From NCBI GenBank assembly GCA_017456605.1, contig JAFTJA010000001.1:1-64000 (forward strand): a stretch of 64,000 bases of DNA, in the 5' to 3' direction. A model generated the notes under the pieces. That model searched no databases. It saw nothing but the letters and a program-made list of their open reading frames with translations, and was not told the DNA's origin. Origin of the DNA: Clostridia bacterium (GTDB taxonomy: Bacteria; Bacillota; Clostridia; Monoglobales; Monoglobaceae). Positions within the stretch are counted from its first letter, which is position 1, and each line of letters starts with the position of its first letter. The translations under genes and the position numbers were made by a program. Below are positions 1 to 64,000 of the stretch, piece by piece.

Positions 1-1178
1 ACAATGGAGTTTGCCGCTTTGCCAAGTGATGTAAATGTCATCTGGCAGGCAATCTGTATGCCAAAGAGACCAAGTCCGCCAAGATAAATTCTAAGCATTG
101 GTGCTGCAAACTGTGCAAGGGTGCTATCTGATGTAAATATCTTAACAAACATCTGGGGTGCTATCATAACCGCTGCCCAGAGTGCGATAGAATATGTAAG
201 GCAAGTGATTAATAGCAAACGAAATGTTTTCTTTACTCTGTCTGCTCTTTTAGCACCAAAATTATAGCTTGTAATGGGCTGAGCACCTTGTGCAATTCCC
301 TGCAGAGGTAACATTGCAAACTGCATTACACTTGTCATAATGGTCATAGCACCAACTGCAATATCTCCGCCATATTTAAGGAGTGAAGAATTAAAGCAAA
401 CGGAAATTACACTTTCGCTTGACTGCATAACAAATGCCGCCGTTCCAAGTGCGATACAAGGCAGAATTATGTCTGCCCGTAACTTTAAGTTCTCTTTCTT
501 TATTTTAAGCTGTGTCTTTTTTCCGCAAAGGAAAGAGATAATCCATACGCACGAAAGCATCTGCGAAATAATAGTCGCAAGTGCCGCACCCTTTACACCC
601 ATATCAAAGCCAAATATAAATATAGGGTCAAGCACAATATTGCACACCGCACCGATAATTACCGAAACCATTGATGTGGTGGTAAAGCCCTGTGCCGTGA
701 TAAATGTATTCATACCCAGCGTCATCTGCACAAACAAAGTTCCAATAGCATATATGCTCATATAGTCGGTTGCATAGCCGATTGTGTTTTCGCTTGCACC
801 AAAGGCAAGGAGCAGGTCCTCATTCCATATAAGCAAAATAGCCGTCAAAATGATTGAAACAACAATCTGCAGACTAAAGCAGTTACCAAGCGTCTTTTCT
901 GCGGAATTCTGATCCTTTTCGCCCATAAAGATAGAGGCTCTCGGTGCACCGCCTGAGCTTACTAACGCAGCAAAAGCCGCAACAAGCATGATAAGGGGCA
1001 TACACACACCAACCCCGGTAAGTGCCATACTTCCGTCACCGGGCATGTGACCTATGTATATGCGGTCAACTATATTGTAAAGCATATTGATAAGCTGTGC
1101 CACAACTGTCGGGATTGACAGTCTGAACAAAAGCTTACCGATAGGCTCTGTCGCTAAAAATTCTTTTTTGTTATCCAT
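1..1178 (-). CDS. MATE family efflux transporter, C-terminus cut by window edge
   Basis: The 392 visible codons begin MDNKKEFLATEPIGKLLFRL and continue into the SIPTVVAQLINMLYNIVDRI segment typical of the first helix of MATE multidrug and organic-cation/proton or sodium antiporters of the cytoplasmic membrane. Members are usually about 450 residues with 12 helices, so roughly 50-60 residues lie outside the window. A second half with MTIMTSVMQFAMLPLQGIAQGAQPI repeats the pseudo-symmetric fold. The ATG follows AAAGGTG at about 9 nt. A sigma-A promoter lies upstream with a leader of about 100 nt. The substrate cannot be told from sequence. Confidence 0.93.
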   Translation of the reverse strand, partial: MDNKKEFLATEPIGKLLFRLSIPTVVAQLINMLYNIVDRIYIGHMPGDGSMALTGVGVCMPLIMLVAAFAALVSSGGAPRASIFMGEKDQNSAEKTLGNCFSLQIVVSIILTAILLIWNEDLLLAFGASENTIGYATDYMSIYAIGTLFVQMTLGMNTFITAQGFTTTSMVSVIIGAVCNIVLDPIFIFGFDMGVKGAALATIISQMLSCVWIISFLCGKKTQLKIKKENLKLRADIILPCIALGTAAFVMQSSESVISVCFNSSLLKYGGDIAVGAMTIMTSVMQFAMLPLQGIAQGAQPITSYNFGAKRADRVKKTFRLLLITCLTYSIALWAAVMIAPQMFVKIFTSDSTLAQFAAPMLRIYLGGLGLFGIQIACQMTFTSLGKAANSI

Positions 1179-1285
1179 CTAGTAAAACACCTTTTTTCTT
1201 TTATAATTCATTCAAGCACACTCAATTTGTCGAGAATTTTGTTTGTCCTTGCTTTTTGACTAATCAAGTACCTTTTCTTAACTTA

Positions 1286-1314
1286 ATTATACTACATTCC
1301 CTTAAAAAATTCAA
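1286..1314 (-). promoter_or_regulatory. Sigma-A promoter of the MATE gene
   Basis: Read on the minus strand, TTGAAT (1314-1309) and TATAAT (1291-1286) are separated by exactly 17 bp. This leaves an approximately 100-nt leader before the ATG at 1178. The leader contains a short dyad, CTTGATTAGTCAAAA, near 1253-1268 that could bind a MarR-type repressor, but no regulator gene is next to it. Confidence 0.75.
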
Positions 1315-1412
1315 TAACGCCGAAATACTTCATCGCCTCTTCTAACATTTTTCTAGCAGAAATGGTTAGAAAAGAGGGTAAAAGTGGCAATACTCAAAAT
1401 TTGAGCGCACAA

Positions 1413-1446
1413 AAGGCTTTGAAGGTTTTTAACCCCTCAAAGCCTT
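1413..1446. terminator. Stem-loop, probable terminator in the 1179-1558 gap
   Basis: AAGGCTTTGA pairs with TCAAAGCCTT around a 14-nt loop. It lies downstream of the minus-strand membrane-protein gene ending at 1559. The rest of this 380-bp gap holds only the MATE promoter and leader; I see no other gene in it. Confidence 0.55.
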
Positions 1447-1558
1447 GATTTTACGCACATTTTATTGTTTTTTAATTTCTCTTAATTTCCGCTTAATTGC
1501 TCTAACCTACCCCTCTCGCAAGCCGACTCGAAACTCCCCTCGGAAACTTCCTGAAAAA

Positions 1559-2086
1559 TCAAAACCCATAGGTTCCTGTAACAGGGGCCCGGAACAATGG
1601 AATTTGCGGTGGGGCAAAAGTGAACACTACAAAGATCAATGCAACCAACCATAAAGTTACAAGCACGATTCTGGAAGATTTGCAGCTCTCACCTCCTTTT
1701 TTGAAAAGCTGAGTTTCAACAAAGTAGCTTGTCGCAGCCACCACAAAAAATATTGTAATATTCATCCAATCAGGCGTCATACCGAATATACCGTTGATAG
1801 TATAATAAACCACAGGGATAAGCACCACCCCCAGCACTATACCCATTAGCTTTACGCACCAAAAGTTTTTGTATTCTTTGCCAATATACCGGCTTTCAAC
1901 CAAAGCATAAAAAAACATGGGGAAAAACATCAGTTTCATATGCTCCCATATTGACTCATTCACCGCAGAAAAGAGTGCCACAAGAACGCTGCCACTAGTC
2001 CAGTCAAACAAAAAATGTAGCAGCACACCTGCTATACTTGTAAATATAAATCCTGCAAGTTGCCACTTATACAACGATTTTTTCAT
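1559..2086 (-). CDS. DUF6512-like integral membrane protein
   Basis: This 175-residue, very hydrophobic protein has about five or six membrane helices and no soluble domain. The segment SVLVALFSAVNESIWEHMKL near residues 35-55 is the most recognisable part and matches my memory of the DUF6512 family of Clostridia. No biochemical role is known to me. The longer frame from 2104 is unlikely: AGGAGG lies 7 nt before the ATG at 2086 (MKKSLYKW), which fits a real start. It stands alone, facing away from the gene at 2260. Confidence 0.75.
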   Translation of the reverse strand: MKKSLYKWQLAGFIFTSIAGVLLHFLFDWTSGSVLVALFSAVNESIWEHMKLMFFPMFFYALVESRYIGKEYKNFWCVKLMGIVLGVVLIPVVYYTINGIFGMTPDWMNITIFFVVAATSYFVETQLFKKGGESCKSSRIVLVTLWLVALIFVVFTFAPPQIPLFRAPVTGTYGF

Positions 2087-2197
2087 ATATATCCTCCTGA
2101 ACATAATTTATACAAAATTTATTCAGTTTAAAATAATATATGACATTCATACTCACACCATATGTCACACCACAAAAAGAACAACACACCTTACGGA

Positions 2198-2226
2198 TTG
2201 ACGTGTTTCCTTTCCAATGCTATAAT
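2198..2226 (+). promoter_or_regulatory. Near-consensus sigma-A promoter
   Basis: TTGACG (2198-2203) and TATAAT (2221-2226) are separated by exactly 17 bp, followed after 33 nt by the ATG at 2260 with a GGAGGTG ribosome site. This is one of the strongest-looking promoters in the window, although it serves only one small gene. Confidence 0.85.
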
Positions 2227-2259
2227 AAAATCAATTAACAAGCTATTGGAGGTGTTTCT

Positions 2260-2529
2260 ATGTATGTTAGAGAACAAATTTTTGAGATTATAAAAGCGTA
2301 TCCCGGGATAACAGACAGCGAGCTGGAAAGAAAGTTAAACAAACGGCATCAGCACATAAACAACGAGTGCCACACTCTTGAAAATATGGGGAAAATCGAA
2401 AGAAAAACCAATCCCTTAAAAAACTGTATTGGAAATTATCCCATAAGCACGGCGCCCAAGTCTTTTTGGGCGGTTGTCATCGCCTGTCTGAAAAAGTTTT
2501 TAAAAAGAGCAACGGACAATGCATTTTAA
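2260..2529 (+). CDS. Small winged-helix-like DNA-binding protein
   Basis: The 89-residue protein starts with a likely winged helix-turn-helix of about 60 residues. REQIFEIIKAYPGITDSELE resembles the first two helices of MarR/Lrp-type readers, KRHQHINNECHTLENMGKI the recognition helix, and the following basic turn the wing. The last 25 residues are basic and aromatic (SFWAVVIACLKKFLKR) and could be an amphipathic helix or membrane-contacting tail. I do not recognise a named family. A strong promoter and ribosome site support expression. A regulatory role is inferred only from the fold. Confidence 0.65.
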   Translation: MYVREQIFEIIKAYPGITDSELERKLNKRHQHINNECHTLENMGKIERKTNPLKNCIGNYPISTAPKSFWAVVIACLKKFLKRATDNAF

Positions 2530-2542
2530 GCATTGCCCGTTA
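2511..2542. terminator. Bidirectional terminator between convergent genes
   Basis: AACGGACAATGC pairs with GCATTGCCCGTT with one internal mismatch, followed by a T-run on the plus side. It overlaps the stop of the winged-helix gene and lies directly before the stop of the Mn-catalase gene. Confidence 0.7.
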
Positions 2543-2545
2543 TTT

Positions 2546-3214
2546 TTAATTAAACGACGGTTTTTCTACATCTATTTCTGAATTATTCTCTCCATTGGGG
2601 GAGGGCTTAGACATGCTGAAATACATTCTCGCTGCTTTTGTTGTTCCAAAATCACGATTGGACCCGCTGTCCTGGACTTTGTTAAACGCATCCCTGAACA
2701 TTTGGTTGTGCGCCTCTTCGCGGTTCAAAAGAAAATCTATTGTTTCCTTTACTTTTTTATCATCTATTTGTCTGTACAGATACTCATATACAACTTTTGC
2801 TCTTTGTTCGGATGCTATATTGGATAATAAATCGGCACACAAGTCTCCTGTTACAGTTACATAATCACTTGTCCATGAATATCCGGATGCATTTATAAGC
2901 CCCGGATTCAGTCCCAAAATAACATGTGATTGGATTTCGCCTGCAGGAACTTTACTTGCATCGACATCGTGTCCGTTTAACAAATTTATTGTCTGTGCAA
3001 TCATTTCCATATGCCCCAATTCTTCTGCTGCTATGTCTAAAAATAAATCTTTGATATCAGGGTCTTTTATCCTGAAGCTTTGTGACATATATTGCATTGC
3101 TGCTTTCAGTTCCCCGTTTCCTCCGCCAAGCTGTTCCTGCAAAAGCGCCGCATATTGAGGATTTGGTTTTTCTATTTCCACCGGATGAAACAACAATTTT
3201 TCATGCTTAAACAT
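2546..3214 (-). CDS. Manganese catalase family protein (CotJC-like)
   Basis: The 222-residue protein belongs to the non-haem dimanganese catalases, which split hydrogen peroxide in the cytoplasm or, as CotJC, in spore coats. The two ligand-bearing helix pairs are visible: GELKAAMQY with Glu35, EELGHME with the E-x-x-H pair at 65/68, and later ASEQRAK and NREEAHNQMF with a second E-x-x-H. Full-length members run 190-300 residues, so this one is complete. The C-terminal 25 residues are polar and family-variable. It is preceded by AGAGAGG. A stand-alone gene without cotJA/cotJB neighbours suggests peroxide defence, but a spore role is not excluded. Confidence 0.9.
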   Translation of the reverse strand: MFKHEKLLFHPVEIEKPNPQYAALLQEQLGGGNGELKAAMQYMSQSFRIKDPDIKDLFLDIAAEELGHMEMIAQTINLLNGHDVDASKVPAGEIQSHVILGLNPGLINASGYSWTSDYVTVTGDLCADLLSNIASEQRAKVVYEYLYRQIDDKKVKETIDFLLNREEAHNQMFRDAFNKVQDSGSNRDFGTTKAARMYFSMSKPSPNGENNSEIDVEKPSFN

Positions 3215-3286
3215 AACTTATACCTCTCTTTTATAAGAATATGTTACTATTCTTTTCCAAAAAAGATATAATTATTCAAGCAAACT

Positions 3287-3601
3287 TTATTCTGCAGCGT
3301 CCTCGAGTGTCTCTATGTAAAAACTTACTGGGCGAAATCCATCATTGCAGGAAATCATAGCCGACTTTTCATTTTTCATCCAGCCACCAAAAAAGTTACC
3401 GCCGCCCAAAGATAACTCTTTTACAAACGGTTCCATACTCTCCCACGCGCTGTCACAAAATCCTCTGGGTTTCTGCCCATCAACCGAAATAAACTCCTGT
3501 CCCTCTTTCAAATCGCAGGCATGTTCTATTGGATTTTCATATTTTTATATCAAATCATCATACCGCACCATCTTCATCACGGTAATTTTACAATTGCTCA
3601 T
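3287..3601 (-). pseudogene. TIGR04076 family gene interrupted by an in-frame TAA
   Basis: The frame starts at an ATG at 3601 as MSNCKITVMKMVRYDDLI, then meets TAA at 3547-3545. It continues in the same frame as KYENPIEHACDLKEGQEF and on to the conserved core: PRGFCDSAWESM, the glycine run LGGGNFFGGW and the ending SCNDGFRPVSFYIETL. Both sides of the stop match the normal family layout (N-terminal CKITV strand, then the EGQEF and GFC-AW motifs), so one substitution seems to have broken an otherwise intact gene. A downstream TTG at 3511 could start a 74-residue fragment but has no good ribosome site. The family has no established function. Confidence 0.8.
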
Positions 3602-3648
3602 TGAGGGGTATCTCCTTTTCTAATAATATAATCTCTTTTTATATCGGT

Positions 3649-4521
3649 TTACTTAAAAAGAAAAATATGCGACACAACAACCAAAAACACCCCAAGGCAA
3701 CAACAAGTAACCGTAAAAACATGACCGGGATATTGCTTCATCCAGGCAGCAACCACACCAAACGCCGCTATCCCCACACAAAACGCCCCCGCCCAACCAA
3801 GCAACAACAACGGACTGTTGGGCGCATCAAAAAACCTTGTTTCCAACAAGATATAAGCCAGTGATGGCAATATCATCACAAAAATTCCTATAAGCTGCAA
3901 CGCTTTATACATCTGTGGATGTTTTTCTTCAAATTCAATAGCTCTCATATGTTGTCTTATATCCTTGGGATGTTTTTTATAAAAATCCGGCTTTATTTGT
4001 TTCGCAATAGTTTTATCACTGTACCTTCTCTTATACCATTCTGTCCAAAACGAAAGATATCCTTTTCTATCAAAATCATCTTGAGGTACATCCTTTGGTG
4101 TACAGCTTTTATAAAACTTTTCCACTTTATCAGCAAATTCAAAAACTTCTTTTTCATATTCGTCAAAACAAACCGTCGTTTCTTTTCCTGTTTGGGTAAT
4201 TAACTTAATTTTTCCGTCGTCATTATGTATTATTGTCCAATCTATTCCTCCATCGCACCCGGAAATTTCCACTCTATCAAAAGTATCATTGGGTATAAGA
4301 AAGTGACCACAACACGGTATCATTTGCTTGCCGCTTTCTCCTGAAAAATGATCTTCTGTCAAAGATTTCAACAAACGCAAAGCTGTAGCACTAACGATCC
4401 CATTATACTCAAATCTTTCATCACCTATAACAGCTAACACTTTGCCGTGGGCACATAAATCATGCGGGTCATCCCCTACACCATTTAACCAATTCATATC
4501 GCTTACATCAATTTTAAACAA
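3649..4521 (-). CDS. Unknown protein with C-terminal membrane helices
   Basis: About 290 residues. The first 200 are soluble and mixed, with cysteines in MIPCCGHF and ISGCDGGIDWTIIHND and an aromatic stretch YLSFWTEWYKRRYSD. A basic, histidine-rich linker (KKHPKDIRQHMRAIEFEEKHP) leads to three hydrophobic helices near residues 210-290 that end at the C-terminus. So the protein is probably a cytoplasmic sensor or enzyme domain anchored by a C-terminal helix bundle. I do not recognise the family. The TTG at 4521 is the best start because AGAGGTG sits 6 nt before it; a GTG at 4530 overlaps that ribosome site. Confidence 0.6.
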   Translation of the reverse strand: MFKIDVSDMNWLNGVGDDPHDLCAHGKVLAVIGDERFEYNGIVSATALRLLKSLTEDHFSGESGKQMIPCCGHFLIPNDTFDRVEISGCDGGIDWTIIHNDDGKIKLITQTGKETTVCFDEYEKEVFEFADKVEKFYKSCTPKDVPQDDFDRKGYLSFWTEWYKRRYSDKTIAKQIKPDFYKKHPKDIRQHMRAIEFEEKHPQMYKALQLIGIFVMILPSLAYILLETRFFDAPNSPLLLLGWAGAFCVGIAAFGVVAAWMKQYPGHVFTVTCCCLGVFLVVVSHIFLFK

Positions 4522-4592
4522 TATACTCACCTCTTAACCATTATAAGTAATCTATTATTTATTATAAAATCAGTGAACGATTTGGATGCCAG

Positions 4593-4943
4593 TTATGTAT
4601 CACAAATTTCTTCTAATTCTTTTTGACTTAAATCAATAAATCTATTTTTAGCATACATCGTATTTGTTGTATCTTTGATTGCTTTTGATATTTTATCAAC
4701 ATCAATTTCATCAAAAATATCATCATCAGATTTTGAAGTCCTCGCAACAAAAGTAAATGAATCTTCCTCCCAATCTATCCCAAAGCCATGAACTACTGAT
4801 GTTCCATCTGATATATCTAAAAACTGTTCCTGGTTATCTATGAATGATTCATAAATAAATTCATACAATGCCTCTTTGCTGATTTTTATAACTCTGTATG
4901 TATTATCCGGAATTTTCTTTTCAACTTTTTTCTTTTTGAACAC
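4593..4943 (-). CDS. Small acidic protein of unknown function
   Basis: The 116-residue protein has a lysine-rich first 15 residues (FKKKKVEKK), then an acidic alpha/beta body (FIYESFIDNQEQFLDI, DWEEDSFTFVARTSKSDDD, FDEIDVDKISKAIKD). The size and acidity resemble immunity-type proteins, but no toxin is adjacent and I do not assign a family. The start is a GTG at 4943 with AGGAGT 7 nt upstream; the longer TTG frame runs through that ribosome site. It is bounded by a MITE-like element upstream and a 17-bp sequence at its stop codon that recurs at 5127, so it may have arrived as accessory DNA. Confidence 0.55.
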   Translation of the reverse strand: MFKKKKVEKKIPDNTYRVIKISKEALYEFIYESFIDNQEQFLDISDGTSVVHGFGIDWEEDSFTFVARTSKSDDDIFDEIDVDKISKAIKDTTNTMYAKNRFIDLSQKELEEICDT

Positions 4944-4967
4944 ATTACCACTCCTTTTCAATGTGTT

Positions 4968-5089
4968 AAGGCTCCCTTGTGTAAAGGGAGCTGTCAGCGT
5001 AGCTGACTGAGGGATTGTTTCTTTTATATGCTTACAACCCCTCCGAGTTTGCTCCGCAAACCCACCTCCCCTTACACAGGGGAGGCTTT
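4968..5089. mobile_element. MITE-like inverted-repeat element, about 120 bp
   Basis: The two ends are near-complementary over their whole lengths. AAGGCTCCCTTGTGTAAAGG on the left matches the reverse complement of the right end, AAGCCTCCCCTGTGTAAGGG, and the inner parts match again (GAGGGATTGT against GAGGGGTTGT). Inside are small hairpins GTCAGCGTAGCTGAC and GTTTGCTCCGCAAAC. There is no coding capacity. From memory, elements with this GGCTCCC...GGGAGCTGTCAGC signature are common in gut Clostridia; a non-autonomous transposon is the likely explanation. Confidence 0.8.
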
Positions 5090-5123
5090 ATTTTTCAACA
5101 ACATTCGACAATCTTTATATAAA

Positions 5124-5344
5124 GGCTGAACAATTTAGATGCCATCTGTTTGGCGATATACTCACTTCGTTCGTACGATATATTTTCATTTCATTTCGTT
5201 GCGATATGATATAAATTCCTTTGTTCTCGTCCCCAATGGACATATCGCATTACGAAGTAATATATTGCACCGAAGGTATATCGCAAATTCCGTCAGGAAT
5301 TTATATCGCTGAGTTCAAGTTTCACTTGAACTCATTATATAATT
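5124..5344. repeat. Hairpin array A: word CGATAT left, ATATCG right
   Basis: The left half carries CGATAT at 5154, 5176 and 5202. The right half carries its reverse complement ATATCG at 5242, 5278 and 5303. Between the right-hand words sit hairpins with different stems: ATTAC-GAA-GTAAT (5249-5261), ACC-GAA-GGT (about 5269-5277) and AAATTCC-GTCA-GGAATTT (5285-5302). A long-range 13-bp arm joins GATATAAATTCCT (5208-5220) to AGGAATTTATATC (5295-5307). The array ends with a perfect 10-bp stem, TGAGTTCAAG/CTTGAACTCA (5310-5334). There is no open frame of note. Not a known feature type that I can name. Confidence 0.75.
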
Positions 5345-5575
5345 AGGTGACAGAAAAGATGCACCTTGTTGTCGATATGCAACCTTCGTTTGCTCGATAT
5401 TTTTGCTACCGCAAAATCGATATGTTTTCGCTATGCTCAAACTCGATATGATATGAATTCTTGTCGCGTTAGCGACATATCGAGTGCGACAGCACATATC
5501 GAGTCCGCAAGACATATCGAGAATTCGCAAGAATTCATATCGACGATTTCAAGCTTCGCTTGAAATCATTATACC
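5345..5575. repeat. Hairpin array B: four CGATAT, then four ATATCG
   Basis: CGATAT occurs at 5373, 5395, 5418 and 5444; ATATCG occurs at 5477, 5496, 5514 and 5537. Each interval is a small palindrome: TTTTGC-TACC-GCAAAA, GTCGC-GTTA-GCGAC at the centre, GTGC-GACA-GCAC, GTC-CGCAA-GAC and GAATTC-GCAA-GAATTC. A 14-bp long-range arm pairs GATATGAATTCTTG (5450-5463) with CAAGAATTCATATC (5528-5541). A perfect 10-bp terminal stem with a TTC loop closes the array at 5545-5567. The array sits back to back with array A and stops about 30 bp before the nitroreductase promoter. Confidence 0.8.
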
Positions 5576-5603
5576 ACACCCTCTCCCTTTTTTCAACTTC
5601 CCC

Positions 5604-5632
5604 TTGAAATGCTTGCGGTTTTGTACTATACT
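5604..5632 (+). promoter_or_regulatory. Sigma-A promoter of the nitroreductase gene
   Basis: TTGAAA (5604-5609), a 17-bp spacer and TATACT (5627-5632) lie just upstream of AAGGAGATG and the ATG at 5657. The leader is short, about 18-20 nt. Confidence 0.85.
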
Positions 5633-5656
5633 TAACTTATAAGGAGATGAAAAACT

Positions 5657-6175
5657 ATGGATTTTGAAAAAGTAATCACTGAACGCTACTCGGTAAGAAA
5701 GTTTGAAAATAAGCACCTTGGGCAAGAGGTAATTGACAAAATACTGCATGCTGGGCACATTGCCCCCACGGGCTGCAACTTTCAGCCCCAAAGAGTTCTC
5801 GTACTGAACAATGATGAAAGTTTGGCAAAATTAAAGAACTGTACAAAGTGTCACTTCGACGCACCCTGTGCTATGCTTGTTTGTTACAACAAAAACGAAA
5901 CATGGACACGGTCTTATGACGGGGCAATATCCGCTCCCGTTGACGCAGGCATTGTGGCAACACATATGATGCTTGAAGCAAAAAACCTTGGCGTTGGCTC
6001 ATGCTGGGTAATGCACTTTGACCCCTCCAAAATGAGAGAAACCTTTAATATCCCCAGAAATATTGAGCCCCACGCTCTGCTTGTTATGGGTTATCCCCAC
6101 GAAAGCGCCATACCACTGGAGATGCATTCAAAGAAAAGACCCCTTGACGAGGTTGTGTTTTACGATAGTTTTTAA
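5657..6175 (+). CDS. Nitroreductase family flavoprotein
   Basis: This 172-residue protein is a short member of the FMN-dependent nitroreductase family, which reduces nitro compounds, quinones or other acceptors with NAD(P)H. The N-terminal ITERYSVRKFENK, where the Arg-Ser-x-Arg stretch contacts FMN phosphate, is followed by HAGHIAPTGCNFQP, and the middle has GIVATHMMLEAKNLGVGSCWV, all hallmark segments. The C-terminus has the conserved LLVMGYP motif. Cysteines at NCTKCHFDAPC are unusual but may be structural. The gene has its own promoter and terminator, so it is monocistronic. The physiological substrate is unknown. Confidence 0.92.
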   Translation: MDFEKVITERYSVRKFENKHLGQEVIDKILHAGHIAPTGCNFQPQRVLVLNNDESLAKLKNCTKCHFDAPCAMLVCYNKNETWTRSYDGAISAPVDAGIVATHMMLEAKNLGVGSCWVMHFDPSKMRETFNIPRNIEPHALLVMGYPHESAIPLEMHSKKRPLDEVVFYDSF

Positions 6176-6181
6176 TATGTT

Positions 6182-6209
6182 AAAAGCCGAGGCTGATGCC
6201 TCGGCTTTT
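6182..6209. terminator. Bidirectional terminator
   Basis: AAAGCCGAGGC pairs perfectly with GCCTCGGCTTT around a TGAT loop. It lies between the convergent nitroreductase and cation-efflux genes, with A and T runs on both sides. Confidence 0.9.
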
Positions 6210-6217
6210 GCTGACTT

Positions 6218-7114
6218 TTAATGATGGTGGTGATGGTGATGATGCCCTGATGACACCTTAACTTCTGTATGACAACTTTCTTCACCGCAGTGCTCTCCTT
6301 CTTCCTCAAGCTCCAATGTCGCGTGGCAGATTCCGTGTTCAGAAAGCTCTTCACGTACCGCTTCCTTTATTTCATGCGGCTCGGCGTTTGTCACTATATG
6401 CATTGTGGCATAATTGCTATGTCCGTCCATGCTCCAAAGGTGAATATGGTGAACATCAATCACGCCGTCAAGGGACAAAATATGCTCCTTTATTTCTTCT
6501 ACACTGACCCCCTTAGGTGTTTTTTCAAGGAACAAATCAAGCACCTCTTGCAAATTTTTAACGGCATTTATCAAGATAAACACAGCAACACCAATGGATA
6601 GTATTGGATCAATAATCACAAAATTGGTGAACCTCATCACAACCGCACCAACAAAAACCACAATCCAACCCAGAACATCCTCAAGCATATGGAGGTTAAC
6701 CGCCTTTTGGTTTATTGAGTCCCCCTCACGAGTCACAAAGGCAGCCCCGAAGTTGACGATTACGCCAATTACCGCAAAAATCAGCATGCCGTTATAGTTG
6801 ATTTCTACCGGATTGATTATTCTTTCTGCTGCATTGAATATTACCATTATGGAGCCAACAAGCAGAATAAGAGTTGTAATAACGCTGCCCACAACCGAGT
6901 ATCGTACATAGCCGTATGTAAACTTTTCATCAGGCTGTTTTCTGCTCTTTTTTTCAAGAAAATAAGACACCCCGATGCTTGCCGCATCGCCTATATCGTG
7001 CACAGCATCCGAAACAATAGCCACGCTGCCGGTGAATATTCCGCCAAAAAACTCGAAGACCGAAAACGCCAGATTCAGGATAAAGGCAATAAGAATATTT
7101 TTTTCTGTTTTCAT
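6218..7114 (-). CDS. Cation diffusion facilitator (CDF) metal exporter with His tail
   Basis: The 298-residue protein has the CDF layout: six N-terminal membrane helices (about residues 8-185), then a cytoplasmic ferredoxin-like domain. Metal-site motifs are visible: SDAVHDIGDAASIG in helix 2 (the HDxxD variant seen in some Zn/Fe/Co exporters) and HMLEDVLGWIVV in helix 5. The tail DVHHIHLWSMDGHSNYATMHI is the typical regulatory domain. The C-terminus is odd: CGEESCHTE followed by SSGHHHHHHHH, which makes eight consecutive histidines at the very end. A ribosome site AAGGAG precedes the ATG. It exports divalent metal using the proton gradient; Zn is likely but not proven. Confidence 0.92.
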   Translation of the reverse strand: MKTEKNILIAFILNLAFSVFEFFGGIFTGSVAIVSDAVHDIGDAASIGVSYFLEKKSRKQPDEKFTYGYVRYSVVGSVITTLILLVGSIMVIFNAAERIINPVEINYNGMLIFAVIGVIVNFGAAFVTREGDSINQKAVNLHMLEDVLGWIVVFVGAVVMRFTNFVIIDPILSIGVAVFILINAVKNLQEVLDLFLEKTPKGVSVEEIKEHILSLDGVIDVHHIHLWSMDGHSNYATMHIVTNAEPHEIKEAVREELSEHGICHATLELEEEGEHCGEESCHTEVKVSSGHHHHHHHH

Positions 7115-7128
7115 AACTTCTCCTTAAT

Positions 7129-7743
7129 TTATTTATTTCTTCCAACCTTTATTCCATAAACCGCACCAATAACCACATAAGGTATCAATAGAACCAAACA
7201 CCAAGCCGTAAAAATCGGCGGGAATAGTATACTGATTATAAAAAGTGCTCCCATAACCACAGTTTCAAAACCTATAAAACGGTTTATCTTTCTTGCTTTT
7301 TCAGCTTTCAAGTCATAATTTTTGATGTAGTCAAATTTGGGCAAATAATTGCCCACCACAATCAAGATAGCACCAACAATCAGCGCCGCGACAGCTCTTA
7401 TATCCATTTGCCAACCCAAGCCATAAAAAATCGTTACGGCCTGCACAATAACAGTCATAACGGGTATAATCCACTTTGTCGCTCTTTCAAACTTTATGCG
7501 CTCGCCGTGTTTATGTGCATTTATATCATTGACAAAACAACAAAAAATCTGCAAAATCACCATCAAAACAGGAAGCCCAAAGACCACGAAACCTTTTGAT
7601 GCAAAGTTGTCGGGATTGTTGTTTATGTCAAAATGTATCGCCATTTCTCCGGGAAGTCTGTCCCAAAGTGCAACGCCAAAAAAAATTGGCAAAAGACAAA
7701 CCAAACAGGTTATGATTAAACTTTTCCACTTTATAAATTTCAT
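7129..7743 (-). CDS. SdpI-like membrane protein (DUF1648 domain)
   Basis: The 204-residue protein has five or six membrane helices. The N-terminal RLPGEMAIHFDINNNPDNFA after the first helix is the DUF1648 signature (the P-x-x-H-x-N/D-x-x-G pattern is relaxed here). The C-terminal half contains NYLPKFDYIKNYD and NRFIGFETV, as in SdpI/YfhL-type proteins. In Bacillus subtilis SdpI gives immunity to the SdpC toxin and signals toxin presence to SdpR. The ATG overlaps the stop of the upstream sdpR-like gene by four bases (ATGA), so the two are translationally coupled. No sdpC toxin gene is in the window, so an immunity role is an inference. Confidence 0.85.
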   Translation of the reverse strand: MKFIKWKSLIITCLVCLLPIFFGVALWDRLPGEMAIHFDINNNPDNFASKGFVVFGLPVLMVILQIFCCFVNDINAHKHGERIKFERATKWIIPVMTVIVQAVTIFYGLGWQMDIRAVAALIVGAILIVVGNYLPKFDYIKNYDLKAEKARKINRFIGFETVVMGALFIISILFPPIFTAWCLVLLIPYVVIGAVYGIKVGRNK

Positions 7744-8009
7744 AATTTCTCTCCCCCCAAATTATAAATCCACGTCAGAACCTCTTCAAAAACCGAGGCA
7801 TTAAGCTCATAATAAATAAAATTTTTATACTTTTCTTCCGCAATCAAATCTGCCGCTTTCAGCTTTGACAAATGATAAGAAACCGTAGCCCCCGTAAGAT
7901 TGAACCTTTCCCCAATCTCACCGGCAGACTTTTTTCCCGATTTCAGCATCCCCAAAATATCCCGCCTCACTGGGTCGGAAATGGCTTTAAGAGTTTCGTT
8001 TATTCCCAT
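7740..8009 (-). CDS. ArsR-family repressor, SdpR-like
   Basis: The 89-residue protein is a minimal ArsR winged helix. ISDPVRRDILGMLKSGKKSAGEIGERFNLT opens the domain, GATVSYHLSKLKAADLI is the recognition helix, and EEKYKNFIYYELNASVFEEV forms the wing and dimer helix. No metal-binding cysteines are present, as in SdpR, which senses sequestration by the membrane protein SdpI rather than metal. It is followed at once by the sdpI-like gene. Two dyads of the type TTTAGA-N6-TCTAAA lie in its promoter and leader region, indicating autoregulation. Confidence 0.88.
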   Translation of the reverse strand: MGINETLKAISDPVRRDILGMLKSGKKSAGEIGERFNLTGATVSYHLSKLKAADLIAEEKYKNFIYYELNASVFEEVLTWIYNLGGEKL

Positions 8010-8020
8010 TTATCTCACCT

Positions 8021-8044
8021 CTGTTTAGAAATTCATCTAAACAG
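8021..8044 (-). promoter_or_regulatory. Operator dyad 1 of the sdpR-sdpI unit
   Basis: CTGTTTAGA and TCTAAACAG form a perfect 9-bp inverted repeat around AATTCA. The dyad lies directly downstream of the -10 element (aatata, 8045-8050, which reads TATATT on the minus strand). Binding here would block transcription start. Confidence 0.8.
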
Positions 8045-8074
8045 AATATACCACAATGCCACCCCCGTTGTCAA
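8045..8074 (-). promoter_or_regulatory. Sigma-A promoter of the sdpR-sdpI unit
   Basis: TTGACA (8074-8069 on the minus strand) and TATATT (8050-8045) are separated by 18 bp. The promoter is flanked on both sides by TTTAGA/TCTAAA operators. Confidence 0.8.
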
Positions 8075-8079
8075 GACCT

Positions 8080-8099
8080 ATTTAGATTTTTTTCTAAAT
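8080..8099 (-). promoter_or_regulatory. Operator dyad 2 upstream of the sdpR-sdpI promoter
   Basis: ATTTAGA and TCTAAAT form a 7-bp inverted repeat around six T. It shares the TTTAGA-N6-TCTAAA core with dyad 1 and lies upstream of the -35 element. Dyad centres are about 57 bp apart, compatible with cooperative repressor binding. Confidence 0.75.
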
Positions 8100-8114
8100 T
8101 CTTTAAAAATACAA

Positions 8115-8142
8115 GGCGGTCGCCGTTTAAAAAGCGACCGCC
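8115..8142 (-). terminator. Terminator after the tautomerase gene
   Basis: GGCGGTCGC pairs perfectly with GCGACCGCC around a 10-nt loop, with a T-rich stretch following on the minus strand. Confidence 0.8.
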
Positions 8143-8147
8143 AAATT

Positions 8148-8375
8148 TTAATACTTCTTTTCTCCTGAAAGTATCATCATTTTGTCAACGTTTGTTTCGA
8201 TTTCAGGCTTTACCACCTTTTCTTCCCAAAGGTCAGGGGCGAATTCCTCCATTGAAACGGATATTGCCTCCTGTGGACATCCCCAGTACTTTAAAAATAT
8301 TTCGTTGATTTCATCAACTACTTTTTTCTTGATTTCTGCGTCCTTGGGATAAGCTTTAATCGCAATGTATGGCAT
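8148..8375 (-). CDS. 4-Oxalocrotonate tautomerase family protein
   Basis: The 75-residue protein starts MPYIAIKAYPKDAEIKKKVV; the proline after the initiator Met is the catalytic base of this superfamily once Met is removed. The beta-alpha-beta body is complete. A longer frame from 8384 would bury the proline, while the ATG at 8375 has AGGAGTG about 6 nt upstream, so the short start is chosen. Family members interconvert enol and keto acids as oligomers; the natural substrate here is not known. It is followed by a strong terminator and preceded by the GNAT gene 31 bp upstream in the same direction. Confidence 0.85.
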   Translation of the reverse strand: MPYIAIKAYPKDAEIKKKVVDEINEIFLKYWGCPQEAISVSMEEFAPDLWEEKVVKPEIETNVDKMMILSGEKKY

Positions 8376-8406
8376 ACTAAACACTCCTTTTATGTATTTT
8401 TTTTAT

Positions 8407-8826
8407 TTAAAGCTCCGTCTTCATCCAGATATGGGGGCAGTCTTCTTCATATTCAATCCCGCCGTATTCCACAAAGCCAATTTTTTCATAAAAACCTTTT
8501 GCTTGCAGCTGTGAATGAAGAATAAGGCGTTTTCCGCCGGCTTTGGACACATAGTCTTTTGCTGTTTCAACCACGCTGCCGCCTATGCCTATTTTTCGGT
8601 ATTCCTTTTTCACTGCAAGTCTGCCAAGAATAAAAACGCCCGGTGCTTCACTTTCAAACACTCTGCACGCAGCGATGGGCTCATCTTTTTCAAACGCCAC
8701 AATATGGGTCGAAATATCGTCCATTTCGTCACAGTCATAAGAAAACCCTTGTTCGTGAATGAACACCTCTTCACGGACCTGCTTTGCTTCTTTGGGGAAA
8801 TTGTTAAAAACCTTTGTGGTTATCAC
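8407..8826 (-). CDS. GNAT family N-acetyltransferase (ElaA-like)
   Basis: The 139-residue protein has the acetyl-CoA signature GRLAVKKEYRKIGIGGSVVETA near residues 70-92 and the C-terminal LHSQLQAKGFYEKIGFVEYG, as in ElaA-type enzymes. The N-terminal EVFIHEQGFSYDCDEMDD resembles the acceptor-binding side of that subgroup. The start is a GTG at 8826 with GAGGTAG 5 nt upstream. It lies 10 bp after queH and is probably co-transcribed with it and with the tautomerase. The acceptor substrate is unknown. Confidence 0.88.
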   Translation of the reverse strand: MITTKVFNNFPKEAKQVREEVFIHEQGFSYDCDEMDDISTHIVAFEKDEPIAACRVFESEAPGVFILGRLAVKKEYRKIGIGGSVVETAKDYVSKAGGKRLILHSQLQAKGFYEKIGFVEYGGIEYEEDCPHIWMKTEL

Positions 8827-8835
8827 TTTTCTACC

Positions 8836-9471
8836 TCACTGACCAAAATTTCGTTCTTCTCTTTTTTCTGCCGCCTGCTTTGAGTAAACACAGCCGCAAT
8901 AATTTTGCCTGTAAAGATTATACTCTTTTGAAAGGGCACACGACCGCTTGTATCCCTCGCCCTTTTTGAAATCGGAGCAAAGGTATTTTATTCCGTATTT
9001 TTCTCCAAGTTCAAGCCCGATTTCGTTGAGCCAAGCGGCATTTTTGTGAGGGCTTACCGAAAGGGTGGTGGTCACACAATCAAAAGCATTTTCCTTTGCA
9101 AAGGCTACCGATTTTTCAAGGCGCAGCCAAAAACACTTTCTGCACCGCTCGCCGCCCTCGGCGAGATTTTCCATCCCCTTTACCACGGCTTCAAATTCTG
9201 CATTGTCATATGGCGGGGCAACAATTTCTGCCTCGCTAAGCCCCATGAGAGGAAGAAGTCGATGAAGCTCCTGAAGCCTGAAATCAAACTCTTCCCGGGG
9301 CGAAATGTTGGGGTTATAAAAAAACAGCGTCAAATCAAACACCGCTGACAACTGCTCCAAAACCGCACTGGAACAAGGCGCGCAGCAAACATGGAGCAAA
9401 AGCCTTGGGCGCTTTTTCTGCGCCTTTATTTTTTCAATTTCCGCATCCATAATGCGTTTGTAATTTTCCAT
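8836..9471 (-). CDS. queH: Epoxyqueuosine reductase QueH
   Basis: The 211-residue protein is the non-cobalamin epoxyqueuosine reductase (former DUF208), which performs the last step of queuosine formation in tRNA. LLLHVCCAPCSSAVLEQL carries the first cysteine pair, GERCRKCFWLRLEKS the second, and QNYCGCVYSKQ the third; these ligate an iron-sulfur cluster and a neighbouring iron. TTTLSVSPHKN is also typical. The frame extends upstream to 9639 through a terminator, so the ATG at 9471 with GGAGG is the start. It complements the preQ1-controlled transporter at 37360: preQ1 imported there would end as queuosine made with this enzyme. Confidence 0.93.
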   Translation of the reverse strand: MENYKRIMDAEIEKIKAQKKRPRLLLHVCCAPCSSAVLEQLSAVFDLTLFFYNPNISPREEFDFRLQELHRLLPLMGLSEAEIVAPPYDNAEFEAVVKGMENLAEGGERCRKCFWLRLEKSVAFAKENAFDCVTTTLSVSPHKNAAWLNEIGLELGEKYGIKYLCSDFKKGEGYKRSCALSKEYNLYRQNYCGCVYSKQAAEKREERNFGQ

Positions 9472-9484
9472 TATTTTTTCCTCC

Positions 9485-9519
9485 AAAAAATCACCCGCAA
9501 AAACGGGTGATTTTTTTTT
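9485..9519 (-). terminator. Terminator between dacF and queH
   Basis: AAAATCACCCG pairs with CGGGTGATTTT around CAAAAA, with T-runs. It lies just beyond the end of the D-Ala carboxypeptidase gene. Confidence 0.85.
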
Positions 9520-10870
9520 AATATCTTGGCGGATGATAGCCGGAGCTTCTGCGCCTTTTTCTCTTGCTCTTTTTGATGGCACGGACAAAACCAATGCCAA
9601 TGAGCGCCACAAACCCAAGAACCAAACCAAGGAGCACATAAACCACCAATCTTATCACCTTTATGTTCCAGAGCCATTCACCAAAGCTACTTACAAAGCC
9701 AAGAAAATGCCTGTCAAGCTCCACCGTTGAAATAAGGTTCACTTCTCCCACTTTTTTGCCTTCATAACTGAAAATGGCTTTTCCTATGACCTGACCCGAC
9801 CTTATGGGGGCATAGACTTTTTCAGGGATTTCAGTGGTTATTGTAACTTTTTCGGTGTCACCGTCTTTAGGGAAAAGCGCATCCAGATTTTCTTCTGCTG
9901 AAAGCAAAATGTGGTCTGTTCCATCTGCCGCCTGCTTCACCTTTACCTCACCGAAAATATCGTCGCGCTTTGCCAGGCGCTGTGCCTTGAATTCAGTAAG
10001 TCCAAATTCAAGAAGTTCCTTTGATTCATTGTGCGAAACCGAGATGTCTTCGGCATTAAACAGCACACTTATAACCGACTTATCTCCCATCTCGGCAGAT
10101 GCCACAAGGCAGTATCCCGCCTCGGAGGTTGAGCCTGTCTTTATACCCGTCGCATAGTCATAGAAATAATACGGATACCTCATTCTTGAAACAAGGTTGT
10201 TGGTGTTTATAAAATACCGCTTGTCCGACATATTTGTTGCCGGAAGATAGATATGTGCACACTCCACAATGTTTCGGAAGGTTTCATTTTTCATAGCAAA
10301 GTATGCCATCTGCGACATATCATAAGCCGTGGTATAGTGCTGTGGATTGTGAAGTCCGTGGGGGTTTTCAAAACGCGTTGAAGAAAGCCCCAGCTCTTTT
10401 GCTTTTTCATTCATCCGTGCAACAAAGGCCTCTATACTTCCCGAAACGCCTTGGGCGATTGTCACCGCAGCATCGTTTCCGGAGGCAATAAGCAGCCCCT
10501 CCAAAAGATTTAAAAGCTTCATTTCCTCGCCGACCTTAAGTCCCACGCTGCTGCCGTCAGGGTCAAGGGTGTCAAACGCCTCTTTTTGAAGAACAAGGGG
10601 CTGATCAAGGCTTATCTCGCCTTTTTCCACCGCATCAAGTGCCACAATAGCAGTCATAATTTTTGTGGTGCTTGCCGGAAACATAACTTTTTCGGAGTTT
10701 TTTTCATACAAAACATTCCCCGTTTTGCCGTCTATCAAAATTGCCGCTTCGCCGGAAAGCGCCGGAGCTGCCGAAACCTCAAGGGATGCACACGAAAAGA
10801 ACACCAACAGCAAAGCTGACAAAAGGGCCATATTTTTTTTTGTTACCGCTGAAAAAAGTTTTCTTTTCAT
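9518..10870 (-). CDS. dacF: D-alanyl-D-alanine carboxypeptidase (PBP5 family)
   Basis: This 450-residue penicillin-binding protein trims the terminal D-Ala of peptidoglycan pentapeptides outside the membrane. A signal peptide (KKNMALLSALLLVFFSCASLEVSA) is followed by the three active-site motifs: STTK in FPASTTKIM, SGN in LIASGNDA and KTG in GIKTGSTSEAG. A PBP5 C-terminal beta domain follows, and a C-terminal membrane helix (LVVYVLLGLVLGFVALIGIGFV) with a basic tail anchors it. The ATG at 10870 is chosen because GGAGGG lies 6 nt upstream and the signal peptide starts there; the longer frame overlaps tsaB. It lies 13 bp after tsaB. Confidence 0.93.
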   Translation of the reverse strand: MKRKLFSAVTKKNMALLSALLLVFFSCASLEVSAAPALSGEAAILIDGKTGNVLYEKNSEKVMFPASTTKIMTAIVALDAVEKGEISLDQPLVLQKEAFDTLDPDGSSVGLKVGEEMKLLNLLEGLLIASGNDAAVTIAQGVSGSIEAFVARMNEKAKELGLSSTRFENPHGLHNPQHYTTAYDMSQMAYFAMKNETFRNIVECAHIYLPATNMSDKRYFINTNNLVSRMRYPYYFYDYATGIKTGSTSEAGYCLVASAEMGDKSVISVLFNAEDISVSHNESKELLEFGLTEFKAQRLAKRDDIFGEVKVKQAADGTDHILLSAEENLDALFPKDGDTEKVTITTEIPEKVYAPIRSGQVIGKAIFSYEGKKVGEVNLISTVELDRHFLGFVSSFGEWLWNIKVIRLVVYVLLGLVLGFVALIGIGFVRAIKKSKRKRRRSSGYHPPRY

Positions 10871-10883
10871 TGTTCCCTCCGTA

Positions 10884-11594
10884 TCACAATTCTTTGCTTT
10901 CACGTTCAAGCTTTTCGCGTTCTGCCTGAGAAAGCCGCACATATTTTGGCACAAGGGCGCCATAATCCACAGTTTCGCCGTTTTCAAACTTTGAAAGACC
11001 GATTTCTGCCACCGCTCCGCCTAAATTGAAATTGCTTATCTTTGGTGCAAAAAACGCACGTTCTCCCAATGCGCCTTTGATTTCCGCCTCAAAAACCAGC
11101 GTGGCGTCTCCCATGAAGATAACGTCTTTATCCATTTTTCTGAGGTCATCAAGCAGCTCGTCAAGAGCGACTGCCCTATCATCACAAAGCCGCGTCATTT
11201 CGCCCTTTCCCCCTTGGAATAAGGCATTGTATACCTGATTACGTCTTGCGTCAAGCATGGGACAAAGAATTCCGTCAAAGAATTTTGACGAAAACGCCAA
11301 CGCCTCAAGGGTAGAAACCTCAATGCAGGGCTTTTTCGTAGCCTGCGCCAGAGCCTTTACTGTGGCAACGCCAATCCTCACTCCGGTGAATGAGCCGGGA
11401 CCCACCGCCGCCGCAAAAGCATCCACCGCTGATGGCTCAACCTCTGCCGCCTCAAACATTTTTTCTATCTGGGGCATCAGCTTTTCAGAGTGTGTTTTGT
11501 TTTGATTCAAAACCGTCTGTGCAACCATTATTCTGTCATCAACCAAAGCCGCCGTCGCCGCCGCACAACAAGTGTCAATTCCAAATATAAGCAT
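10884..11594 (-). CDS. tsaB: tRNA t6A biosynthesis protein TsaB
   Basis: The 236-residue protein has the actin/ASKHA-like fold of TsaB, the scaffold partner of TsaD in making N6-threonylcarbamoyladenosine at position 37 of ANN-decoding tRNAs. FGIDTCCAAATAALV, NKTHSEKLMPQI and VGPGSFTGVRIGVATVKALAQA are the conserved segments. The ATG at 11594 follows the tsaE stop by one base and has GGAGAAC upstream. It is in an operon tsaE-tsaB-dacF. TsaD is not in the window. Confidence 0.93.
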   Translation of the reverse strand: MLIFGIDTCCAAATAALVDDRIMVAQTVLNQNKTHSEKLMPQIEKMFEAAEVEPSAVDAFAAAVGPGSFTGVRIGVATVKALAQATKKPCIEVSTLEALAFSSKFFDGILCPMLDARRNQVYNALFQGGKGEMTRLCDDRAVALDELLDDLRKMDKDVIFMGDATLVFEAEIKGALGERAFFAPKISNFNLGGAVAEIGLSKFENGETVDYGALVPKYVRLSQAEREKLERESKEL

Positions 11595-11595
11595 T

Positions 11596-12027
11596 TTAGT
11601 TCTCCGTTTTTTCAATAAAAATCTCTCTGTAATCTTCGCCTTTTGAGGAATTCTTCTTTATTTCCACCTTGAAATAACCTTTGGGCAAAACCTCTTCTAT
11701 ATTTTGTGCCCATTCCACAAGGCATATGCCGTCGCCAAAGAAATAATCGTCCAGCCAGTCACAGTCGTCCATCCTGACGTTCTCAAGACGATAGGCGTCA
11801 AAGTGGTAGATGGTCATGTTGCCGCTGTATTCATTCACTATGGTAAAGGTGGGGCTTGAAACATCCTGAGCCGCACCAAAGAACTCTGCAACGCCTTTGG
11901 TAAACGCAGTCTTCCCTGCGCCCAAATCACCGAGAAGTGCCACAATGCTGCCTGATTGAAGGCTTTTTGCAAAAGCTTTTGCTATGTTTTTGGTTTCTGT
12001 TTCACTCTTGCTTATAAACTTTTCCAT
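11596..12027 (-). CDS. tsaE: tRNA t6A biosynthesis ATPase TsaE
   Basis: The 143-residue ATPase carries the Walker A loop LLGDLGAGKTAFTKGVA, the SSPTFTIVNEY switch segment and DAYRLENV, then CLVEWAQNIEEVLP, all standard for TsaE, which drives turnover of the TsaB-TsaD complex. The start is uncertain: the ATG at 12027 begins the usual MEKFISKSETET, but GAGAGG is about 13 nt away. A TTG at 12036 has better spacing. It is the first gene of the tsaE-tsaB-dacF operon behind a 17-bp-spaced promoter. Confidence 0.92.
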   Translation of the reverse strand: MEKFISKSETETKNIAKAFAKSLQSGSIVALLGDLGAGKTAFTKGVAEFFGAAQDVSSPTFTIVNEYSGNMTIYHFDAYRLENVRMDDCDWLDDYFFGDGICLVEWAQNIEEVLPKGYFKVEIKKNSSKGEDYREIFIEKTEN

Positions 12028-12064
12028 CTTCAGCAAATTTCCTCTCAAAGCTTTTTATATATTT

Positions 12065-12093
12065 ATTTTAACTTTATTCCGCTCCAAAGTCAA
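12065..12093 (-). promoter_or_regulatory. Promoter of the tsaE-tsaB-dacF operon
   Basis: On the minus strand TTGACT (12093-12088), a 17-bp spacer and TAAAAT (12070-12065). Confidence 0.75.
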
Positions 12094-12103
12094 TACAAAA
12101 CTA

Positions 12104-12132
12104 TTGAAATTTGTCTCATTTTGTTGTATACT
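12104..12132 (+). promoter_or_regulatory. Promoter of the dCMP deaminase gene
   Basis: TTGAAA (12104-12109), a 17-bp spacer and TATACT (12127-12132). It points away from the tsaE promoter, only 11 bp from it. Confidence 0.75.
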
Positions 12133-12222
12133 TACCCTATCACCCATTGTTTTTGCACAGTGCCGCCTTGCGCCCGTCAAGATGCGGTTTTCAAATTTCG
12201 GGCAGAAAGGCAATGAATTACT

Positions 12223-12717
12223 TTGGAAAACAAAAGAGTTGACAAGCATAACTACTACCTTGATATCGCTGAAACCGTGATTGAGCGAGGCACCTGCCTC
12301 CGCCGGAACTTTGGCGCAATAATCGTGAAAAACGACGAAATTATTTCTACCGGCTACACCGGTGCTCCCAGAGGCAGACAAAACTGCATCGACCTTGGTG
12401 TGTGTATCCGTGAAAAGCTGGCTATTCCCCGGGGCGAGCGTTATGAGCTGTGCCGCAGCGTCCACGCCGAGGCAAACTGCATAATCAGCGCAAAGCGCGG
12501 CGATATGATTGACTCCACCCTTTATCTTGTGGGAAAGGACTACAAAACCGGCGAACTGGTTGAAAACACTTCAAGCTGCTCTATGTGCAAGCGCCTTGTT
12601 ATCAACGCCGGCATCAAAAATGTAATTATCCGCAACACCCCCACAGAATATACCGTGGTAAACGTTTCTGACTGGGTAGAAAATGACGAATCTGTTGAAG
12701 GCATTTTTGGATACTAA
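12223..12717 (+). CDS. Deoxycytidylate deaminase family protein (ComEB-like)
   Basis: The 164-residue zinc enzyme has the CDA signature: HAEANCIISA gives the His ligand and catalytic Glu, and SSCSMCKRLVINAGI gives the two Cys ligands in a C-x-x-C rather than PCxxC form. It starts near residue 10 with LDIAETVIERGTCLRRNFGAI, typical of dCMP deaminases that supply dUMP for thymidylate synthesis. The only in-frame start is a TTG at 12223, with AAAGG 12 nt upstream; an ATG 11 bases earlier is out of frame. The leader of about 80 nt is G+C-rich compared with its surroundings. Confidence 0.9.
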   Translation: MENKRVDKHNYYLDIAETVIERGTCLRRNFGAIIVKNDEIISTGYTGAPRGRQNCIDLGVCIREKLAIPRGERYELCRSVHAEANCIISAKRGDMIDSTLYLVGKDYKTGELVENTSSCSMCKRLVINAGIKNVIIRNTPTEYTVVNVSDWVENDESVEGIFGY

Positions 12718-12723
12718 AAAAGC

Positions 12724-12757
12724 AAAGACCGTGTAAATTCCACACGGTCTTTTTTTA
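12724..12757. terminator. Bidirectional terminator
   Basis: AAAGACCGTGT pairs with ACACGGTCTTT around a 7-nt loop, followed by a T-run, between the convergent deaminase and ZIP genes. Confidence 0.9.
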
Positions 12758-12765
12758 TACTGTTT

Positions 12766-13518
12766 TTATCCCAACAACACATCAGATATAAGCATTACGC
12801 AAAAACCAACGAGCAAGGCATAGGTTGCGCCTCTCTGGCTTCCGTGGGCGTGGGTTTCAGGTATCATTTCGTCACTGATTACATAAAGCATCGTTCCCCC
12901 CGCAAAAGCAAGGGCAAAAGGCAATATCACCATAGAAACACTCACTGCAAAATACCCCAGGACAGTCCCGAAAACCTCGACCAGCCCCGTGAGCATCGCA
13001 CAAACAAAGGTCTTTTTGTGCGAAACCCCTGCCGCAATCATAGGTCCGATGATCACCATACCCTCCGGAATATTCTGGAGTGCAATGCCGCCCGCTATCA
13101 AAAGCGCCTGATTGGTATCTCCCGAGCCAAACCCGACACCTGCCGCAATTCCCTCAGGGAGATTATGTATGGCAATAGCCGATACAAAAAGCAGCACCTT
13201 TCCAAGGTTTGCATTGTTGTGGTTTTCCGGCTCCGCTCCCACAATTTTGTGAAGATGCGGCACAAGCTTGTCGATAAGATTGAGGCAAAGCGCACCTACA
13301 AAAATCCCGGCAACAGCCGTCAAAAGCCCCCATTTTCCGCCATATTCAAGGGAAGGCAGAATGAGTCCCAGGATTGCCGCAGCAAGCATTACACCCGCCG
13401 CAAAGGAAAGCACAATGTCAGAAAATTTGTGTGATGCCTTTTTGAATATAAATCCAATAAGTGCACCTATCACAGTAGCGCCGCCGACACCCAGTGCCGT
13501 AATAAATACCAGTTTCAT
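12766..13518 (-). CDS. ZIP family divalent metal transporter
   Basis: The 250-residue protein is a GufA/ZupT-type ZIP permease with eight membrane helices. The binuclear metal-site helices are present: AIAIHNLPEGIAAGVGFGSG in helix 4 and ALQNIPEGMVIIGPM in helix 5, and ISDEMIPETHAHG near the C-terminus. ZIP proteins import Zn or Fe into the cytoplasm. It follows ferritin by only 15 bp with an AAGGAG ribosome site, so the two are probably one transcript. This suggests iron uptake matched to iron storage, although Zn cannot be excluded. Confidence 0.9.
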   Translation of the reverse strand: MKLVFITALGVGGATVIGALIGFIFKKASHKFSDIVLSFAAGVMLAAAILGLILPSLEYGGKWGLLTAVAGIFVGALCLNLIDKLVPHLHKIVGAEPENHNNANLGKVLLFVSAIAIHNLPEGIAAGVGFGSGDTNQALLIAGGIALQNIPEGMVIIGPMIAAGVSHKKTFVCAMLTGLVEVFGTVLGYFAVSVSMVILPFALAFAGGTMLYVISDEMIPETHAHGSQRGATYALLVGFCVMLISDVLLG

Positions 13519-13533
13519 AAGAACTCCTTTTGA

Positions 13534-14046
13534 TTACAAAACAAGCGACGGTGCGGTATAAACACGGGCACCAAGCTCACTGTTGAGCATATAAAGGCTT
13601 TTGGGGTCCGAGCCAAAAAGCTCCATCTTTGAAATCAAATCGTTTGCATTCGTTTCTTCTTCTCCCTGTTCCTTCACAAACCAGTCAAGAAACTGCATTG
13701 TGCGAAAGTCTTTTACCTCATATGCCGCCTGATATATGTCGTTGATAAGTGATGTAACATATTCTTCGTGCTCAAGCCCTGCTTTCAGGACCCCCATATC
13801 GCTGTCTAAAGCCTTGTCAGGCTTTGCAATAGCATCAAGTGTCACTTTTTCGTTGTTATTTTGCAGATAACGATAGAAAAGCATTGCATGGTCACGTTCT
13901 TCCTGCGCCTGGATATAATACCAGTTTGCAAAACCATCAAGCCCTCTGTCTTCAAAATAATTTGAAAAATCTAAGTAAAGATATGCAGAATAAAGCTCTT
14001 TGTTTATCTGCTGATTAAGCAGCTCTCTCACTTTTTCATTCATCAT
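13534..14046 (-). CDS. Ferritin (FtnA-type)
   Basis: The 170-residue non-haem ferritin has the ferroxidase residues Glu17 and Tyr24 (NKELYSAYLY), Glu50 and His53 (AQEERDHAM), Glu94 (LEHEEYV) and the E-Q-G-E-E cluster near 127 (VKEQGEEETNA). It would form a 24-subunit iron-storage shell in the cytoplasm. AGGAGG precedes an ATGATG pair, so either Met can start. Neighbours are the ZIP transporter downstream and rubredoxin plus FprA upstream, forming an iron and oxygen-defence group. Confidence 0.95.
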   Translation of the reverse strand: MMNEKVRELLNQQINKELYSAYLYLDFSNYFEDRGLDGFANWYYIQAQEERDHAMLFYRYLQNNNEKVTLDAIAKPDKALDSDMGVLKAGLEHEEYVTSLINDIYQAAYEVKDFRTMQFLDWFVKEQGEEETNANDLISKMELFGSDPKSLYMLNSELGARVYTAPSLVL

Positions 14047-14072
14047 TTTTTTATCCTCCTGATTTTAAAATT

Positions 14073-14098
14073 CAGGGGCACGGCAAAGCCATACCCCT
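14073..14098 (-). terminator. Hairpin between rubredoxin and ferritin genes
   Basis: On the minus strand AGGGGTATGGC pairs with GCCGTGCCCCT (two G-T pairs) around TTT. It is followed by a short T/A stretch, so it may terminate or attenuate between the FprA-rubredoxin pair and ferritin. Confidence 0.6.
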
Positions 14099-14106
14099 TG
14101 TCTTTG

Positions 14107-14265
14107 TTATTCTTCTGAAAACTGGTCCTTGCCTACTCCGCAAAGGGGACAAACAAAATCTTCGGGCAAATCCTCAAATTTTGTTCCGGGTTCAACGCCG
14201 TTTTCAGGTGAGCCGAGTTCTTCGTCATAAACCCAGCCGCATACGCCGCATACATATTTTTTCAT
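14107..14265 (-). CDS. Rubredoxin
   Basis: This 52-residue protein starts [20 protein letters not shown] and ends with [18 protein letters not shown]. The two C-x-x-C-G knuckles bind one iron and make it a textbook rubredoxin, a one-electron carrier in the cytoplasm of anaerobes. The ATG at 14265 follows GGAGG by 8 nt. It lies 35 bp downstream of the FprA gene on the same strand, so it is the likely direct electron donor for FprA. Confidence 0.96.
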
Positions 14266-14300
14266 TTCATTCACCTCCGTTTTATATTTTTATTATTAAC

Positions 14301-15479
14301 TTAAAATTTTATTGCTAAACCATACGTCAGTTCCTGAGCGAGCAAGTCCATTTCCTGACGGCTTCGTTCGTCAAGGGCTGACATAATTTTCACTGTTTCA
14401 TTGGCAAAATCAAGTGCTTTGCACTTTGAAAGCTTTTCTCGCATAATCTTGGTTGCCATCGGCGCCCAGCTTCCGTTTTCTATCAAAGCGACTTTTCTGT
14501 TTTGGAAATTTCTTTCTGTCAAGTGGTCAATAAAGTCTCGCATAAAGGGGAATATATCCGCGTTATAAGTGGTGGTAGCAAGAACAAGAGCGCTATACCT
14601 GAAAGCATCCTCTACAGCCTCTGCCATATCGCATCTTGCAAGGTCGTTGAGCACCACTTTTTTTGCGCCCAGCTCTTTTAACTTTTCCGCAAGATAAAGA
14701 ACCGCGCGTTTTGTGTTTCCATAAACCGAAGTATACGCAATCACAATTCCCTCTTCTTCGGGCGTGTAGCTTGACCATTTGTCATAAAGGTCAATATAAT
14801 ACCCAAGGTTTTCGGTAAGAATCGGTCCGTGCAAGGGACAAATTTTCTGTATATCAAGGGCTGCCGCTTTTTTGAGCAGACTCTGCACCTGAGGACCATA
14901 CTTTCCAACTATCCCGAAATAATACCTTCTTGCCTCACATGCCCAATCTTCGTCAGCGTCGAGTGCCCCGAACTTTCCAAAGCCATCAGCCGAGAATAAC
15001 ACCTTGTCAAAGCTGTCATAGGTCACAATAACCTCCGGCCAGTGCACCATGGGAGCTGTTACAAAGGTGAGGGTGTGCTTTCCAAGAGAAAGGGTATCGC
15101 CCTCTCCCACAACGATTTGCCTTTCTTTGAAATCTGTGCCAAAGAAATTCTGCATCATAGCAAAAGCCTTTGCAGACGAAACAATTTTTGTCTTGGGGTA
15201 TTCTTTTGTAAAAGCAAGTATGCTTGCCGAGTGGTCAGGTTCCATATGCTGAACAACCAAAAAATCAGGGGTTCTTTCGTCAAGAACATTTTTTATGTTT
15301 TCAAGCCATTCACCCGAAAAGCGGATGTCCACCGAGTCCATAACGGCAACCTTTTCATCGTCAATCACATACGAATTGTATGCCATTCCGTTTGGAACAA
15401 TGTATTGTCCCTCAAAAAGGTCTATGTCGCGATCGTTCACCCCTACGTACTTTATATCTTCTGTTATGTTTATATTCAT
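14301..15479 (-). CDS. FprA family A-type flavoprotein (flavo-diiron)
   Basis: The 392-residue protein has a metallo-beta-lactamase-like diiron domain (about residues 1-250) and a flavodoxin domain (250-390). Diiron ligands are visible in VVQHMEPDHSASI (H-x-E-x-D-H), MVHWPEV, SADGFGKF and CPLHGPIL. The FMN loop is YTSVYGNTKRAV. Such enzymes reduce oxygen to water or NO to N2O using rubredoxin, protecting anaerobes from air. It is the upstream partner of the rubredoxin gene. The kinase gene upstream ends only 3 bp from its stop-start boundary, so read-through is likely. Confidence 0.95.
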   Translation of the reverse strand: MNINITEDIKYVGVNDRDIDLFEGQYIVPNGMAYNSYVIDDEKVAVMDSVDIRFSGEWLENIKNVLDERTPDFLVVQHMEPDHSASILAFTKEYPKTKIVSSAKAFAMMQNFFGTDFKERQIVVGEGDTLSLGKHTLTFVTAPMVHWPEVIVTYDSFDKVLFSADGFGKFGALDADEDWACEARRYYFGIVGKYGPQVQSLLKKAAALDIQKICPLHGPILTENLGYYIDLYDKWSSYTPEEEGIVIAYTSVYGNTKRAVLYLAEKLKELGAKKVVLNDLARCDMAEAVEDAFRYSALVLATTTYNADIFPFMRDFIDHLTERNFQNRKVALIENGSWAPMATKIMREKLSKCKALDFANETVKIMSALDERSRQEMDLLAQELTYGLAIKF

Positions 15480-15481
15480 TT

Positions 15482-16372
15482 TTATCTCCCTCCATCTGTG
15501 TGGTCAAGTCTTTCTGCGAAAAACTTTGCCATACCCGGTTCAAAAACTGAACCATGTTCAATTTTTATGTCAGAATGTTTCATCGTTTCGCATATTGCAC
15601 TTCTTACAAAGTCCACAGCCATTACCGATGCCGCGAGCATATCGCAACCCCGCAGAAGTGCACCGGTCAGTACCGCTGCAAAAACATCACCCGTCCCGTG
15701 GAACGGCCTTTTCACATAGCTGCAGTCAAGGATTGCCCGCCTGTTTTTGGTCTTATCCAGCACTCCCACGCACATTTTGTTGTCCCCGGTCATAACCGAG
15801 GTCACAGCAACACATTTTGGTCCAAACGCCGAAAGCTTTTCCATCATATCAAAAAGCTCATCTTCTGACATGGGTCCGGTTGGGAACTTTCTGTCAAGCA
15901 AAAGGCAAGCCTCGGTGAGGTTTGGCGTTATTACATCGGCAAGCGTTACAAAATTCTTCATTGCACAAAGCAAATCATTCATTCTGTCATAATACACCGT
16001 CTCCGCCTCGGAAAGCTCATTGTCCCCAAGAACCGGGTCAATGACCGTCAGAAACCCCGGTCTTTTTCGATTTTTTATAAAATCCGTCAGAATTTCAATC
16101 TGCCTTGCACTTCCCATATATCCGGTGCAGATTCCGTCAAAATTTATGCCAAGAGCTTGCCAATGTCCAAGGATTTTTGGCATTTCCTCGGTGAGGTCGC
16201 AAAAAGTATAATCCTCGAAATGATAGGTATGTGTCGAAAGAATAGCCGTAGGAAGCGGGCAAACCTCTACCCCCATTGCTGAAAGAATTGGGATTGACTC
16301 GGTAAGGGACACTCGCCCAAACCCCGAAAGGTCATTCACCGCAACCACTCTGGGTATATAGCTTTTTATCAT
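15482..16372 (-). CDS. Pyridoxal/pyridoxamine kinase-like protein (PfkB superfamily)
   Basis: The 296-residue ribokinase-fold protein resembles PdxK/PdxY: NDLSGFGRVSLTESIPILSAMG at the start, TGYMGSARQIEIL, VIDPVLGDN, DVITPNLTEACLLL, and the C-terminal PFHGTGDVFAAVLTGALLRG with the anion hole and catalytic Asp (GTGD). It should phosphorylate pyridoxal, pyridoxamine or a related hydroxymethyl-pyrimidine. The ATG at 16372 follows GGAGAAG. It lies 38 bp after rsuA and directly before the FprA gene. Confidence 0.88.
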   Translation of the reverse strand: MIKSYIPRVVAVNDLSGFGRVSLTESIPILSAMGVEVCPLPTAILSTHTYHFEDYTFCDLTEEMPKILGHWQALGINFDGICTGYMGSARQIEILTDFIKNRKRPGFLTVIDPVLGDNELSEAETVYYDRMNDLLCAMKNFVTLADVITPNLTEACLLLDRKFPTGPMSEDELFDMMEKLSAFGPKCVAVTSVMTGDNKMCVGVLDKTKNRRAILDCSYVKRPFHGTGDVFAAVLTGALLRGCDMLAASVMAVDFVRSAICETMKHSDIKIEHGSVFEPGMAKFFAERLDHTDGGR

Positions 16373-16410
16373 TTTCTTCTCCGTTCTGCCGCACTTTGCG
16401 GCAAGCTTTG

Positions 16411-17124
16411 TCAATTTGTCTTTTGTAAAAGCTCAAGCTCAGCATCTGTAAGCTCTCTAATATGTCCAAGCTCCAATTTTTCGTCAAGCGCAAGGTAGTT
16501 CATTTTTGTTCTTTTGAGATACAAGACCTTGTTCCCCGCCGCTTCAAACATTCTCTTCACCTGATGAAACTTTCCCTCGCTGATAACAACCTCAGCAAAA
16601 TACGGCTCGGTATCACTGAGAGATGCGAGCTTTGCCGGCAGAGTCTTATATCCGTCATCCAAAACTACGCCACGTGAAAACGCATCTACATCTTCTGTCT
16701 TCACCGGTTTTTCTATCTGTGCAATATACGTTTTGGGAACGTGTTTTTTGGGAGACAGCAGTCTGTGTGCCAAATCTCCGTCGTTGGTAAGAATCAAAAG
16801 CCCCTCGGTGTCAATATCAAGTCGCCCCACTGGGAACGGCTCAAAGTGTCGATATTCATCCGGTAGTAAATCCAAAACCGTTGGCGTCTTCCCGTCACGG
16901 GTGGCGGAAATATAACCGCCCGGCTTGTTGAGCATAAGATAAATAAACTCGCGGTATATCATCTCTCTCCCAAGAACTGCAACGCTGTCAGTGGTCGGCA
17001 CAACTGCCGCATCTGCTGACTTTGTCACCTGTCCGTTCAGGGTAACCGCTCCGCTTCGGATAATCTTTTTCACTTCGTTTCTTGTCCCCAGCCCGCACTC
17101 AGCCAGAAATCTGTCAAGTCGCAT
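16411..17124 (-). CDS. 16S rRNA pseudouridine synthase RsuA family
   Basis: The 237-residue protein has an N-terminal S4 RNA-binding domain (MRLDRFLAECGLGTRNEVKKI) and the catalytic RsuA/RluB core with the nucleophile Asp in GRLDIDTEGLLILTNDGDL. HVPKTYIAQIEKPV and ISEGKFHQVKRMFEAAG are the following family motifs. It isomerises a specific uridine of rRNA, U516 in the RsuA case. The ribosome site is AAGGAG at good distance. It seems to be the first gene of an rsuA-kinase-fprA-rubredoxin run. Confidence 0.92.
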   Translation of the reverse strand: MRLDRFLAECGLGTRNEVKKIIRSGAVTLNGQVTKSADAAVVPTTDSVAVLGREMIYREFIYLMLNKPGGYISATRDGKTPTVLDLLPDEYRHFEPFPVGRLDIDTEGLLILTNDGDLAHRLLSPKKHVPKTYIAQIEKPVKTEDVDAFSRGVVLDDGYKTLPAKLASLSDTEPYFAEVVISEGKFHQVKRMFEAAGNKVLYLKRTKMNYLALDEKLELGHIRELTDAELELLQKTN

Positions 17125-17227
17125 ACGCTATTCTCCTTGAATAAATTTTTCTGTCGTTTCATATATTAGTTAAAGAATGTTTTTCAAAAAATTTCCTATA
17201 CCCACCCCATCAAAGGAGGCACAAGCT

Positions 17228-17677
17228 TTGATAGTATCAAAAACCCTAAAAAAGCATCGTTTTGTCTTTGCTACAATAGCCGGCGCAGTGGTCATTATTA
17301 TGATAATCGCCGGGCTTTTCAGCATCGACAATGCCACCAACGATATGATTGTGAAATATATAGAAACTTTGGGCTGGCAAATAGACAGTGTCCCAAGCGA
17401 AATAACACACCTGACGCTTCCTGAGCATTTTGACGCTGTTTATGAAACATACAGTGCGGTGCAGACACATTCGGGCTTTCCCTTTGCGGATTTCAAGGGC
17501 AAACGTGTAACACGCTATACTTACAATGTTCTCAATCACAAAAACTCCAAAACGTCAAAGGTAACAGCAGGGGTTTTTGTATATGAAAACACCATCATCG
17601 GCGCAGAAATTTCTTCGGGCGATATGAACGGCTTTATGCACGCCATAACTGAAACAGCCAACATCTCTTCAGATTGA
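17228..17677 (+). CDS. DUF4830 domain protein with N-terminal membrane anchor
   Basis: About 149 residues. One membrane helix (FVFATIAGAVVIIMIIAGLFS) is followed by an extracytoplasmic domain whose ending, RVTRYTYNVLNHKNSKTSKV, VFVYENTIIGAEISSGDMNGFMH, fits DUF4830, a Clostridia family with no known role. The start is most likely the TTG at 17228: AAAGGAGG lies 8 nt upstream, whereas the ATG at 17177 has no ribosome site and would add 17 residues reading through it. It stands alone between divergent rsuA and metY. Confidence 0.75.
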   Translation: MIVSKTLKKHRFVFATIAGAVVIIMIIAGLFSIDNATNDMIVKYIETLGWQIDSVPSEITHLTLPEHFDAVYETYSAVQTHSGFPFADFKGKRVTRYTYNVLNHKNSKTSKVTAGVFVYENTIIGAEISSGDMNGFMHAITETANISSD

Positions 17678-17742
17678 ACTTGTTTCTTCACCGCTTTTCT
17701 TCTTAATTATACCACAAATCTGCACTTTGTCCATAGTTTTTC

Positions 17743-17771
17743 TTGACAATTTTATTGGCAAATAGTAAAAT
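17743..17771 (+). promoter_or_regulatory. Sigma-A promoter of metY
   Basis: TTGACA (17743-17748), a 17-bp spacer and TAAAAT (17766-17771). The leader of about 80 nt contains a CAGAAC...GTTCTG hairpin but none of the conserved parts of a SAM riboswitch or T-box. Confidence 0.8.
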
Positions 17772-17861
17772 ATCTTTATATATAAACAAATTTTTCTTGT
17801 GAAAACAAAAACCAGAACAGGCTCTTTTCAAAAGTTCTGTTCGGACATACAGGAGGCCAAA

Positions 17862-19136
17862 ATGAAAATCGAAACAAAGTGTATTCAATCGGGTTACACC
17901 CCCGAAAACGGAGAGCCGAGAGTTCTCCCTATATATCAGAGCACCACATGGAAATATTCTTCCACCGAACAAATGGGCAAGCTCTTTGATTTGGAGGAAA
18001 ACGGATATTTTTATACCCGTCTTGCAAACCCCACAAACGACGCCGTAGCTGCAAAAATCGCCGACCTTGAGGGCGGCGTTGCTGCTATGCTTACATCTTC
18101 AGGACAAGCAGCATGCTTTTATTCAATTTTCAATATATGCGAAGCCGGCGGCCATTTCGTTTGTTCTTCGTCGGTTTATGGCGGAACCTTCAATATGTTT
18201 GGCGTAACCCTCAAAAAGCTGGGCATTGATGTCACCTTTGTTGACCCCGATGCAGATGAGGAAACTTTGAATGCTGCCTTCCGTGAAAACACAAAAGCAG
18301 TTTTTGGCGAAACAATCGCAAACCCGGCACTTGTGGTCCTCGACATTGAAAAGTGGGCAAAGGTTGCTCACGCACACGGTGTTCCCCTGATTATCGACAA
18401 CACCTTTGCAACGCCCATAAACTGCCGCCCCTTTGAGTGGGGAGCAGATATTGTTGTTCATTCTACCACAAAGTATATGGACGGTCACGCAACAAGCGTG
18501 GGCGGATGCGTGGTCGACAGCGGAAATTTTGACTGGGAAGCAAGCGGAAAGTTCCCCGGTCTCACCACCCCTGACGAATCATATCACGGCATTACATACA
18601 CCAAGAAGTTCGGCAAAGCGGCATACATAACCAAGCTCACTGCACAGGTTATGCGTGACCTCGGCTCAATCCCCTCACCTCACAATGCCTTTCTTCTCAA
18701 TCTCGGTCTTGAAACCCTCGCTCTTCGAATGGAACGTCACTGCAGCAACGCTCAGGCTGTTGCCGAGTTCCTTGAAAAAGACCCCCGTGTTTCATGGGTG
18801 AAATACTGCGGTCTTGAAAACGACAAATATCATGCTCTGGCAGAAAAATATCTGCCCAATGGCTCCTGCGGGGTTATCTCTTTTGGTGTAATGGGCGGAA
18901 GATCCGCTGCTGTCAAATTTATGGACAGCTTAAAACTTGCGGCAATCGTTACACACGTTGCTGACGCAAGAACATCAGTGCTTCATCCTGCCAGCCATAC
19001 CCACAGACAGCTCAATGATGCCGAGCTTGAAGCCGCAGGCGTTACACCCGACCTCATAAGATTTTCTGTAGGTATCGAAAACGTTCAGGACATAATTGAT
19101 GATATTGACCAGGCTCTTTGTGCCGCTTCAAAATAA
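17862..19136 (+). CDS. metY: O-acetylhomoserine sulfhydrylase/Cys-Met metabolism PLP enzyme
   Basis: The 424-residue enzyme belongs to the Cys/Met metabolism PLP family. It opens with ETKCIQSGYTPENGEPRVLPI and YQSTTWKYSS, has YFYTRLANPTNDAVAAKIADLEGG, and binds PLP at HSTTKYMDGHATSVGG (Lys in STTKY). The length and the ending TSVLHPASHTHRQL, ...PDLIRFSVGIEN fit O-acetylhomoserine aminocarboxypropyltransferase, which makes homocysteine from sulfide; methionine gamma-lyase is the main alternative. The ATG at 17862 follows AGGAGG. It is monocistronic with its own promoter and terminator. Confidence 0.88.
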   Translation: MKIETKCIQSGYTPENGEPRVLPIYQSTTWKYSSTEQMGKLFDLEENGYFYTRLANPTNDAVAAKIADLEGGVAAMLTSSGQAACFYSIFNICEAGGHFVCSSSVYGGTFNMFGVTLKKLGIDVTFVDPDADEETLNAAFRENTKAVFGETIANPALVVLDIEKWAKVAHAHGVPLIIDNTFATPINCRPFEWGADIVVHSTTKYMDGHATSVGGCVVDSGNFDWEASGKFPGLTTPDESYHGITYTKKFGKAAYITKLTAQVMRDLGSIPSPHNAFLLNLGLETLALRMERHCSNAQAVAEFLEKDPRVSWVKYCGLENDKYHALAEKYLPNGSCGVISFGVMGGRSAAVKFMDSLKLAAIVTHVADARTSVLHPASHTHRQLNDAELEAAGVTPDLIRFSVGIENVQDIIDDIDQALCAASK

Positions 19137-19176
19137 GTGGCATCAGCATTTTCTTTGCCCTACATAATAACATTTA

Positions 19177-19213
19177 TAATATCTGCAGGCTTTTCCTGCA
19201 GATATTTTTTATT
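19177..19213 (+). terminator. Terminator after metY
   Basis: ATATCTGCAGG pairs perfectly with CCTGCAGATAT around CTTTT, then a T-run. Confidence 0.9.
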
Positions 19214-19236
19214 TTAAAAACAAGGAGTGTTAACAA

Positions 19237-20013
19237 ATGAAAAACCCAAAACCTAACCCTGTCTGTCTTGCCTTCGCTAAAATATTAACCATGGCAAAGC
19301 ACTTTTTCTTTCCCCCGGAATGTGTCTTTTGCGGGCGCATAATGGAAATAGGGACCATCTCCCTCATTTGTCCGGATTGCAAAGCACAGCTTTCTTTTGT
19401 TTCCGAAAAGCTCTGCTGTGAAAAGTGCGGAAAACCCATCGTAAGCCACGGGAAACGAAGACTTTGTTATTTTTGCGCAGAGGGAAAGTCTCATCATTTT
19501 GACCGGATTGTCTCGGCTTTTGAATATACTCAAAGTGTCAGGGAGTCCATCGTGCGATACAAAGTTTTTGGCACAGAAGGTTATTCAAAAACTTATGCAG
19601 ACTTTCTCTCACAACTGGTCCTTGAATACTATCCGCACCTGACCTTTGATTTTATTTGTTGTGCCCCGCCTCATACAAAAAGTTCAAAGAAGCAAGGGAC
19701 AGACCGTATGAATTTGCTTTGCCGGGCGCTTTCTGTGAGGCTTAAAATCCCTTTTGAAAAAGATTTGCTAATCAAAACCAGAAAAACCGCAAAGCAAACA
19801 AAACTCAACTATCTTGAGAGACTGACAAACCTCAAAGACTCCATTCTGGCAGACCGCCCCGAAGCTGTACGCGGCAAGACGGTGCTCCTTGTTGACGACG
19901 TATGTACCACCCGCGCAACAATAATGGAATGTTCCCGCGCCCTGAAAGCCGCCGGAGCAAAGCGCGTTTATGCTCTGACAATCGCCACCACTGTGAAAAA
20001 AAACGAAAGCTAA
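19237..20013 (+). CDS. comF: ComF family phosphoribosyltransferase-like protein
   Basis: The 258-residue protein has an N-terminal four-cysteine zinc ribbon pair (ECVFCGRIM, LICPDCKAQ, CCEKCGKP, LCYFCAEG) and a C-terminal PRTase domain with the PRPP loop LLVDDVCTTRATIMECSRAL. ComF is needed for DNA uptake in competent bacteria and is widely found in non-competent Clostridia, where its role is unclear. The start codon has AAGGAGTG upstream. No other competence genes are adjacent, apart from the comEB-like deaminase 7 kb away. Confidence 0.92.
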   Translation: MKNPKPNPVCLAFAKILTMAKHFFFPPECVFCGRIMEIGTISLICPDCKAQLSFVSEKLCCEKCGKPIVSHGKRRLCYFCAEGKSHHFDRIVSAFEYTQSVRESIVRYKVFGTEGYSKTYADFLSQLVLEYYPHLTFDFICCAPPHTKSSKKQGTDRMNLLCRALSVRLKIPFEKDLLIKTRKTAKQTKLNYLERLTNLKDSILADRPEAVRGKTVLLVDDVCTTRATIMECSRALKAAGAKRVYALTIATTVKKNES

Positions 20014-20079
20014 CACCTTTTTACAAAGCAAATATCAGTAGAGAGTTTTAAAAAGCTTTTTACATTAAATAAAAGAAAA

Positions 20080-20111
20080 AGCACACCACACTGCAAAATG
20101 TGATGTGCTTA
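20080..20111 (-). terminator. Terminator of the purC-downstream unit
   Basis: On the minus strand AAGCACATCACA pairs with TGTGGTGTGCTT (one mismatch) and is followed by T-rich sequence. Confidence 0.65.
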
Positions 20112-20181
20112 ACTACATACTTTTATAAGTCCTTAAAATCGATGTTGTTTTATTGAAGCTTGACCCAAGGGATAGCTTTGT

Positions 20182-20616
20182 CTATTTTTTAAAGCCCTGA
20201 CCTATCTTCCACCCAAAGTCAAACTTTGGCACCACAAGCGTGACCTCAACCTCATCCTCAGAAAGGGAAATCTCAGACGTGCACCTGAGCACCGGCTCCA
20301 CATCGGGGCGGTTGTTATAGCGGCAGACCTCTTTGACAAGGGCTGACAAATCATCAAGAGTCCAGCTTTTGGGTATATTTATGTGCATAAAATAATCCTG
20401 CCAGTTATCGATTTTGAGAATGGAGAGATGTTTCACCATATCAGCGGCTTTTCCGCGATAAACAACTCTGTACCACTCTTCGCCCTTTCCTGAAAGGCGT
20501 GCCATTATTTCATCATAAGTCGCCGCCACAATGGTGTCTCTCACCTTTCGCCGTTCATCCGCAGCAAAATATTCAGAAAGTTCTTTTTCGCTTTCAAAAA
20601 TTTCAAGAAGCAGCAT
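20182..20616 (-). CDS. Conserved-looking protein of unknown function
   Basis: The 144-residue soluble protein has no membrane helix, signal peptide or cysteine motif I can name. The middle (EEWYRVVYRGKAADMVKHLSILKIDNWQDYFMHINIPKSW) is rich in aromatic and basic residues, and the C-terminal part is a beta-rich stretch with alternating acidic residues (SEISLSEDEVEVTLVVPKFDFGW). The ATG at 20616 follows GGGAGTG at 7-8 nt. It lies downstream of purC on the same strand with a terminator-like stem between. I do not recognise a family. Confidence 0.55.
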   Translation of the reverse strand: MLLLEIFESEKELSEYFAADERRKVRDTIVAATYDEIMARLSGKGEEWYRVVYRGKAADMVKHLSILKIDNWQDYFMHINIPKSWTLDDLSALVKEVCRYNNRPDVEPVLRCTSEISLSEDEVEVTLVVPKFDFGWKIGQGFKK

Positions 20617-20636
20617 TTCTAACACTCCCTTTTTAT

Positions 20637-20668
20637 TCAAAAAGACGCGCCTTTGCGACACGTCTTTT
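20637..20668 (-). terminator. Terminator after purC
   Basis: On the minus strand AAAGACG pairs with CGTCTTT around a G+C-rich loop, followed by T's. Confidence 0.6.
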
Positions 20669-20674
20669 CGGGGT

Positions 20675-21358
20675 TTATCTGTTCAAAATAAGCTTTGTCA
20701 GTTCAACGGGGTCAACAATCTTGCCGTCTTTGTAAACACGCATATTTCCTGATGCGATTTCGTCGATGAGAATAACTTCGCCGTTGTTGTAACCAAACTC
20801 AAACTTGATATCCCACAAATCAAGACCGATTGTCTTGAGGTCGTCAGCAACAATCTTTGTGATTTTGAGAGTCTGTTCTTTCATGCTCTCAAACATTTCA
20901 AGAGACATAACGCCAAGAGCCGCAAGGCCCTCGCCGGTAACCAGCGGGTCGCCCTTTTCGTCGTTTTTGAAGGTACATTCAACATATCCGCCCTCCAAAA
21001 CTGTTCCGTCTTCTATATATTCGCCATATCTGCGAATAAAGCTTCCTGTAGCAACCAGACGGCAAATAACCTCAAGACCGTGACCGAAAACCTTGCCCGG
21101 AAGAACTTCCATTGTAGCCTCGTCGATATTTGCACTTACATAATGTGTTTTGATGCCTGCATTCTTCAGCATTTCAAAATAATAAACAGAAGTCTCTAGA
21201 TTTGCTTTTCCTATGCCTTCTATGGTAAGACCAACCGAGTTTTCGCCCGGGTCAAACACACCGTCTTTTCCCGTACAGTCATCTTTGAATTTAAGAAGAA
21301 CATTCCCGTTTTCAAGGCTGTATACGTCCTTTGTTTTTCCCTGATAAATTTTGTTCAT
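20675..21358 (-). CDS. purC: Phosphoribosylaminoimidazole-succinocarboxamide synthase
   Basis: The 227-residue enzyme joins CAIR and aspartate with ATP in purine synthesis. [13 protein letters not shown] is the ATP-binding glycine loop. [18 protein letters not shown] is the central CAIR-binding motif, and [18 protein letters not shown] the conserved metal-site ending. The length is standard for a short monofunctional PurC. The ATG at 21358 has GGAGTTT at 8 nt; a TTG two codons earlier is less likely. It is not next to other pur genes. Confidence 0.95.
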
Positions 21359-21543
21359 CGTCAAAACTCCTTCTTTAATACTTTTTTTCTAACTTATTTT
21401 AACATACATCCTAAAAAATTTACAATAGTTTTTAGAAAATTTTTTATTTTTTTTTAAATTTCCAAACCCTTTACAAATCCACCGGCAAACAAAGCCCTGA
21501 ATTTGTTAATTTTAACAGCGTTATTTTCGCATATGCCAATGCT

Positions 21544-22146
21544 TTATTCTTCCGCTGTTTTGAACAGTGCGCTTTGTGCATCATTCACCGCACCCAAAAA
21601 TCCGCCGGAAATCGCATTCTGGAATGTCTTGTCAGCAACTACCTTCCATCCGGCATCGGTCTTTTTCAGCAAAATTTGAGTCTCGTTTGTTACTGTTGCC
21701 AGATTGTCTTTTTCAATAGCCTCTTTAAAAATTTCTTCTGTTCTTCTGTCTATGTCCTCTTCCTGAATTTCGCCCATAGCAAATTCCTGAAGAACCGTCA
21801 TTGTGCTTTGTCCCAAGATAGCTGTCAAATCAAGAGTGGTAATTTCCGCGGTCACAACAGCTTCATCTGAGCCCTTTTTCTCGCTTGACAAAACTTTGCA
21901 TTCAAGCTGTGAAAAAACAGCCTCAAGCACTTGATCGCCGCCGTCCAGACTGTCAATATCCGAAATTTCAAGTCCGCCTGCATCAATGAACGTTCCCGCT
22001 TTTTGCATATCTCCCGCCTTCAACGCTGTCATAAGTCCCGTCACTGCTTCTTCAATCTCTTTTTTCTGTCCACCACACGCCGAAAGGCACAGTGCCTGTG
22101 CCAGCACCAGAATAAGTGCTATTTTTTTTATCAAATTTCTTTTCAT
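21544..22146 (-). CDS. Putative lipoprotein of unknown function
   Basis: The 200-residue protein has a lipoprotein signal (KKIALILVLAQALCLSAC, lipobox LSAC) and an extracytoplasmic domain. That domain reads EEAVTGLMTALKAGDMQKAG, then alternating strands, and ends with LLKKTDAGWKVVADKTFQNAISGG, an SnoaL/NTF2-like cystatin pattern also seen in DUF4878/DUF5105-type lipoproteins. Function is unknown. The ATG at 22146 follows GGGAG. Confidence 0.7.
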   Translation of the reverse strand: MKRNLIKKIALILVLAQALCLSACGGQKKEIEEAVTGLMTALKAGDMQKAGTFIDAGGLEISDIDSLDGGDQVLEAVFSQLECKVLSSEKKGSDEAVVTAEITTLDLTAILGQSTMTVLQEFAMGEIQEEDIDRRTEEIFKEAIEKDNLATVTNETQILLKKTDAGWKVVADKTFQNAISGGFLGAVNDAQSALFKTAEE

Positions 22147-22209
22147 ATTATTCTCCCTTTGCTTTTTCAAATTCTATACTCATTCGAGCTGATAACTATA
22201 CCAATCCCA

Positions 22210-22833
22210 TCAGAGCAATTCTACAGAAATTTCTTTTCTGCCAAAGGACGCCGCTCTGGCTTTCAGCCCTACGCTGCCCGGTGTGCTCAAGAGACTTTCA
22301 AGCATCATAGTGGCATCATTCGCTGTCATATTCTCGTCCTCAAGCAAGAGTCCGCCAATTCCCAACGCCGCAAGCTTTGTCAGCTCCCTTTCGGAAATTC
22401 CGGAGCGTATTCCGCCAAAGTCCTTGATTTTTTCAACAATCGCTTCAAGAAACGGCTCTGCCGCCCTCGTCATTCGCCCAATCAACGCCATTTTGACAGA
22501 CCAGTGCATAACGCCCCGACCTTCTTTTTCAAGCTTTTTCCCAAACTTTTTGACCGCATCAAAAATCCTTTCTGCCGCATCAAAGGGGCTCTCCTCCAAA
22601 TTTTCAACCGCCTTTTCAAAGCCCGCCGTCCAAGCCTCTTCAAAGCGGTCAAACATAACCTCAAATATCTCGTCTTTAGACTTAAAGTAATAATAGAAAA
22701 GACCAACCTCACAGCCGACCTCCCGCTGCACCGCTCTTATGGTAACTCCGTCAAAGCCCTTCTCAAAAAACATTTTTTGTGCCGCATCAATTATCTGGTC
22801 TTTTTTGCTTGTGTTTTCTTTCATATTTTTCAT
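22210..22833 (-). CDS. TetR/AcrR family transcriptional regulator
   Basis: The 207-residue protein starts with a TetR HTH: DQIIDAAQKMFFEKGFDGVTIRAVQREVGCEVGLFYYYFKSKDEIF. The remaining 150 residues are the variable ligand/dimer domain. It lies 56 bp after the YitT gene on the same strand. A perfect 17-bp palindrome TTTGAACA-T-TGTTCAAA sits in the gap and a similar TGAACA site lies upstream of yitT, so it probably controls itself and yitT. The start at 22833 has AGGGGGAT upstream. The ligand is unknown. Confidence 0.9.
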   Translation of the reverse strand: MKNMKENTSKKDQIIDAAQKMFFEKGFDGVTIRAVQREVGCEVGLFYYYFKSKDEIFEVMFDRFEEAWTAGFEKAVENLEESPFDAAERIFDAVKKFGKKLEKEGRGVMHWSVKMALIGRMTRAAEPFLEAIVEKIKDFGGIRSGISERELTKLAALGIGGLLLEDENMTANDATMMLESLLSTPGSVGLKARAASFGRKEISVELL

Positions 22834-22872
22834 TTTTATCCCCCTCGAGAAAATTTCTTCTTTTGGTCAGTT

Positions 22873-22889
22873 TTTGAACATTGTTCAAA
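22873..22889. promoter_or_regulatory. Perfect palindrome, probable TetR operator
   Basis: TTTGAACA-T-TGTTCAAA is a perfect 8+1+8 inverted repeat exactly in the yitT-tetR gap. A TGAACA half-site is also found at about 23789-23796 upstream of yitT. Confidence 0.65.
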
Positions 22890-23765
22890 TCAGGTGTGCA
22901 GGCTCTTGAAAATATCCGCAACCTCCGTAATAGTCATAAACGCATATGGGTCAATTTCATGTACCATTTGGCGCAACTTTGCAATTTGAAAGCGGTTCAC
23001 CACAAAATAAACAATTGCTTTGTCCGCATCCGAATATCCGCCTTTCGCGGGGATATTGGTAGTGCCGCTCTCAAATGTTTTGATAAGAGCAGCGCTTATC
23101 TCCTTCGGTTTTTCGGTAATAATCATCACGGCTTTTGATCGATCAATACCCTCAACAATAAAGTCTATTGTCTTGAGTCCCGCGCCGTAGGTAACTATTG
23201 AATAGAGAGGCAAAATCCAGCTTTCCAGCACTATTCCCGCCACCACATAGAGAAGAACATTGTATGTCATAACAAAGGTTCCCACAGTAACCCCAAGGCG
23301 CTTCGAAAAAATAACCGCCATAACCTCAATTCCGTCAATGGCCCCGCCATTGCGAATAGTGAGACCGCTGCCCACACCTGAAATGAGACCCCCAAACACG
23401 GCGCACAACAGCAAATCCTGCCCCGCAAGAGGCGACGCCATGCTCACATCAACGGGCAAAACGTCGGTTATCAGCCACGCACTGACAGAGTATATAAGCA
23501 CGGTATACAGGGAATAAACGGTAAAAGTGACGCCCTGCTTTTTGAGCCCAAACAAAAACAACGGCACATTGAATAAAATCAAAAACAGCGACAGCGTCAT
23601 ATATTCCGGCGTGACTTGGGAAAACAGCATCGACGTTCCTGAAATTCCACTGTCATAAAGATTTACCGGATAAAGGAATATCGTCACGCCGAATGCATTG
23701 ATAATGCCCGAAATAGTAAGCACCAGAAAATTTCGCTTTTTCAGATTTCGTATGTCTTCTTTCAT
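22890..23765 (-). CDS. YitT family membrane protein
   Basis: The 291-residue protein has about six membrane helices (the DUF161 part: GIINAFGVTIFLYPVNLYDSGISGTSMLFS and GGLISGVGSGLTIRNGGAIDGIEVMAVI) and a C-terminal DUF2179 domain (MIITEKPKEISAALIKTFESGTTNIPAKGGYS). YitT proteins are common in Bacillota, and no transported substrate is agreed. The ATG at 23765 follows AGGGG. It is upstream of and probably co-transcribed with the TetR gene. Confidence 0.92.
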   Translation of the reverse strand: MKEDIRNLKKRNFLVLTISGIINAFGVTIFLYPVNLYDSGISGTSMLFSQVTPEYMTLSLFLILFNVPLFLFGLKKQGVTFTVYSLYTVLIYSVSAWLITDVLPVDVSMASPLAGQDLLLCAVFGGLISGVGSGLTIRNGGAIDGIEVMAVIFSKRLGVTVGTFVMTYNVLLYVVAGIVLESWILPLYSIVTYGAGLKTIDFIVEGIDRSKAVMIITEKPKEISAALIKTFESGTTNIPAKGGYSDADKAIVYFVVNRFQIAKLRQMVHEIDPYAFMTITEVADIFKSLHT

Positions 23766-23867
23766 CACATAAGCCCCTTTCTCTATTTAATCATTGTTCA
23801 GTTAATTATATTCTTATATTACCACAAACTTTCTCCAGTTTCAACCATTATTTGAAAATTTCACAAA

Positions 23868-23899
23868 AAAATGCAGATGCGAGCGCGCATCTGCATTTA
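23868..23899. terminator. Terminator after nagA
   Basis: AAATGCAGATGCG pairs with CGCATCTGCATTT around AGCG, flanked by A and T runs. Confidence 0.88.
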
Positions 23900-23921
23900 A
23901 TGTTTTGTATTAAGGCTACAA

Positions 23922-25049
23922 TCAGAACAACAACTCGCCGCGGAGCACAACGTGTTTGAGACCTAAGTCCTTATCCAAGATTACTATATCCGCCATCTTT
24001 CCAACTTCAAGGCTTCCTGTCTTGTCATAAATACCCACTGTCTTTGCCGGATTCTTTGACACCATTGTGCAGATATCTTCCATAGGAATTCCTGCAGAAT
24101 AGAGGTTTCTCACACAATCAAGAAGCACACTTGTTCCGCCGGCAATAGTGCCGTCTTCTGTATAGGTTTTTTTGTCTGTCACAGTAATTTTTCTTCCGTT
24201 AACCATGTACTCTCCGTCAGGCATACCCGTTCCGATTTCCGAGTCGGTTATTATATTGATTTTATCCTTGCCTTTTAGGTCATAAACCATCTTCACCACA
24301 TCTCCATGAACGTGGAAGAAATCACCGATTATTTCCACTCTTGCATCGCTGCAAAGAAGACCGCCCACAGTTCCCGGGGCTCTGTGAGTCAAAGCACTCA
24401 TAGCATTGAAAAGGTGTGTGCCCTGGCTTGCACCGATATCCACAGCGTGTCTTACCTGTTCATAGGTGGCATTTGTATGTCCCAAAGATACGCAAACCCC
24501 ATTTTCCACTGCAAGCTTAATTACCTCGTCTGCGTTGGGAAGCTCGGGTGCAAGAGTAATAATTTTGAATGCCTCACCGCCAGCTTTTACATATTCCATA
24601 AACTCTTCAGGGTCTGTGTCCCTAATATTTTCAGGCAGGTGTGCACCTTTGTATTTTTCAGAGAAGAACGGGCCTTCAAGATGAAATCCATAAACCTTTG
24701 CCAAGCCCTTGTCGTCTCTGTTTGTAGCATCCACCATATATTTGATGCGGTCAAGAAGTTTCTGTTTCGGTGCAGCAGAAAGCGCCGGAACCAGCGCTGT
24801 TGTACCATTTTTAGCCTGAAACTCTGCAACCACTTTGTATGTTTCGTCATCATAATCAACAAAATTTTTGCCTAGCGATGAGTGCATATGCGTATCAATA
24901 AAGCCCGGTATCACATACATACCTCCGGCATCAATGTCGCAGTTTCCGTCAACTTTGCCAATTTCTGTTATCTTTTGTCCGTCAGTCAAAATGTCCGCAT
25001 CAATGAATTCAAAATTTCCGTTTAATACCTTTCCACCTTTAATAATCAT
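23922..25049 (-). CDS. nagA: N-acetylglucosamine-6-phosphate deacetylase
   Basis: The 375-residue amidohydrolase removes acetate from GlcNAc-6-P in amino-sugar use and cell-wall recycling. Metal and substrate motifs are in order: PGFIDTHMHSSLG, HLEGPFFSEKYKGAHLP with the metal Glu, SLGHTNATYEQ, GTHLFNAMSAL, and the catalytic Asp in NIITDSEIGTG. The cytosolic enzyme is complete. It follows the sugar ABC ATPase by about 65 bp with a terminator-like stem between. NagB is not in the window. Confidence 0.95.
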   Translation of the reverse strand: MIIKGGKVLNGNFEFIDADILTDGQKITEIGKVDGNCDIDAGGMYVIPGFIDTHMHSSLGKNFVDYDDETYKVVAEFQAKNGTTALVPALSAAPKQKLLDRIKYMVDATNRDDKGLAKVYGFHLEGPFFSEKYKGAHLPENIRDTDPEEFMEYVKAGGEAFKIITLAPELPNADEVIKLAVENGVCVSLGHTNATYEQVRHAVDIGASQGTHLFNAMSALTHRAPGTVGGLLCSDARVEIIGDFFHVHGDVVKMVYDLKGKDKINIITDSEIGTGMPDGEYMVNGRKITVTDKKTYTEDGTIAGGTSVLLDCVRNLYSAGIPMEDICTMVSKNPAKTVGIYDKTGSLEVGKMADIVILDKDLGLKHVVLRGELLF

Positions 25050-25072
25050 AATTATACCCCTTTCTTTTTAAA

Positions 25073-25103
25073 AAAGGGGGCTATATGAAATAGCCCCCTA
25101 AAT
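25073..25103 (-). terminator. Terminator between the MsmX-type ATPase and nagA
   Basis: GGGGGCTA pairs with TAGCCCCC around TATGAAA. A-rich and T-rich flanks make it work in either direction. Confidence 0.8.
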
Positions 25104-25113
25104 TATTTTGCAA

Positions 25114-26226
25114 TTAGTGAATGATTGCACCTTCTGTATCTTTGTCAAACAAGTGAATCTTGTTGATGTCAAACACAACCTTTATAGAGTCGCCACTCTT
25201 TGCTGTTGTACGGCGGTTAACACGTGCAGTAATCGGTGTTGAGCCCAGCTTGAGATAAAGATATGTTTCAGAACCCATCATTTCTGTGATGTCGACTTCA
25301 ACATCTACAACGCCATCAGGTATTGAAGCAATGTGAGCTTCGTCTTCATAAATCTGCTCAGGTCTGATACCCATAATAACTTCCTTGCCGAAATATTCAG
25401 CAAGCTCTGCGCGGTTGCCCTTTCCTTCAGGAAGCTTGATATCAAGATTGTCATTAACAAGATGAACGCCGTCATCTTTCTTTTCAAGTGTAACGTTGAT
25501 GAAGTTCATCTGGGGGCTTCCGATAAAGCCTGCAACGAATACGTTAACCGGTTCATCATAAAGCTCGATAGGAGTTGCACACTGCTGAAGATATCCGTCT
25601 TTCATAACAGCGATTCTTGTACCCATTGTCATAGCCTCTGTCTGGTCATGTGTAACGTAAACAACTGTTGTACCAAGTTTCTGGTGGAGCTTTGTGATTT
25701 CAGCTCTCATCTGAACTCTGAGCTTTGCATCAAGGTTTGAAAGCGGTTCGTCCATAAGGAATACCTTTGGTTCACGAACAATAGCACGACCAAGTGCAAC
25801 ACGCTGTCTCTGTCCACCTGATAAAGCCTTTGGCTTTCTGTCAAGAAGATGTTCGATGTCAAGAATTTTTGCAGCTTCTGCAACCTTTTCTTTGATAACA
25901 TCCTTCGGAACCTTTCTGAGCTTGAGGCCAAAAGCCATGTTATCAAAAACTGTCATATGGGGATAAAGAGCATAGTTCTGGAAAACCATCGCAATGTCTC
26001 TGTCCTTGGGAGCAACATCATTAACCAGCTTGTCGCCGATGTAAAGTTCACCCTCGCTGATTTCTTCAAGGCCCGCAATCATACGGAGAGTAGTGGACTT
26101 ACCACAGCCTGAAGGACCAACCAGAATTATAAATTCCTTGTCTTCGATTTCAAGGTTAACGTCTTTTGCACCAATAACGCCGCCCTGATAAATTTTTCCA
26201 ATCTGTCTTAAACTTAAACTTGCCAT
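25114..26226 (-). CDS. Sugar ABC transporter ATP-binding protein (MsmX/UgpC type)
   Basis: The 370-residue ATPase has Walker [22 protein letters not shown]-loop [10 protein letters not shown], signature [15 protein letters not shown], Walker [13 protein letters not shown] and the H-loop [13 protein letters not shown]-terminal TOBE/OB regulatory region follows (residues 235-370, with [10 protein letters not shown]). Genes of this type without permease or binding-protein neighbours often encode a shared ATPase that powers several sugar transporters, as MsmX does in Bacillus. Here no permease is adjacent, which fits. AGGAGG precedes the ATG. Confidence 0.93.
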
Positions 26227-26358
26227 TTATTATAACCTCCTAAGTTATAGTCATTTATTTTGTTAATTGTAGCATACTTTATGAAAAAATGTTAGCGTTT
26301 ATTTGCACAAATTTATATTTTTCTTTCGTGAATATTGCACAACGCCTTAATCCAAAAG

Positions 26359-26390
26359 CCCGCAAACCCTTGATTTTAGCGGGTTTGCGG
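26359..26390 (-). terminator. Probable gyrA terminator
   Basis: CCGCAAACCC pairs with GGGTTTGCGG around a 12-nt loop. On the minus strand a short T-run (CTTTT) follows. Confidence 0.65.
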
Positions 26391-26491
26391 ACTTTCACTT
26401 TTTCTTTGACAACCTTGTAACGATTGCCCAAATTTGTGCTTTTTGCAGACTTGTTTTTTCATCAAAATGCACATATCGACATTTTATGAAC

Positions 26492-26556
26492 TTTTCCACA
26501 GCCCCAAAGCTCTTGAGGCTGCTGATTTTTTCACATTATCCACAGGGTTATCAACA
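26492..26556 (+). promoter_or_regulatory. Cluster of three DnaA-box-like 9-mers
   Basis: TTTTCCACA (26492-26500), the perfect consensus TTATCCACA (26536-26544) and TTATCAACA (26548-26556) all face the same way. The last two start 12 bp apart. They lie immediately beyond the gyrA stop codon. No dnaA or dnaN is nearby. Confidence 0.5.
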
Positions 26557-26568
26557 ACTTGGTGTGAA

Positions 26569-29079
26569 TTACTCAACTTCCGGAGCTACATTTTCGCCAC
26601 CTTCAGCAGTCACAACTTCTTCTGCCTCATCATCTTCATGGGCAACAGCCGCTGCCGACACAATCTTCACGCCGTCGCCAAGACGCATAAGTCTTACACC
26701 TTTTGTTACACGCTTGAGTGTGCTGATGTCAGCAGTATTTATGCGAATTATGATGCCTTCTGACGTGATGATGATAACATCGTCATCTTCACTGACAAGG
26801 CCAAAGCCCGAAACGTTTCCGGTTTCGTCAGAAATTTTATATGAGGTCGTTCCCTGACCGCCACGTGCCTGAACTTTATATTCTGAAAGCTCGGTCTTTT
26901 TGCCGTAACCGTTTTCGCTGATAACCAAAAGCTTTGCATCATCACGCATAACGTCCATTCCAATAGCATAGTCGCCGTCTCTCAGCATAATTCCGCGAAC
27001 ACCACGGGAAACTCTGCCCAGGGTTCTTATGTCGCTTTCTGCAAATCTTATCATTTTGCCGAGGTGTGTACCAATAAAGATATCACCTGTTCCATCGGTT
27101 TTCTTTACATTGATGAGCTCATCGCCCTCGTCAAGGTTGATAGCAATTTTTCCGCCCTTGGGAGCGTTTTCATATTCCATAATATCGGTCTTTTTGATGA
27201 CGCCGCCCCTCGTTGCCATAACAAGATATTCGCCCTCTTTATATTCGCGGACAGGAATCATAGCCGAAATCTTTTCGCCTGCCTCAAGCTGAAGAAGGTT
27301 CACAATAGCCGTTCCCTTCGCCTGGCGTCCTGCCTCCGGAATTTGATATGCTTTTATACGGTACATTCTTCCGGTATTGGTAAAGAACAAAATGTATGCG
27401 TGGGTGGAGGCAACAAACATAGTGTTGACAAAATCCTCCTCTTTGGTCTGCATACCGATAATGCCCTTGCCACCACGTTTTTGGCTTCTGTATGTGTCAA
27501 CAGGCAGACGCTTGATATAGCCCTGCTTTGTCATTGTGATAACATTGTCTTCTTCCTCAATAAGGTCTTCATAATCAATGTCGTCAATAGCTGGCTCAAT
27601 TGACGTGCGTCTTTCGTCGCCAAACTTGTCACGGATTTCAGCGATTTCGGTCTTGATAACCTCAAGAACCCTCTGCTCACTTGCAAGGATTTCTTCCATT
27701 TCCTTTATAAACTTCATAAGCTCTTCATACTCTGCATCAATCTTTTCACGTTCCAATCCCTGAAGACGTGCTAAGCGCATATCAAGAATAGCCTGTGCCT
27801 GAACATCGGTGAAATCAAAACGTTCCATAAGGTTTGGTTTTGCATCATTATAGCTGTTTCTTATGATGCTGATTATCTCATCAATGTTGTCAAGAGCAAC
27901 TCTTAAACCCTCTAAAATGTGAGCTCTAGCCTCCGCTTTTTTCTTATCAAAGCGGGTTCTTCTCACAATAACATCTTTCTGGAAATTGATGTATTCATCC
28001 AATATTTCCCTGAGGTTCAGCACCTTTGGTTCAACCCGGTTTACAAGAGCAAGCATAATCACGCTGAATGTGTCCTCAAGCTGTGTGAACTTGTAGAGCT
28101 GATTGAGTACGATGGTAGCATTTGCATCACGTTTTATCTCAACCACAATGCGCATACCGTCACGGTCGGACTCGTCGCGGAGGTCGGAAATGCCCTCCAG
28201 GCGCTTGTCACGAACAAGGTTTGCAATATTTTCAATGAGTCTTGCCTTGTTGACCATATAAGGAATTTCGGTGAATACAATTCTCTGTCTGCCCTCACCA
28301 TATTCCTCAATATCAGCCTTTGCACGAAGACGAAGCTTACCACGTCCCGTATTATATGCCGAGCGGATACCGCTTGTGCCCATAATCTGTGCACCAGTGG
28401 GGAAGTCAGGGCCTTTGATGTATTCCATAAGCTCGTCAATGGTGATTTCGGGGTTGTCAATAACCGCAATAATACCGTCAATAACCTCTTTCAGGTTGTG
28501 AGGCGGAATTTTTGTCGCCATGCCGACAGCGATACCATCAGAGCCGTTCACCAAGAGATGCGGAAAACGTGACGGAAGAACAATCGGTTCTTTTCGACTT
28601 TCATCAAAGTTCGGCATATAGTCAACAGTTTCTTTTTCAATGTCAGTAAGCATTTTCATTGAAAGCTTTGACATTCTTGCCTCAGTATATCTGTAAGCCG
28701 CAGCCGGGTCACCGTCCACCGAACCGAAGTTTCCGTGACCGTCAACTGTGGGATATCTCATAGAGAAATCCTGTGCCATACGAACCAGCGCATCATAAAC
28801 AGACGCGTCACCATGTGGGTGGTATCTACCAAGTACATTACCAACTGTTGTCGCACACTTTTTGTATTCCCTTTCAGGAGTAAACCCGTCCTCATACATC
28901 GCATAAAGTATGCGGCGGTGAACAGGCTTGAGTCCGTCACGGACATCAGGAAGGGCACGTCCAACAATAACCGACATCGCATATTCGATATAGGACTTTC
29001 GCATTTCCTTTTCAATTTCTACCGGGATAATATTGAGCTTTGACGCATCAAACAATCCTTCGTGATTTTCATTTGCCAT
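26569..29079 (-). CDS. gyrA: DNA gyrase subunit A
   Basis: The 836-residue protein is the breakage-rejoining subunit of gyrase. The QRDR reads [20 protein letters not shown], the active-site Tyr is in [14 protein letters not shown], and the C-terminal pinwheel has the GyrA-box QKRGGKG. That box distinguishes it from ParC and gives negative supercoiling ability. The position equal to E. coli Ser83 is Ala, as in mycobacteria. The ATG at 29079 begins MANENHEG with GAGG upstream; the frame at 29094 runs through it. gyrB is not in the window. Confidence 0.97.
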
Positions 29080-29179
29080 AGCGTTATACCTCATTTTTTA
29101 TAGGTTTTTGCCCTTTCAGAAAAAAGGTCTTCCTTTTTTTCTTCGACAAAAATTTCAGAATTCCTTTTTATTGGCAAAA

Positions 29180-29213
29180 AAATACCCCAAATTTTTGAAT
29201 TTGGGGTAAAAAG
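29180..29213 (-). terminator. Terminator after prmA
   Basis: TACCCCAAA pairs with TTTGGGGTA around TTTTTGAA, with a T-run on the minus strand. It ends the hrcA operon. Confidence 0.88.
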
Positions 29214-29215
29214 GA

Positions 29216-30163
29216 TTAAATTTTTGTACAAACCACCGCTGACCATTCGCCCATAGTGCGAATATTTTGCACTTTAAGTTCAGCTTTCTTCAGCGCGTCA
29301 ACCACCTCTTCGGTTCTTTCTGCAATTATGCCCGAGCAGATAAAGGTGCCATCATCCTTCATAAAGTCCTTTACATAACCAGAAAGAGCAATTATCACAT
29401 CTGCCACGATATTGGCAAGGACAATGTCGCTTTTTCCCTTGCTGAGTTTGTGGCAGAGGTCTTTGTCCGTTGTTATATCCCCTGCAAAGCCATGATATAT
29501 TTCTTTTGGCAAGTTGTTGAGAGCAAGGTTCTGATAAGCCGTTTCCACCGCCATAGGGTCAATATCAACAGCCGTTGCCTCTTTTGCGCCAAGAAGCAGG
29601 GCAATCACCGAAAGAATCCCTGAGCCACAGCCGAGGTCAAGAATTGTGTCGCCGTTTTTTATATGTTTTTCAATCTCCTCAATGCACATTTTTGTGCTTT
29701 CGTGAGAGCCTGTGCCAAAGCTCATGCCGGGGTTTATTATAAATTTCACCCTGTCACTTTCGGGAACATCCTCCCACTCGGGCACAATCAAAACTTTTTC
29801 GCCAATCTCAAGGGGCTTGAAATATTGCTTCCAGTTTTCTGACCAGTCCTCGTCTTTCACATTCCTTTCGTGGAACGCAGTTTCGGGATATTTAAGCGTC
29901 AAAACCGCCTCTTTTGCAGCTTCAAGCAAAGCCTTTCCCTCGCAGTCCTCACCAAAATAAACGGTTATGCAGCTGTCTGCCTCTTTCAACTTTTCAAGCT
30001 CTTCATCAACATAGTCCCAATATTTTCGGTTGTTCTCCAAGAACTCTTTGAAATCATCCTTGTCGCTTATCTGAACACCGGTAATTCCCAAATCATAAAG
30101 TGCATCACAAATAGGTTCAATTCCCTCAGCCGTGGTAGTTATCTTAAGTTCAATCCAGTTCAT
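29216..30163 (-). CDS. prmA: Ribosomal protein L11 methyltransferase
   Basis: The 315-residue SAM enzyme methylates L11. The N-terminal substrate domain begins NWIELKITTTAEGIEPICDALYDLGI. The catalytic domain has the PrmA-specific NPGMSFGTGSHESTKMC, motif I ILDLGCGSGILSVIALLLGA, VDIDPMAVETAYQN and motif IV IVLANIVADVI. The ATG at 30163 follows GAGGGAG. It closes the heat-shock operon, an arrangement common in Bacillota. Confidence 0.95.
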   Translation of the reverse strand: MNWIELKITTTAEGIEPICDALYDLGITGVQISDKDDFKEFLENNRKYWDYVDEELEKLKEADSCITVYFGEDCEGKALLEAAKEAVLTLKYPETAFHERNVKDEDWSENWKQYFKPLEIGEKVLIVPEWEDVPESDRVKFIINPGMSFGTGSHESTKMCIEEIEKHIKNGDTILDLGCGSGILSVIALLLGAKEATAVDIDPMAVETAYQNLALNNLPKEIYHGFAGDITTDKDLCHKLSKGKSDIVLANIVADVIIALSGYVKDFMKDDGTFICSGIIAERTEEVVDALKKAELKVQNIRTMGEWSAVVCTKI

Positions 30164-30217
30164 TTTTCTCCCTCTTTCATACGGAATATGGGTCGATGCT
30201 GCCACCGACCCACAGTT

Positions 30218-31369
30218 TTATTTCAAAAACTCTTTCATTTTGTCAAGAAAGCTTTTTCTTTCATTATATTTTGCCGGCTCCACCGTATCACCAAATTGTC
30301 TCAAAATTTCCTTTTGTTTTTCGGTGAGATTTTTCGGGGTTTCAACCTTGATTGTCACATACTGGTCGCCGCGATTGCCGTTTCCGTGGAGCTTTGGAAC
30401 ACCCTTTCCGCGAAGACGAAAAACTGTACCCGTCTGGGTACCCTCAGGAATGTTATAAGTAACTTTTCCGTCAATGGTTGGCACCTGCACCTCTGCCCCC
30501 AGAGCCGCCTCCACAAAGGTAATGGGGAAGTCACACATAATGTCATAGCCCTGACGGACAAAAATCTTATGCCGTCTTACCCTTGCCACAACCAAAAGGT
30601 CTCCGTTTGGTCCGCCGTTCTTGCCTGCATCTGCCTGACTGCTTACTGAAATAATCTGGTCGGTATCAATGCCCGCAGGAATTTTCACCTTAATCTTGCG
30701 GCTCTTGCGAACAGTTCCATCGCCACGACAAGCTTTGCAGGGGTTTGATATAACCTTTCCCGTTCCGCCACAAGTGCTGCACGGTCTTGAGCTCTGGAAG
30801 CTTCCAAAAGCCGTACGCTGAACTGTTGTAACCTGACCCGTGCCCCGGCAAACGCTACAAGTTGCCGCCGATGTTCCCGGCTCTGCACCGCTGCCGCTGC
30901 AGGTTTCGCATTTTTCCATTCTGGTTACGTTAAGCTCAATTTCACAGCCAAAACAAGCCTGCTCAAAGGTGAGGTCAACAGCATATTTAAGGTCTCTTCC
31001 CTTTTGGGGCGCATTGGGGTTTCGTCTTGACTGACCACCAAAACCACCGCCGAAGAACGAACCAAAAATGTCTTCAAATCCGCCAAAACCGCCGCCGAAT
31101 CCGCCAAAGCCGCCGTATCCGCCACCCGCCTGTGGATCAACGCCCGCATGGCCAAACTGGTCATAGCGCTGTTTCTTTTCGGCATCACTCAAAACCTCAT
31201 ATGCCTCGGACGCCTCTTTGAACTTTTCTTCCGCCGCCTTTGCCTTGTCACCGGGGTTAAGGTCGGGATGGTATTTTTTAGCAAGCTTTCGGTATGCTTT
31301 TTTTATTTCATCGGCTGATGCGCTTTTGTCAACGCCCAGCACCTCATAATAATCTCTTTTTTCAGCCAA
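30218..31369 (-). CDS. dnaJ: Chaperone protein DnaJ
   Basis: The 383-residue Hsp40 has a J domain with the HPD tripeptide (KYHPDLNPG), a Gly/Phe region, four zinc-binding C-x-x-C-x-G-x-G repeats ([32 protein letters not shown], the last with Asp) and the substrate-binding beta domains. It stimulates DnaK ATPase and delivers clients. The start is a TTG at 31369: GGTGAC lies upstream and an in-frame TGA four codons earlier leaves no ATG option. It is preceded by a 13-bp perfect stem in the dnaK-dnaJ gap. Confidence 0.95.
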
Positions 31370-31410
31370 AAAATGTCACCAACTGTCTGTTATAAATTTT
31401 TACAAGCAAA

Positions 31411-31440
31411 TTCTTCGGCACACTTCTGTGTGCCGAAGAA
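31411..31440 (-). other. Intercistronic stem-loop between dnaK and dnaJ
   Basis: TTCTTCGGCACAC pairs perfectly with GTGTGCCGAAGAA around TTCT. No T-run follows on the minus strand, so it looks like an RNA processing or stability element rather than a full terminator. Confidence 0.7.
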
Positions 31441-31469
31441 CCCTTTTGTGTTTTAAAATCAAGTCTTAT

Positions 31470-33317
<1,848 letters not shown>

Positions 33318-33348
33318 TCACCTTTCTTTTTTCATTTTATATTTTCAG

Positions 33349-33369
33349 TCGGCATAAATTTTATGCCGA
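33349..33369 (-). other. Intercistronic stem-loop between grpE and dnaK
   Basis: CGGCATAA and TTATGCCG pair perfectly around a short loop, without a T-run. It is probably a processing or mRNA-stability hairpin, as found upstream of dnaK in other Bacillota. Confidence 0.6.
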
Positions 33370-33385
33370 GAGTTTTACACTATGT

Positions 33386-33913
33386 TTAGTTGGAAACCTT
33401 TACCATTGCAAAGCGAACAACCTTGCCTTTTAAGGTGTATCCGCTCATAAGCTCTTCTGACACTGTGTTTTCGCCAAAGTTTTCGTTTTCTTCGTGCATC
33501 ACTGCGTTGTGAAATTCGGGATTAAATTCTTCGCCCACGGTTTTTATTTTTTCAACGCCCAAGTCACTTAATGCATCATCAAGTTGTTTGAGTATCATTT
33601 TCACCCCGTCTTTAAAGCCGCCCTCGCTGTCATCCGCCATTATTGCACGTTCAAGATTGTCTTTAACCGGAAGAATTTTCGTCACCGTGTCACACACCGC
33701 CATAGAGAAAATGTCTTCCCTTTCCTTTGCAGTGCGCTTTTTGAAGTTGTCAAACTCTGCCGCGTGACGGAGCATTTTATCTTTCAGCGAATCAATTTCT
33801 TCCTGAAGAAGCTCTTCTGCCGTTTTCTCCTTTTCAGGCTCTTTAACAGGTTCGTTTTCTTCTGCTGTTTCCAATGTTTTCTTTTCTATATCTTTTGTTT
33901 CTTCTGCTGACAT
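33386..33913 (-). CDS. grpE: Nucleotide exchange factor GrpE
   Basis: The 175-residue protein has an acidic, charged N-terminal 35 residues, a long helix LLQEEIDSLKDKMLRHAAEFDNFKKRTAKERE and the C-terminal beta domain with FNPEFHNAVMHEEN and GYTLKGKVVRFAMVKVS. It exchanges nucleotide on DnaK. The ATG overlaps the hrcA stop by one base (TAATG), so translation is coupled. Confidence 0.96.
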   Translation of the reverse strand: MSAEETKDIEKKTLETAEENEPVKEPEKEKTAEELLQEEIDSLKDKMLRHAAEFDNFKKRTAKEREDIFSMAVCDTVTKILPVKDNLERAIMADDSEGGFKDGVKMILKQLDDALSDLGVEKIKTVGEEFNPEFHNAVMHEENENFGENTVSEELMSGYTLKGKVVRFAMVKVSN

Positions 33914-34989
33914 TATGTCTCATCTCCTTTTCCCATTTCAAGCAGTATTTGTCTTGTTCCAAAATCCTTGGTCAGCACACCGCTGAGTTGTGCTGTGAAA
34001 AACTCAAGCCCTGAAATAATCCTTGAATAATCCATTCTGGCAGGACCGATAACACCCAAAAGCCCGACAAGTCTGTCTGATGCCCGATAGGGTGCAATCA
34101 CAAGGCTGTTGTTCTTGAGGGCATCAAGAGGCATCTCTTCACCAATAAGTACCTTTGTACAATTTGTGGGGTTCGCCTCAACAATCAATTTTGAAAGGTT
34201 TTCCTTGTCTTCAAGAACATCAAAAAGCTCTTTCACCTTGTCAACGCTGCTGTATTCAGGAAACCTCAAAATATTTGAAAGCCCGTCAACAAAAATCTGT
34301 TTGCTGTCAATCTCGGAAACCGCCTCGTGAACAAGCTCAATCACCGAGGTAAGAATTTCAAAGTTATGCCCGATTGCCGAGCGAATTTCCATCATATTTG
34401 AAATATTTATTTCTGAAATGGTAAGCCCCGCAAGGTTTTGGTTGAGTATCTGGCTGAGCTCGTCGGCAAAGCTTTCGGAAATATCCTGGTTGAGCTTAAG
34501 CAGCCGATTTTTGATTATTCCCGATTTGTCCGAAACAATCAGCATCGCAGTGTAATCATCAACCTTTACCACCTTGATGTTTTTCACGACTCCCGCCTCA
34601 GATGCCGGAAGCATCCCAATAACCGGAAGCCCCGTAATCCCCGAAAAAGCCGCCGCAACATCACGGACAATCTTTTCCAGCTCCTGCTTTTTCATAGAGG
34701 TCGCCTGACGCATCTTCTCAATTTCTGCCGCAGTCATCTCGTATCTTTCCATCAGCGAATCCACATACATACGATATCCGCCGGTGGTAGGAACTCTGCC
34801 CGCCGAGGTATGTGGTTGTGCCAAAAGTCCCATTTCTTCAAGGTCGCCCATCTCGTTTCGGATTGTGGCAGCACTGAGATTGAGCTCCGGCTTTTTTGAG
34901 ATGCTCCGCGAGCCAACAGGCTCCGCACTGTTGATATAATCCTCAACTATCGCCTGAAGTATCAGCCTTTTTCTGTCATCCAAAGCCAT
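33913..34989 (-). CDS. hrcA: Heat-inducible transcription repressor HrcA
   Basis: The 358-residue repressor has an N-terminal winged helix (DRKRLILQAIVEDYINSAEPVGSRSISK, NLSAATIRNEMGDLEEMGLL and PHTSAGRVPT). A GAF-like dimer domain follows, and the C-terminal LVGLLGVIGPARMDYSRII is characteristic. It binds CIRCE and needs GroEL to fold. The ATG at 34989 follows GAGGTGAG. It is the first gene of its own operon and carries a perfect CIRCE in front. Confidence 0.97.
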   Translation of the reverse strand: MALDDRKRLILQAIVEDYINSAEPVGSRSISKKPELNLSAATIRNEMGDLEEMGLLAQPHTSAGRVPTTGGYRMYVDSLMERYEMTAAEIEKMRQATSMKKQELEKIVRDVAAAFSGITGLPVIGMLPASEAGVVKNIKVVKVDDYTAMLIVSDKSGIIKNRLLKLNQDISESFADELSQILNQNLAGLTISEINISNMMEIRSAIGHNFEILTSVIELVHEAVSEIDSKQIFVDGLSNILRFPEYSSVDKVKELFDVLEDKENLSKLIVEANPTNCTKVLIGEEMPLDALKNNSLVIAPYRASDRLVGLLGVIGPARMDYSRIISGLEFFTAQLSGVLTKDFGTRQILLEMGKGDET

Positions 34990-35021
34990 TTGTCTCACCT
35001 CTTTCAAATGGTTTTTGCTTG

Positions 35022-35048
35022 TTAGCACTCAACGCGAAAGAGTGCTAA
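35022..35048 (-). promoter_or_regulatory. CIRCE operator
   Basis: TTAGCACTC-N9-GAGTGCTAA matches the CIRCE consensus without mismatch and lies between promoter and hrcA start. Confidence 0.98.
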
Positions 35049-35056
35049 TTTTCTTT

Positions 35057-35085
35057 ATAATACCACCAAAACCTCTTATTGTCAA
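35057..35085 (-). promoter_or_regulatory. Sigma-A promoter of the hrcA operon
   Basis: On the minus strand TTGACA (35085-35080), a 17-bp spacer and TATTAT (35062-35057), immediately upstream of CIRCE. Confidence 0.9.
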
Positions 35086-35124
35086 TAGTTTTCACAAAAA
35101 ACTTTTCCCAAAAAAACGACAAAA

Positions 35125-35152
35125 AAAGCAGAAAACGCTTTGCGTTTTCTGC
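35125..35152 (-). terminator. Terminator after the phosphofructokinase gene
   Basis: GCAGAAAACGC pairs perfectly with GCGTTTTCTGC around TTT, followed by T-run on the minus strand. Confidence 0.9.
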
Positions 35153-35167
35153 TCACAACCACCAAAT

Positions 35168-36397
35168 CTACCAGACCTTTGGGGCAAACTGCAGCTGACC
35201 ATTTTCATATTTAAGCTCCGGCTCGCCGCAAGTGAGCGGACGGGCATATTTTATAAATTCTTCCGTAACACCAAAGCCGTCGGGCGTTATCATACTTCCT
35301 GGAATTTTCTTTTCAACATTTGCGATTTCCCTCACGTCATAGGGTACAATTTCCATTTTATATGGTTCATCAGCAATTCTTTTAAATCCGGGAACAACTC
35401 CGGAAAGTCCCTGGCACGCATATGCCACCGCCTTTTGTCCCGCGTCAAAGGCTTCTGAAACATCGCAAAGGGACGCGCCGCTTGACCAGCATCTTTGAAG
35501 AGTGCTGAGCTCAATAGACCGCGCTTTGAGCCCAAGATTTCCGGCAACAAGGTCGCGGAGAGTCTGGCCTACGCCACCCAAAGCCGCGTGACCAAACTTG
35601 TCATTTTTTCTTTTCAGCACGCCCTCGTTTTCCATTATATATTTGCCCTCGTTGTCGCGGATACCCTCAGAAACACAAATCATAACTGAGCCTTGCTCTT
35701 TTGCAACGCTGTCCACCTTTTGAAGAAATCTATCCGCATCAAATGCCACCTCGGGAAGGCAAACTATGTCGCAAGCTTTCATAGAGCTGTCATTGGCGAG
35801 AGCCGCAGACGCCGCAAGCCAGCCGGCGTTTCTTCCCATTGCCTCTAAAATGACCACAGACGGCACCTGATAAACTTCGGTATCTTTTTTCAGTTGACGC
35901 ATTGAATTCAATATAAATTTCGCCGCAGAACCAAATCCCGGAGTGTGGTCGGTAAGCGCTAAGTCGTTGTCAATGGTTTTCGGCACACCCACAACCCTTA
36001 TGTCAGAGGCAATCTTTTTTGCATAACGGCTCATTTTATCCACAGTGTCCATGGAGTCGTTTCCACCTATGCAAAAGAAATATCCTATATCATATTTTTT
36101 CAAAATTCCAAAAATCTTTTCAAAAAAAGCCTTGTCTTCCTGTGGATCAGGAAGCTTTTTTCGGCAAGAACCAAGATATGAGGACGGGGTTTGCTTCAAA
36201 AGACCCAACAGTTCGCCCTCTTTGAACTTTTCAAGAGAAACAATTTTCTCCTGCTCCACGCCTTCAATTCCGAAAAGTCCACCAAAAACCTTTCCTATTT
36301 TATCTGAATGGCCAAAGCCTCCGCTTATCACGCCCGCCAACGACGAGTTTATCACCGCAGTCGGTCCGCCGGATTGAACGACCAGCAAATTTTTCAT
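35168..36397 (-). CDS. pfp: Pyrophosphate-type 6-phosphofructokinase
   Basis: The 409-residue glycolytic enzyme has the phosphofructokinase fold. The start VVQSGGPTAVINSSLAGVI, the loop FCIGGNDSMDTVDKM (Asp rather than Gly after GGN), and VVGVPKTIDNDLALTDHTPGFG with Lys in PKTIDND are features of the PPi-dependent group. VILEAMGRNAGWLA follows. The length, about 90 residues above ATP-PFK, also fits the PPi-type subgroup. The ATG at 36397 has GGAGAG upstream; the longer frame is not needed. It is divergent from the SDR gene. Confidence 0.9.
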   Translation of the reverse strand: MKNLLVVQSGGPTAVINSSLAGVISGGFGHSDKIGKVFGGLFGIEGVEQEKIVSLEKFKEGELLGLLKQTPSSYLGSCRKKLPDPQEDKAFFEKIFGILKKYDIGYFFCIGGNDSMDTVDKMSRYAKKIASDIRVVGVPKTIDNDLALTDHTPGFGSAAKFILNSMRQLKKDTEVYQVPSVVILEAMGRNAGWLAASAALANDSSMKACDIVCLPEVAFDADRFLQKVDSVAKEQGSVMICVSEGIRDNEGKYIMENEGVLKRKNDKFGHAALGGVGQTLRDLVAGNLGLKARSIELSTLQRCWSSGASLCDVSEAFDAGQKAVAYACQGLSGVVPGFKRIADEPYKMEIVPYDVREIANVEKKIPGSMITPDGFGVTEEFIKYARPLTCGEPELKYENGQLQFAPKVW

Positions 36398-36469
36398 TTT
36401 ATGCACTCTCCTCTTTCTGTTTTTCAACATTATTATATTATATATACCCATTTTTTGCAAGCCAATAAT

Positions 36470-36499
36470 TTGACATCCCACGCTTTTGTGTGTTATACT
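36470..36499 (+). promoter_or_regulatory. Sigma-A promoter of the SDR gene
   Basis: TTGACA (36470-36475), an 18-bp spacer and TATACT (36494-36499). Confidence 0.85.
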
Positions 36500-36528
36500 T
36501 TTGGAAAGCTTTGAAAAGGGTGGATTTT

Positions 36529-37278
36529 ATGAAAGCATTGATAACAGGAGCCAGCACAGGAATCGGTCGCGACATAGCAAGAATTCTCTGCAATATGGGC
36601 GCAGAGCTTATTCTCGTTGCCCGGAATGCCGAGCTATTGGAAGAACTCAAAGCCGAACTTGGTGGAAAGCCAAAGGTCATAAGCCTTGATTTGTCAGTTC
36701 CTGAAAACTGCTATCAGCTTTATGATATGACAAAGGACGAAGACATTGACATTCTTATCAACAATGCAGGCTTTGGAACGTATGGTGAATCAAGCACCGT
36801 TCCTCTTGAGACCGAGCTGAATATGATTGACCTCAACATCAAAGCTGTGCACATCCTGACAAAGCTTTTCCTGAAAGACTTTGAAGAAAAAGACAAAGGA
36901 CATATTTTGAACGTAGCCTCAATCGCCGGCTTCCTCTCAGGACCGCTGATGTCCACATATTATGCCACGAAGGGTTATGTTGTGAAGTTCAGCACAGCAC
37001 TGTTTGAAGAATTGCGCCGCAAAAAAAGCAATGTCCATATAAGTGTTTTGTGTCCCGGACCGGTGGATACCGAATTCAACAACCGTGCCGGTGTAAACTT
37101 TCTGATAAACGGGCACAAAAGCCGATTTGTGGCAGAATATGCAATAAAAAAGATGTTTAAAAACAAGCTTATTATTGCGCCGGGTCTTTTCATAAAGCTT
37201 GGAATTATCCTTCAGCGCTTTGTCCCCACAAGGCTGCTTCTTAAAATCTGCTATATGCTTCAAAGCTGCAAAAAATAA
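36529..37278 (+). CDS. Short-chain dehydrogenase/reductase
   Basis: The 249-residue protein is a classical-like SDR. ALITGASTGIGRDIARIL is the Rossmann glycine motif, ILINNAGFGTYG the NNAG motif, NVASIAGFLSG holds the catalytic Ser, and YYATKGYVVKFSTALFEELR the Tyr-x-x-x-Lys pair. It resembles DltE/YqjQ-type proteins with a hydrophobic C-terminus. Substrate unknown. The ATG at 36529 follows AAGGGTGG. It has its own promoter and is followed by queT behind a riboswitch. Confidence 0.9.
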   Translation: MKALITGASTGIGRDIARILCNMGAELILVARNAELLEELKAELGGKPKVISLDLSVPENCYQLYDMTKDEDIDILINNAGFGTYGESSTVPLETELNMIDLNIKAVHILTKLFLKDFEEKDKGHILNVASIAGFLSGPLMSTYYATKGYVVKFSTALFEELRRKKSNVHISVLCPGPVDTEFNNRAGVNFLINGHKSRFVAEYAIKKMFKNKLIIAPGLFIKLGIILQRFVPTRLLLKICYMLQSCKK

Positions 37279-37310
37279 CAAAAAGACCCGTCAAGGCGGG
37301 GTTCAAAAAA

Positions 37311-37352
37311 GTGAGTTCGAAACCATCCTCACTCAAAACAAAACTAAGGAGG
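37311..37352 (+). ncRNA. PreQ1 class I riboswitch
   Basis: The 42-nt segment has stem P1 GTGAG/CTCAC (37311-37315 and 37327-37331), the loop TTCGAAACCATC with the conserved TTC start and C-rich end, and the A-rich tail CAAAACAAAACTAAGGAGG. The tail folds back into the loop as a pseudoknot. The conserved AACTAA lies against the ribosome site AAGGAGG, so ligand binding would hide it and stop translation. The position directly in front of queT, a queuosine-precursor transporter, strongly supports the call. Confidence 0.9.
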
Positions 37353-37359
37353 CTTTTTT

Positions 37360-37839
37360 ATGAAAAGCAAAACAAAATTTATTATTAGAAGTGCGGTAAT
37401 TGCCGCAATCTATGTGGCTCTTACCCTTGTGTCAAGCGCCTTTGGGCTTGCCAGCGGCGCCATCCAGATAAGGCTTTCAGAAGCTTTGACTGTTCTTCCC
37501 ATTTTCACACCTGCCGCAATCCCCGGACTTTTTGTGGGCTGTATATTGGCAAATCTTGTGACGGGCAGCATCATAATTGACATTGTCTTCGGCAGCCTTG
37601 CCACCCTTATCGGGGGAATCTTTACCCGACTTTTGAGAAAGCACCGCCTTTTGGCGACTCTTCCCCCGGTTATTTCAAACGCCGTAATCATCCCATTTGT
37701 TTTGGTATATGCCTACGGCATCAAGGGTTCGCTGTGGTATTTTGCTATAACCGTAGGGCTTGGTGAAATTATCTCCTGCTGCATCCTTGGCGGACTTTTT
37801 ATTACAGCGCTTCGCCGTTTTGAAAAACACCTTTTCTAA
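37360..37839 (+). CDS. queT: QueT family queuosine-precursor transporter
   Basis: The 159-residue membrane protein is the substrate-binding S component of an ECF transporter. About five or six helices are visible (FIIRSAVIAAIYVALTLVSSAFGLA, PAAIPGLFVGCILANLVTG, SIIIDIVFGSLATLIGGIFTRLL, ISNAVIIPFVLVYAYGIKG). The RLSEALTVLPIFTPAAIPG segment is typical of QueT. It needs EcfA/EcfT units encoded elsewhere. Control by the preQ1-I riboswitch upstream indicates uptake of preQ1 or preQ0. Confidence 0.95.
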   Translation: MKSKTKFIIRSAVIAAIYVALTLVSSAFGLASGAIQIRLSEALTVLPIFTPAAIPGLFVGCILANLVTGSIIIDIVFGSLATLIGGIFTRLLRKHRLLATLPPVISNAVIIPFVLVYAYGIKGSLWYFAITVGLGEIISCCILGGLFITALRRFEKHLF

Positions 37840-37856
37840 ATAACGACAAAATTTAA

Positions 37857-37888
37857 CGGGGCTTTTTAAAAAGCCCCGTTTTCTTTTT
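37857..37888. terminator. Bidirectional terminator
   Basis: AACGGGGCTTTTT pairs perfectly with AAAAAGCCCCGTT, between queT and the convergent glycan gene. Confidence 0.92.
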
Positions 37889-37889
37889 T

Positions 37890-39068
37890 CTAAAGGTCTT
37901 TGGGAAGTCCCATCCTGCTGCAATGCTCAGCAAAAGAATCAACCGTTTCTTGTTTTGCATTTGCCATCATCAGCGCCGTTCTTATTTGTTTTTTTCTGTT
38001 AAACAATATATCAAAAATTCTTATTACCGCATATATTGGATATAAAGCACCGCACCTATTAACTGCAGGATAAAGAAGCTTCATGGTCCCCAGCGCAGGG
38101 AAAACTCGTCTTAAAAGTTTTTTTGTTTTTGTCCACAGCGTAACCTTTCCCGCTTCCGTCCGGCGAAATCCTGCCGAAATTCGGTTTTCTACATTTCCAA
38201 ACTCTCCGCTCCCCAGTATAAAGTTTGCCATTGCCAACGTTTCATCCGCATAGCTATCTTTCTTTTGCGTCGAAAACCACATATCCGCAACATTTTTAAG
38301 GGTAGAATGAAATTTTTCAAGACAAAGCTTTGAAAGCTCGGCATTTATATATTCTTCGTCAAGCACTTCCTTGGACATAACAAAAATATCCGCCACATGC
38401 TTAATGCCTATACCGCCGTTTACATAGTGTTTGGCAATATGTGTCACCACAAAAATATATGTATCCTCAGGGGACATTTCATATACAAACTTTTTGCCGC
38501 TGCAAAGTACCGCTCTGTTCCATCCATCTTTGTAATATTCATAGAGCTTTCCGAGGCTTGATGGAACAAGCTCCTTGTGAAGCTCTATAACAAGTTGGCT
38601 GCTTTTAAAAATAGCCTCATGAAGGGTGTCGTGGTCATACTTCATCCCCAAAGACTCCATTATGGGAATTATTTTTTCAATTTTGTCTGCAGCAATCAAA
38701 ATGTCTGTGTCCGTCATCTGCCGAAGTGCCGGGGTTGGATATTTGTTCTTTATATAAAAGCCTTTGAGCGGAAGGCACCGGATCCCCGCTTCCTCCATTT
38801 TGTCAAGGAATTTTGATACTGTCAGGTCCTGAGCAGTTTCTTTGGCAACACTGATGTTGAACTCATACCGAAACTTATTCTGAATTTCCTTTGGCATCTG
38901 CTGCATCGCCTCAGGGCAACAAGCAACAAACCCTGAAAGGCCATGGGCCTTTGAGACGGAGTAGAAATTGTCAAAACATATTTCTTCCGATATTTTTTTT
39001 GTAAAGTCCTCATTAAGCACAGATTTTATCAGTTCAATAAGGATTTTAACTTCATTTGCTACTTTCAT
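37890..39068 (-). CDS. NTP_transf_5 (PF14907-like) nucleotidyltransferase-fold protein
   Basis: The 392-residue protein has an N-terminal helical part and a nucleotidyltransferase-like core: CLPLKGFYIKNKYPTPALRQMTDTDILI near residues 100-128, with the D-x-D metal pair DTDIL, then VIELHKELVP and a helical C-terminus with FVVTHIAKHYVNGGIG. Such proteins occur in polysaccharide and peptide-antibiotic loci, but no reaction is established. It overlaps the flippase stop codon by one base, so it belongs to the operon. It is the last gene of the minus-strand glycan operon. Confidence 0.78.
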   Translation of the reverse strand: MKVANEVKILIELIKSVLNEDFTKKISEEICFDNFYSVSKAHGLSGFVACCPEAMQQMPKEIQNKFRYEFNISVAKETAQDLTVSKFLDKMEEAGIRCLPLKGFYIKNKYPTPALRQMTDTDILIAADKIEKIIPIMESLGMKYDHDTLHEAIFKSSQLVIELHKELVPSSLGKLYEYYKDGWNRAVLCSGKKFVYEMSPEDTYIFVVTHIAKHYVNGGIGIKHVADIFVMSKEVLDEEYINAELSKLCLEKFHSTLKNVADMWFSTQKKDSYADETLAMANFILGSGEFGNVENRISAGFRRTEAGKVTLWTKTKKLLRRVFPALGTMKLLYPAVNRCGALYPIYAVIRIFDILFNRKKQIRTALMMANAKQETVDSFAEHCSRMGLPKDL

Positions 39069-40600
39069 CACTTATTTCCTCTTTTGATTTTTGAAAAAAC
39101 TTTACCAAGCGGACCTTTTATCAAATCTCTCTCATATTCATTCATTCCCACAAACCAAAAGGCGAAAAAATAAACAACCGTATAAATCAGTATATTCACC
39201 ACAAGATTTAAAAGGCTTCTGTCGGGAGGCAGAATTTTTATTATCACAAATGCAACCCCAACAGAAACAAACAAAGCAGGGAACAACCCGAAAATTTCTT
39301 TCCAAAACTTTGGTATATCAATTTCCATTTTTTTATAATAATACCAATTTATAAACACATTACCCAAAACCAACGAAATCGCCGTTCCTGCTGCAGCACC
39401 TATATAACTATATTTTTGTATTAGAGGTATGCTCAAAAATATATTGCCGATTGCAATGGCAAGATTTATAACAGCACAAACCTTATGCATGTTTTTTGCT
39501 TTTTGAATTTCAACGCCAAGGTTTTGGATAAGAGGAATCGTGCCGGGAATCATTAAAAAAAGTCCTACATAGTATGCCCCCCTATATTCAGGCCCCGCCC
39601 ATACATTTATAAATTCTCTGCCAAATAAACCAAAACCCGATACTATAAGTGCAAGAATAAGAAACTGCAATCTTCCAACTTTTATAAAGAGTTCCGAAAG
39701 CTTTGAATTGTCCTTTTCTTCAGAAACAAATCGATTTATACGCGGGATAAACATACAGGAAATTGCCGTGGAAAAATTTATATACAGGAGGTTTATTTGC
39801 GAAGATACTCCATATACTGCGACAGCAACAGTGCCTACTAGTCTTCCAAGCAAAAATTTATCAACGCTCCAGTTAATTCTGTCAACAATTATGTTAATAA
39901 ATATAAAAAAGGTAAAAACGAAAATAGACTTGAACAGCTTCGCCTCAAATCTCTCAAACGAGAACTTCATTTTGAGAACTTTGAAACAATATACCACGCT
40001 ACAAACAAACAGAATAACGGTAAACGCAGTTGATACTGTAACCATACCCACCGAGCCATATCCCATAAGCAAAACCGGAAGAGTAACAAATGGTTCCAGT
40101 AATAAGTGAACAAAACTTATACCCCGATGAAACAAAAATCTCTCATTTGCAGAAATGTTGCTTAAAAAGACACTTCTAACAAGATTTATTGCGAGACTGA
40201 TCACCATAAGAAAAAGTAGAATTTTTGCTGTTTCTAACTCTGATGCGGTAAGCCCTTCCCCAAACACCGTCTTTATGTTAAACATCATTGTTATCCCACA
40301 GATCAAACAGATAACAGAAATAAACATAAAGACCATCAAGTACATTCCATTAAGTCTTGCAACGCCCTTTTCATCGCCTTTTATTTTGTATTGAGAATAA
40401 AATCTGATATAACCAGAGCTAAATCCCAAACTAAGCAAACCGAGATAGGAAATAACAGCATATACCATCTGATAAAGACCATATTCACTTTGCCCTAAAA
40501 GTCTCAACATAATAGGAGTATATAAAAGTCCTGATAAAATGCTAACAGCTTGTGATGCATAGGAGAAAAAAACACCCATTTTTAGCTGATTTATTTTCAT
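39068..40600 (-). CDS. Wzx-type oligosaccharide flippase (MOP superfamily)
   Basis: The 510-residue protein has about 12-14 membrane helices and the start KINQLKMGVFFSYASQAVSILSGLLYTPIMLRLLGQSEYGLYQ that is typical of polysaccharide flippases. It moves undecaprenyl-linked repeat units across the cytoplasmic membrane. No soluble domain is seen. It lies 20 bp after the EpsG-like polymerase, which points to a Wzx/Wzy-type assembly pathway. Confidence 0.93.
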   Translation of the reverse strand: MKINQLKMGVFFSYASQAVSILSGLLYTPIMLRLLGQSEYGLYQMVYAVISYLGLLSLGFSSGYIRFYSQYKIKGDEKGVARLNGMYLMVFMFISVICLICGITMMFNIKTVFGEGLTASELETAKILLFLMVISLAINLVRSVFLSNISANERFLFHRGISFVHLLLEPFVTLPVLLMGYGSVGMVTVSTAFTVILFVCSVVYCFKVLKMKFSFERFEAKLFKSIFVFTFFIFINIIVDRINWSVDKFLLGRLVGTVAVAVYGVSSQINLLYINFSTAISCMFIPRINRFVSEEKDNSKLSELFIKVGRLQFLILALIVSGFGLFGREFINVWAGPEYRGAYYVGLFLMIPGTIPLIQNLGVEIQKAKNMHKVCAVINLAIAIGNIFLSIPLIQKYSYIGAAAGTAISLVLGNVFINWYYYKKMEIDIPKFWKEIFGLFPALFVSVGVAFVIIKILPPDRSLLNLVVNILIYTVVYFFAFWFVGMNEYERDLIKGPLGKVFSKIKRGNK

Positions 40601-40619
40601 CGCTTAGCTCCCCCTCCCT

Positions 40620-41738
40620 TTATTGCGCCCAGGACGGAAGTATCCAGATATATGGTATTAAGTGGGACTGCCCAAGAACGTATGCAACAATGGTAAATCT
40701 TGCTACTGCATATAACATAACCAAAAGCCTTGCTACCCATATAGAATGATGGTCTTTGTAACACTTGGGAATATCTGCAAGTACCCACACAGAAGCAATG
40801 CTGAAATAAAGAGCAAAACGTTTAGCAGTAGGATTGATAAATCCTGCCAAACCTATGATCGTGCTGATATAAACAAGATAAGCAAAAAACGAATTTCGTT
40901 TGTCTATTTTGGCAAGACGAGGATGATGCCACGCAACAACACCCGCAACCAAAAGTTTCAAGTAAAAGTCTCGATTTTTTGCCTCAAATGTATTATCGGT
41001 ATAATTTACATAACGCTGGAGGGAGTCTGATTCAAACTGGTGGTCCGCAAAGGCGCCCAAAACAGAGTCGAGATTGAGACATACAATTGTAAATACAAGC
41101 ATGATAAAAAAAAGAATCGGCCACGGCAACAGCTTATCTTCTTTTTGCCACAAAAAGTATAGGAAAACCATTAATAACGCAGAGGTATGGAACATGGTTG
41201 CCAAAATTATGAGAAGTACATATTTAACAAAATCTCTTTTAAATATATATTTAAAGGCAAGCGCAACTATTGCAGCAGCAAAGTTTTGCCTCATTCCATT
41301 GAAAGAGCTGATAAATAGCAAGAAATAAAGAAGAAACATAGGCAATGCAATTGCAGTTCCTTTGTAATATTTTGTCGCAACAAACAGGCAAATTAACGTA
41401 ATTGCGGCATAGGCACCAAAATATATTCTTACGCTATGAAACACTCCCAGAAACTTTACAAACAAGCGATGTCCTGATTCAAAGAAGCTGTCAATACTTT
41501 CCCACACATCAGCCCACGACATCCTGGAGATTCTCATATAGGAAGACATATATGTAAGCGAATCCGTTCCGCAACTGCGATATGCAGCCATTAAAATGGG
41601 CAAAGCGAGAGCCATAGTCGTCATCACAACATAAAAGAATGTTTTCTTTTTTTGGGATTGCGAAATAAGGCCCAGCAGATATGATGAACCGCTAAATATG
41701 CCTAAATAAAATAGCCAACTGTTAAACTCGCTAAACAT
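40620..41738 (-). CDS. EpsG/Wzy-type polysaccharide polymerase
   Basis: The 372-residue protein has about 10-12 membrane helices. The segment ILMAAYRSCGTDSLTYMSSYMRI, with the R-x-x-GTDSLTY motif, and the histidine-rich loop LATMFHTSALLMVF are the EpsG family hallmarks; a later FINPTAKRFALYFS also fits. It would polymerise repeat units outside the membrane. The ATG at 41738 has AAGGGAAC upstream; the longer frame overlaps the GT2 gene and is rejected. A gap of 25 bp separates it from the GT2 gene. Confidence 0.87.
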   Translation of the reverse strand: MFSEFNSWLFYLGIFSGSSYLLGLISQSQKKKTFFYVVMTTMALALPILMAAYRSCGTDSLTYMSSYMRISRMSWADVWESIDSFFESGHRLFVKFLGVFHSVRIYFGAYAAITLICLFVATKYYKGTAIALPMFLLYFLLFISSFNGMRQNFAAAIVALAFKYIFKRDFVKYVLLIILATMFHTSALLMVFLYFLWQKEDKLLPWPILFFIMLVFTIVCLNLDSVLGAFADHQFESDSLQRYVNYTDNTFEAKNRDFYLKLLVAGVVAWHHPRLAKIDKRNSFFAYLVYISTIIGLAGFINPTAKRFALYFSIASVWVLADIPKCYKDHHSIWVARLLVMLYAVARFTIVAYVLGQSHLIPYIWILPSWAQ

Positions 41739-41763
41739 GTTTTTGTTCCCTTCTAATGCAACG

Positions 41764-42555
41764 TTATTTGTATCTGTGATATATACACATGATCCATCTT
41801 GGAATAAGCGCCGAAACAAGAGGTTTGTAGGCTCTGAGGCGCCATTTAACAGGAATATTCAAAAGTTTATAATACTTTTTATGAAGCTTCACGGACCACC
41901 ATGCCGCCTTTATGCTCCGTCTTTTAAGATCACTGGCACATTCCCGCACTTTTACAAGCGGTTCTTGAATAACATATCCGTCAAGCTTTTCAAGCCGAAA
42001 CCGGAACCACAAATCCGCATCTTCCGTACGCATCGTTTCGGGGCTTACCCGGTATCCGCCCAAAAGATCATATGCAGACTTTCGCATCATGATGGTAACA
42101 TGCATAAAGGGACTGCCCAGAAGCAATTTTTTTCGGATAGGGTATTCATTTCCCAATCCACGAACAAGCTTATCCCCTTTTTCGTCAAAAATGGTTGCAG
42201 CCGAAGAAACAACAGCCATTTCGGGATGAGCATCAAGGTATGCTACTTGTTTTTCAAATCTTTCAGGAAGAGATATATCGTCAGCATCCATGCGGGCGAT
42301 ATATTCACCTTGTGCGTATTTGAGACAATGGTTGAGAGAATAGGCAAGCCTCATGTTTTTCTCATTTTTTATAAGTTTTATCCTGTCATCCTTTTGTGTA
42401 TACGCAAAAGCTACCTCATATGTATCATCCTTTGACCCGTCATCACACATAATAAGTTCCCAATCTGTATATGTTTGATTTAAAATTGAGTCAACTGCAA
42501 CCGGCAAAGTGTCGGCGCAATTATAAATACCCATTATTACACTAATTTTTGGCAT
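41764..42555 (-). CDS. Glycosyltransferase family 2
   Basis: The 263-residue GT-A enzyme has KISVIMGIYNCADTLPVAVDSILNQTYTDWELIMCDDGSKDDT, the nucleotide-sugar DDG site, YIARMDADDIS with the D-x-D metal site, and FRTEDAD-like ETMRTEDADLWFRF, the ED catalytic base. It is cytoplasmic and membrane-associated and adds one sugar during repeat-unit assembly. The donor cannot be predicted. It stands between EpsG and the TagD-like gene. Confidence 0.93.
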   Translation of the reverse strand: MPKISVIMGIYNCADTLPVAVDSILNQTYTDWELIMCDDGSKDDTYEVAFAYTQKDDRIKLIKNEKNMRLAYSLNHCLKYAQGEYIARMDADDISLPERFEKQVAYLDAHPEMAVVSSAATIFDEKGDKLVRGLGNEYPIRKKLLLGSPFMHVTIMMRKSAYDLLGGYRVSPETMRTEDADLWFRFRLEKLDGYVIQEPLVKVRECASDLKRRSIKAAWWSVKLHKKYYKLLNIPVKWRLRAYKPLVSALIPRWIMCIYHRYK

Positions 42556-42586
42556 ATTAATTAACCTCTTTTAACATATTATCGAA

Positions 42587-43009
42587 TTATCGAGAGTTGT
42601 CATTTTCCCCATTAAGCATCTTCGAGATAATTGTTGAAGAAATACCCTTGGTGTAAGGAAAATAAATTATCTTTATACCTTCTTTTGCAAACTCCTCTTC
42701 GTATGCTTTCCATTTCTCAGTCCCATACCAGTCGTCACCTACAAAAAGGTAGCTTGCATCCAGTTTTTTGCACATTGCAAGCTTATCCATATCGCTCTGC
42801 GGAACAACCGCATCAACATACTTGATGCTGCGCACAATTTCAAGTCTGTCCTCAAATGGTATGGTTGCCTTCTTGCCCTTGTAAGAAACCAGTTCATCTG
42901 TGGTCACTCCCACAATCAGCTTGTCACACATTCCCTTTGCATTTTTCAGAAGATTTAGATGCCCTATATGAAACAAATCATAAACACCTGCAGTATATCC
43001 GATTACCAT
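42587..43009 (-). CDS. Cytidylyltransferase-like protein (TagD/GCT family)
   Basis: The 140-residue protein has the HxGH loop in AGVYDLFHIGHLNLLKNAKG, the GVTTDELVSYKGKKATIPFEDRLEIV segment and the second signature YTKGISSTIISKM, as in glycerol-3-phosphate cytidylyltransferase. It should activate a phospho-polyol or phosphocholine-type group with CTP. The ATG at 43009 follows GGAAGGG. It lies next to a LicD phosphotransferase, which probably uses its CDP product. Confidence 0.9.
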   Translation of the reverse strand: MVIGYTAGVYDLFHIGHLNLLKNAKGMCDKLIVGVTTDELVSYKGKKATIPFEDRLEIVRSIKYVDAVVPQSDMDKLAMCKKLDASYLFVGDDWYGTEKWKAYEEEFAKEGIKIIYFPYTKGISSTIISKMLNGENDNSR

Positions 43010-43041
43010 ATTTATCAACCCTTCCTTTTTCAAAACATACT

Positions 43042-43869
43042 CTAAAGTTTCAAGCTAAGCGGAGCATGCGATGTTCTTTTGTGTTCGGGAGGCAACTGCA
43101 TATAGTTGCCATACTGTGTAGTGAGAACCTTATGACTGTCTTTAGGAATATTAACAATAATATTTTCAAACGGATGTTCTTCTGTGGGGAAAACATCCGA
43201 CTCATAACATTCAAAAACCGAACGCCCCCTCGAAGAAATCATCTTTGTATTAGCGTCATTATACTTTCTGATGGCCTTTTCCATAGAATTGAATACAACT
43301 TTTTTGGGGACCGGCAATAGCAATATATGGAGACAGCTTCTGACAAATGTACGGAAGAATGCCTTTCTCGACCTTAAAGCAGGTTTTGATGAAAGCCAAA
43401 GTGTTTTTGCCATATACAATTGATGGTGCATAATGACATTGCGATTGTATTTTTTTCTAAGCTCCACGTCTTCGGGAACCCTGTCAAATGGCATAATATC
43501 AATAAATACACCGTGGTGCATTTTTATTGATTTGTTGCTATGTTCAAGAAATTCTGTCCCGTCTTTGCGCACTTTTGCAAAATATGTAGGGGTGTTCTTG
43601 GCAACCGCAAAGTGCTGAAAAACATATCCTTCTTTAAGACAACCGGGAGCAATGTTTATAAACTTTTCATAATCATCTCTCATCATCCCAATATCGATAT
43701 CGTCATCCCAAGGGATAAACCCATCGTGACGAACCGCACCAAGAGTTGTTCCCCCAACGGTAAACCACGCAATGTTATTTTCATTACATACTCTTATTAC
43801 TTCCGAAAGAATTTCCACTTCAATACTGTGTATCTTATCTAATTGTTCCTTTGTGTATGACAATGCCAT
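43042..43869 (-). CDS. LicD family phosphotransferase
   Basis: The 275-residue protein carries the LicD nucleotidyltransferase core WFTVGGTTLGAVRHDGFIPWDDDIDIGMMRDDYEKF near residues 35-75, with the D-D-D-I-D metal cluster. The LicD/FKTN group transfers phosphocholine, phospho-glycerol or phospho-ribitol from CDP to glycans. The C-terminus is rich in basic residues. With the adjacent cytidylyltransferase it suggests phospho-substituted surface glycan. Confidence 0.92.
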   Translation of the reverse strand: MALSYTKEQLDKIHSIEVEILSEVIRVCNENNIAWFTVGGTTLGAVRHDGFIPWDDDIDIGMMRDDYEKFINIAPGCLKEGYVFQHFAVAKNTPTYFAKVRKDGTEFLEHSNKSIKMHHGVFIDIMPFDRVPEDVELRKKYNRNVIMHHQLYMAKTLWLSSKPALRSRKAFFRTFVRSCLHILLLPVPKKVVFNSMEKAIRKYNDANTKMISSRGRSVFECYESDVFPTEEHPFENIIVNIPKDSHKVLTTQYGNYMQLPPEHKRTSHAPLSLKL

Positions 43870-43885
43870 TTTTTTATTCTCCTTT

Positions 43886-44983
43886 TTAAAGATTATAGAT
43901 TTCGTACATTTCTTTTTTTACATTGTCAATACCAAAGAGTTTGACATCTTTAATGTTATTTTTTTCTATCGTTGTACAAACTCCGGGGGTGTCAATCAGC
44001 ACGCCTATATTTTTTCTAAATTCATCAGCAGTTATTGGACTACATAAAAATCCGTTTTCTCCGTCTTTTATCAGATCATTGTTTCCACGAATATCAGACA
44101 CAACGCAAGGAAGACCTGATGCCATTGCTTCCATAACGGAAACAGGAAGCCCCTCCCGCTTTGACGGAAAGGCAAACATATCACAGCACTTATATATTTC
44201 GTGAACATCTGTGCGAAAGCCTGCCAAAACAAGTCGGTCTTCCATCCCAAGTTCTTTTGCAAGAGTCTCAAGATATTCTTTTTTCCCTCCTTTGCCGCAA
44301 ATCACATATACTATATCCTTTCGGTCAAGAGACGCAATAGCACGAAGAACAGTTTCGTGGTTCTTGTTTTCATTAAGCTCACCCACCGACAAAACCGCTA
44401 TGCTGTCTTTGGGAATTCTGAGCTCCGCTCGCTTCTTGTCACGGTCGACCGTAGTGTTTTTAAACTTGTCAATATTTACCCCAACGCCGGGAACATAGTG
44501 TGTTCTTTTTGCGTGTAAGTGTTTTTTTGCAAAAGCAAAATCTTCACGGTTTATGGTGATAAGGTCGTCGGTCAAAAAGGAACAAAGCCATTCAACAGGG
44601 AAGTATATAAGCCAGTTTTTAAAGGGGGCACCTTTAAAGAAGTGAAAGCCATGGGCGGTATAAATCACCCGAGTCCCTTTTTTGCGCAGTTTTCGTGCCG
44701 CAAGCCTTGTCATCATTGCTGCAACGGGAGTATGGCAGTGTATTATTTCATAGTTGCCGCTTCGTATAATTTTTCTAAGCTTTTTATAAGCTGGAATATT
44801 TTTCAATTTAAGCGGCTGCCTTTCAAAATCAATGTTGTGTTGGACTTCACAAATGGTCAAGCCTTCTTTAGGTTTGGCGGCAGCCTCAACCTGATAACCT
44901 TTTTCTTTGAAATATTCAATATACGGCATATGAAATGCCTTGAAATGTCCCATTATTGATGCCACAAACAATACTTTTTTCAT
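43886..44983 (-). CDS. Glycosyltransferase family 4 (GT-B)
   Basis: The 365-residue GT-B enzyme has HCHTPVAAMMTRLAARKLR in the N-terminal domain, VIYTAHGFHFFKGAP, and the C-terminal donor motif MFAFPSKREGLPVSVMEAMASGLPCVVSDIRGN with the E-x7-E pair. It resembles EpsD/CapM-type enzymes, often second in repeat-unit assembly. It lies between LicD and the aminotransferase gene with gaps of 16 and 22 bp. Confidence 0.94.
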   Translation of the reverse strand: MKKVLFVASIMGHFKAFHMPYIEYFKEKGYQVEAAAKPKEGLTICEVQHNIDFERQPLKLKNIPAYKKLRKIIRSGNYEIIHCHTPVAAMMTRLAARKLRKKGTRVIYTAHGFHFFKGAPFKNWLIYFPVEWLCSFLTDDLITINREDFAFAKKHLHAKRTHYVPGVGVNIDKFKNTTVDRDKKRAELRIPKDSIAVLSVGELNENKNHETVLRAIASLDRKDIVYVICGKGGKKEYLETLAKELGMEDRLVLAGFRTDVHEIYKCCDMFAFPSKREGLPVSVMEAMASGLPCVVSDIRGNNDLIKDGENGFLCSPITADEFRKNIGVLIDTPGVCTTIEKNNIKDVKLFGIDNVKKEMYEIYNL

Positions 44984-45005
44984 TTTTGCTCACCTGTAAA
45001 CCTTT

Positions 45006-46133
45006 TCAAAAAAGACTTTTTATGATTTCGACAACTCTCATCTGCTGATTTTCTGTCATTTTTATGTCTGACGGCAAGCAAAGTCCCCGCCTGAAGAGGT
45101 CCTCCCCCACCAAATCGCCACAAGAAACAAAGTCCCGGTCTGCAAAAACAGGCTGCATATGCATAGGTTTCCAGACTGGTCGTGACTCGATGTTTTCTTC
45201 CTCAAGTCTGAGCCTTATCTTTTCGGGAGTAACCCTTGCCATTGCATCTTCGTCAATGGTAAAACAGCTGAGCCAGAAGTTAGGCTTGGTGCATACAAGA
45301 TAGGGGTTCATTTTCACAGGAAGTCCCTGAAATTCTTGTTTGTATGTATTATAAACTTTTTTCTTTAGTGCAATATGCTCGTCAAGGTGAATAAGCTGGC
45401 CACGGCCGACTCCTGCAACAATATTACTCATCCGGTAGTTGTAACCGATTTCGCTGTGCTGATAGTGGGGCGCAGCATCCCGCGCCTGGGTTGAATAAAA
45501 ACGCACCTTTTTTACTGCTTCTTCGTCTGCCGACAAAAACATTCCGCCGCCCGATGATGTAATAATCTTGTTGCCGTTAAAGCTTATGGCGCTATATTTG
45601 CCAAATGTACCCGTTTGTCTACCTTTGTACGTGGCACCCAAAGATTCTGCCGCATCTTCAATCAGCGGCACATTATACTTTTCGCAAAGAGCCATGATTT
45701 CATCAAGCTTTGCCGGTGTTCCGTAAAGGTGAACAAGCATAACCGCCTTCACCCTTCCCTTGTACTTTTCAAGGGCAATTTCAAGGGCGCGAGGGTCCAT
45801 ATTCCACGTATCACGTTCAGACTCCACAAAAACCTGAACGCCGTTTTCATATGTAACGGGATTGACCGTAGCCGAAAAAGTAAGGTCTGAACAAAGGACA
45901 ATATCTCCGGCTTCAACCCCTGCCATTTTCACCGCCATATGAAGGGCATGAGTCCCTGCGGTCAAGGCAGCAGCATATCCACATCCCGTATATCTTGCAA
46001 TTTCGTTTTCAAACTCGGTAACATTTTTGCCGAGAGGTGCCACCCAGTTTGTGTCAAAGGCTTCTTTTATGAACGCCTGCTCTTCCGTGTGCGTGGTGGG
46101 TGTTGATAACCAAATTTTTTCCGTATCACCCAT
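45006..46133 (-). CDS. DegT/DnrJ/EryC1 family sugar aminotransferase
   Basis: The 375-residue PLP enzyme, PglE/PseC/WecE-like, starts IWLSTPTTHTEEQAFIKEAFDTNWVAPLG. It has TAGTHALHMAV, LIEDAAESLGATYKGRQTG with the PLP-ring Asp, FNGNKIITSSGGGMFL with the Schiff-base Lys, and HYQHSEIGYNYRMSN. It aminates a UDP-4-keto (or dTDP-4-keto) sugar, giving an amino sugar for the glycan. The ATG at 46133 is taken as start, 11 nt from GGAG. It is the first gene of the minus operon and faces the plus-strand glycan operon. Confidence 0.93.
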   Translation of the reverse strand: MGDTEKIWLSTPTTHTEEQAFIKEAFDTNWVAPLGKNVTEFENEIARYTGCGYAAALTAGTHALHMAVKMAGVEAGDIVLCSDLTFSATVNPVTYENGVQVFVESERDTWNMDPRALEIALEKYKGRVKAVMLVHLYGTPAKLDEIMALCEKYNVPLIEDAAESLGATYKGRQTGTFGKYSAISFNGNKIITSSGGGMFLSADEEAVKKVRFYSTQARDAAPHYQHSEIGYNYRMSNIVAGVGRGQLIHLDEHIALKKKVYNTYKQEFQGLPVKMNPYLVCTKPNFWLSCFTIDEDAMARVTPEKIRLRLEEENIESRPVWKPMHMQPVFADRDFVSCGDLVGEDLFRRGLCLPSDIKMTENQQMRVVEIIKSLF

Positions 46134-46324
46134 ATTCAAAATATCTCCTTTTGTTTTTCCATCAATCAACGCCACAGCGTCATTTCATTATACTATATTT
46201 TTGTTTTTTCGTCAACACAAAAAAAGCACCGTTTTTTTGGTAATGTTTTTATAAATTACGCTTTACTAATTCTTTTTTTTGTGTTATGCTATATATTAGA
46301 ATGAAGTAAATTGGAGAAGTTTAT

Positions 46325-47368
46325 ATGGTGGAGATAGGTAGCGAGTTTTGGACCATTGAACCCTCAAAATTTGATATAAGGTTTTTTCTTTCCGGAAGAA
46401 CGGCATTGGATTTTATTATCCGCGACATTTTGGCAGAGCGCGAAATCTGCACGGTTCATATGCCGTCTTTTTGTTGTCATACAATGATTGAACCTTTTGT
46501 AAGAAACAAGATTCCGGTGCTTTTTTATGATGTGTTTTTTGAAAATGGTATTTTGACAGCTTCTGTTCCCAAAATTCACAGCAACGATATTTTCTTTTGC
46601 ATAAAGTATTTCGGGTACGAAAAACAAGAAATGGGAAATTTGCCGGAGATAAAAAACAGTGGATGCATTGTTATAGAAGATACGACGCACTCCTGGCTGA
46701 TGTATAGTGAAAAAGCTGACGAACCGTCCTTGGCAGATTATAGTTTCGCAAGCTTCAGAAAGTGGACGGGATTCACAGGTGTTGCCGCAGCAAAAAAAGA
46801 GAATGGCAAATTTTTGATATCGCAAAAGTGCTTAATTAACGAAGAATATGAGGCTTTGCGCAAGGACGCACAAGAAAAGAAACGACTATACATACAGTCT
46901 TTCAGCGGAAATAAACAAGATTTTTTAGAAAAATTTTCAGCTGCGGAAGCTATGCTTGAAAACGATTATCTTGATTATCAACCCACCGCCGAAAGCATTT
47001 CCGCTTTGATTTGCCTTGACAAAAAGAAAATCAAAAATCGAAGGCGTAAAAATGCAAAAATACTGTTGGACGGAATTTCAGAGATAAAAGGCATTACACC
47101 TATGTTCTCAAAGCTTGGACCGCACGATTCACCCTTATGTGTTCCTGTGATTATTGACAGCTCTGTCAGGGATAATTTAAGAAGGTATCTTATATCACAG
47201 CAAATATATTGTCCGGTACACTGGCCGTTATCTCCTTTGCATAATAATATAAGCGGCAAAGCAAAAGAAATATATAATTTACAATTATCACTTGTTTGTG
47301 ATCAAAGATATGATACTGAGGATATGGTACGACTTGTGAAAAGTATTAAAAGTTTTTTTGGGGTATAG
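46325..47368 (+). CDS. Divergent PLP aminotransferase-like protein (DegT-like)
   Basis: The 347-residue protein has a fold-type I PLP pattern at low similarity to DegT: FFLSGRTALDFIIRDIL for the phosphate loop, a THSWL segment where the ring-stacking aromatic sits, VIEDTTHSW with Asp, and YSFASFRKWTGFTGVAAAKK, whose Lys is the probable Schiff base. It lacks the usual GGGG loop after Lys, and the C-terminal third is divergent. GGAGAAG precedes the ATG. As the first gene of the plus operon it may make an amino sugar or a precursor for the decoration below. Confidence 0.65.
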   Translation: MVEIGSEFWTIEPSKFDIRFFLSGRTALDFIIRDILAEREICTVHMPSFCCHTMIEPFVRNKIPVLFYDVFFENGILTASVPKIHSNDIFFCIKYFGYEKQEMGNLPEIKNSGCIVIEDTTHSWLMYSEKADEPSLADYSFASFRKWTGFTGVAAAKKENGKFLISQKCLINEEYEALRKDAQEKKRLYIQSFSGNKQDFLEKFSAAEAMLENDYLDYQPTAESISALICLDKKKIKNRRRKNAKILLDGISEIKGITPMFSKLGPHDSPLCVPVIIDSSVRDNLRRYLISQQIYCPVHWPLSPLHNNISGKAKEIYNLQLSLVCDQRYDTEDMVRLVKSIKSFFGV

Positions 47369-47371
47369 CTT

Positions 47372-48430
47372 ATGATAAAAACATATTTTTCTAATCAAGG
47401 TGTAGAATGGGACGAAATAGTTAAATCTTTCTCAAAACACGATTCATATTATCTGTCAGGATATGTAAAAGCTTTTGAACGCAATGGCGACGGAAAAGCG
47501 ATGCTCATTTATTTTGAAGACGATTCCCCTGAAAAAACACGGGCAATAAGTGTGGTAATGAAGCGGGATATCAGCGATTTTCAGCCGTTTTCAAATCGTT
47601 TGCAAGATAATGGGTTTTTTGATATTGTTACCCCTTACGGCTACGGCGGATTTATTATTGAAGGGGAGAATGTTCGGCAATTAAAAGAAGAATATGAGCA
47701 GTTTTGTAAAAAAGAGCATATCGTATCTGAATTTGTAAGATTTCATCCAATTCTTGAAAATTGGAATGGTCTTGATTCTGTTTATGACATTGTCCGTCTT
47801 GGAAATACAGTATTTATGGACACTTCCGCCCCCGAAACAATCTGGCAGAATTTAACAAGCAAAAACCGCAATATGATAAGAAAGGCTCAAAAAGAAGGTC
47901 TTAAAGTGTTTTGGGGAAGAGACCCTCAAATAATTGAACAGTTTATACAGATATATAACGAAACAATGGATAAAGATTCTGCTAATGATTACTATTATTT
48001 TGACAAAGATTTTTATGAATCCATATCAGAGGATTTAAAACACAATGCATTGTGGTTTTATTCGGTGAAAGATGATGAAATAGCTGCTATTTCAATATTT
48101 TTGTTCTGTAATGGTCAAATGCACTATCATCTTTCGGGGTCAAAAAGAAAGTTCTCTTCACTTGCTCCCACTAATCTTCTTTTGTACGAGGCTGCCGTGT
48201 GGGCATCAAAAAACGGCTACAAAACCCTTCATCTTGGCGGCGGCGTAGGGGCGGCTGAGGACAGCCTTTATAAATTCAAGAAGGCCTTTAACCGCAACGA
48301 AGATTCGGCATTTTGTATCGGAAGGAAAATATTTGACAACGACACATATCAAAAGCTGGTGGATTTTCGGAGCGAAGAAAATTCTTTTGACAATAATTCA
48401 TCTTTCTTTCCTTTGTATAGGGCAAAGTAA
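47372..48430 (+). CDS. FemA/FemX-like GNAT transferase (Acetyltransf_6)
   Basis: The 352-residue protein has the double-GNAT FemABX layout: an N-terminal half with EWDEIVKSFSKHDSYYLSGYVKAF, and a C-terminal GNAT core with WQNLTSKNRNMIRKAQKEGL, AISIFLFCNGQMHYHLSGSKRKF and TNLLLYEAAVWASKNGYKTLHLGGGVG. FemABX enzymes attach aminoacyl groups from tRNA to lipid II; related Acetyltransf_6 proteins acylate surface sugars. In a glycan locus, with the start 4 bp after the upstream stop, modification of a sugar is more likely than cell-wall bridging. Confidence 0.82.
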   Translation: MIKTYFSNQGVEWDEIVKSFSKHDSYYLSGYVKAFERNGDGKAMLIYFEDDSPEKTRAISVVMKRDISDFQPFSNRLQDNGFFDIVTPYGYGGFIIEGENVRQLKEEYEQFCKKEHIVSEFVRFHPILENWNGLDSVYDIVRLGNTVFMDTSAPETIWQNLTSKNRNMIRKAQKEGLKVFWGRDPQIIEQFIQIYNETMDKDSANDYYYFDKDFYESISEDLKHNALWFYSVKDDEIAAISIFLFCNGQMHYHLSGSKRKFSSLAPTNLLLYEAAVWASKNGYKTLHLGGGVGAAEDSLYKFKKAFNRNEDSAFCIGRKIFDNDTYQKLVDFRSEENSFDNNSSFFPLYRAK

Positions 48431-48455
48431 ATCTTTAAAAGGAGATATATACATA

Positions 48456-49124
48456 ATGTACGCTATATTTATTAAACGAACACTGGATATTGTCCTGTCG
48501 TTATTTGCTTTGATAGTCCTTTTTCCCTTTTTGGCGCTGTTCACCTTGATTGGTGCTGTTGCAATGAAAGGAAACCCATTCTATATCCAAAAGCGACCCG
48601 GGAAGATTGACCCCCAGACGGGCAAAGAACGTATAATCAATTTAATTAAATTCCGTTCTATGTCCAACGCAAAGGACGAAAACGGCAAGCTTTTGCCAAA
48701 CAGGGAACGTCTTAACAAATACGGGCGTTTTATCAGAGCACTCTCGATAGATGAGCTGCCGTCCTTACTCAATATATTAACAGGGGATATTTCCATTATA
48801 GGTCCAAGGCCCTTGACCGTGAAATACCTTGACTATTACTTACCCCAAGAACGCCGCAGGCACGAAGTTTCGCCCGGTCTTACGGGGCTTGCTCAGTGCA
48901 AGGGACGGAACAACCTTTCCTGGGAGGAAAAGTTTGCATTTGATGTCTGGTATGTAGACAACTTATCCTTTTTACTTGATGTGAAAATTCTGTTTTTAAC
49001 TGTTTTAAAGGTTTTGAAACGGGAGGGAATCGGACAGGGAGAGAAACAACCGGTTAGTCTTCATATAGAAAGGGCCCATATGGAAATAGGGCTTCAAAAC
49101 GAAAGCGAGAAGGTGTTACAGTGA
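48456..49124 (+). CDS. Priming sugar-1-phosphate transferase (PglC-like)
   Basis: The 222-residue monotopic phosphoglycosyl transferase starts with a membrane helix (ILSLFALIVLFPFLALFTLIGAVAM). It has the catalytic KFRSMSNAKDENGKLL, SIDELPSLLNILTGDISIIGPRPL (Glu-Leu-Pro) and PGLTGLAQCKGRNNLSWEEKF. It starts assembly by moving a sugar-1-phosphate from UDP-sugar to undecaprenyl phosphate. At 222 residues it lacks the large N-terminal domain of WbaP, so it is PglC-type. The start at 48456 follows AAAAGGAG. It is the only priming enzyme seen for the two operons. Confidence 0.94.
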   Translation: MYAIFIKRTLDIVLSLFALIVLFPFLALFTLIGAVAMKGNPFYIQKRPGKIDPQTGKERIINLIKFRSMSNAKDENGKLLPNRERLNKYGRFIRALSIDELPSLLNILTGDISIIGPRPLTVKYLDYYLPQERRRHEVSPGLTGLAQCKGRNNLSWEEKFAFDVWYVDNLSFLLDVKILFLTVLKVLKREGIGQGEKQPVSLHIERAHMEIGLQNESEKVLQ

Positions 49125-50182
49125 ACAAAGAAACAATTAAAAATAACAGAGCTATTCGGTATTTGTATTATACGGTTGTTGGCGGTGTGTTGAAAAGAAA
49201 TAAGCTAAAAAAGGTTGCCGCTAAAACCTTATGTGATTTTGGAGTTTCTTTTGAAAATGAAAACGCCAAAGAAAAATACATAAACGATATGGTAAACACT
49301 TATGCACGCTATGGCTTTGGCTTTGCTGAATATTTGTGCTTGCGTTTTGGTGAAAAAAGCAAGACAGAACGGCTACAGTTTGTTGCAGACTGGGAGCATT
49401 TGGGCTATGCCTGCACACTAAATAACCACAAAAACGATGAATTATTTGATAATAAATGGAAAACATATGGAAAGTTCAAGGAATTTTATGGTCGGGAAGT
49501 TGTGTTTTTTGATAACGAAAATCAGTTTGAACAATTTAAAGAATTCGTCTCATCTCATTTAAAATTCATTATTAAGCCATTGGATTTGTCCTGTGGTCGA
49601 GGCATCCAGATTATTAAATCCGAAGATTATGACTGGACAAAAGAAAAATTTGTTTCAATGCTCACCGAATATAACGGCAGATTTATAATGGAAGAATTGA
49701 TTGTTCAGGTAGAAGAGATCGCCAAATTGCATCCCGCTTCTGTAAATACAGTGCGGGTTCCTACAGTCCGTATGGATGATGAAACACTTATCATAACTCC
49801 ATTTTTCAGGGTTGGTCAAAACGGGAAGCATGTGGATAATGGAGGCGCCGGAGGAATAATTTGTGCTGTTAACGCAGAAACCGGATGCGTATTTGGTGCA
49901 GCGGACGAGAATGGAAACACCTTTACTACACATCCCCAAACACAAGAACAACTGATTGGATTTCAGCTTCCTCGCTGGGACGAGGCAAAAAATCTTGTCA
50001 AACAGCTGGTAAATGTTATCCCAGACAACAGATATACAGGTTGGGATCTTGCATTGACAGATAGTGGCTGGGTTCTGGTGGAAGCAAACCGCCGAGGACA
50101 GTTCTTGTGGCAAATACCTTCACAAATTGGTTTCAGAAGTGAAATTAACAGCATACTAAAAAAACTTGGGAAAAAATATTGA
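49121..50182 (+). CDS. Sugar-transfer-associated ATP-grasp protein
   Basis: The 353-residue protein fits the ATPgrasp_ST type. A helical N-terminal part with KEKYINDMVNTYARYGFGFAEYLCLRFG is followed by the ATP-grasp core KFIIKPLDLSCGRGIQIIKSEDYD, RFIMEELIVQVEEIAKLHPASVNTVRVPT and YTGWDLALTDSGWVLVEANRRGQFLWQ with the metal-binding E-x-N. ATP-grasp enzymes join a carboxylate to an amine. The GTG start overlaps the upstream stop (GTGA), so translation is coupled. Confidence 0.85.
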   Translation: MNKETIKNNRAIRYLYYTVVGGVLKRNKLKKVAAKTLCDFGVSFENENAKEKYINDMVNTYARYGFGFAEYLCLRFGEKSKTERLQFVADWEHLGYACTLNNHKNDELFDNKWKTYGKFKEFYGREVVFFDNENQFEQFKEFVSSHLKFIIKPLDLSCGRGIQIIKSEDYDWTKEKFVSMLTEYNGRFIMEELIVQVEEIAKLHPASVNTVRVPTVRMDDETLIITPFFRVGQNGKHVDNGGAGGIICAVNAETGCVFGAADENGNTFTTHPQTQEQLIGFQLPRWDEAKNLVKQLVNVIPDNRYTGWDLALTDSGWVLVEANRRGQFLWQIPSQIGFRSEINSILKKLGKKY

Positions 50183-50206
50183 TTTAGTGAATTCGGGAGG
50201 TTACCT

Positions 50207-51517
50207 ATGAATTTAGAGGGAAAAAAATTATTGTTTCTTGACGGCTCATCCCTTGCTGCCTGTGCAGTAATAAGAGCAAAAGAGATGGGCATAAAAACCA
50301 TTGTCGCCAACTTCTATCCGGCAGAAAAATCACCCGCGAAGCTGATTGCAGACGAACAGTGGATGGTTGACTTTTCTCAAATAGATGAAATGGTAAAACT
50401 AATCAAAGAAAATCAAGTTGATGGCATTTTTGTAGGATGGACAGATTCACATCTGCCCTTTTACGCCGAAATTTGTGAAAAGGCAGGGTTGCCCTGCTGC
50501 GGTACCATTGAACAGTTTGACATTGTTTCTAACGATAAAAGAAAATTCAAAGAGCTGTGTCTCAAGTACGGCGTCCCCACCCCTGATGTTTATAGCATTG
50601 ATATCAACTTCAACCGCGAGGACTTGGACAAAATTACATACCCCGTAATGGTAAAACCTGCTGACGGAAGCGGCGGACGAGGAATAATGAGATGCAACAA
50701 CGAAGACGAACTCATCAGCTATTACAGACAATTATATGAGCAGTCCGAGAGCAAAAAAATTGTCTGTGAAAGATATATGCAAAGCGAAAACGAAATCTTT
50801 ATCCACTACACCATTCAGGACGGTTATTGCAGTCTTTCATCTTCCTTTCTCAAATACAAAACCGAAGAAGAAAAGTCAACCGCAGCCTCCTGCCTGTTTC
50901 ATATGTTTTCTCCCAAGTTTCTTGACGAGTATAAAAAAACTACAGAGCCTGCTGTCATAAAGCTCATTCAGGATTTGGGAATAAAATATGGAAATATTAT
51001 GTTCCAAGGCTTTGAAGAAAACGGCAAGCTATACTTTCACGAATCAGGTCTACGGATGGGCGGAGAACAGTTCTACGTTTTTGCTGAAAAGCTCAACGGC
51101 ATCAGCTCTCTTGAACTGATGATAGAATTCGCACTGACAGGAAAGATGACACGATATGATGTCAAAACACAGGATAACTACAAATTCAGCAAGTATTGCT
51201 GCAACTATTATATTCCACTAAAACCTGGCCGCATCAGCAAAATTGAGGGCATCGACGAAATAAATGCGATGCCGCAGCTTCTTCAGAATCGTCAGTTCAA
51301 GTTTGTCGGTGACGAGATTTCCTCCACAAGCTCTCTTGACAGAGTCATTTTCAGGCTTCATGTTATGGATGATACAAAAGAGGCGTTTGCAAAAACACTG
51401 TGCAAGATTAGCGAAACCATAAAAATCCTTGATGAAAACGGCAACGATATGCAGCTCCAAAAGCTTGAATATGATGCTGTTATGGAAATGATTGAAGATG
51501 CCTGGGCAGAGGCTTAA
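50207..51517 (+). CDS. ATP-grasp ligase-like protein
   Basis: The 436-residue protein has the carbamoyl-phosphate-synthase-like ATP-grasp layout. A Rossmann-like N-terminus (LLFLDGSSLAACAVIRAKEMGI) is followed by DKRKFKELCLKYGVPTPDVY, YPVMVKPADGSGGRGIMRCNNEDEL with the ATP-binding loop and ERYMQSENEIFIHYTIQDG, then GNIMFQGFEENGKLYFHESGLRMGGEQFYV with the metal residues. It would activate a carboxylate and join it to an amine of a sugar or amino acid. Last gene of the plus operon, 24 bp after the ATPgrasp_ST gene. Confidence 0.85.
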   Translation: MNLEGKKLLFLDGSSLAACAVIRAKEMGIKTIVANFYPAEKSPAKLIADEQWMVDFSQIDEMVKLIKENQVDGIFVGWTDSHLPFYAEICEKAGLPCCGTIEQFDIVSNDKRKFKELCLKYGVPTPDVYSIDINFNREDLDKITYPVMVKPADGSGGRGIMRCNNEDELISYYRQLYEQSESKKIVCERYMQSENEIFIHYTIQDGYCSLSSSFLKYKTEEEKSTAASCLFHMFSPKFLDEYKKTTEPAVIKLIQDLGIKYGNIMFQGFEENGKLYFHESGLRMGGEQFYVFAEKLNGISSLELMIEFALTGKMTRYDVKTQDNYKFSKYCCNYYIPLKPGRISKIEGIDEINAMPQLLQNRQFKFVGDEISSTSSLDRVIFRLHVMDDTKEAFAKTLCKISETIKILDENGNDMQLQKLEYDAVMEMIEDAWAEA

Positions 51518-51541
51518 GTTCATTTTAAATTCTGTATAAAG

Positions 51542-51573
51542 AAAAAAAGTGTCAGCAGCTGCTGACACTTTTT
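51542..51573. terminator. Bidirectional terminator after the plus glycan operon
   Basis: AAAAAGTGTCAGCAG pairs perfectly with CTGCTGACACTTTTT with almost no loop, between the convergent ATP-grasp and LysR genes. Confidence 0.92.
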
Positions 51574-51587
51574 TATGTTAAACAAAA

Positions 51588-52490
51588 TTATTCACTTTTC
51601 AGCAACTCCATCACAAATTCCGCATACTTTGAAACAAACTGCCCACGGCGAAGGACAATTGCCGGCTGGCGGCTGTATTCGGTTTGCTTGAGGTCAAAAA
51701 GCGTTATGTCTGCAGACTTGGCTTCCTTTTGCAAAAACTGCTTGGGAAGCAACGTCGCTGCAATGCCCTCTCGCACCATTTCGCGAGCTGTGGTAACTCC
51801 TGTCACCTCAACAAAAATATTGGGCTCTATATTGGCTTTCGCGCAAAGTTTTTCAAAAAGCTTTCTCATTTCCTGGGACTGTCCCACCACAACAAAGGGC
51901 AGCCTTTTGCAATCCGCCAAATCAACCAACCCTGACTTTTCACTGATTTTTTCAGTTTCTATCAGCTGCAACAAGCGGTTCGGTACCGCAAGAACAATAG
52001 AATCTGCCTCCAGCGGTATCACTTCAAAATCAGTTTCATCCACGGGAAGGTTCATAATAGCAAAATCATAACGGCCCTCCGAAAGCCCTTTTTGAAGATG
52101 TGCAAGGCCGTGTTCTTTGAGCACAATTTTAATATCTGGGAACTTTTCTTTCACCTTTGATACAATTTGGGGCATTACATAAAGGCTGCGAAATGGCGCA
52201 ATCCCTATCGTCAGCGTTCCACTTTCTCCGTTTTTATATCTATCCATCGTTTTAAGCAAATTTTCTTCCTCAAACAAAAGTCGCTTTGCCTTTTCCACAA
52301 AAAACTCCCCTGCAGGAGTAAGAGAAAGAGGCGTCGGTCCTCGGTCAAAAAGCTTTATTCCAAGTTCGTTTTCCAGTGCTATAATCTGCTTGCTGAGTGC
52401 AGGCTGTGAAATCTTAAGCTTTTCTGCCGCCTGTGAAAAGTTGCAGACCTCTGCAAGAGTAATCACATATTGAAGCTGTCTTGCGTTCAT
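51588..52490 (-). CDS. LysR family transcriptional regulator
   Basis: The 300-residue protein has the N-terminal HTH (QLQYVITLAEVCNFSQAAEKLKISQPALSKQIIALENELGIKLFDRG) and a type 2 periplasmic-binding-like effector domain with LTIGIAPFRSLYVMPQIV. It is divergent from the TRAP-type transporter gene, 177 bp apart, the usual arrangement for a regulator of that transporter. The intergenic region contains an 18-bp direct repeat just past the transporter promoter. The ligand is unknown; a C4-dicarboxylate-like acid is a guess from the neighbour. Confidence 0.93.
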   Translation of the reverse strand: MNARQLQYVITLAEVCNFSQAAEKLKISQPALSKQIIALENELGIKLFDRGPTPLSLTPAGEFFVEKAKRLLFEEENLLKTMDRYKNGESGTLTIGIAPFRSLYVMPQIVSKVKEKFPDIKIVLKEHGLAHLQKGLSEGRYDFAIMNLPVDETDFEVIPLEADSIVLAVPNRLLQLIETEKISEKSGLVDLADCKRLPFVVVGQSQEMRKLFEKLCAKANIEPNIFVEVTGVTTAREMVREGIAATLLPKQFLQKEAKSADITLFDLKQTEYSRQPAIVLRRGQFVSKYAEFVMELLKSE

Positions 52491-52581
52491 ACCTCTCCCC
52501 CTCTTTTCTCTTTTTGTTTAAGTATACTCTTTTAATTGCCAATATGCAAGCCTTATATTGATTTTTTCTTTAAAATTTATC

Positions 52582-52610
52582 TTGACACGGCTTTTTTTGT
52601 ATGTTATATT
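52582..52610 (+). promoter_or_regulatory. Sigma-A promoter of the TRAP transporter
   Basis: TTGACA (52582-52587), a 17-bp spacer and TATATT (52605-52610). Confidence 0.88.
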
Positions 52611-52650
52611 ATAACCATATCAGAATTGTTCTTATAACCATTTTGGAATT
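52610..52650 (+). repeat. Direct repeat at the transporter promoter, probable regulator site
   Basis: TATAACCATATCAGAATT (52610-52627) and TATAACCATTTTGGAATT (52633-52650) match at 14 of 18 positions and recur with a 23-bp period. They overlap the end of the -10 element and the transcription start. Confidence 0.65.
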
Positions 52651-52667
52651 AAAAAGGAGGAAAAACT

Positions 52668-54026
52668 ATGCCATCTGCGTTTATCTACTTGGGAATTATG
52701 TTGATTGTTATTGTCATCTGGTTTATGCTTTTTAAAAGGCCTGTGTATGAGGCAGTTTTAATCAGTTTTATTGTTCTGCTTGCTGTGACAGGCACCTGGG
52801 GAAATGTTTGGGAATATATTGACACCGGACTTTCCACTTCACTTATTTATTCAATGACCGCCTTTGTCGCCATGTCGATTATATTGACAAAGACAAAGGT
52901 AATTGATTCCTGTGTTGCAATTATTCTTTCACTTCTTGGCAGAGTTACCGGCGGCGCGGGATATGTTTCTGTTGTTGCCAGCAGCTTTATGGGCGCTTTA
53001 TCCGGCAGCGGTCCGGGAAACGTAATGGCAACGGGAACGCTCACTATTCCTGCAATGATTCGTTCCGGCTTTCCCAGAGAGCTTGCAGCAAACATTGAAA
53101 GCAACGCAAGCTATATGGGAAATATGATACCCCCGTCATCAAATATTGTGGCGGCAATGGGTGCATACATAGCCCTTTATCCAAACGAAAATCTGACTAC
53201 CGGCCAGTTTTGGATTGTTCTGTGGGGAATTTCGCTTTGGTTTATCATACAGCGAATTGTCATGGTCTGGGGCTTTTGCAAATACTACAAGGTAAAACCT
53301 ATGTCCAAAGAAGAATTGCCAGACCTCAAAGAAGTGTTCAAAAACGGCTGGCAGGGACTGCTTCTTCCCGTTATCATTCTTGTTCCCTTTGCCCTTGATT
53401 ATCTTTTCAAGGATAATTTCTTCACAGCACGACTTGGGGAAACCGGTGCAAAATATCTGTCAAGCTCACTCCTTTTATTCATTGCGGGTATTGCTTCTAT
53501 TTATACTTGCCTTATCAGCAAGGACAAAGCAGTTGTTTCATTCAATAACATCGCAAAAATGTTTGCCGACGGCGTAAAAACCATTTCTCCGGCAATCGGG
53601 GTTTGTATCATCGGATATATGATTGGCAGTCTTTTCAGCGATATGAACGTGGCTGAAGAAATGGAAGCCTTTATCATTTCTATGCCTTTTAACAAATTTG
53701 GGATGGTGCTGTTTGTTTGTATCTTCACCTGCTTTTTGGGTATGGTAATCCCCGGCTCATCATTGGTTGTAATTTTTGGACCTATGTTTATTTCAACGCT
53801 TGCAACCGTTGGGGTTTCACCCCTCCTTGCTGCGGCAATGCTCCCTTGTATCTGCGGCGTTATGTGCGGAATTACTCCGCCCCTTGGTCTTGGAATGTAT
53901 GCCGGAATGTCTTTGGCAGAGTCTGACTTTGGCAAGACCTTCAAAAACAATCTCTGGTGGGTAGCAGCACAATTTGTTTTGGAAGTTCTGTGTCTTATGG
54001 GCATTTTGCCAATCCTGGGGCTTTAA
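52668..54026 (+). CDS. TRAP transporter large permease (DctM-like)
   Basis: The 452-residue protein has about 12 membrane helices and the DctM signatures SSFMGALSGSGPGNVMATGTLTIPAMIRSGFPRELAANIESNASYMGNMIPPSSN, GMVIPGSSLVVIFGPMF and CGITPPLGLGMYAGMSL. The family imports small organic acids using a sodium gradient, a DctQ small membrane subunit and a DctP binding protein. Here no DctP gene is seen and the next gene is unusually small. The start is an ATG with AAAGGAGG. Confidence 0.88.
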   Translation: MPSAFIYLGIMLIVIVIWFMLFKRPVYEAVLISFIVLLAVTGTWGNVWEYIDTGLSTSLIYSMTAFVAMSIILTKTKVIDSCVAIILSLLGRVTGGAGYVSVVASSFMGALSGSGPGNVMATGTLTIPAMIRSGFPRELAANIESNASYMGNMIPPSSNIVAAMGAYIALYPNENLTTGQFWIVLWGISLWFIIQRIVMVWGFCKYYKVKPMSKEELPDLKEVFKNGWQGLLLPVIILVPFALDYLFKDNFFTARLGETGAKYLSSSLLLFIAGIASIYTCLISKDKAVVSFNNIAKMFADGVKTISPAIGVCIIGYMIGSLFSDMNVAEEMEAFIISMPFNKFGMVLFVCIFTCFLGMVIPGSSLVVIFGPMFISTLATVGVSPLLAAAMLPCICGVMCGITPPLGLGMYAGMSLAESDFGKTFKNNLWWVAAQFVLEVLCLMGILPILGL

Positions 54027-54038
54027 GGAGGTATAAGA

Positions 54039-54314
54039 ATGAAAGAAATTTTTGAAAAAATCTCTGCTGTACTAAAAACAATCTTTGGATACGGCATTAT
54101 GATATGCCTTTTCGCAGGGGGAATGACCTTTTTTGGATATATTGCCGCTTTAATCATCGGCGGTGATACCGCAACGTTGATTTGCACCATTATTTACAAA
54201 CAAATCATCCCCGTCATTGTCTATGTCACATCTATTCTTGTTTTGCTGGGCCTTATAGCTATGTACCTGAGCGGCGAAATGGCTCTTACAGCAAAGAAAA
54301 AAAATAATAAGTAG
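54039..54314 (+). CDS. Small membrane protein, possible TRAP small subunit
   Basis: The 91-residue protein has two hydrophobic helices (IFGYGIMICLFAGGMTFFGYIAALIIGG at about residues 15-40 and IPVIVYVTSILVLLGLIAMYLSG at about 55-80) with short charged ends. It starts 12 bp after the DctM gene with AAGGAGG, so co-translation is likely. A normal DctQ has about 160 residues and four helices, so this could be a reduced small subunit. I cannot tell it from an unrelated small membrane protein. Confidence 0.6.
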   Translation: MKEIFEKISAVLKTIFGYGIMICLFAGGMTFFGYIAALIIGGDTATLICTIIYKQIIPVIVYVTSILVLLGLIAMYLSGEMALTAKKKNNK

Positions 54315-54325
54315 TTCTCTTAGCG

Positions 54326-54353
54326 ACAGCCGCTTTTCTGCGGCTGTTTTTTT
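54326..54353 (+). terminator. Terminator of the TRAP unit
   Basis: ACAGCCGC pairs with GCGGCTGT around TTTTCT, then a run of eight T. Confidence 0.92.
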
Positions 54354-54361
54354 GTAAATAC

Positions 54362-54571
54362 GATACACTTTTGCTGTCATCTGTTTTTTAATGAACTATC
54401 TCGCCTTGCTCGATATGAAATAATTTCTTGCAGAAATTGTGAAATAGAAAAATAAGGTTTTCTGTGAAATAAAATAAATCCTTATATCACACGCCGTCAG
54501 GCGTATTTCACATTGCGAAGCAATATTTCATAGCAAAGCTATTTCACAAATCCGAAGGATTTATTTCATTG
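54362..54571. repeat. Hairpin array C: word TGAAAT left, ATTTCA right
   Basis: TGAAAT occurs at 54416, 54440 and 54465; ATTTCA at 54505, 54525, 54541 and 54563. The intervals are hairpins AATTTCT-TGC-AGAAATT, AGAAAA-ATAAGG-TTTTCT, ACGCC-GTCA-GGCGT, ATTGC-GAA-GCAAT, TAGC-AAA-GCTA and AAATCC-GAA-GGATTT. A 12-bp long arm joins AAATAAATCCTT (54472-54483) to AAGGATTTATTT (54555-54566). The left edge still reads CGATATGAAAT at 54411, holding the word of arrays A/B. The array separates the TRAP unit from the tmRNA gene. Confidence 0.78.
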
Positions 54572-54603
54572 AAAAACGATACAGTAAAAACTGTATCGTT
54601 TTT
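54572..54603 (-). terminator. Terminator of tmRNA, also the last palindrome of array C
   Basis: AAAAACGATACAG pairs perfectly with CTGTATCGTTTTT around TAAAAA. On the minus strand it begins right after the tmRNA CCA end and ends in a T-run, so it terminates ssrA. Confidence 0.9.
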
Positions 54604-54604
54604 C

Positions 54605-54954
54605 TGGTGGAGGCGAGGGGAATTGAACCCCTGTCCGAAAATTCATTCATACCCGGCGCTACGAGCGTAGTCTGTGGTCAAAATTCCCCGTCATCAAAGT
54701 CCACAGACAAACTCTGATGACCGGTAGCTTCATAAAATCGTGACCGGGTCAAAGCTTTCCCGGTTCATGTTCACCGCATTTGTTGATGCCCTTGTCCCCA
54801 ACCGCGGTAATCAGGGAAGGACAGCGCCTATAACTTAGGCAGCGTAAGCTAAATTATTGTTAGCGTTTAATTTTAAGTTTGGGTTTTTTTGCGCAGCACC
54901 CACTGCGGCTCGCTCCGAATACTTCAAAATCCCCGTCGAAACCATTGCGCCCCC
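54605..54954 (-). ncRNA. ssrA: Transfer-messenger RNA (ssrA)
   Basis: The 350-nt RNA starts GGGGGCGCAATGG and ends with the T-arm GGGGTTCAATTCCCC and CGCCTCCACCA. The ends pair as a 7-bp acceptor stem. GGTTTCGACGGGG follows the 5' end, as in all tmRNAs. The tag-coding part ends GCT AAC AAT AAT TTA GCT TAC GCT GCC TAA, giving a tag that ends ANNNLAYAA. The encoded CCA and the terminator directly downstream support a one-piece tmRNA. It rescues stalled ribosomes with SmpB, whose gene is next. Confidence 0.97.
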
Positions 54955-55020
54955 GGATATTAAGGAAGATGTAATAGTGAGTAAGGAATACGTGAAGCTT
55001 ATATTTTTCTCCTTCTTAAT

Positions 55021-55491
55021 CTATCTGTATTGTTCTTTCAGCGCTCTGTCAATTTTCCTTTTTGCCTCGCGCTCTGCAATAGCATCCCGCTTGTCATAGT
55101 TCTTCTTTCCTCGGCAAAGACCCAAAGAAACCTTGACATATGAGCCCTTGAGATAAACCTCCAGGGGAATAAGAGTGTACCCCTCCTGCTGAGTAAGCCC
55201 GATAAGCTTGTTTATCTCACGTCGGTGAAGCAAAAGCCGCCTGCTGCGAAGTGGGTCACGGTTGAAAATGTTTCCCTTTTCGTACGGCGAAATGTGCGCC
55301 CCGATAAGATATGCCTCACCGGTCTTCACCGAAACATAGCTGTCTTTGAGGTTTATTTTCCCTTCCCTTATCGACTTGACCTCGGTGCCAAAAAGCTCAA
55401 TGCCCGCCTCAAAGGTGTCATCAACAAAATAGTCATGGTAGGCTTTTTTGTTTTTCGAAAGGGAAGTGTTTGTTTTTTTATCCTTTGCCAT
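55021..55491 (-). CDS. smpB: SsrA-binding protein SmpB
   Basis: The 156-residue protein binds tmRNA and enters stalled ribosomes with it. [39 protein letters not shown] is the conserved OB-fold start, [29 protein letters not shown] the core, and the basic C-terminal tail [23 protein letters not shown] is standard. It lies 67 bp upstream of ssrA on the same strand, a common pairing. Confidence 0.97.
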
Positions 55492-55660
55492 TTTCTTTTC
55501 CTCTCACTTGTTTCCTATCACGGTTAGTATACACCACTTTGAGCCTTTCGTCAATGTAAAAAAACTTTATTTTATGGATTTTTTTGCAGAAAAACTCCTG
55601 AAGCTTGTTCAGAAGCTTTTCTGTCTGTGTCGCAACAACCGGAGCCACATATCCCTAATC

Positions 55661-55680
55661 GGGATATTTTTAATTATCCC
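55661..55680. promoter_or_regulatory. Dyad upstream of the small XRE gene
   Basis: GGGATA and TATCCC form a perfect inverted repeat around TTTTTAAT. TATAAT follows at 55688-55693, so the dyad covers the -35 region of the XRE gene and may be its autoregulatory site. A further ATCCC lies at 55651. Confidence 0.55.
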
Positions 55681-55714
55681 AAAACGGTATAATATTATCA
55701 AGAGGTGATTTCAA

Positions 55715-55924
55715 ATGCGCTTAAAGCAATTAAGAAAAGACCGAGGCATATCACAGCTGAAGCTTGCCCTCGCTCTTAATACAAACCAAAATACAATCGG
55801 TCGTTATGAAACAGGTGCGCATGAAGCCGATTATAAAATGCTTATTAAAATCGCAGATTATTTCAACGTTTCTGTTGACTATCTTCTGGAGCGCACAGAC
55901 AATCCTAAATTTCTGAAAGATTGA
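55715..55924 (+). CDS. Small XRE-family HTH protein
   Basis: The 69-residue protein is a single Cro/CI-type HTH domain: RLKQLRKDRGISQLKLALALNTNQNTIGRYETGAHEADYKMLIKIADYFNVSVDYLLERTDNP. It probably binds DNA as a dimer. AAGAGGTG lies 7 nt before the ATG. It stands alone between smpB and the histidine kinase. The dyad GGGATA-N8-TATCCC in front suggests autoregulation. Target genes unknown. Confidence 0.92.
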   Translation: MRLKQLRKDRGISQLKLALALNTNQNTIGRYETGAHEADYKMLIKIADYFNVSVDYLLERTDNPKFLKD

Positions 55925-55935
55925 CTTTTATCATT

Positions 55936-55969
55936 AAAACAGCACCCGGCATTAGCTGAGTGCTGTTTT
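55936..55969. terminator. Bidirectional terminator
   Basis: AAAACAGCAC pairs perfectly with GTGCTGTTTT around a 14-nt loop. It overlaps the last codons of the kinase gene, between the convergent XRE and kinase genes. Confidence 0.8.
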
Positions 55970-57754
55970 CGTTTTTTCCGCAGCGTTAAGGGGAAGCTTT
56001 ATGGTTACTCTGGTATATTCACCCATGCGACTTTCCATAGAGATTGAGCCTTTGTGGTTTTCAATAATTTCCTTTGCAATGGCAAGCCCAAGCCCCGTGC
56101 CACCTTGCTCCCTTGAGCGCGCCTTGTCCACGCGGTAGAACCTTTCAAAAATATGCCCGATGTCTTCTTCGGGAATTCCTATGCCGGTGTCCTCAATCTT
56201 TATATATGCCTGATTGTTCAAAAATCCGGCAAAAACCTTGACGCTTCCATTTTCAGGAGTATATTTGAGGGAATTTGAAACAATGTTTTTTACCGCTCTT
56301 TCAATCTGAAATCTGTCGGCGTAAATCATAGGTATTGCATTTACGGTGTTATAAAGCAGCTCCTGATTTTTGTTCTCTGCCTGAACCCGAAAGGTTTCAA
56401 CCACCTCAGACAGCATCTCTGCCAAATCAAATGCCTCAAGCTTCAGCTCAACGCTTTGTGCATCAAATCTCGAAAGAGTGAGAAGATTTTTCACCAGATT
56501 GGTCATCTTTATTGTTTCATTCTGTATTGTTTTCAGGAAAGAAATCTCCATATCCTTGTCCACCGGATAGTTGTCAAGGAGTGTCTCGGTATATGTTCCT
56601 ATGGTGGTGAGCGGAGTTTTCAGCTCGTGAGAAACCTCCGCCACAAACTTTCGTCTTGATTTTTCGAGGTTGAATTCCTCGGTTACGTCAGTAAACACAC
56701 AAACCACGCCGGCAACGCGGTTTTCCTCCATTTTGAACGGGAAAAAGTATGCTTTTATGTGTCGCCCGTTTATTTCAATCTCCCGGAATTCGGTGCGGAA
56801 TCTGGTAAGATAAATGAACTCTGCCATACACACCTTTGCGTTAAGCTCCTCGAAAAATCTATCAAACCGGAGTCCCGCTGTTTCATCAATGTTCAGCATT
56901 TTTTTTGCCGCCTGATTTATTGAGATAATGTCCTGCTCGGTATTGAAGGCGATTATGCCGTTGTTTATATTTTCAAGGATAATCTCAAGCTTGTGCTTTT
57001 CGCTGGCGGCGGTGTTTATAGCACCCTTCATCACTCCGCCCATATAGTTGAAGGTTTCAACCAGAGTCCCTATCTCATCCTGAGAAAAAACCTCAAGATT
57101 TGAATCAAAGTTCCCTTCCGCAAAGTCCTCCGCCTTTTCGGTGAGGACCGAAATGGGGTTGGTTATTGTTCGGGAGAGAAAGTATCCGAGAATTACCGAA
57201 GCAAGCGCACCGAACAATATCGCCTGAATTATTATATAAAGCATATTGCGGATAAGAATGTTTATGCTCTGCTTGTTGTCCTTTATATATATGATATAAT
57301 CAGTGCCCCCAGCACCCCCCTCTATAAAATATGCATAATCCATAAAATCAGAGGTGATACTTGTTCCGCGGCCCACCTTTCCCGCCATTGCCTGAAGAAT
57401 GTTTGCTGTTTTTTCCAGCGGCTCGGCACCCGTACCGGTGGTAACAAGCCGTGATGCGTCACGGGCATCAAGCACCGCGCACTGGCGTCCGTCAGAAAGC
57501 CCCAACTGAGCGGAATATGCCGAAATAACCGTGTTGATGCGGTTTGTTTTTTCGGTTTCAGAAAGGTCGGACCGAAGTGTTTCGGTCATAGCGACAACAA
57601 ACTCGCCGGACATAACCTTGTCCATCTGCTCATTGAATGCATTTGTATACATCTTCACTGTGCTGTTGAACATATATCCGCCCACCACAAGCATGATGGC
57701 AAGAACCAATGCCACAAAAATCACAACTATTTTTGATTGCATTTTTTTGAACAT
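55952..57754 (-). CDS. Sensor histidine kinase (PhoR/WalK type)
   Basis: The 600-residue kinase has a membrane helix at residues 8-28, an extracytoplasmic domain of about 140 residues, and a second helix near 170-190. HAMP (TITNPISVLTEKAEDFAEGN), a PAS-like domain (about 265-365) and HisKA with FVAEVSHELKTPLTTIGTYTETL follow, then the ATPase motifs N-box IVSNSLKYTP, G1 IEDTGIGIPEED and G2 GGTGLGLAIAKEI. It resembles PhoR/WalK kinases that read cell-envelope state. It lies 18 bp after a glycosyltransferase gene and no response regulator is adjacent, so its partner must lie elsewhere. Confidence 0.93.
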   Translation of the reverse strand: MFKKMQSKIVVIFVALVLAIMLVVGGYMFNSTVKMYTNAFNEQMDKVMSGEFVVAMTETLRSDLSETEKTNRINTVISAYSAQLGLSDGRQCAVLDARDASRLVTTGTGAEPLEKTANILQAMAGKVGRGTSITSDFMDYAYFIEGGAGGTDYIIYIKDNKQSINILIRNMLYIIIQAILFGALASVILGYFLSRTITNPISVLTEKAEDFAEGNFDSNLEVFSQDEIGTLVETFNYMGGVMKGAINTAASEKHKLEIILENINNGIIAFNTEQDIISINQAAKKMLNIDETAGLRFDRFFEELNAKVCMAEFIYLTRFRTEFREIEINGRHIKAYFFPFKMEENRVAGVVCVFTDVTEEFNLEKSRRKFVAEVSHELKTPLTTIGTYTETLLDNYPVDKDMEISFLKTIQNETIKMTNLVKNLLTLSRFDAQSVELKLEAFDLAEMLSEVVETFRVQAENKNQELLYNTVNAIPMIYADRFQIERAVKNIVSNSLKYTPENGSVKVFAGFLNNQAYIKIEDTGIGIPEEDIGHIFERFYRVDKARSREQGGTGLGLAIAKEIIENHKGSISMESRMGEYTRVTIKLPLNAAEKTKTALS

Positions 57755-57772
57755 AATTCAGTTTCTCGCTTT

Positions 57773-59995
57773 CTAGCTCCTCTTGTTTTTGAGCTGATAC
57801 TCATAGTCCTCTTGCCTCAGAACCAGCACCTGCCTGAAAGCCTTTGCCATGGCTGTATAAAGCACCTTGTCAGCACTGTCTTCCTTTGCTGCCCGCGCCA
57901 TTTTTTCAGCTTTTTGTGCCCTTTCTCGAATATTCATGTCGTTCCAGTCAAGGGGTGCATACAAATCACGTCTCAAGCGGAACTGTGTCATTATTCCGGC
58001 ATATGCCGTTTTTTCAATATGTGTTTTCGTAAATCTGTCAGGGTTTACCCGGTGTTCAACCTTTGAGTCGGCATTGAGACCGATTTTTTTGTTGATTTGC
58101 TCCATCATAAAGCAAACCAGCGTCTCTTCGCCGCCGGCAAAATTGTTACCCACTCTGCCATAGTTGCACCGAAATCCCCCAATCATACGAAGGGCGTCAC
58201 ATCTTGCGGCAAAGTTCGCCCCATAAGGGAAGTCGCCGTAATCCTTTGCGTATCGAAAACCTTTGCCCTCTATTTCAAGATTGCTCCAAAGACCTATTGT
58301 GTTTTTGTTTACAAGGTCTTTTGCTTCTTTGGGAATGGTAAGCAAAACCTGTCCGCCGCAAGTGCCCAAGTCTTCACGTCCCTCAAAGGACTTTATGGTT
58401 TCGCGGAAAACATTTTCGTCTGCTATTGAATCGTCATCCACATAAAGCACCACTTCGCCCTTTGCTACCCACATGCCGGCATTCCGGGCAAAAGACAACC
58501 CTGTCTGGGGTGCTGTTATGTAATTTATGTCGATTTGGGGATATTTTTGTTTCTTATCCTGAACAAATTCTTTAAGAGCGTCATCCCTGAAATTGTTGCT
58601 GACGAAAATTATCTCAAAATCTTCACTCTTTGCGGTCTGGTTGCAAAGAGCCTCCATACAGTCGTCTAATGTTTCGGAAATTTTATGTGTGCACAGCACC
58701 ACCGAAAGTCTTTTTTGATGCGGTTCCGGGTTTTCGACCCTGCCCTCGATAGCATATAGCATATCGTTTCGCGATTTTGCGTCAATGAACGAAAACATTG
58801 TCTGATTATCGTCAAATACATAGCTCTCACTCTCTCCTTTACCGATTGTGCTTACCGTAAAGTCAAACGCTTCGCTGTCTGATACATTTATTCCTACTTT
58901 TATTGCATCACGGGGAAGTCCTGTCATTTGCTGACCCTCGCCAATCTTCAAATAAATCAAGTTTGACGGACCGCCACCGAAAAATAATTTTTCAAAATCC
59001 TCTTTTTCAAGGTATACGTTTCCTGTTTTGTCTATTCGGGCTTTCAAATCCTCCGCCAGTGCGTTGTTTTCTTCGTCTGCGTCCACATACCAAAGAATCG
59101 GCATAAGATAAAAATCGCGCCTGAAATCGTCAAATACCATCAGCTTGTATCTGTTTTTTGTTATGCCCAGCTCCTTGTCCTTGGCTGTCAGCGAGCCGTC
59201 ATGCCAGCGGTATGAATAAACCGGCCTTGTGAAAGATGTGTGCCGAAGGTCAAGCAACGAATTCATTCTCATCCAATAGTCATAATCCTCAAGGGTGTGG
59301 CGATAGCTTGAATAACAGCCCAAAATTTCTGCTGCTGCTTTTCTGTACATAAAGGCGGCACCTATGGTATTGTTCGCATAAGTGTTAAGCTCACAAGCGT
59401 TGTTTGGGAAAATAACATTGCTGCTGCCGATTGGATATTCAAACCAGCCATGCTTGCGCAGCTTTTTGCCCTTGGCGTTTATAAGCCGCATATTTCCCCA
59501 GACCATTGCCGTCTTGGGATTTTCTTTCATTTCGCACACCATTTTTTCGAGGAAGTCCTCGTCCATAACGTTGTCCGCACTGGTCCAGGTAAGAAACTCA
59601 CCCTTTGCCTCACGGAAGCCCCTTGAGAGTGTCCGCGGGATTTTTTTGTTTTCTTGGGTGAGAACCCGAATTCTGCTGTCTTTTTCCGCATAGCTCTGGG
59701 AAATCTTTAATGTGTCATCCTTTGAGCCATCGTTTATTATTATAAGCTCAAAATCGGTATAGGTCTGCTTAAGCACCGACTCGATGGAATCTGCTAAGAT
59801 ATCACCACCGTTATACACAGGAAGCACAACCGACACCATATTGTCCTTTTGGGGAACGTGGACCTTTAAAAGGTCAAGGGGATATTTTTCGTCACGCTCC
59901 TCCTTGTATCTGAGGAATTTATACTGATACAGATTCAGCGGTTTTTCCTGAGGCTTCTTTGCCCCGAAAATAAAACTTTTAAGCTCGCTTAACAT
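57773..59995 (-). CDS. Double-domain glycosyltransferase (two GT2 modules), short form
   Basis: The 740-residue protein has two GT-A domains. The first (about 50-340) has DNMVSVVLPVYNGGDILADSIESVLKQTYTDFELIIINDGSKDDT, the D-x-D equivalent SADN and an ED-like HTLEDYDYWMRMNS. The second (about 430-720) has LSVVLCTHKISETLDDCMEALCNQ, VLYVDDDSIADENVF and GGEETLVCFMMEQI. The ending carries HRVNPDRFTKTHIEKTAYAG. It aligns in order with the longer protein at 60004, so they are paralogues. Two different linkages or a repeated disaccharide is likely. Confidence 0.9.
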   Translation of the reverse strand: MLSELKSFIFGAKKPQEKPLNLYQYKFLRYKEERDEKYPLDLLKVHVPQKDNMVSVVLPVYNGGDILADSIESVLKQTYTDFELIIINDGSKDDTLKISQSYAEKDSRIRVLTQENKKIPRTLSRGFREAKGEFLTWTSADNVMDEDFLEKMVCEMKENPKTAMVWGNMRLINAKGKKLRKHGWFEYPIGSSNVIFPNNACELNTYANNTIGAAFMYRKAAAEILGCYSSYRHTLEDYDYWMRMNSLLDLRHTSFTRPVYSYRWHDGSLTAKDKELGITKNRYKLMVFDDFRRDFYLMPILWYVDADEENNALAEDLKARIDKTGNVYLEKEDFEKLFFGGGPSNLIYLKIGEGQQMTGLPRDAIKVGINVSDSEAFDFTVSTIGKGESESYVFDDNQTMFSFIDAKSRNDMLYAIEGRVENPEPHQKRLSVVLCTHKISETLDDCMEALCNQTAKSEDFEIIFVSNNFRDDALKEFVQDKKQKYPQIDINYITAPQTGLSFARNAGMWVAKGEVVLYVDDDSIADENVFRETIKSFEGREDLGTCGGQVLLTIPKEAKDLVNKNTIGLWSNLEIEGKGFRYAKDYGDFPYGANFAARCDALRMIGGFRCNYGRVGNNFAGGEETLVCFMMEQINKKIGLNADSKVEHRVNPDRFTKTHIEKTAYAGIMTQFRLRRDLYAPLDWNDMNIRERAQKAEKMARAAKEDSADKVLYTAMAKAFRQVLVLRQEDYEYQLKNKRS

Positions 59996-60003
59996 CTAAG
60001 ATT

Positions 60004-62574
60004 CTACCTTTCTGTATTTATTTCTTCCATATAATCTAGTAGCCTTATCCACGCATCAAGATAACACTTCTTGTAGAAAATGTCCAGAGCGTCTGCCTTT
60101 TTTCGGCTTAATATACTGATTTCTTTATTGCATATTTTTATCTGTTTTTTGACATAACGTTTTGTCCAGCCAATGTCCGTATGCAAATCACAGAAAAATC
60201 TGTAAGTTGTAAGGATGCCTGCACGGATTGTCTTTTTCACGTGCTCGTGGGTAAAACGCGAATGGTCAACCCGGTGAAGGACCTTTGCTCTCGGCTGAAG
60301 ACCTATTCCATAGCCAATCTGCAGCATCTTGAAAGCAAGGGCTGTTTCTTCGCCGCCGGCAAAGTCGTTGCCCACTCGGCCATAACACATACGAAAGCCA
60401 CCCACACGCCAGATTGCTGAGCGTCTTACCCCATAATTTGCACCATAAGGGAACTCAAACTGCTGAGACGCTTCATAAAAATTCTTTCCACCGATTTTGA
60501 ATTCGCTCCAAAGACTTTCCCAGCCCTTTCTGAGGACCTTTGGCGAGGGGAACGGACGGTCAAGAATCACCTGACCTCCCACAATTCCCACATTGGGGTG
60601 ATATTTAAATCCTGAATAAATCTCCTCAAGGTTGTAATAATCCGCCAGCACGTCATCATCCAAAAACAATAGATATTCGCCCTTGGCATTCCACATACCG
60701 CCGTTTCTCGCATAGGAAAGGCCTTTTTGCGGAACGGCAATATATCGGATAAAGCCCTCATATTCCTTGTATCGTTCTTTGAAAAGCTCAACATCGTCTC
60801 TTATCCCCGAGGTAAATGGCGCATTGTCCACAATTATAATCTCATATTCCTTTTTGCTCAAGGATTGGCGGATAACCGACCAGATAGCGTCAATAAGCTT
60901 TTCGCCTCGCATATATGTGCATATTATAATGGATATTTTCTTTTCGCACTTTTCCGGCTCGTCAATCATTTTTTCCAATGAATAAAGAATTCTGTTTTTA
61001 ATTTTTGTATCCGCAAGGTCAAACACCGTCTTGCCGCTGTCAGCAAAAAACCAACCACGATAATCAGGAAGGGCTTTCAGCTCCTCTTCCTTGTCGGTTA
61101 TTATCATCAAATCAAAGGAATCACTTTCGCACATCCGGTCACACACCAGCACCGAGCCCGAAAGATTTATATTTATTTCATCAATGTTCGAATTTTGCGG
61201 GTTTCCAAAGTATGCAAAGCAGAAGCAAGAATAAATTTCAGGCGCCTGGCAAGCGTTTGCCTCTTCCCGGCTTATTATCATATGCCCTGCCTTTTGCACT
61301 GCATCCTTAAATTCCAAATAATACGGGTTTTCTTCGTCCTCACTTTCAACAATCCACACAAGAGCCGACATATAAAAGTCGCGCCTGAAATCGTCAAGGA
61401 CCATAAGCTTGTAGCGGTTTTTTGTTATTCCCAGCTCCTTGTCGTGCGCGGTCAGGGAATCACTGTGAATTCTGTAAAGATAAAGGGGTGTGTCTTCATC
61501 GGTATGCTCGATTTTCAGCAGCGAATTCATCCTCATCCAATAGTCATAGTCTTCAAGGTTGGTCTTGAACCGTGAATAGTCTTCCAGAATATAAAGGGCA
61601 GACTTTCTGTACATAAATGCAGCACCGATAGTATTGTTGGCAAAGGTGTTCAGGCAGTCTGCAGTCTTTGGAAAGCAAACATTCCCCGAAAATACGGGTT
61701 TTTCAAACCAGAAATGTCCCCTTTTTATGTTTCCGTCTTTGTCAATAAGCCTCATATTTCCATAAACCATAGAAGCTTGGGGCTTTCTTTTGAGGTTTTC
61801 CGCAAGGACTTTTATGCAATCGGGAAGCATAATGTTGTCTGCGCTGGTCCAGGTGAGAAACTCGCCTTTGGCTTCACGGAAGCCCACAGACAGCGCCGTA
61901 GGAAGCTTTTTGTTTTCCTGATTTATAATTTTCACGCGTGAATCATTTTGGGCAAAACGCCTTGCGATTTCAAGACTTTCATCGGTTGAGCCGTCGTTAA
62001 CAATTATCAGTTCAAGGTTTTCATAGGTCTGGAAAAGTACCGATTTGATAGATTCCTCAAGGACCTCGCCGCCGTTGTAAACCGGAAGTACCACCGAAAC
62101 AAGCTCGTCTTTTTGCGGAACCGAAATTCTGCCGCAAAGGTTTTCGTCTATGACTCCTCTTTCCTTTTTATATCTGCGAAACTTGGCTGCGCAAAGCTGC
62201 ATCTTTCTTTTTTTCTTGTGCTTTACGTTTTCTCGTCTGAGCCCCTCATTGATACCTTTTTGAAGAGTCACCCAAAGACCCATCCTTTTGTAATCAGACA
62301 GCACCAAAAGAGAACGGATAAAAGAAATACCCGTTTTTTGCAGAATTTTTTCAATCCGAAGACCCGTTCTCCATACATACGTATCCCGAAGGTCAAGCTC
62401 TTCCATTTTATGGTGGTTTGCCTCAAACTGAATTTGCATAATTGCATTTTGGTCTGCCTCTATCCTCTCTTTGAGCTGATGAATTTCTTCATCTTTTGCC
62501 AAAAGTTCCTCATTAAAGGCGTCTTTATTCACTTTTTCTTCGCCGCTTTTTTGAGCATTGTTCAAGTTTTCCAT
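60004..62574 (-). CDS. Double-domain glycosyltransferase (two GT2 modules), long form
   Basis: The 856-residue protein starts with a 60-residue coiled-coil segment (EELLAKDEEIHQLKERIEADQNAIMQIQFEANHHKMEEL), then two GT-A modules. The first has DELVSVVLPVYNGGEVLEESIKSVLFQTYENLELIIVNDGSTDES, the second ISIIICTYMRGEKLIDAIWSVIRQSLSKKEYEIIIVDN and LLFLDDDVLADYYN. The C-terminus has HRVDHSRFTHEHVKKTIRAGIL like its neighbour. It follows the ABC ATPase by 2 bp and precedes the second GT by 8 bp. Confidence 0.9.
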   Translation of the reverse strand: MENLNNAQKSGEEKVNKDAFNEELLAKDEEIHQLKERIEADQNAIMQIQFEANHHKMEELDLRDTYVWRTGLRIEKILQKTGISFIRSLLVLSDYKRMGLWVTLQKGINEGLRRENVKHKKKRKMQLCAAKFRRYKKERGVIDENLCGRISVPQKDELVSVVLPVYNGGEVLEESIKSVLFQTYENLELIIVNDGSTDESLEIARRFAQNDSRVKIINQENKKLPTALSVGFREAKGEFLTWTSADNIMLPDCIKVLAENLKRKPQASMVYGNMRLIDKDGNIKRGHFWFEKPVFSGNVCFPKTADCLNTFANNTIGAAFMYRKSALYILEDYSRFKTNLEDYDYWMRMNSLLKIEHTDEDTPLYLYRIHSDSLTAHDKELGITKNRYKLMVLDDFRRDFYMSALVWIVESEDEENPYYLEFKDAVQKAGHMIISREEANACQAPEIYSCFCFAYFGNPQNSNIDEININLSGSVLVCDRMCESDSFDLMIITDKEEELKALPDYRGWFFADSGKTVFDLADTKIKNRILYSLEKMIDEPEKCEKKISIIICTYMRGEKLIDAIWSVIRQSLSKKEYEIIIVDNAPFTSGIRDDVELFKERYKEYEGFIRYIAVPQKGLSYARNGGMWNAKGEYLLFLDDDVLADYYNLEEIYSGFKYHPNVGIVGGQVILDRPFPSPKVLRKGWESLWSEFKIGGKNFYEASQQFEFPYGANYGVRRSAIWRVGGFRMCYGRVGNDFAGGEETALAFKMLQIGYGIGLQPRAKVLHRVDHSRFTHEHVKKTIRAGILTTYRFFCDLHTDIGWTKRYVKKQIKICNKEISILSRKKADALDIFYKKCYLDAWIRLLDYMEEINTER

Positions 62575-62576
62575 TT

Positions 62577-63818
62577 TTATTCTCCCAGAGTGATTTTTGA
62601 CGGAACCTTAAGCACTCCAAAATATTCTTTGTCGCACATTATTTTTATATATGCCGCACCTTCGATATAATCATAATACGAAATTGGCAAGGTATCACGC
62701 ATTTCAAGGCCGGCGGTGAGGGTATATTCTCCCACATTGAGATATGCCGGAAAGGTTATTCTAACAATGTTGCGCCCATGGTGACGAAATCTCATATCAT
62801 AATCGTGAAGCGCCGCAACCATCAAATCCATTCCGTTTTTGTCCTTGAGGGAGATAGCAAGACCACAGCTTGAAAGGTCAGCATCCTTTGGCACGTCCGC
62901 CACCACCTCCACCGTCACGGTGTCACCTGACATAAAAACTTCGGTTTCTTTGTCGCCCTTTGAAACACGAACATTTTTTATGCAGCCCAATTTTGAGCCA
63001 AAACGGTTTATTTCATTGAATTCCTTTTCCTGCTCCAGGAGCTCTTCGGTTTTCTTGTTAAGACCTTTTACACAAGCCTCTGCATCTGTTTCGTTGCTGG
63101 TTATGAACTCCATATATTTTGAAGTTACCTCGCTCACGTCCCCGTCCATAATCAGCTTTCCGTTATCAAGCCAAATGGCGCGACTGCAAAATCTTCGCAC
63201 CGCATCCACGTCGTGACTCACAAAAAGAATGGTTTTCCCTTTTTCCTTCAGCTCCTCAAACTTGTTGTAGCACTTTGCCTGAAAACGATAGTCGCCAACA
63301 GCCAACGCCTCGTCAACAATGAGGATGTCAGGGTCAGAGTTTATCGCAACAGCAAACGCAAGCCTCACAAACATGCCGCTGGAGTAGTTTTTCACCGGTC
63401 TTTCTATAAAGTCGCCGATTTCGGCAAACTCCGCAATATCATCAACAGTTTTGTCCACGTCTTCTTTTTTGAGCCCCATAATGGCGCCGTTTAGGTAGAT
63501 ATTTTCAATTCCGCTGTATTCAGGATTAAATCCCGCACCAAGCTCAAGGAGAGCAGAAACAGTTCCGTCCATCACCTTTTCGCCTGTCGTTTGATTTATT
63601 ACTCCGGTAAGAATTTTGAGAAGGGTGGACTTTCCCGAGCCGTTTTTTCCGATTATCCCCACCGTTTCGCCCTTTTCAATGGAGAAATTCACGTCACGGA
63701 GGGCATAAAATTCCTGAATTTTATCTTTTTTCCTTTTTGGGAAAAGAGCCTCCTTTATTCTGTCACCAGGCTTGTCGTAAATCTTATAAATTTTTGTCAG
63801 GTTCTTTACTTCTATCAT
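62577..63818 (-). CDS. Wzt/TagH-type polysaccharide ABC ATPase
   Basis: The 413-residue ATPase has Walker A VGIIGKNGSGKSTLLKILTG, signature VKNYSSGMFVRLAFAVA, Walker B PDILIVDEALAVGD and H-loop LFVSHDVDAVRRF. The insertion of the teichoic/O-antigen subfamily is visible (LLELGAGFNPEYSGIENIYLNG). Residues 290-413 form a Wzt-C-like carbohydrate-binding domain. It exports lipid-linked glycans with a Wzm permease that should lie outside the window. The start is the ATG at 63818 (IEVKNLTKIYKIYDKPGDR). Confidence 0.93.
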   Translation of the reverse strand: MIEVKNLTKIYKIYDKPGDRIKEALFPKRKKDKIQEFYALRDVNFSIEKGETVGIIGKNGSGKSTLLKILTGVINQTTGEKVMDGTVSALLELGAGFNPEYSGIENIYLNGAIMGLKKEDVDKTVDDIAEFAEIGDFIERPVKNYSSGMFVRLAFAVAINSDPDILIVDEALAVGDYRFQAKCYNKFEELKEKGKTILFVSHDVDAVRRFCSRAIWLDNGKLIMDGDVSEVTSKYMEFITSNETDAEACVKGLNKKTEELLEQEKEFNEINRFGSKLGCIKNVRVSKGDKETEVFMSGDTVTVEVVADVPKDADLSSCGLAISLKDKNGMDLMVAALHDYDMRFRHHGRNIVRITFPAYLNVGEYTLTAGLEMRDTLPISYYDYIEGAAYIKIMCDKEYFGVLKVPSKITLGE

Positions 63819-63846
63819 CAAAATCAGTTCTTTCTTATTAAGTCAA

Positions 63847-63879
63847 AAAGGGCCAAATCAAGTTTTGAAATCGCCCTTT
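63847..63879 (-). terminator. Weak stem-loop between the partial gene and the ABC ATPase
   Basis: AAAGGGC and GCCCTTT pair across a 19-nt loop, so it is at most a weak terminator. Confidence 0.4.
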
Positions 63880-63884
63880 CTTCT

Positions 63885-64000
63885 TTAATTTTTTTTGTAA
63901 GTAACAAAGGTTATATAAATCCCTTTTTCGGTTTTCATCATTTCTTCGTTCTTTATTTTCCAGCCGTCTTTTTCATCAAAGTTCAGTATAAATCTGTCAG
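63885..64000 (-). CDS. C-terminal end of an unknown gene, cut by window edge
   Basis: The last 37 codons read DRFILNFDEKDGWKIKNEEM and then MKTEKGIYITFVTYKKN before TAA at 63887-63885. The piece is hydrophilic and beta-like, so it is not the Wzm permease. I cannot assign a family. Confidence 0.6.
   Translation of the reverse strand, partial: DRFILNFDEKDGWKIKNEEMMKTEKGIYITFVTYKKN

Follow-up and report, generated by a model that had tools for sequence, protein, structure and literature searches.

Array B, a set of inverted words and hairpins in the 64,000-nucleotide stretch of Clostridia bacterium DNA analysed here (the window), appears to be a non-autonomous copy, without a protein gene, of a small mobile element that in its autonomous form carries both the array and an IVP gene encoding a four-helix-bundle protein related to the Avd protein of DGRs. 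We give this explanation as a whole a probability of about 0.62. The copies share one layout, their hairpins and word pairs covary, IVP genes are linked to the arrays and co-directional with them, and each IVP clade goes with one word. Copies with common ends lie in unrelated flanks, one class of them directly downstream of -10 boxes. The comparison provides a genetic context for two orphans, the structured RNA Gut-1, reported in 2010, and the IVP/S23p family from 23S rRNA inserts; array B alone is a Gut-1-like, IVP-linked variant.

Architecture of array B and its copies

The words of array B lie where the earlier note placed them, with CGATAT at 5373, 5395, 5418 and 5444 and its reverse complement at 5477, 5496, 5514 and 5537, and each inter-word gap within 5345-5575 contains a hairpin, as it had described. 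The 14 bp arms that it proposed to close a cruciform (5450-5463 and 5528-5541) match exactly, but closure by these arms is only one of two competing states, because the same arm also builds the outermost hairpin, and a global fold other than the 14 bp-closed one results from the nested word pairs of array B. The array is present in the interval 5345-5575, but the unit is longer, adding a hairpin (5545-5567) and a minus-strand promoter (5568-5596), and forms a tandem stack with a second array, array A (5154-5308; Table 1).

Table 1. Coordinates of the features of arrays A and B in the window.
Feature	Position	Strand	Remarks
-35 box TTGAAA of the promoter reading into array B	5591..5596	-	TTG exactly 17 bp from the -10 box in 30/32 copies of the class; array-less orthologous promoter in G030
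-10 box TATAAT at which array B was inserted, the element starting directly downstream	5568..5573	-	Identity between copies ends exactly here
H0 end hairpin of the array B element, GATTTCAAGC/GCTTGAAATC	5545..5567	-	Inverted repeat I9
Array B: 4 + 4 words, seven hairpins, TCGATAT subtype, without IVP gene	5373..5542	-	Words, inverted repeats, covariation
3' end of the array B element; GCATCT at 5357-5362, with the next -10 box 17 bp further on	5340..5372	-	GGCATCT...TATAAT end, conserved in both solo and autonomous elements
Second TATAAT, the -10 box entered earlier by array A	5334..5339	-	Inner copy of the tandem stack; one of two TTG-less exceptions
H0 hairpin of array A, TGAGTTCAAGT/ACTTGAACTCA	5310..5334	-	Inverted repeat I5
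Array A: GCGATAT subtype, 3 + 3 exact words	5154..5308	-	38.1 bits against half of Rfam Gut-1, short of the cut-off of 50
3' end of the array A element, GGCATCTAAATTGTTCAG...TATAAA	5114..5153	-	End motif same as in other copies

CGATAT occurs 55 times in the window against 18.8 expected, a count that none of 100 shuffles reaches; a three-word pattern has 31 matches in the genome and its reversed control has none, and both strands of array B fold far better than shuffled sequences (z = -6.3 and -6.5). Chance clustering or an assembly artefact is refuted by the shuffles, by the reversed-pattern control and by the presence of arrays in many independent genomes, and has next to no probability. About ten copies are present in this genome and more than 100 in related ruminant-gut Clostridia, where array elements are abundant; the copies compared were taken from this genome, from relatives and from named ruminant-gut Clostridia MAGs, which are incomplete assemblies. 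No distant match to the arrays was found on a plasmid. A match in Sporobacter termitidis and several pattern matches in viral contigs lack the full layout and are attributed to chance.

The copies follow a common plan which, on the minus strand, consists of four words with three hairpins, then a central hairpin and a repeated arm, and then four reverse-complement words with three hairpins. Among 70 distinct complete arrays, each inter-word segment folds better than its shuffled letters, and all six inter-word hairpins covary. The pairing of stem arms with their true partners far exceeds that with permuted partners, as in hairpin h6, which is fully paired in a fraction of 0.85 compared with 0.15 and has 17 distinct stems. 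The covarying stems that the earlier note suggested looking for in related arrays are thus present in this set, and bear out its proposal that structure rather than stem sequence is conserved. The base flanking the words also covaries between the two halves (seventh word pair; TTT with AAA in 26 arrays, GGG with CCC in 21), which argues for a nested long-distance pairing of the words and thus for a chain of four-way junctions.

The outer arm, its hairpin partner and a central copy vary jointly (AAATTCC/GGAATTT/GGAATTT, AAATCTC/GAGATTT/GAGATTT, GAATTCT/AGAATTC/AGAATTC and others), and in the set of all arrays none of 2000 permutations reaches the observed three-arm pairing. When the arrays are collapsed to ten distinct pairs, the long-range third-arm member alone is not significant, and a switch between two arm-pairing states is therefore plausible but not proven. 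In all CGATAT arrays the left loops are CTTCG or CTGACG and the right loops tend toward their reverse complements (CTTCG versus CGAAG), such that both strands resemble each other. This symmetry is not predicted by a purely RNA role and counts against an RNA-only molecule. Directly before the array, a perfect H0 arm of at least 7 bp is found in 100 of 128 arrays, compared with 0.8% at control positions.

Two other repeats adjoin the arrays. A distinct palindromic repeat (AAGGCTCCCTTGTGTAAAGGGAGC ... CCCCTTACACAGGGGAGGCTT) at window positions 4960-5090 borders array A, and a similar sequence lies beside the arrays at L002 and L004. TTCGACA motifs are repeated at 5100-5120 and on the same side of L002 and L005, adjoining the distal end of several arrays; their reverse complement, TGTCGAA, resembles a Spo0A box.

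Element forms and insertion sites

The autonomous form is composed, in order, of H0, the fishbone array, a ribosome-binding site and IVP gene, often a cargo gene, and the 3' end (GGCATCTAAATCGTnCACTGATTC). A 966 bp element in genome G028 has H0, the array, IVP, a second ORF without a Pfam match and the 3' end GGCATCTAAATCGTACACTGATTC, with TAGAAT at both sides, and an element 91% identical to it is present between unrelated flanks in G016, a genome of another genus. Solo copies of about 230-250 bp have both ends as in the autonomous element and lack the genes, and this sharing of ends between gene-less and gene-bearing copies is MITE-like. From these comparisons we infer that the element is mobile. 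We note that an Mrr-type restriction endonuclease gene follows IVP at L171 and is possibly cargo, and that at L196 (2242-2500) the 966 bp element is itself inserted before a further array with the word ATGAATTG/CAATTCAT. At L186, a viral, phage-like contig, an array near position 4438 lies between 18 bp direct repeats (CCCGGCTAAGCGAGCCGC), and the right arm of its H0 is the reverse complement of the repeat end, a relationship that is clear in this copy only.

In one class of insertions a -10 box precedes H0, and, in 30 of 32 copies, a TTG box is present exactly 17 bp further upstream; no copy has it at a spacing of 12-16 or 18-19 bp. The two TTG-less exceptions, of which array A is one, are inner members of tandem stacks in which the outer element supplies that stretch. 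Array B sits directly downstream of a sigma-A -10 box. The promoter spacers are unrelated between copies and H0 is identical, showing that the promoter belongs to the host. At the orthologous region of the relative G030, upstream of a nitroreductase gene, the sequence TTGAAA-N17-TATACT is array-less and runs directly into the host gene; this locus represents half an empty site, the other flank being rearranged. No clear empty site was found among the orthologues of the L060 insertion.

At the distal end of the elements GCATCT is located 17 bp before a second TATAAT, and the same -10 hexamer is found at both element sides in nine of 12 cases, including TAGAAT/TAGAAT. Of the flanking target-site duplications that the earlier note proposed to look for, this hexamer is what is found, and no general longer duplication tied to H0 rises above chance. 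The open transcription bubble at the -10 box could be the insertion target, and if targeting of -10 boxes is true, it is an unusual route by which a selfish element gains transcription while the host gene is spared. Further classes of insertion follow a tRNA or tmRNA terminator or a stop codon, or occupy the 3' end of a rumA-like gene, and none of the copies read, including array B, is inside a 23S rRNA gene. At L006 in this genome (C6:69300-71200) a rumA-like methyltransferase gene carries an IVP element in its 3' end and receives a new C-terminus from it, and the original gene end is displaced beyond the element.

IVP genes and their words

The co-occurring protein gene sought by the earlier note is the IVP gene (PF05635/TIGR02436), which is present downstream of the autonomous copies. 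It directly follows 19 of 144 arrays, at 5-21 nt in 17 of the 19, is on the same strand as the array in all 19 cases and is never upstream. IVP matches PF05635 alone in Pfam, TIGR02436 above the cut-off in NCBIfam and the solved structure 2RLD by sequence, and dN/dS values of about 0.06-0.4, in those comparisons with usable dS, indicate purifying selection. In a search that started from IVP genes, all of the eight closest full-length IVPs of the family have a CGATAT array, and 16 of 62 IVP genes are preceded by symmetric words (at least three on each side), where dinucleotide shuffles predict 0.1. Counting against the model, many IVP genes of the class, with 38 of the 62 unlabelled, lack a recognisable array. 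The IVP genes that follow tRNA genes at L234, L235, L246 and L248 have a different leader, in which a terminator arm has a third copy inside a long inverted repeat, such that terminator and anti-terminator states are possible.

The array could instead be a cis-regulatory leader, an RNA switch in which the outer arm has two alternative partners and which controls IVP or the downstream gene, with its spread being secondary. It does form the 5' leader of IVP, nearly always with 5-21 nt between array and gene, and three covarying arms permit two exclusive states. However, 125 of the 144 arrays are without a downstream IVP and precede unrelated genes or follow tRNA genes, the element ends and unrelated flanks are those of an inserted unit, and the third-arm covariation is not significant on ten distinct pairs; we regard this explanation as improbable.

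Distant IVP genes are preceded by the same array plan with other words, these being AGCTAAAT, TGAAAT, AGTGATATT, AATGATGT and TCATAAC. The six words require five changes on the IVP tree, which is the minimum and is not attained by any of 200 shuffles, and within the CGATAT clade the two array subtypes, TCGATAT and GCGATAT, correspond to two IVP subclades. Horizontal transfer is suggested by the clade with AGCTAAAT, in that it is found in several families of the class. Part of the match between word and clade could be explained by co-inheritance of array and IVP in one element; the match also suggests how the long-puzzling IVP family may find its nucleic acid, and the rule of one word per clade offers a ready test of specificity by word and protein swaps.

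A plausible scenario for the mobile element is that an IVP oligomer, expected to be a pentamer like the solved relative from Xanthomonas (PMC4990558), would bind the word helices repeated along its own array, with word-bearing copies without the gene being served in trans. An IVP of the TCGATAT subtype, to which array B belongs, is encoded in this genome at C6:69727-70080. The array would most likely act as RNA made from the captured promoter, or else as extruded DNA, and the cutting and joining enzyme, presumably not encoded by the element, would have to come from the host or from another element. Among the roles that the earlier note had offered, namely recombination substrate, small RNA or protein-docking array, a mobile element that would dock its own protein fits best; as to a recombinase substrate, no recombinase or reverse transcriptase that tracks the arrays was found.

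Relationship to known systems

REPIN/RAYT systems (PMC3116915) and bacterial MITEs likewise combine inverted hairpin arrays of a short word with numerous gene-less copies and a single-copy protein matched to the word. They differ in that the partner of the array is a helix-bundle protein and not a Y1 transposase, and in that the array is a long 4 + 4 word chain inserted at -10 boxes. A DNA-level palindromic repeat of this type, extruded or single-stranded and moved in trans by a Y1/RAYT or other transposase, with IVP as passenger or DNA chaperone, would account for words and loops that are symmetric under reverse complement and for the many gene-less copies with constant ends. Y1 transposases are indeed present in five of nine genus genomes. 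Their presence is not tied to array number, however, with about ten arrays and no Y1 found in this genome and three Y1 genes and no array in G025, which weakens this route, and a transposase acting in trans leaves one word per IVP clade unexplained. We consider it unlikely, although the strongest of the alternatives.

The partner protein provides a link to DGRs, since Avd and IVP are considered homologous (PMC10053308), belong to one fold family and share the role of a nucleic-acid-binding partner of a structured RNA. Unlike in DGRs, a reverse transcriptase was not found beside the array system in the genus, and a DGR or group II intron route was set aside with PF00078 in none of the nine genus genomes, the assemblies being incomplete. 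We tentatively suggest, at somewhat less than even odds, that the elements represent a new mobile class without transposase or reverse transcriptase, in which the sole conserved protein, an Avd-like helix-bundle oligomer, reads the short word repeated along a chain of four-way junctions, with words and proteins diversifying jointly as a code and with entry at the -10 boxes of active promoters, which rebuilds promoter spacing for the displaced gene.

In type III toxin-antitoxin systems (ToxIN) a repeat RNA is located upstream of a small protein gene, much as the array precedes IVP. On this model, the structured repeat RNA immediately 5' of the gene would neutralise IVP, and solo arrays would be antitoxin-only. 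The array repeats are inverted, however, rather than tandem, the array ends are mobile, and the protein family is unrelated, with IVP matching PF05635/TIGR02436 and no ToxN/AbiQ-type endoribonuclease in Pfam or NCBIfam. We know of no toxic effect of an IVP; one IVP has been expressed, in vitro only. A toxin-antitoxin role is thus very improbable.

The intervening sequences of 23S rRNA, whose function and mobility have been called unclear, are likewise small mobile-looking elements with RNA hairpins, and PF05635 is their sole common protein (PMC4990558). The arrays differ in being outside rRNA, in the word array before the gene and in their targets, which are promoters, tRNA ends and gene ends, and PF05635 is encoded by the autonomous copies only, array B being without the gene.

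The earlier note had found no feature type that matches, but Rfam Gut-1 (RF01706), in which the word UGAAAU is parted by short hairpins, corresponds to one half of the same architecture with a different word, and the layout is in this respect partly catalogued already. Gut-1 was described as certainly structured, probably not cis-regulatory and from human gut only (Weinberg et al. 2010, PMC2864571). Its Rfam model is without the inverted second half, the IVP gene and the element ends, and the complete structure, the connection with IVP, the word code and mobility appear new; we found no description of the link between IVP and array in the openly licensed PMC literature, and a preprint may already describe it. 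Arrays A and B have no match in Rfam at the cut-off, which for Gut-1 is curated at 50 bits, and the Gut-1 scores of CGATAT arrays fall below it (38.1 bits for half of array A, 35.5 for L043 and 27.8 for L060). The word-hairpin-word half-plan of Gut-1 is nonetheless present in the arrays, as seen in the consensus alignment and sequence, and at L228 Gut-1 matches occur in plus/minus pairs directly before an IVP gene. The window also contains, at 54390-54600 on the minus strand, an array with the word TGAAAT located directly after a tmRNA gene and terminator, the first half of which is a true Gut-1 scoring 72.7 bits.

Follow-up and report, generated by a model that had tools for sequence, protein, structure and literature searches.

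A Gene-Less Array of Repeated Words and Mini-Hairpins behind ssrA, Probably Part of a Small and Apparently Mobile Element Family of Gut Clostridia

Results

Array C as a member of an element family

An array of short repeated words, here called array C, was found next to the tmRNA gene ssrA in the window, that is, the whole 64,000-nt stretch of a Clostridia bacterium contig (JAFTJA010000001.1) that was analyzed. Array C is probably the array part of a non-autonomous, gene-less copy, of the TGAAAT type and located behind ssrA, of an element whose complete form carries a gene for a PF05635 protein of ~115 aa, an S23/Avd-like four-helix bundle (4HB); this degree of confidence is meant for the assignment jointly with the whole 4HB-element explanation, including the mechanism set out in the Discussion. 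The family consists of small elements that lie precisely at tRNA gene ends in gut Clostridia and are apparently mobile. A complete copy comprises a hairpin, a right arm of 4-5 words with a mini-hairpin each, a centre, a left arm with the complementary words and different mini-hairpins between them, the PF05635 gene and, often, a passenger gene that is coupled to it translationally. Shorter copies, array C among these, have the array without the gene.

Anatomy of array C

The initial annotation had described three TGAAAT words on the left side of array C and four ATTTCA words on the right side, and both were confirmed (starts 54416, 54440 and 54465, and starts 54505, 54525, 54541 and 54563, respectively), as were the GAA and GTCA loops and the long arm AAATAAATCCTT/AAGGATTTATTT. 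A fourth left word is degenerate (TGAACT at 54392). When the window was searched for a 6-mer triple followed, in order and within 180 nt or less, by a triple of its complement, only arrays A, B and C were obtained, and 12 shuffled windows gave no such pattern; array C is far above chance.

The tmRNA gene (54605-54954, minus strand; tag ANNNLAYAA) was identified with ARAGORN and Rfam (RF00023, 172 bits), and its 3′ CCA is the insertion point of the array C element. The interval 54362-54603 also includes the first hairpin, GAAAAACGATACAGTTTTTACTGTATCGTTTTTC (54571-54604, minus strand), a perfect, terminator-like inverted repeat that begins at the base behind the CCA and was found in identical form behind the tRNA-Pro of the same genome (G000) and behind the tmRNA of the relative G007. 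The right arm follows (54491-54568, minus strand), with four words, TGAAAT as read on the minus strand, at 54563-54568, 54541-54546, 54525-54530 and 54505-54510, and after each a mini-hairpin, at 54547-54562, 54531-54540, 54511-54524 and 54491-54504. The centre (54471-54490, minus strand) is a return strand, AAGGATTTATTTT, which can pair with the outermost word and the 5′ stem of the first hairpin. The left arm (54392-54470, minus strand) carries the complementary words, TGAAAT on the plus strand, at the left starts given above and, according to the ladder fold, unrelated mini-hairpins at 54398-54415, 54422-54439 and 54446-54464 (minus strand). Read in the direction of the tmRNA, the order is CCA, GAAAAACGATACAG..CTGTATCGTTTTTC, AATGAAAT-hp-TGAAAT-hp-TGAAAT-hp-TGAAAT-hp and the centre, and then ATTTCA-hp-ATTTCA-hp-ATTTCA-hp-(A)GTTCATT and the tail (hp, mini-hairpin).

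The putative outer tail, AAAAAACAGATGACAGCAAAAGTGTATCGTATTTACA (54356-54391, minus strand), has an approximate end in this copy. It resembles the tails of the tRNA-Pro copy L002 and of the tmRNA copy of G009, which ends in ..TTCCACCA; against the consensus tail, array C has 9 mismatches, which is non-significant. Among 82 arrays, the end motif CATCTAWAYYRTTCKGCTYTNCCA was detected with five or fewer mismatches in 15 (0.1 expected) and is unconvincing in array C, and a search for the tail motif by a loose regular expression gave no excess (27 against 27).

DNA folding of array C alone (54405-54572) gave z scores of −5.1/−4.8, one value per strand, and on either strand the fold is a ladder of word-word pairs with mini-hairpins protruding between them. 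RNA folding of 54340-54620, a stretch that takes in the perfect hairpin beside the tmRNA, gave a z score of −6.2. Most of the right arm (54500-54571, minus strand) matched Rfam Gut-1 (RF01706) over the whole 77-position model with 72.7 bits, above the gathering score of 50. The element had been called undescribed, which cannot stand for the right arm; for the left arm, gene, tRNA site and word code, the literature searched gave no description. The junction CGATATGAAAT had been taken for an old word beside the new one. This was a misreading: CGATA forms the 3′ strand of the outermost hairpin in the left arm, and 8 arrays share the junction. A recent word-by-word substitution was not supported; array C belongs to a separate TGAAAT lineage that is widespread in gut Clostridia.

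Arrays A and B of the window are gene-less as well. Array B (5373-5542, minus strand) has 4 + 4 words, CGATAT of the TCGATAT type, and directly before it lies a promoter, TTGAAA-17-TATAAT (5568-5596, minus strand), a position also seen in other promoter-linked elements. Array A (5154-5308, minus strand) has 3 + 4 words, one of them degenerate, CGATAT of the GCGATAT type, and gave a weak Gut-1 match (38 bits). Tandem stacking of elements was seen at 5154-5542 of the window and in L009/L097 (G007:C68), with the start of one element placed at the CCA-like end or the tail of the preceding one. A TCGATAT-type protein, matching array B, is encoded elsewhere in the same genome (G000:C6, L123), and the assembly, which is 84.7% complete, yielded no PF05635 protein for array A or array C. 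The TGAAAT arrays of G000 are thus left without a visible helper.

Words, hairpins and loops across arrays

The two-arm design recurs in relatives with about ten words. The word family was the same in both arms in 51 of the 54 arrays whose left arm could be read, as compared with a mean of 15.4 and a maximum of 28 in 20,000 permutations, so that the rule of matched words proposed in the initial annotation was borne out. The three exceptions include L014, a degenerate array, and L082, apparently a chimera between two types of element. Midway word changes, recombinant-looking between element types, were noted in L082 (TGAAGT to ATGAATTG) and L079 (TGAAGT to CGATAT).

Across 100 TGAAAT arrays, the right arm had four words in 67 and five in 23, and the left arm four in 54 and five in 32; a rule linking five words to a protein pentamer was dropped, the modal number being 4 per arm and five words occurring in 23-32%. 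No hairpin out of 294 reached 80% identity with a hairpin of the other arm. Since the hairpins differ between the arms, the word match is no by-product of one arm having been copied onto the other, and gene conversion of arms was rejected as the source of the matched words.

Stems in 727 inter-word segments contained 1824 Watson-Crick, 12 G-T, 5 A-C and 27 other pairs, as called with an equal penalty for every mismatch kind, and the difference between G-T and A-C (12 to 5) was weak (p 0.07). Read in the ATTTCA direction, the triloops were GNA in 93/159 and the tetraloops GNNA in 58/106, the loop was closed by C-G in 231/293, and the other arm shows the complements of these C-GNA-G/C-GNNA-G loops. 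The pattern differs from the GNRA rule of RNA, because the third base of GNNA is often a pyrimidine (C or T in 24 of the 58). Both d(C-GNA-G) and d(C-GNNA-G) form exceptionally stable DNA mini-hairpins. Stem and loop features together favor a DNA role of the array without proving one. A conserved, imperfect hairpin with tandem G.A mismatches, CGA-nn-loop-nn-GAG, stands at the outer left edge of 32 of 204 arrays (1.8 expected); it was found on one strand only (e.g., window 54398-54415, minus strand) and is limited to a few lineages.

The PF05635 gene and its word

Many arrays that are not at tRNA genes are followed immediately by a PF05635 gene, as complete copies are by definition. The array-associated genes mostly scored 34-104 bits to PF05635 (cut-off 33.8); the match to TIGR02436, 'four helix bundle protein', was 101 bits, and the nearest solved structure was PDB 2rld (E 2.8e-25). 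Over 60 genomes, which like all those compared are incomplete MAGs, Gut-1 and PF05635 occurred together in 19, one alone in 3 and 4, and neither in 34 (Fisher p 5e-9). The reverse transcriptase domain RVT_1 was rejected as a partner, showing no association with the arrays over the 60 genomes (p 0.22, with fewer joint occurrences than expected) and giving no match in the 84.7% complete G000.

A sample of 391 genomes of the class plus 60 relatives yielded 119 genes with flanks. For 53 labeled genes with 9 words, among them AGCTAAA, TGAAATA, GCGATAT, TCGATAT, ATGAATTG, GTGATATT, ATGATGT and TGAAGT, the upstream word tracked the protein clade: the tree required 9 changes, and in 300 shuffles the number was never below 29. 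Firm forks in this tree are few, and the canonical word list was compiled after the arrays had been read. An independent blind set was assembled by fetching 80 loci with the TGAAAT-type protein alone, from 80 named genomes, all Clostridia-type MAGs and mostly from ruminant and other herbivore gut. A TGAAAT array was present in 73 of the 74 loci with enough flank, and 57 of the 74 follow tRNA genes of various kinds. These copies mostly start at the base after the CCA, with CCA|GAAAA-type junctions, and 229-284 nt separate the CCA from the start codon. Both sets support that word variants are each accompanied by a gene of their own. A human-gut phage record (MT835590, L370) likewise holds a TGAAAT array with a 4HB gene, at 68% protein identity. 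Judged by these sequence comparisons, word and 4HB protein clade are inherited together; such congruence follows equally from plain co-inheritance and is no proof of recognition.

Sites at tRNA and tmRNA ends and at promoters

Outside the window, the analysis of G000 covered the regions flanking search matches. Of the 7 Gut-1 matches in G000, 5 lie directly behind tmRNA, tRNA-Pro, tRNA-Cys, tRNA-Glu and tRNA-Lys genes, and in the 60 relatives 26 of the 80 scorable Gut-1 arrays begin downstream of a tRNA or tmRNA CCA at a distance of one hairpin (15-43 nt). Closely similar copies (L001 and L002) were found at two sites of one genome. Occupancy of a given site varies between close relatives. The tmRNA site holds an element in G000, G005, G007 and G009 and unrelated, native sequence behind the CCA in G001, G002, G003, G004, G006 and G008. 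The tRNA-Pro(TGG) gene is identical in eight genomes of the genus; it is followed by a TGAAAT element in G000 and G005, by an apparent remnant of another element kind in G007, and by other sequence directly behind the CCA in G001, G002, G004, G006 and G008. The G005 element ends in ..TTCTTTGCCA, with a terminator-like hairpin immediately after it.

The site differs by element type. TGAAAT and ATGATGT elements and several array-less PF05635 groups lie behind tRNA genes; the AGCTAAA, GCGATAT, TCGATAT and ATGAATTG types mostly follow a −10 box (TATAAT) immediately, a −35 box standing at 17 nt and the spacers being dissimilar. The promoter precedes the array in these promoter-linked types, and of 74 TGAAAT elements 29 have a consensus promoter that separates the array from the gene (6% in shuffles). 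The array is internal to one end of the element, and some copies have CCA at both ends.

The array-less PF05635 genes directly behind tRNA genes (MESPLLNKS, MDSPLLVKS and MKENILIDKS types; L117-L125, L185, L207, L216, L220 and L252-L256), often accompanied by a CCAAAAAGAAACGACAATTTTCG hairpin, are probably sister element families. Array-less PF05635 genes were also seen downstream of type I restriction genes (L112, L368); in L368, plasmid 12 of Monoglobus pectinilyticus, the gene lies between hsdS and hsdR.

Passenger genes

An ORF began near the 4HB stop codon in 78 of 132 complete copies, with an ATGA overlap in 31. These ORFs, a few of which are probably spurious, fall into 56 families. P-loop kinase, pyrophosphatase-like, methyltransferase and DUF4288-like passengers occur behind several word types, and Pfam matches include GNAT, Nudix, DUF4279, WapI-like immunity, HAD, SfsA, methyltransferase and AAA. 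At the locus L326, a clear example, a tRNA-Ser gene and its CCA are followed by a hairpin, the array, a promoter and the 4HB gene, with ATGA leading into a GNAT gene. We infer that the passenger moves together with the element, and in some cases the presumed passengers may be flanking host genes.

Discussion

In the mechanism that we propose, the element would move as a unit and its words would be bound by the cognate 4HB protein, with the mini-hairpins acting as spacers that expose them. Pairing of word with word would join the arms in a ladder of four-way junctions. Once folded, the array, which is more likely to act as DNA (single-stranded or extruded) than as RNA, would be the cis signal for copying or integration of the element at RNA-gene ends. 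Insertion there would be harmless, the element restoring a hairpin behind the tRNA, and the cutting-joining enzyme would be supplied from outside the element. A related protein is a homopentamer (PMC4990558), and extraordinarily stable mini-hairpins of both DNA and RNA have been described in general (PMC10527192). Taken further, and more tentatively, as something we hold possible and would not yet favor, the family may be a recombinase-less mobile gene-cassette system, in which the 4HB protein reads a lineage-specific word of six letters between very stable DNA mini-hairpins through an evolving word/protein recognition code, uses sites behind a tRNA CCA or at promoter starts, and lets single genes be exchanged among gut bacteria.

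The array might instead act as RNA, either as a structured non-coding RNA or as a 5′ leader through which the 4HB protein, by binding it, would control its own synthesis. Rfam files Gut-1 as a non-coding RNA, the stretch including the tmRNA-side hairpin has the low RNA folding score given above, the orientation of array to gene was fixed in the copies read, and the promoter before the array in the AGCTAAA, GCGATAT and ATGAATTG types places the array in 5′ untranslated RNA. However, G-U pairs are almost absent among about 1870 stem pairs, and the GNA/GNNA loops are mirrored between the arms, with the non-GNRA pyrimidine at the third position already noted. Many TGAAAT elements have their promoter behind the array, and gene-less arrays persist behind terminator-like hairpins. 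We regard an RNA role, the main rival, as rather unlikely.

Short, gene-less, inverted, intergenic and multi-copy sequences could also be a plain MITE-like or REP/BIME repeat moved by Y1 (RAYT) or another transposase, with PF05635 as a mere fellow traveller. A Y1/RAYT transposase was rejected as the partner, as Y1_Tnp showed no significant association with Gut-1 (12/22 against 13/38, p 0.18) and gave no match in G000 (84.7% complete), and PF05635 is both attached directly to the arrays and associated with them in the co-occurrence data (p 5e-9), which makes this origin improbable. Highly improbable, in our judgment, is that the host keeps the arrays for its tRNA operons, as terminators acting in both directions or as RNA-processing elements, with local gene conversion holding their words identical. 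The first hairpin is indeed terminator-like and follows the CCA, but relatives manage without an array behind the same tRNA or tmRNA, and many arrays are located elsewhere than at tRNA ends. Moreover, the words agree where the hairpins do not, which speaks against conversion of the arms, and they follow the protein gene across host families. The 4HB-element explanation remains the one that we prefer.

Although PF05635 proteins were recognized decades ago, no function has been established for them, and how their elements move is an old question. The arrays are candidates for the nucleic-acid target of these proteins, and the roughly ten natural word variants, each with its own clade, make recognition directly testable by word/protein swaps. 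Confirmation of movement would make this a common way for single genes to arrive beside tRNA genes in gut Clostridia, by means of an element that has no recognizable transposase, no integrase and no reverse transcriptase. No description of a system combining words, 4HB protein and tRNA site was found in the literature searched.

Among the closest known systems is Gut-1, which Weinberg et al. (2010; PMC2864571) list from human gut metagenomes and regard as probably a non-coding RNA; the text consulted does not describe a left arm, word variants, a PF05635 gene or a tRNA site, and in the literature searched no other paper names Gut-1. The model covers one arm only, whereas array C has two, which suggests that this orphan Rfam family could be re-read as one arm of a mobile element.

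IS200/IS605 and REP-RAYT elements are similar in having imperfect hairpins flanked by short guide-like words; their partner, the Y1 transposase, is absent from G000 and unassociated with the arrays. Avd of the diversity-generating retroelements (PMC10053308) is a homologous four-helix-bundle protein, but such retroelements need a reverse transcriptase, and RVT_1 is absent from G000 and unassociated with the arrays. The intervening sequences of 23S rRNA that carry the S23 protein, e.g., the Coxiella IVS (PMC4990558), share PF05635 with the 4HB elements and are likewise small, situated in an RNA-gene region and provided with a long inverted structure, and their suspected mobility is unexplained (PMC4990558). 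They differ in lying inside 23S rRNA helices, in being excised by RNase III and in having no reported word-hairpin array, whereas the 4HB elements lie at tRNA 3′ ends or promoters, their insertion being behind a tRNA/tmRNA CCA or a −10 box and not in a 23S rRNA helix. Integron gene cassettes (attC) also use a folded, single-strand-like hairpin signal, and our likening of the two is by cargo repertoire alone: a one-gene cargo that includes GNAT, Nudix, methyltransferase and immunity-type genes. Unlike integron cassettes, the 4HB elements have the array before the gene, carry a 4HB gene of their own and occupy the ends of tRNA genes.
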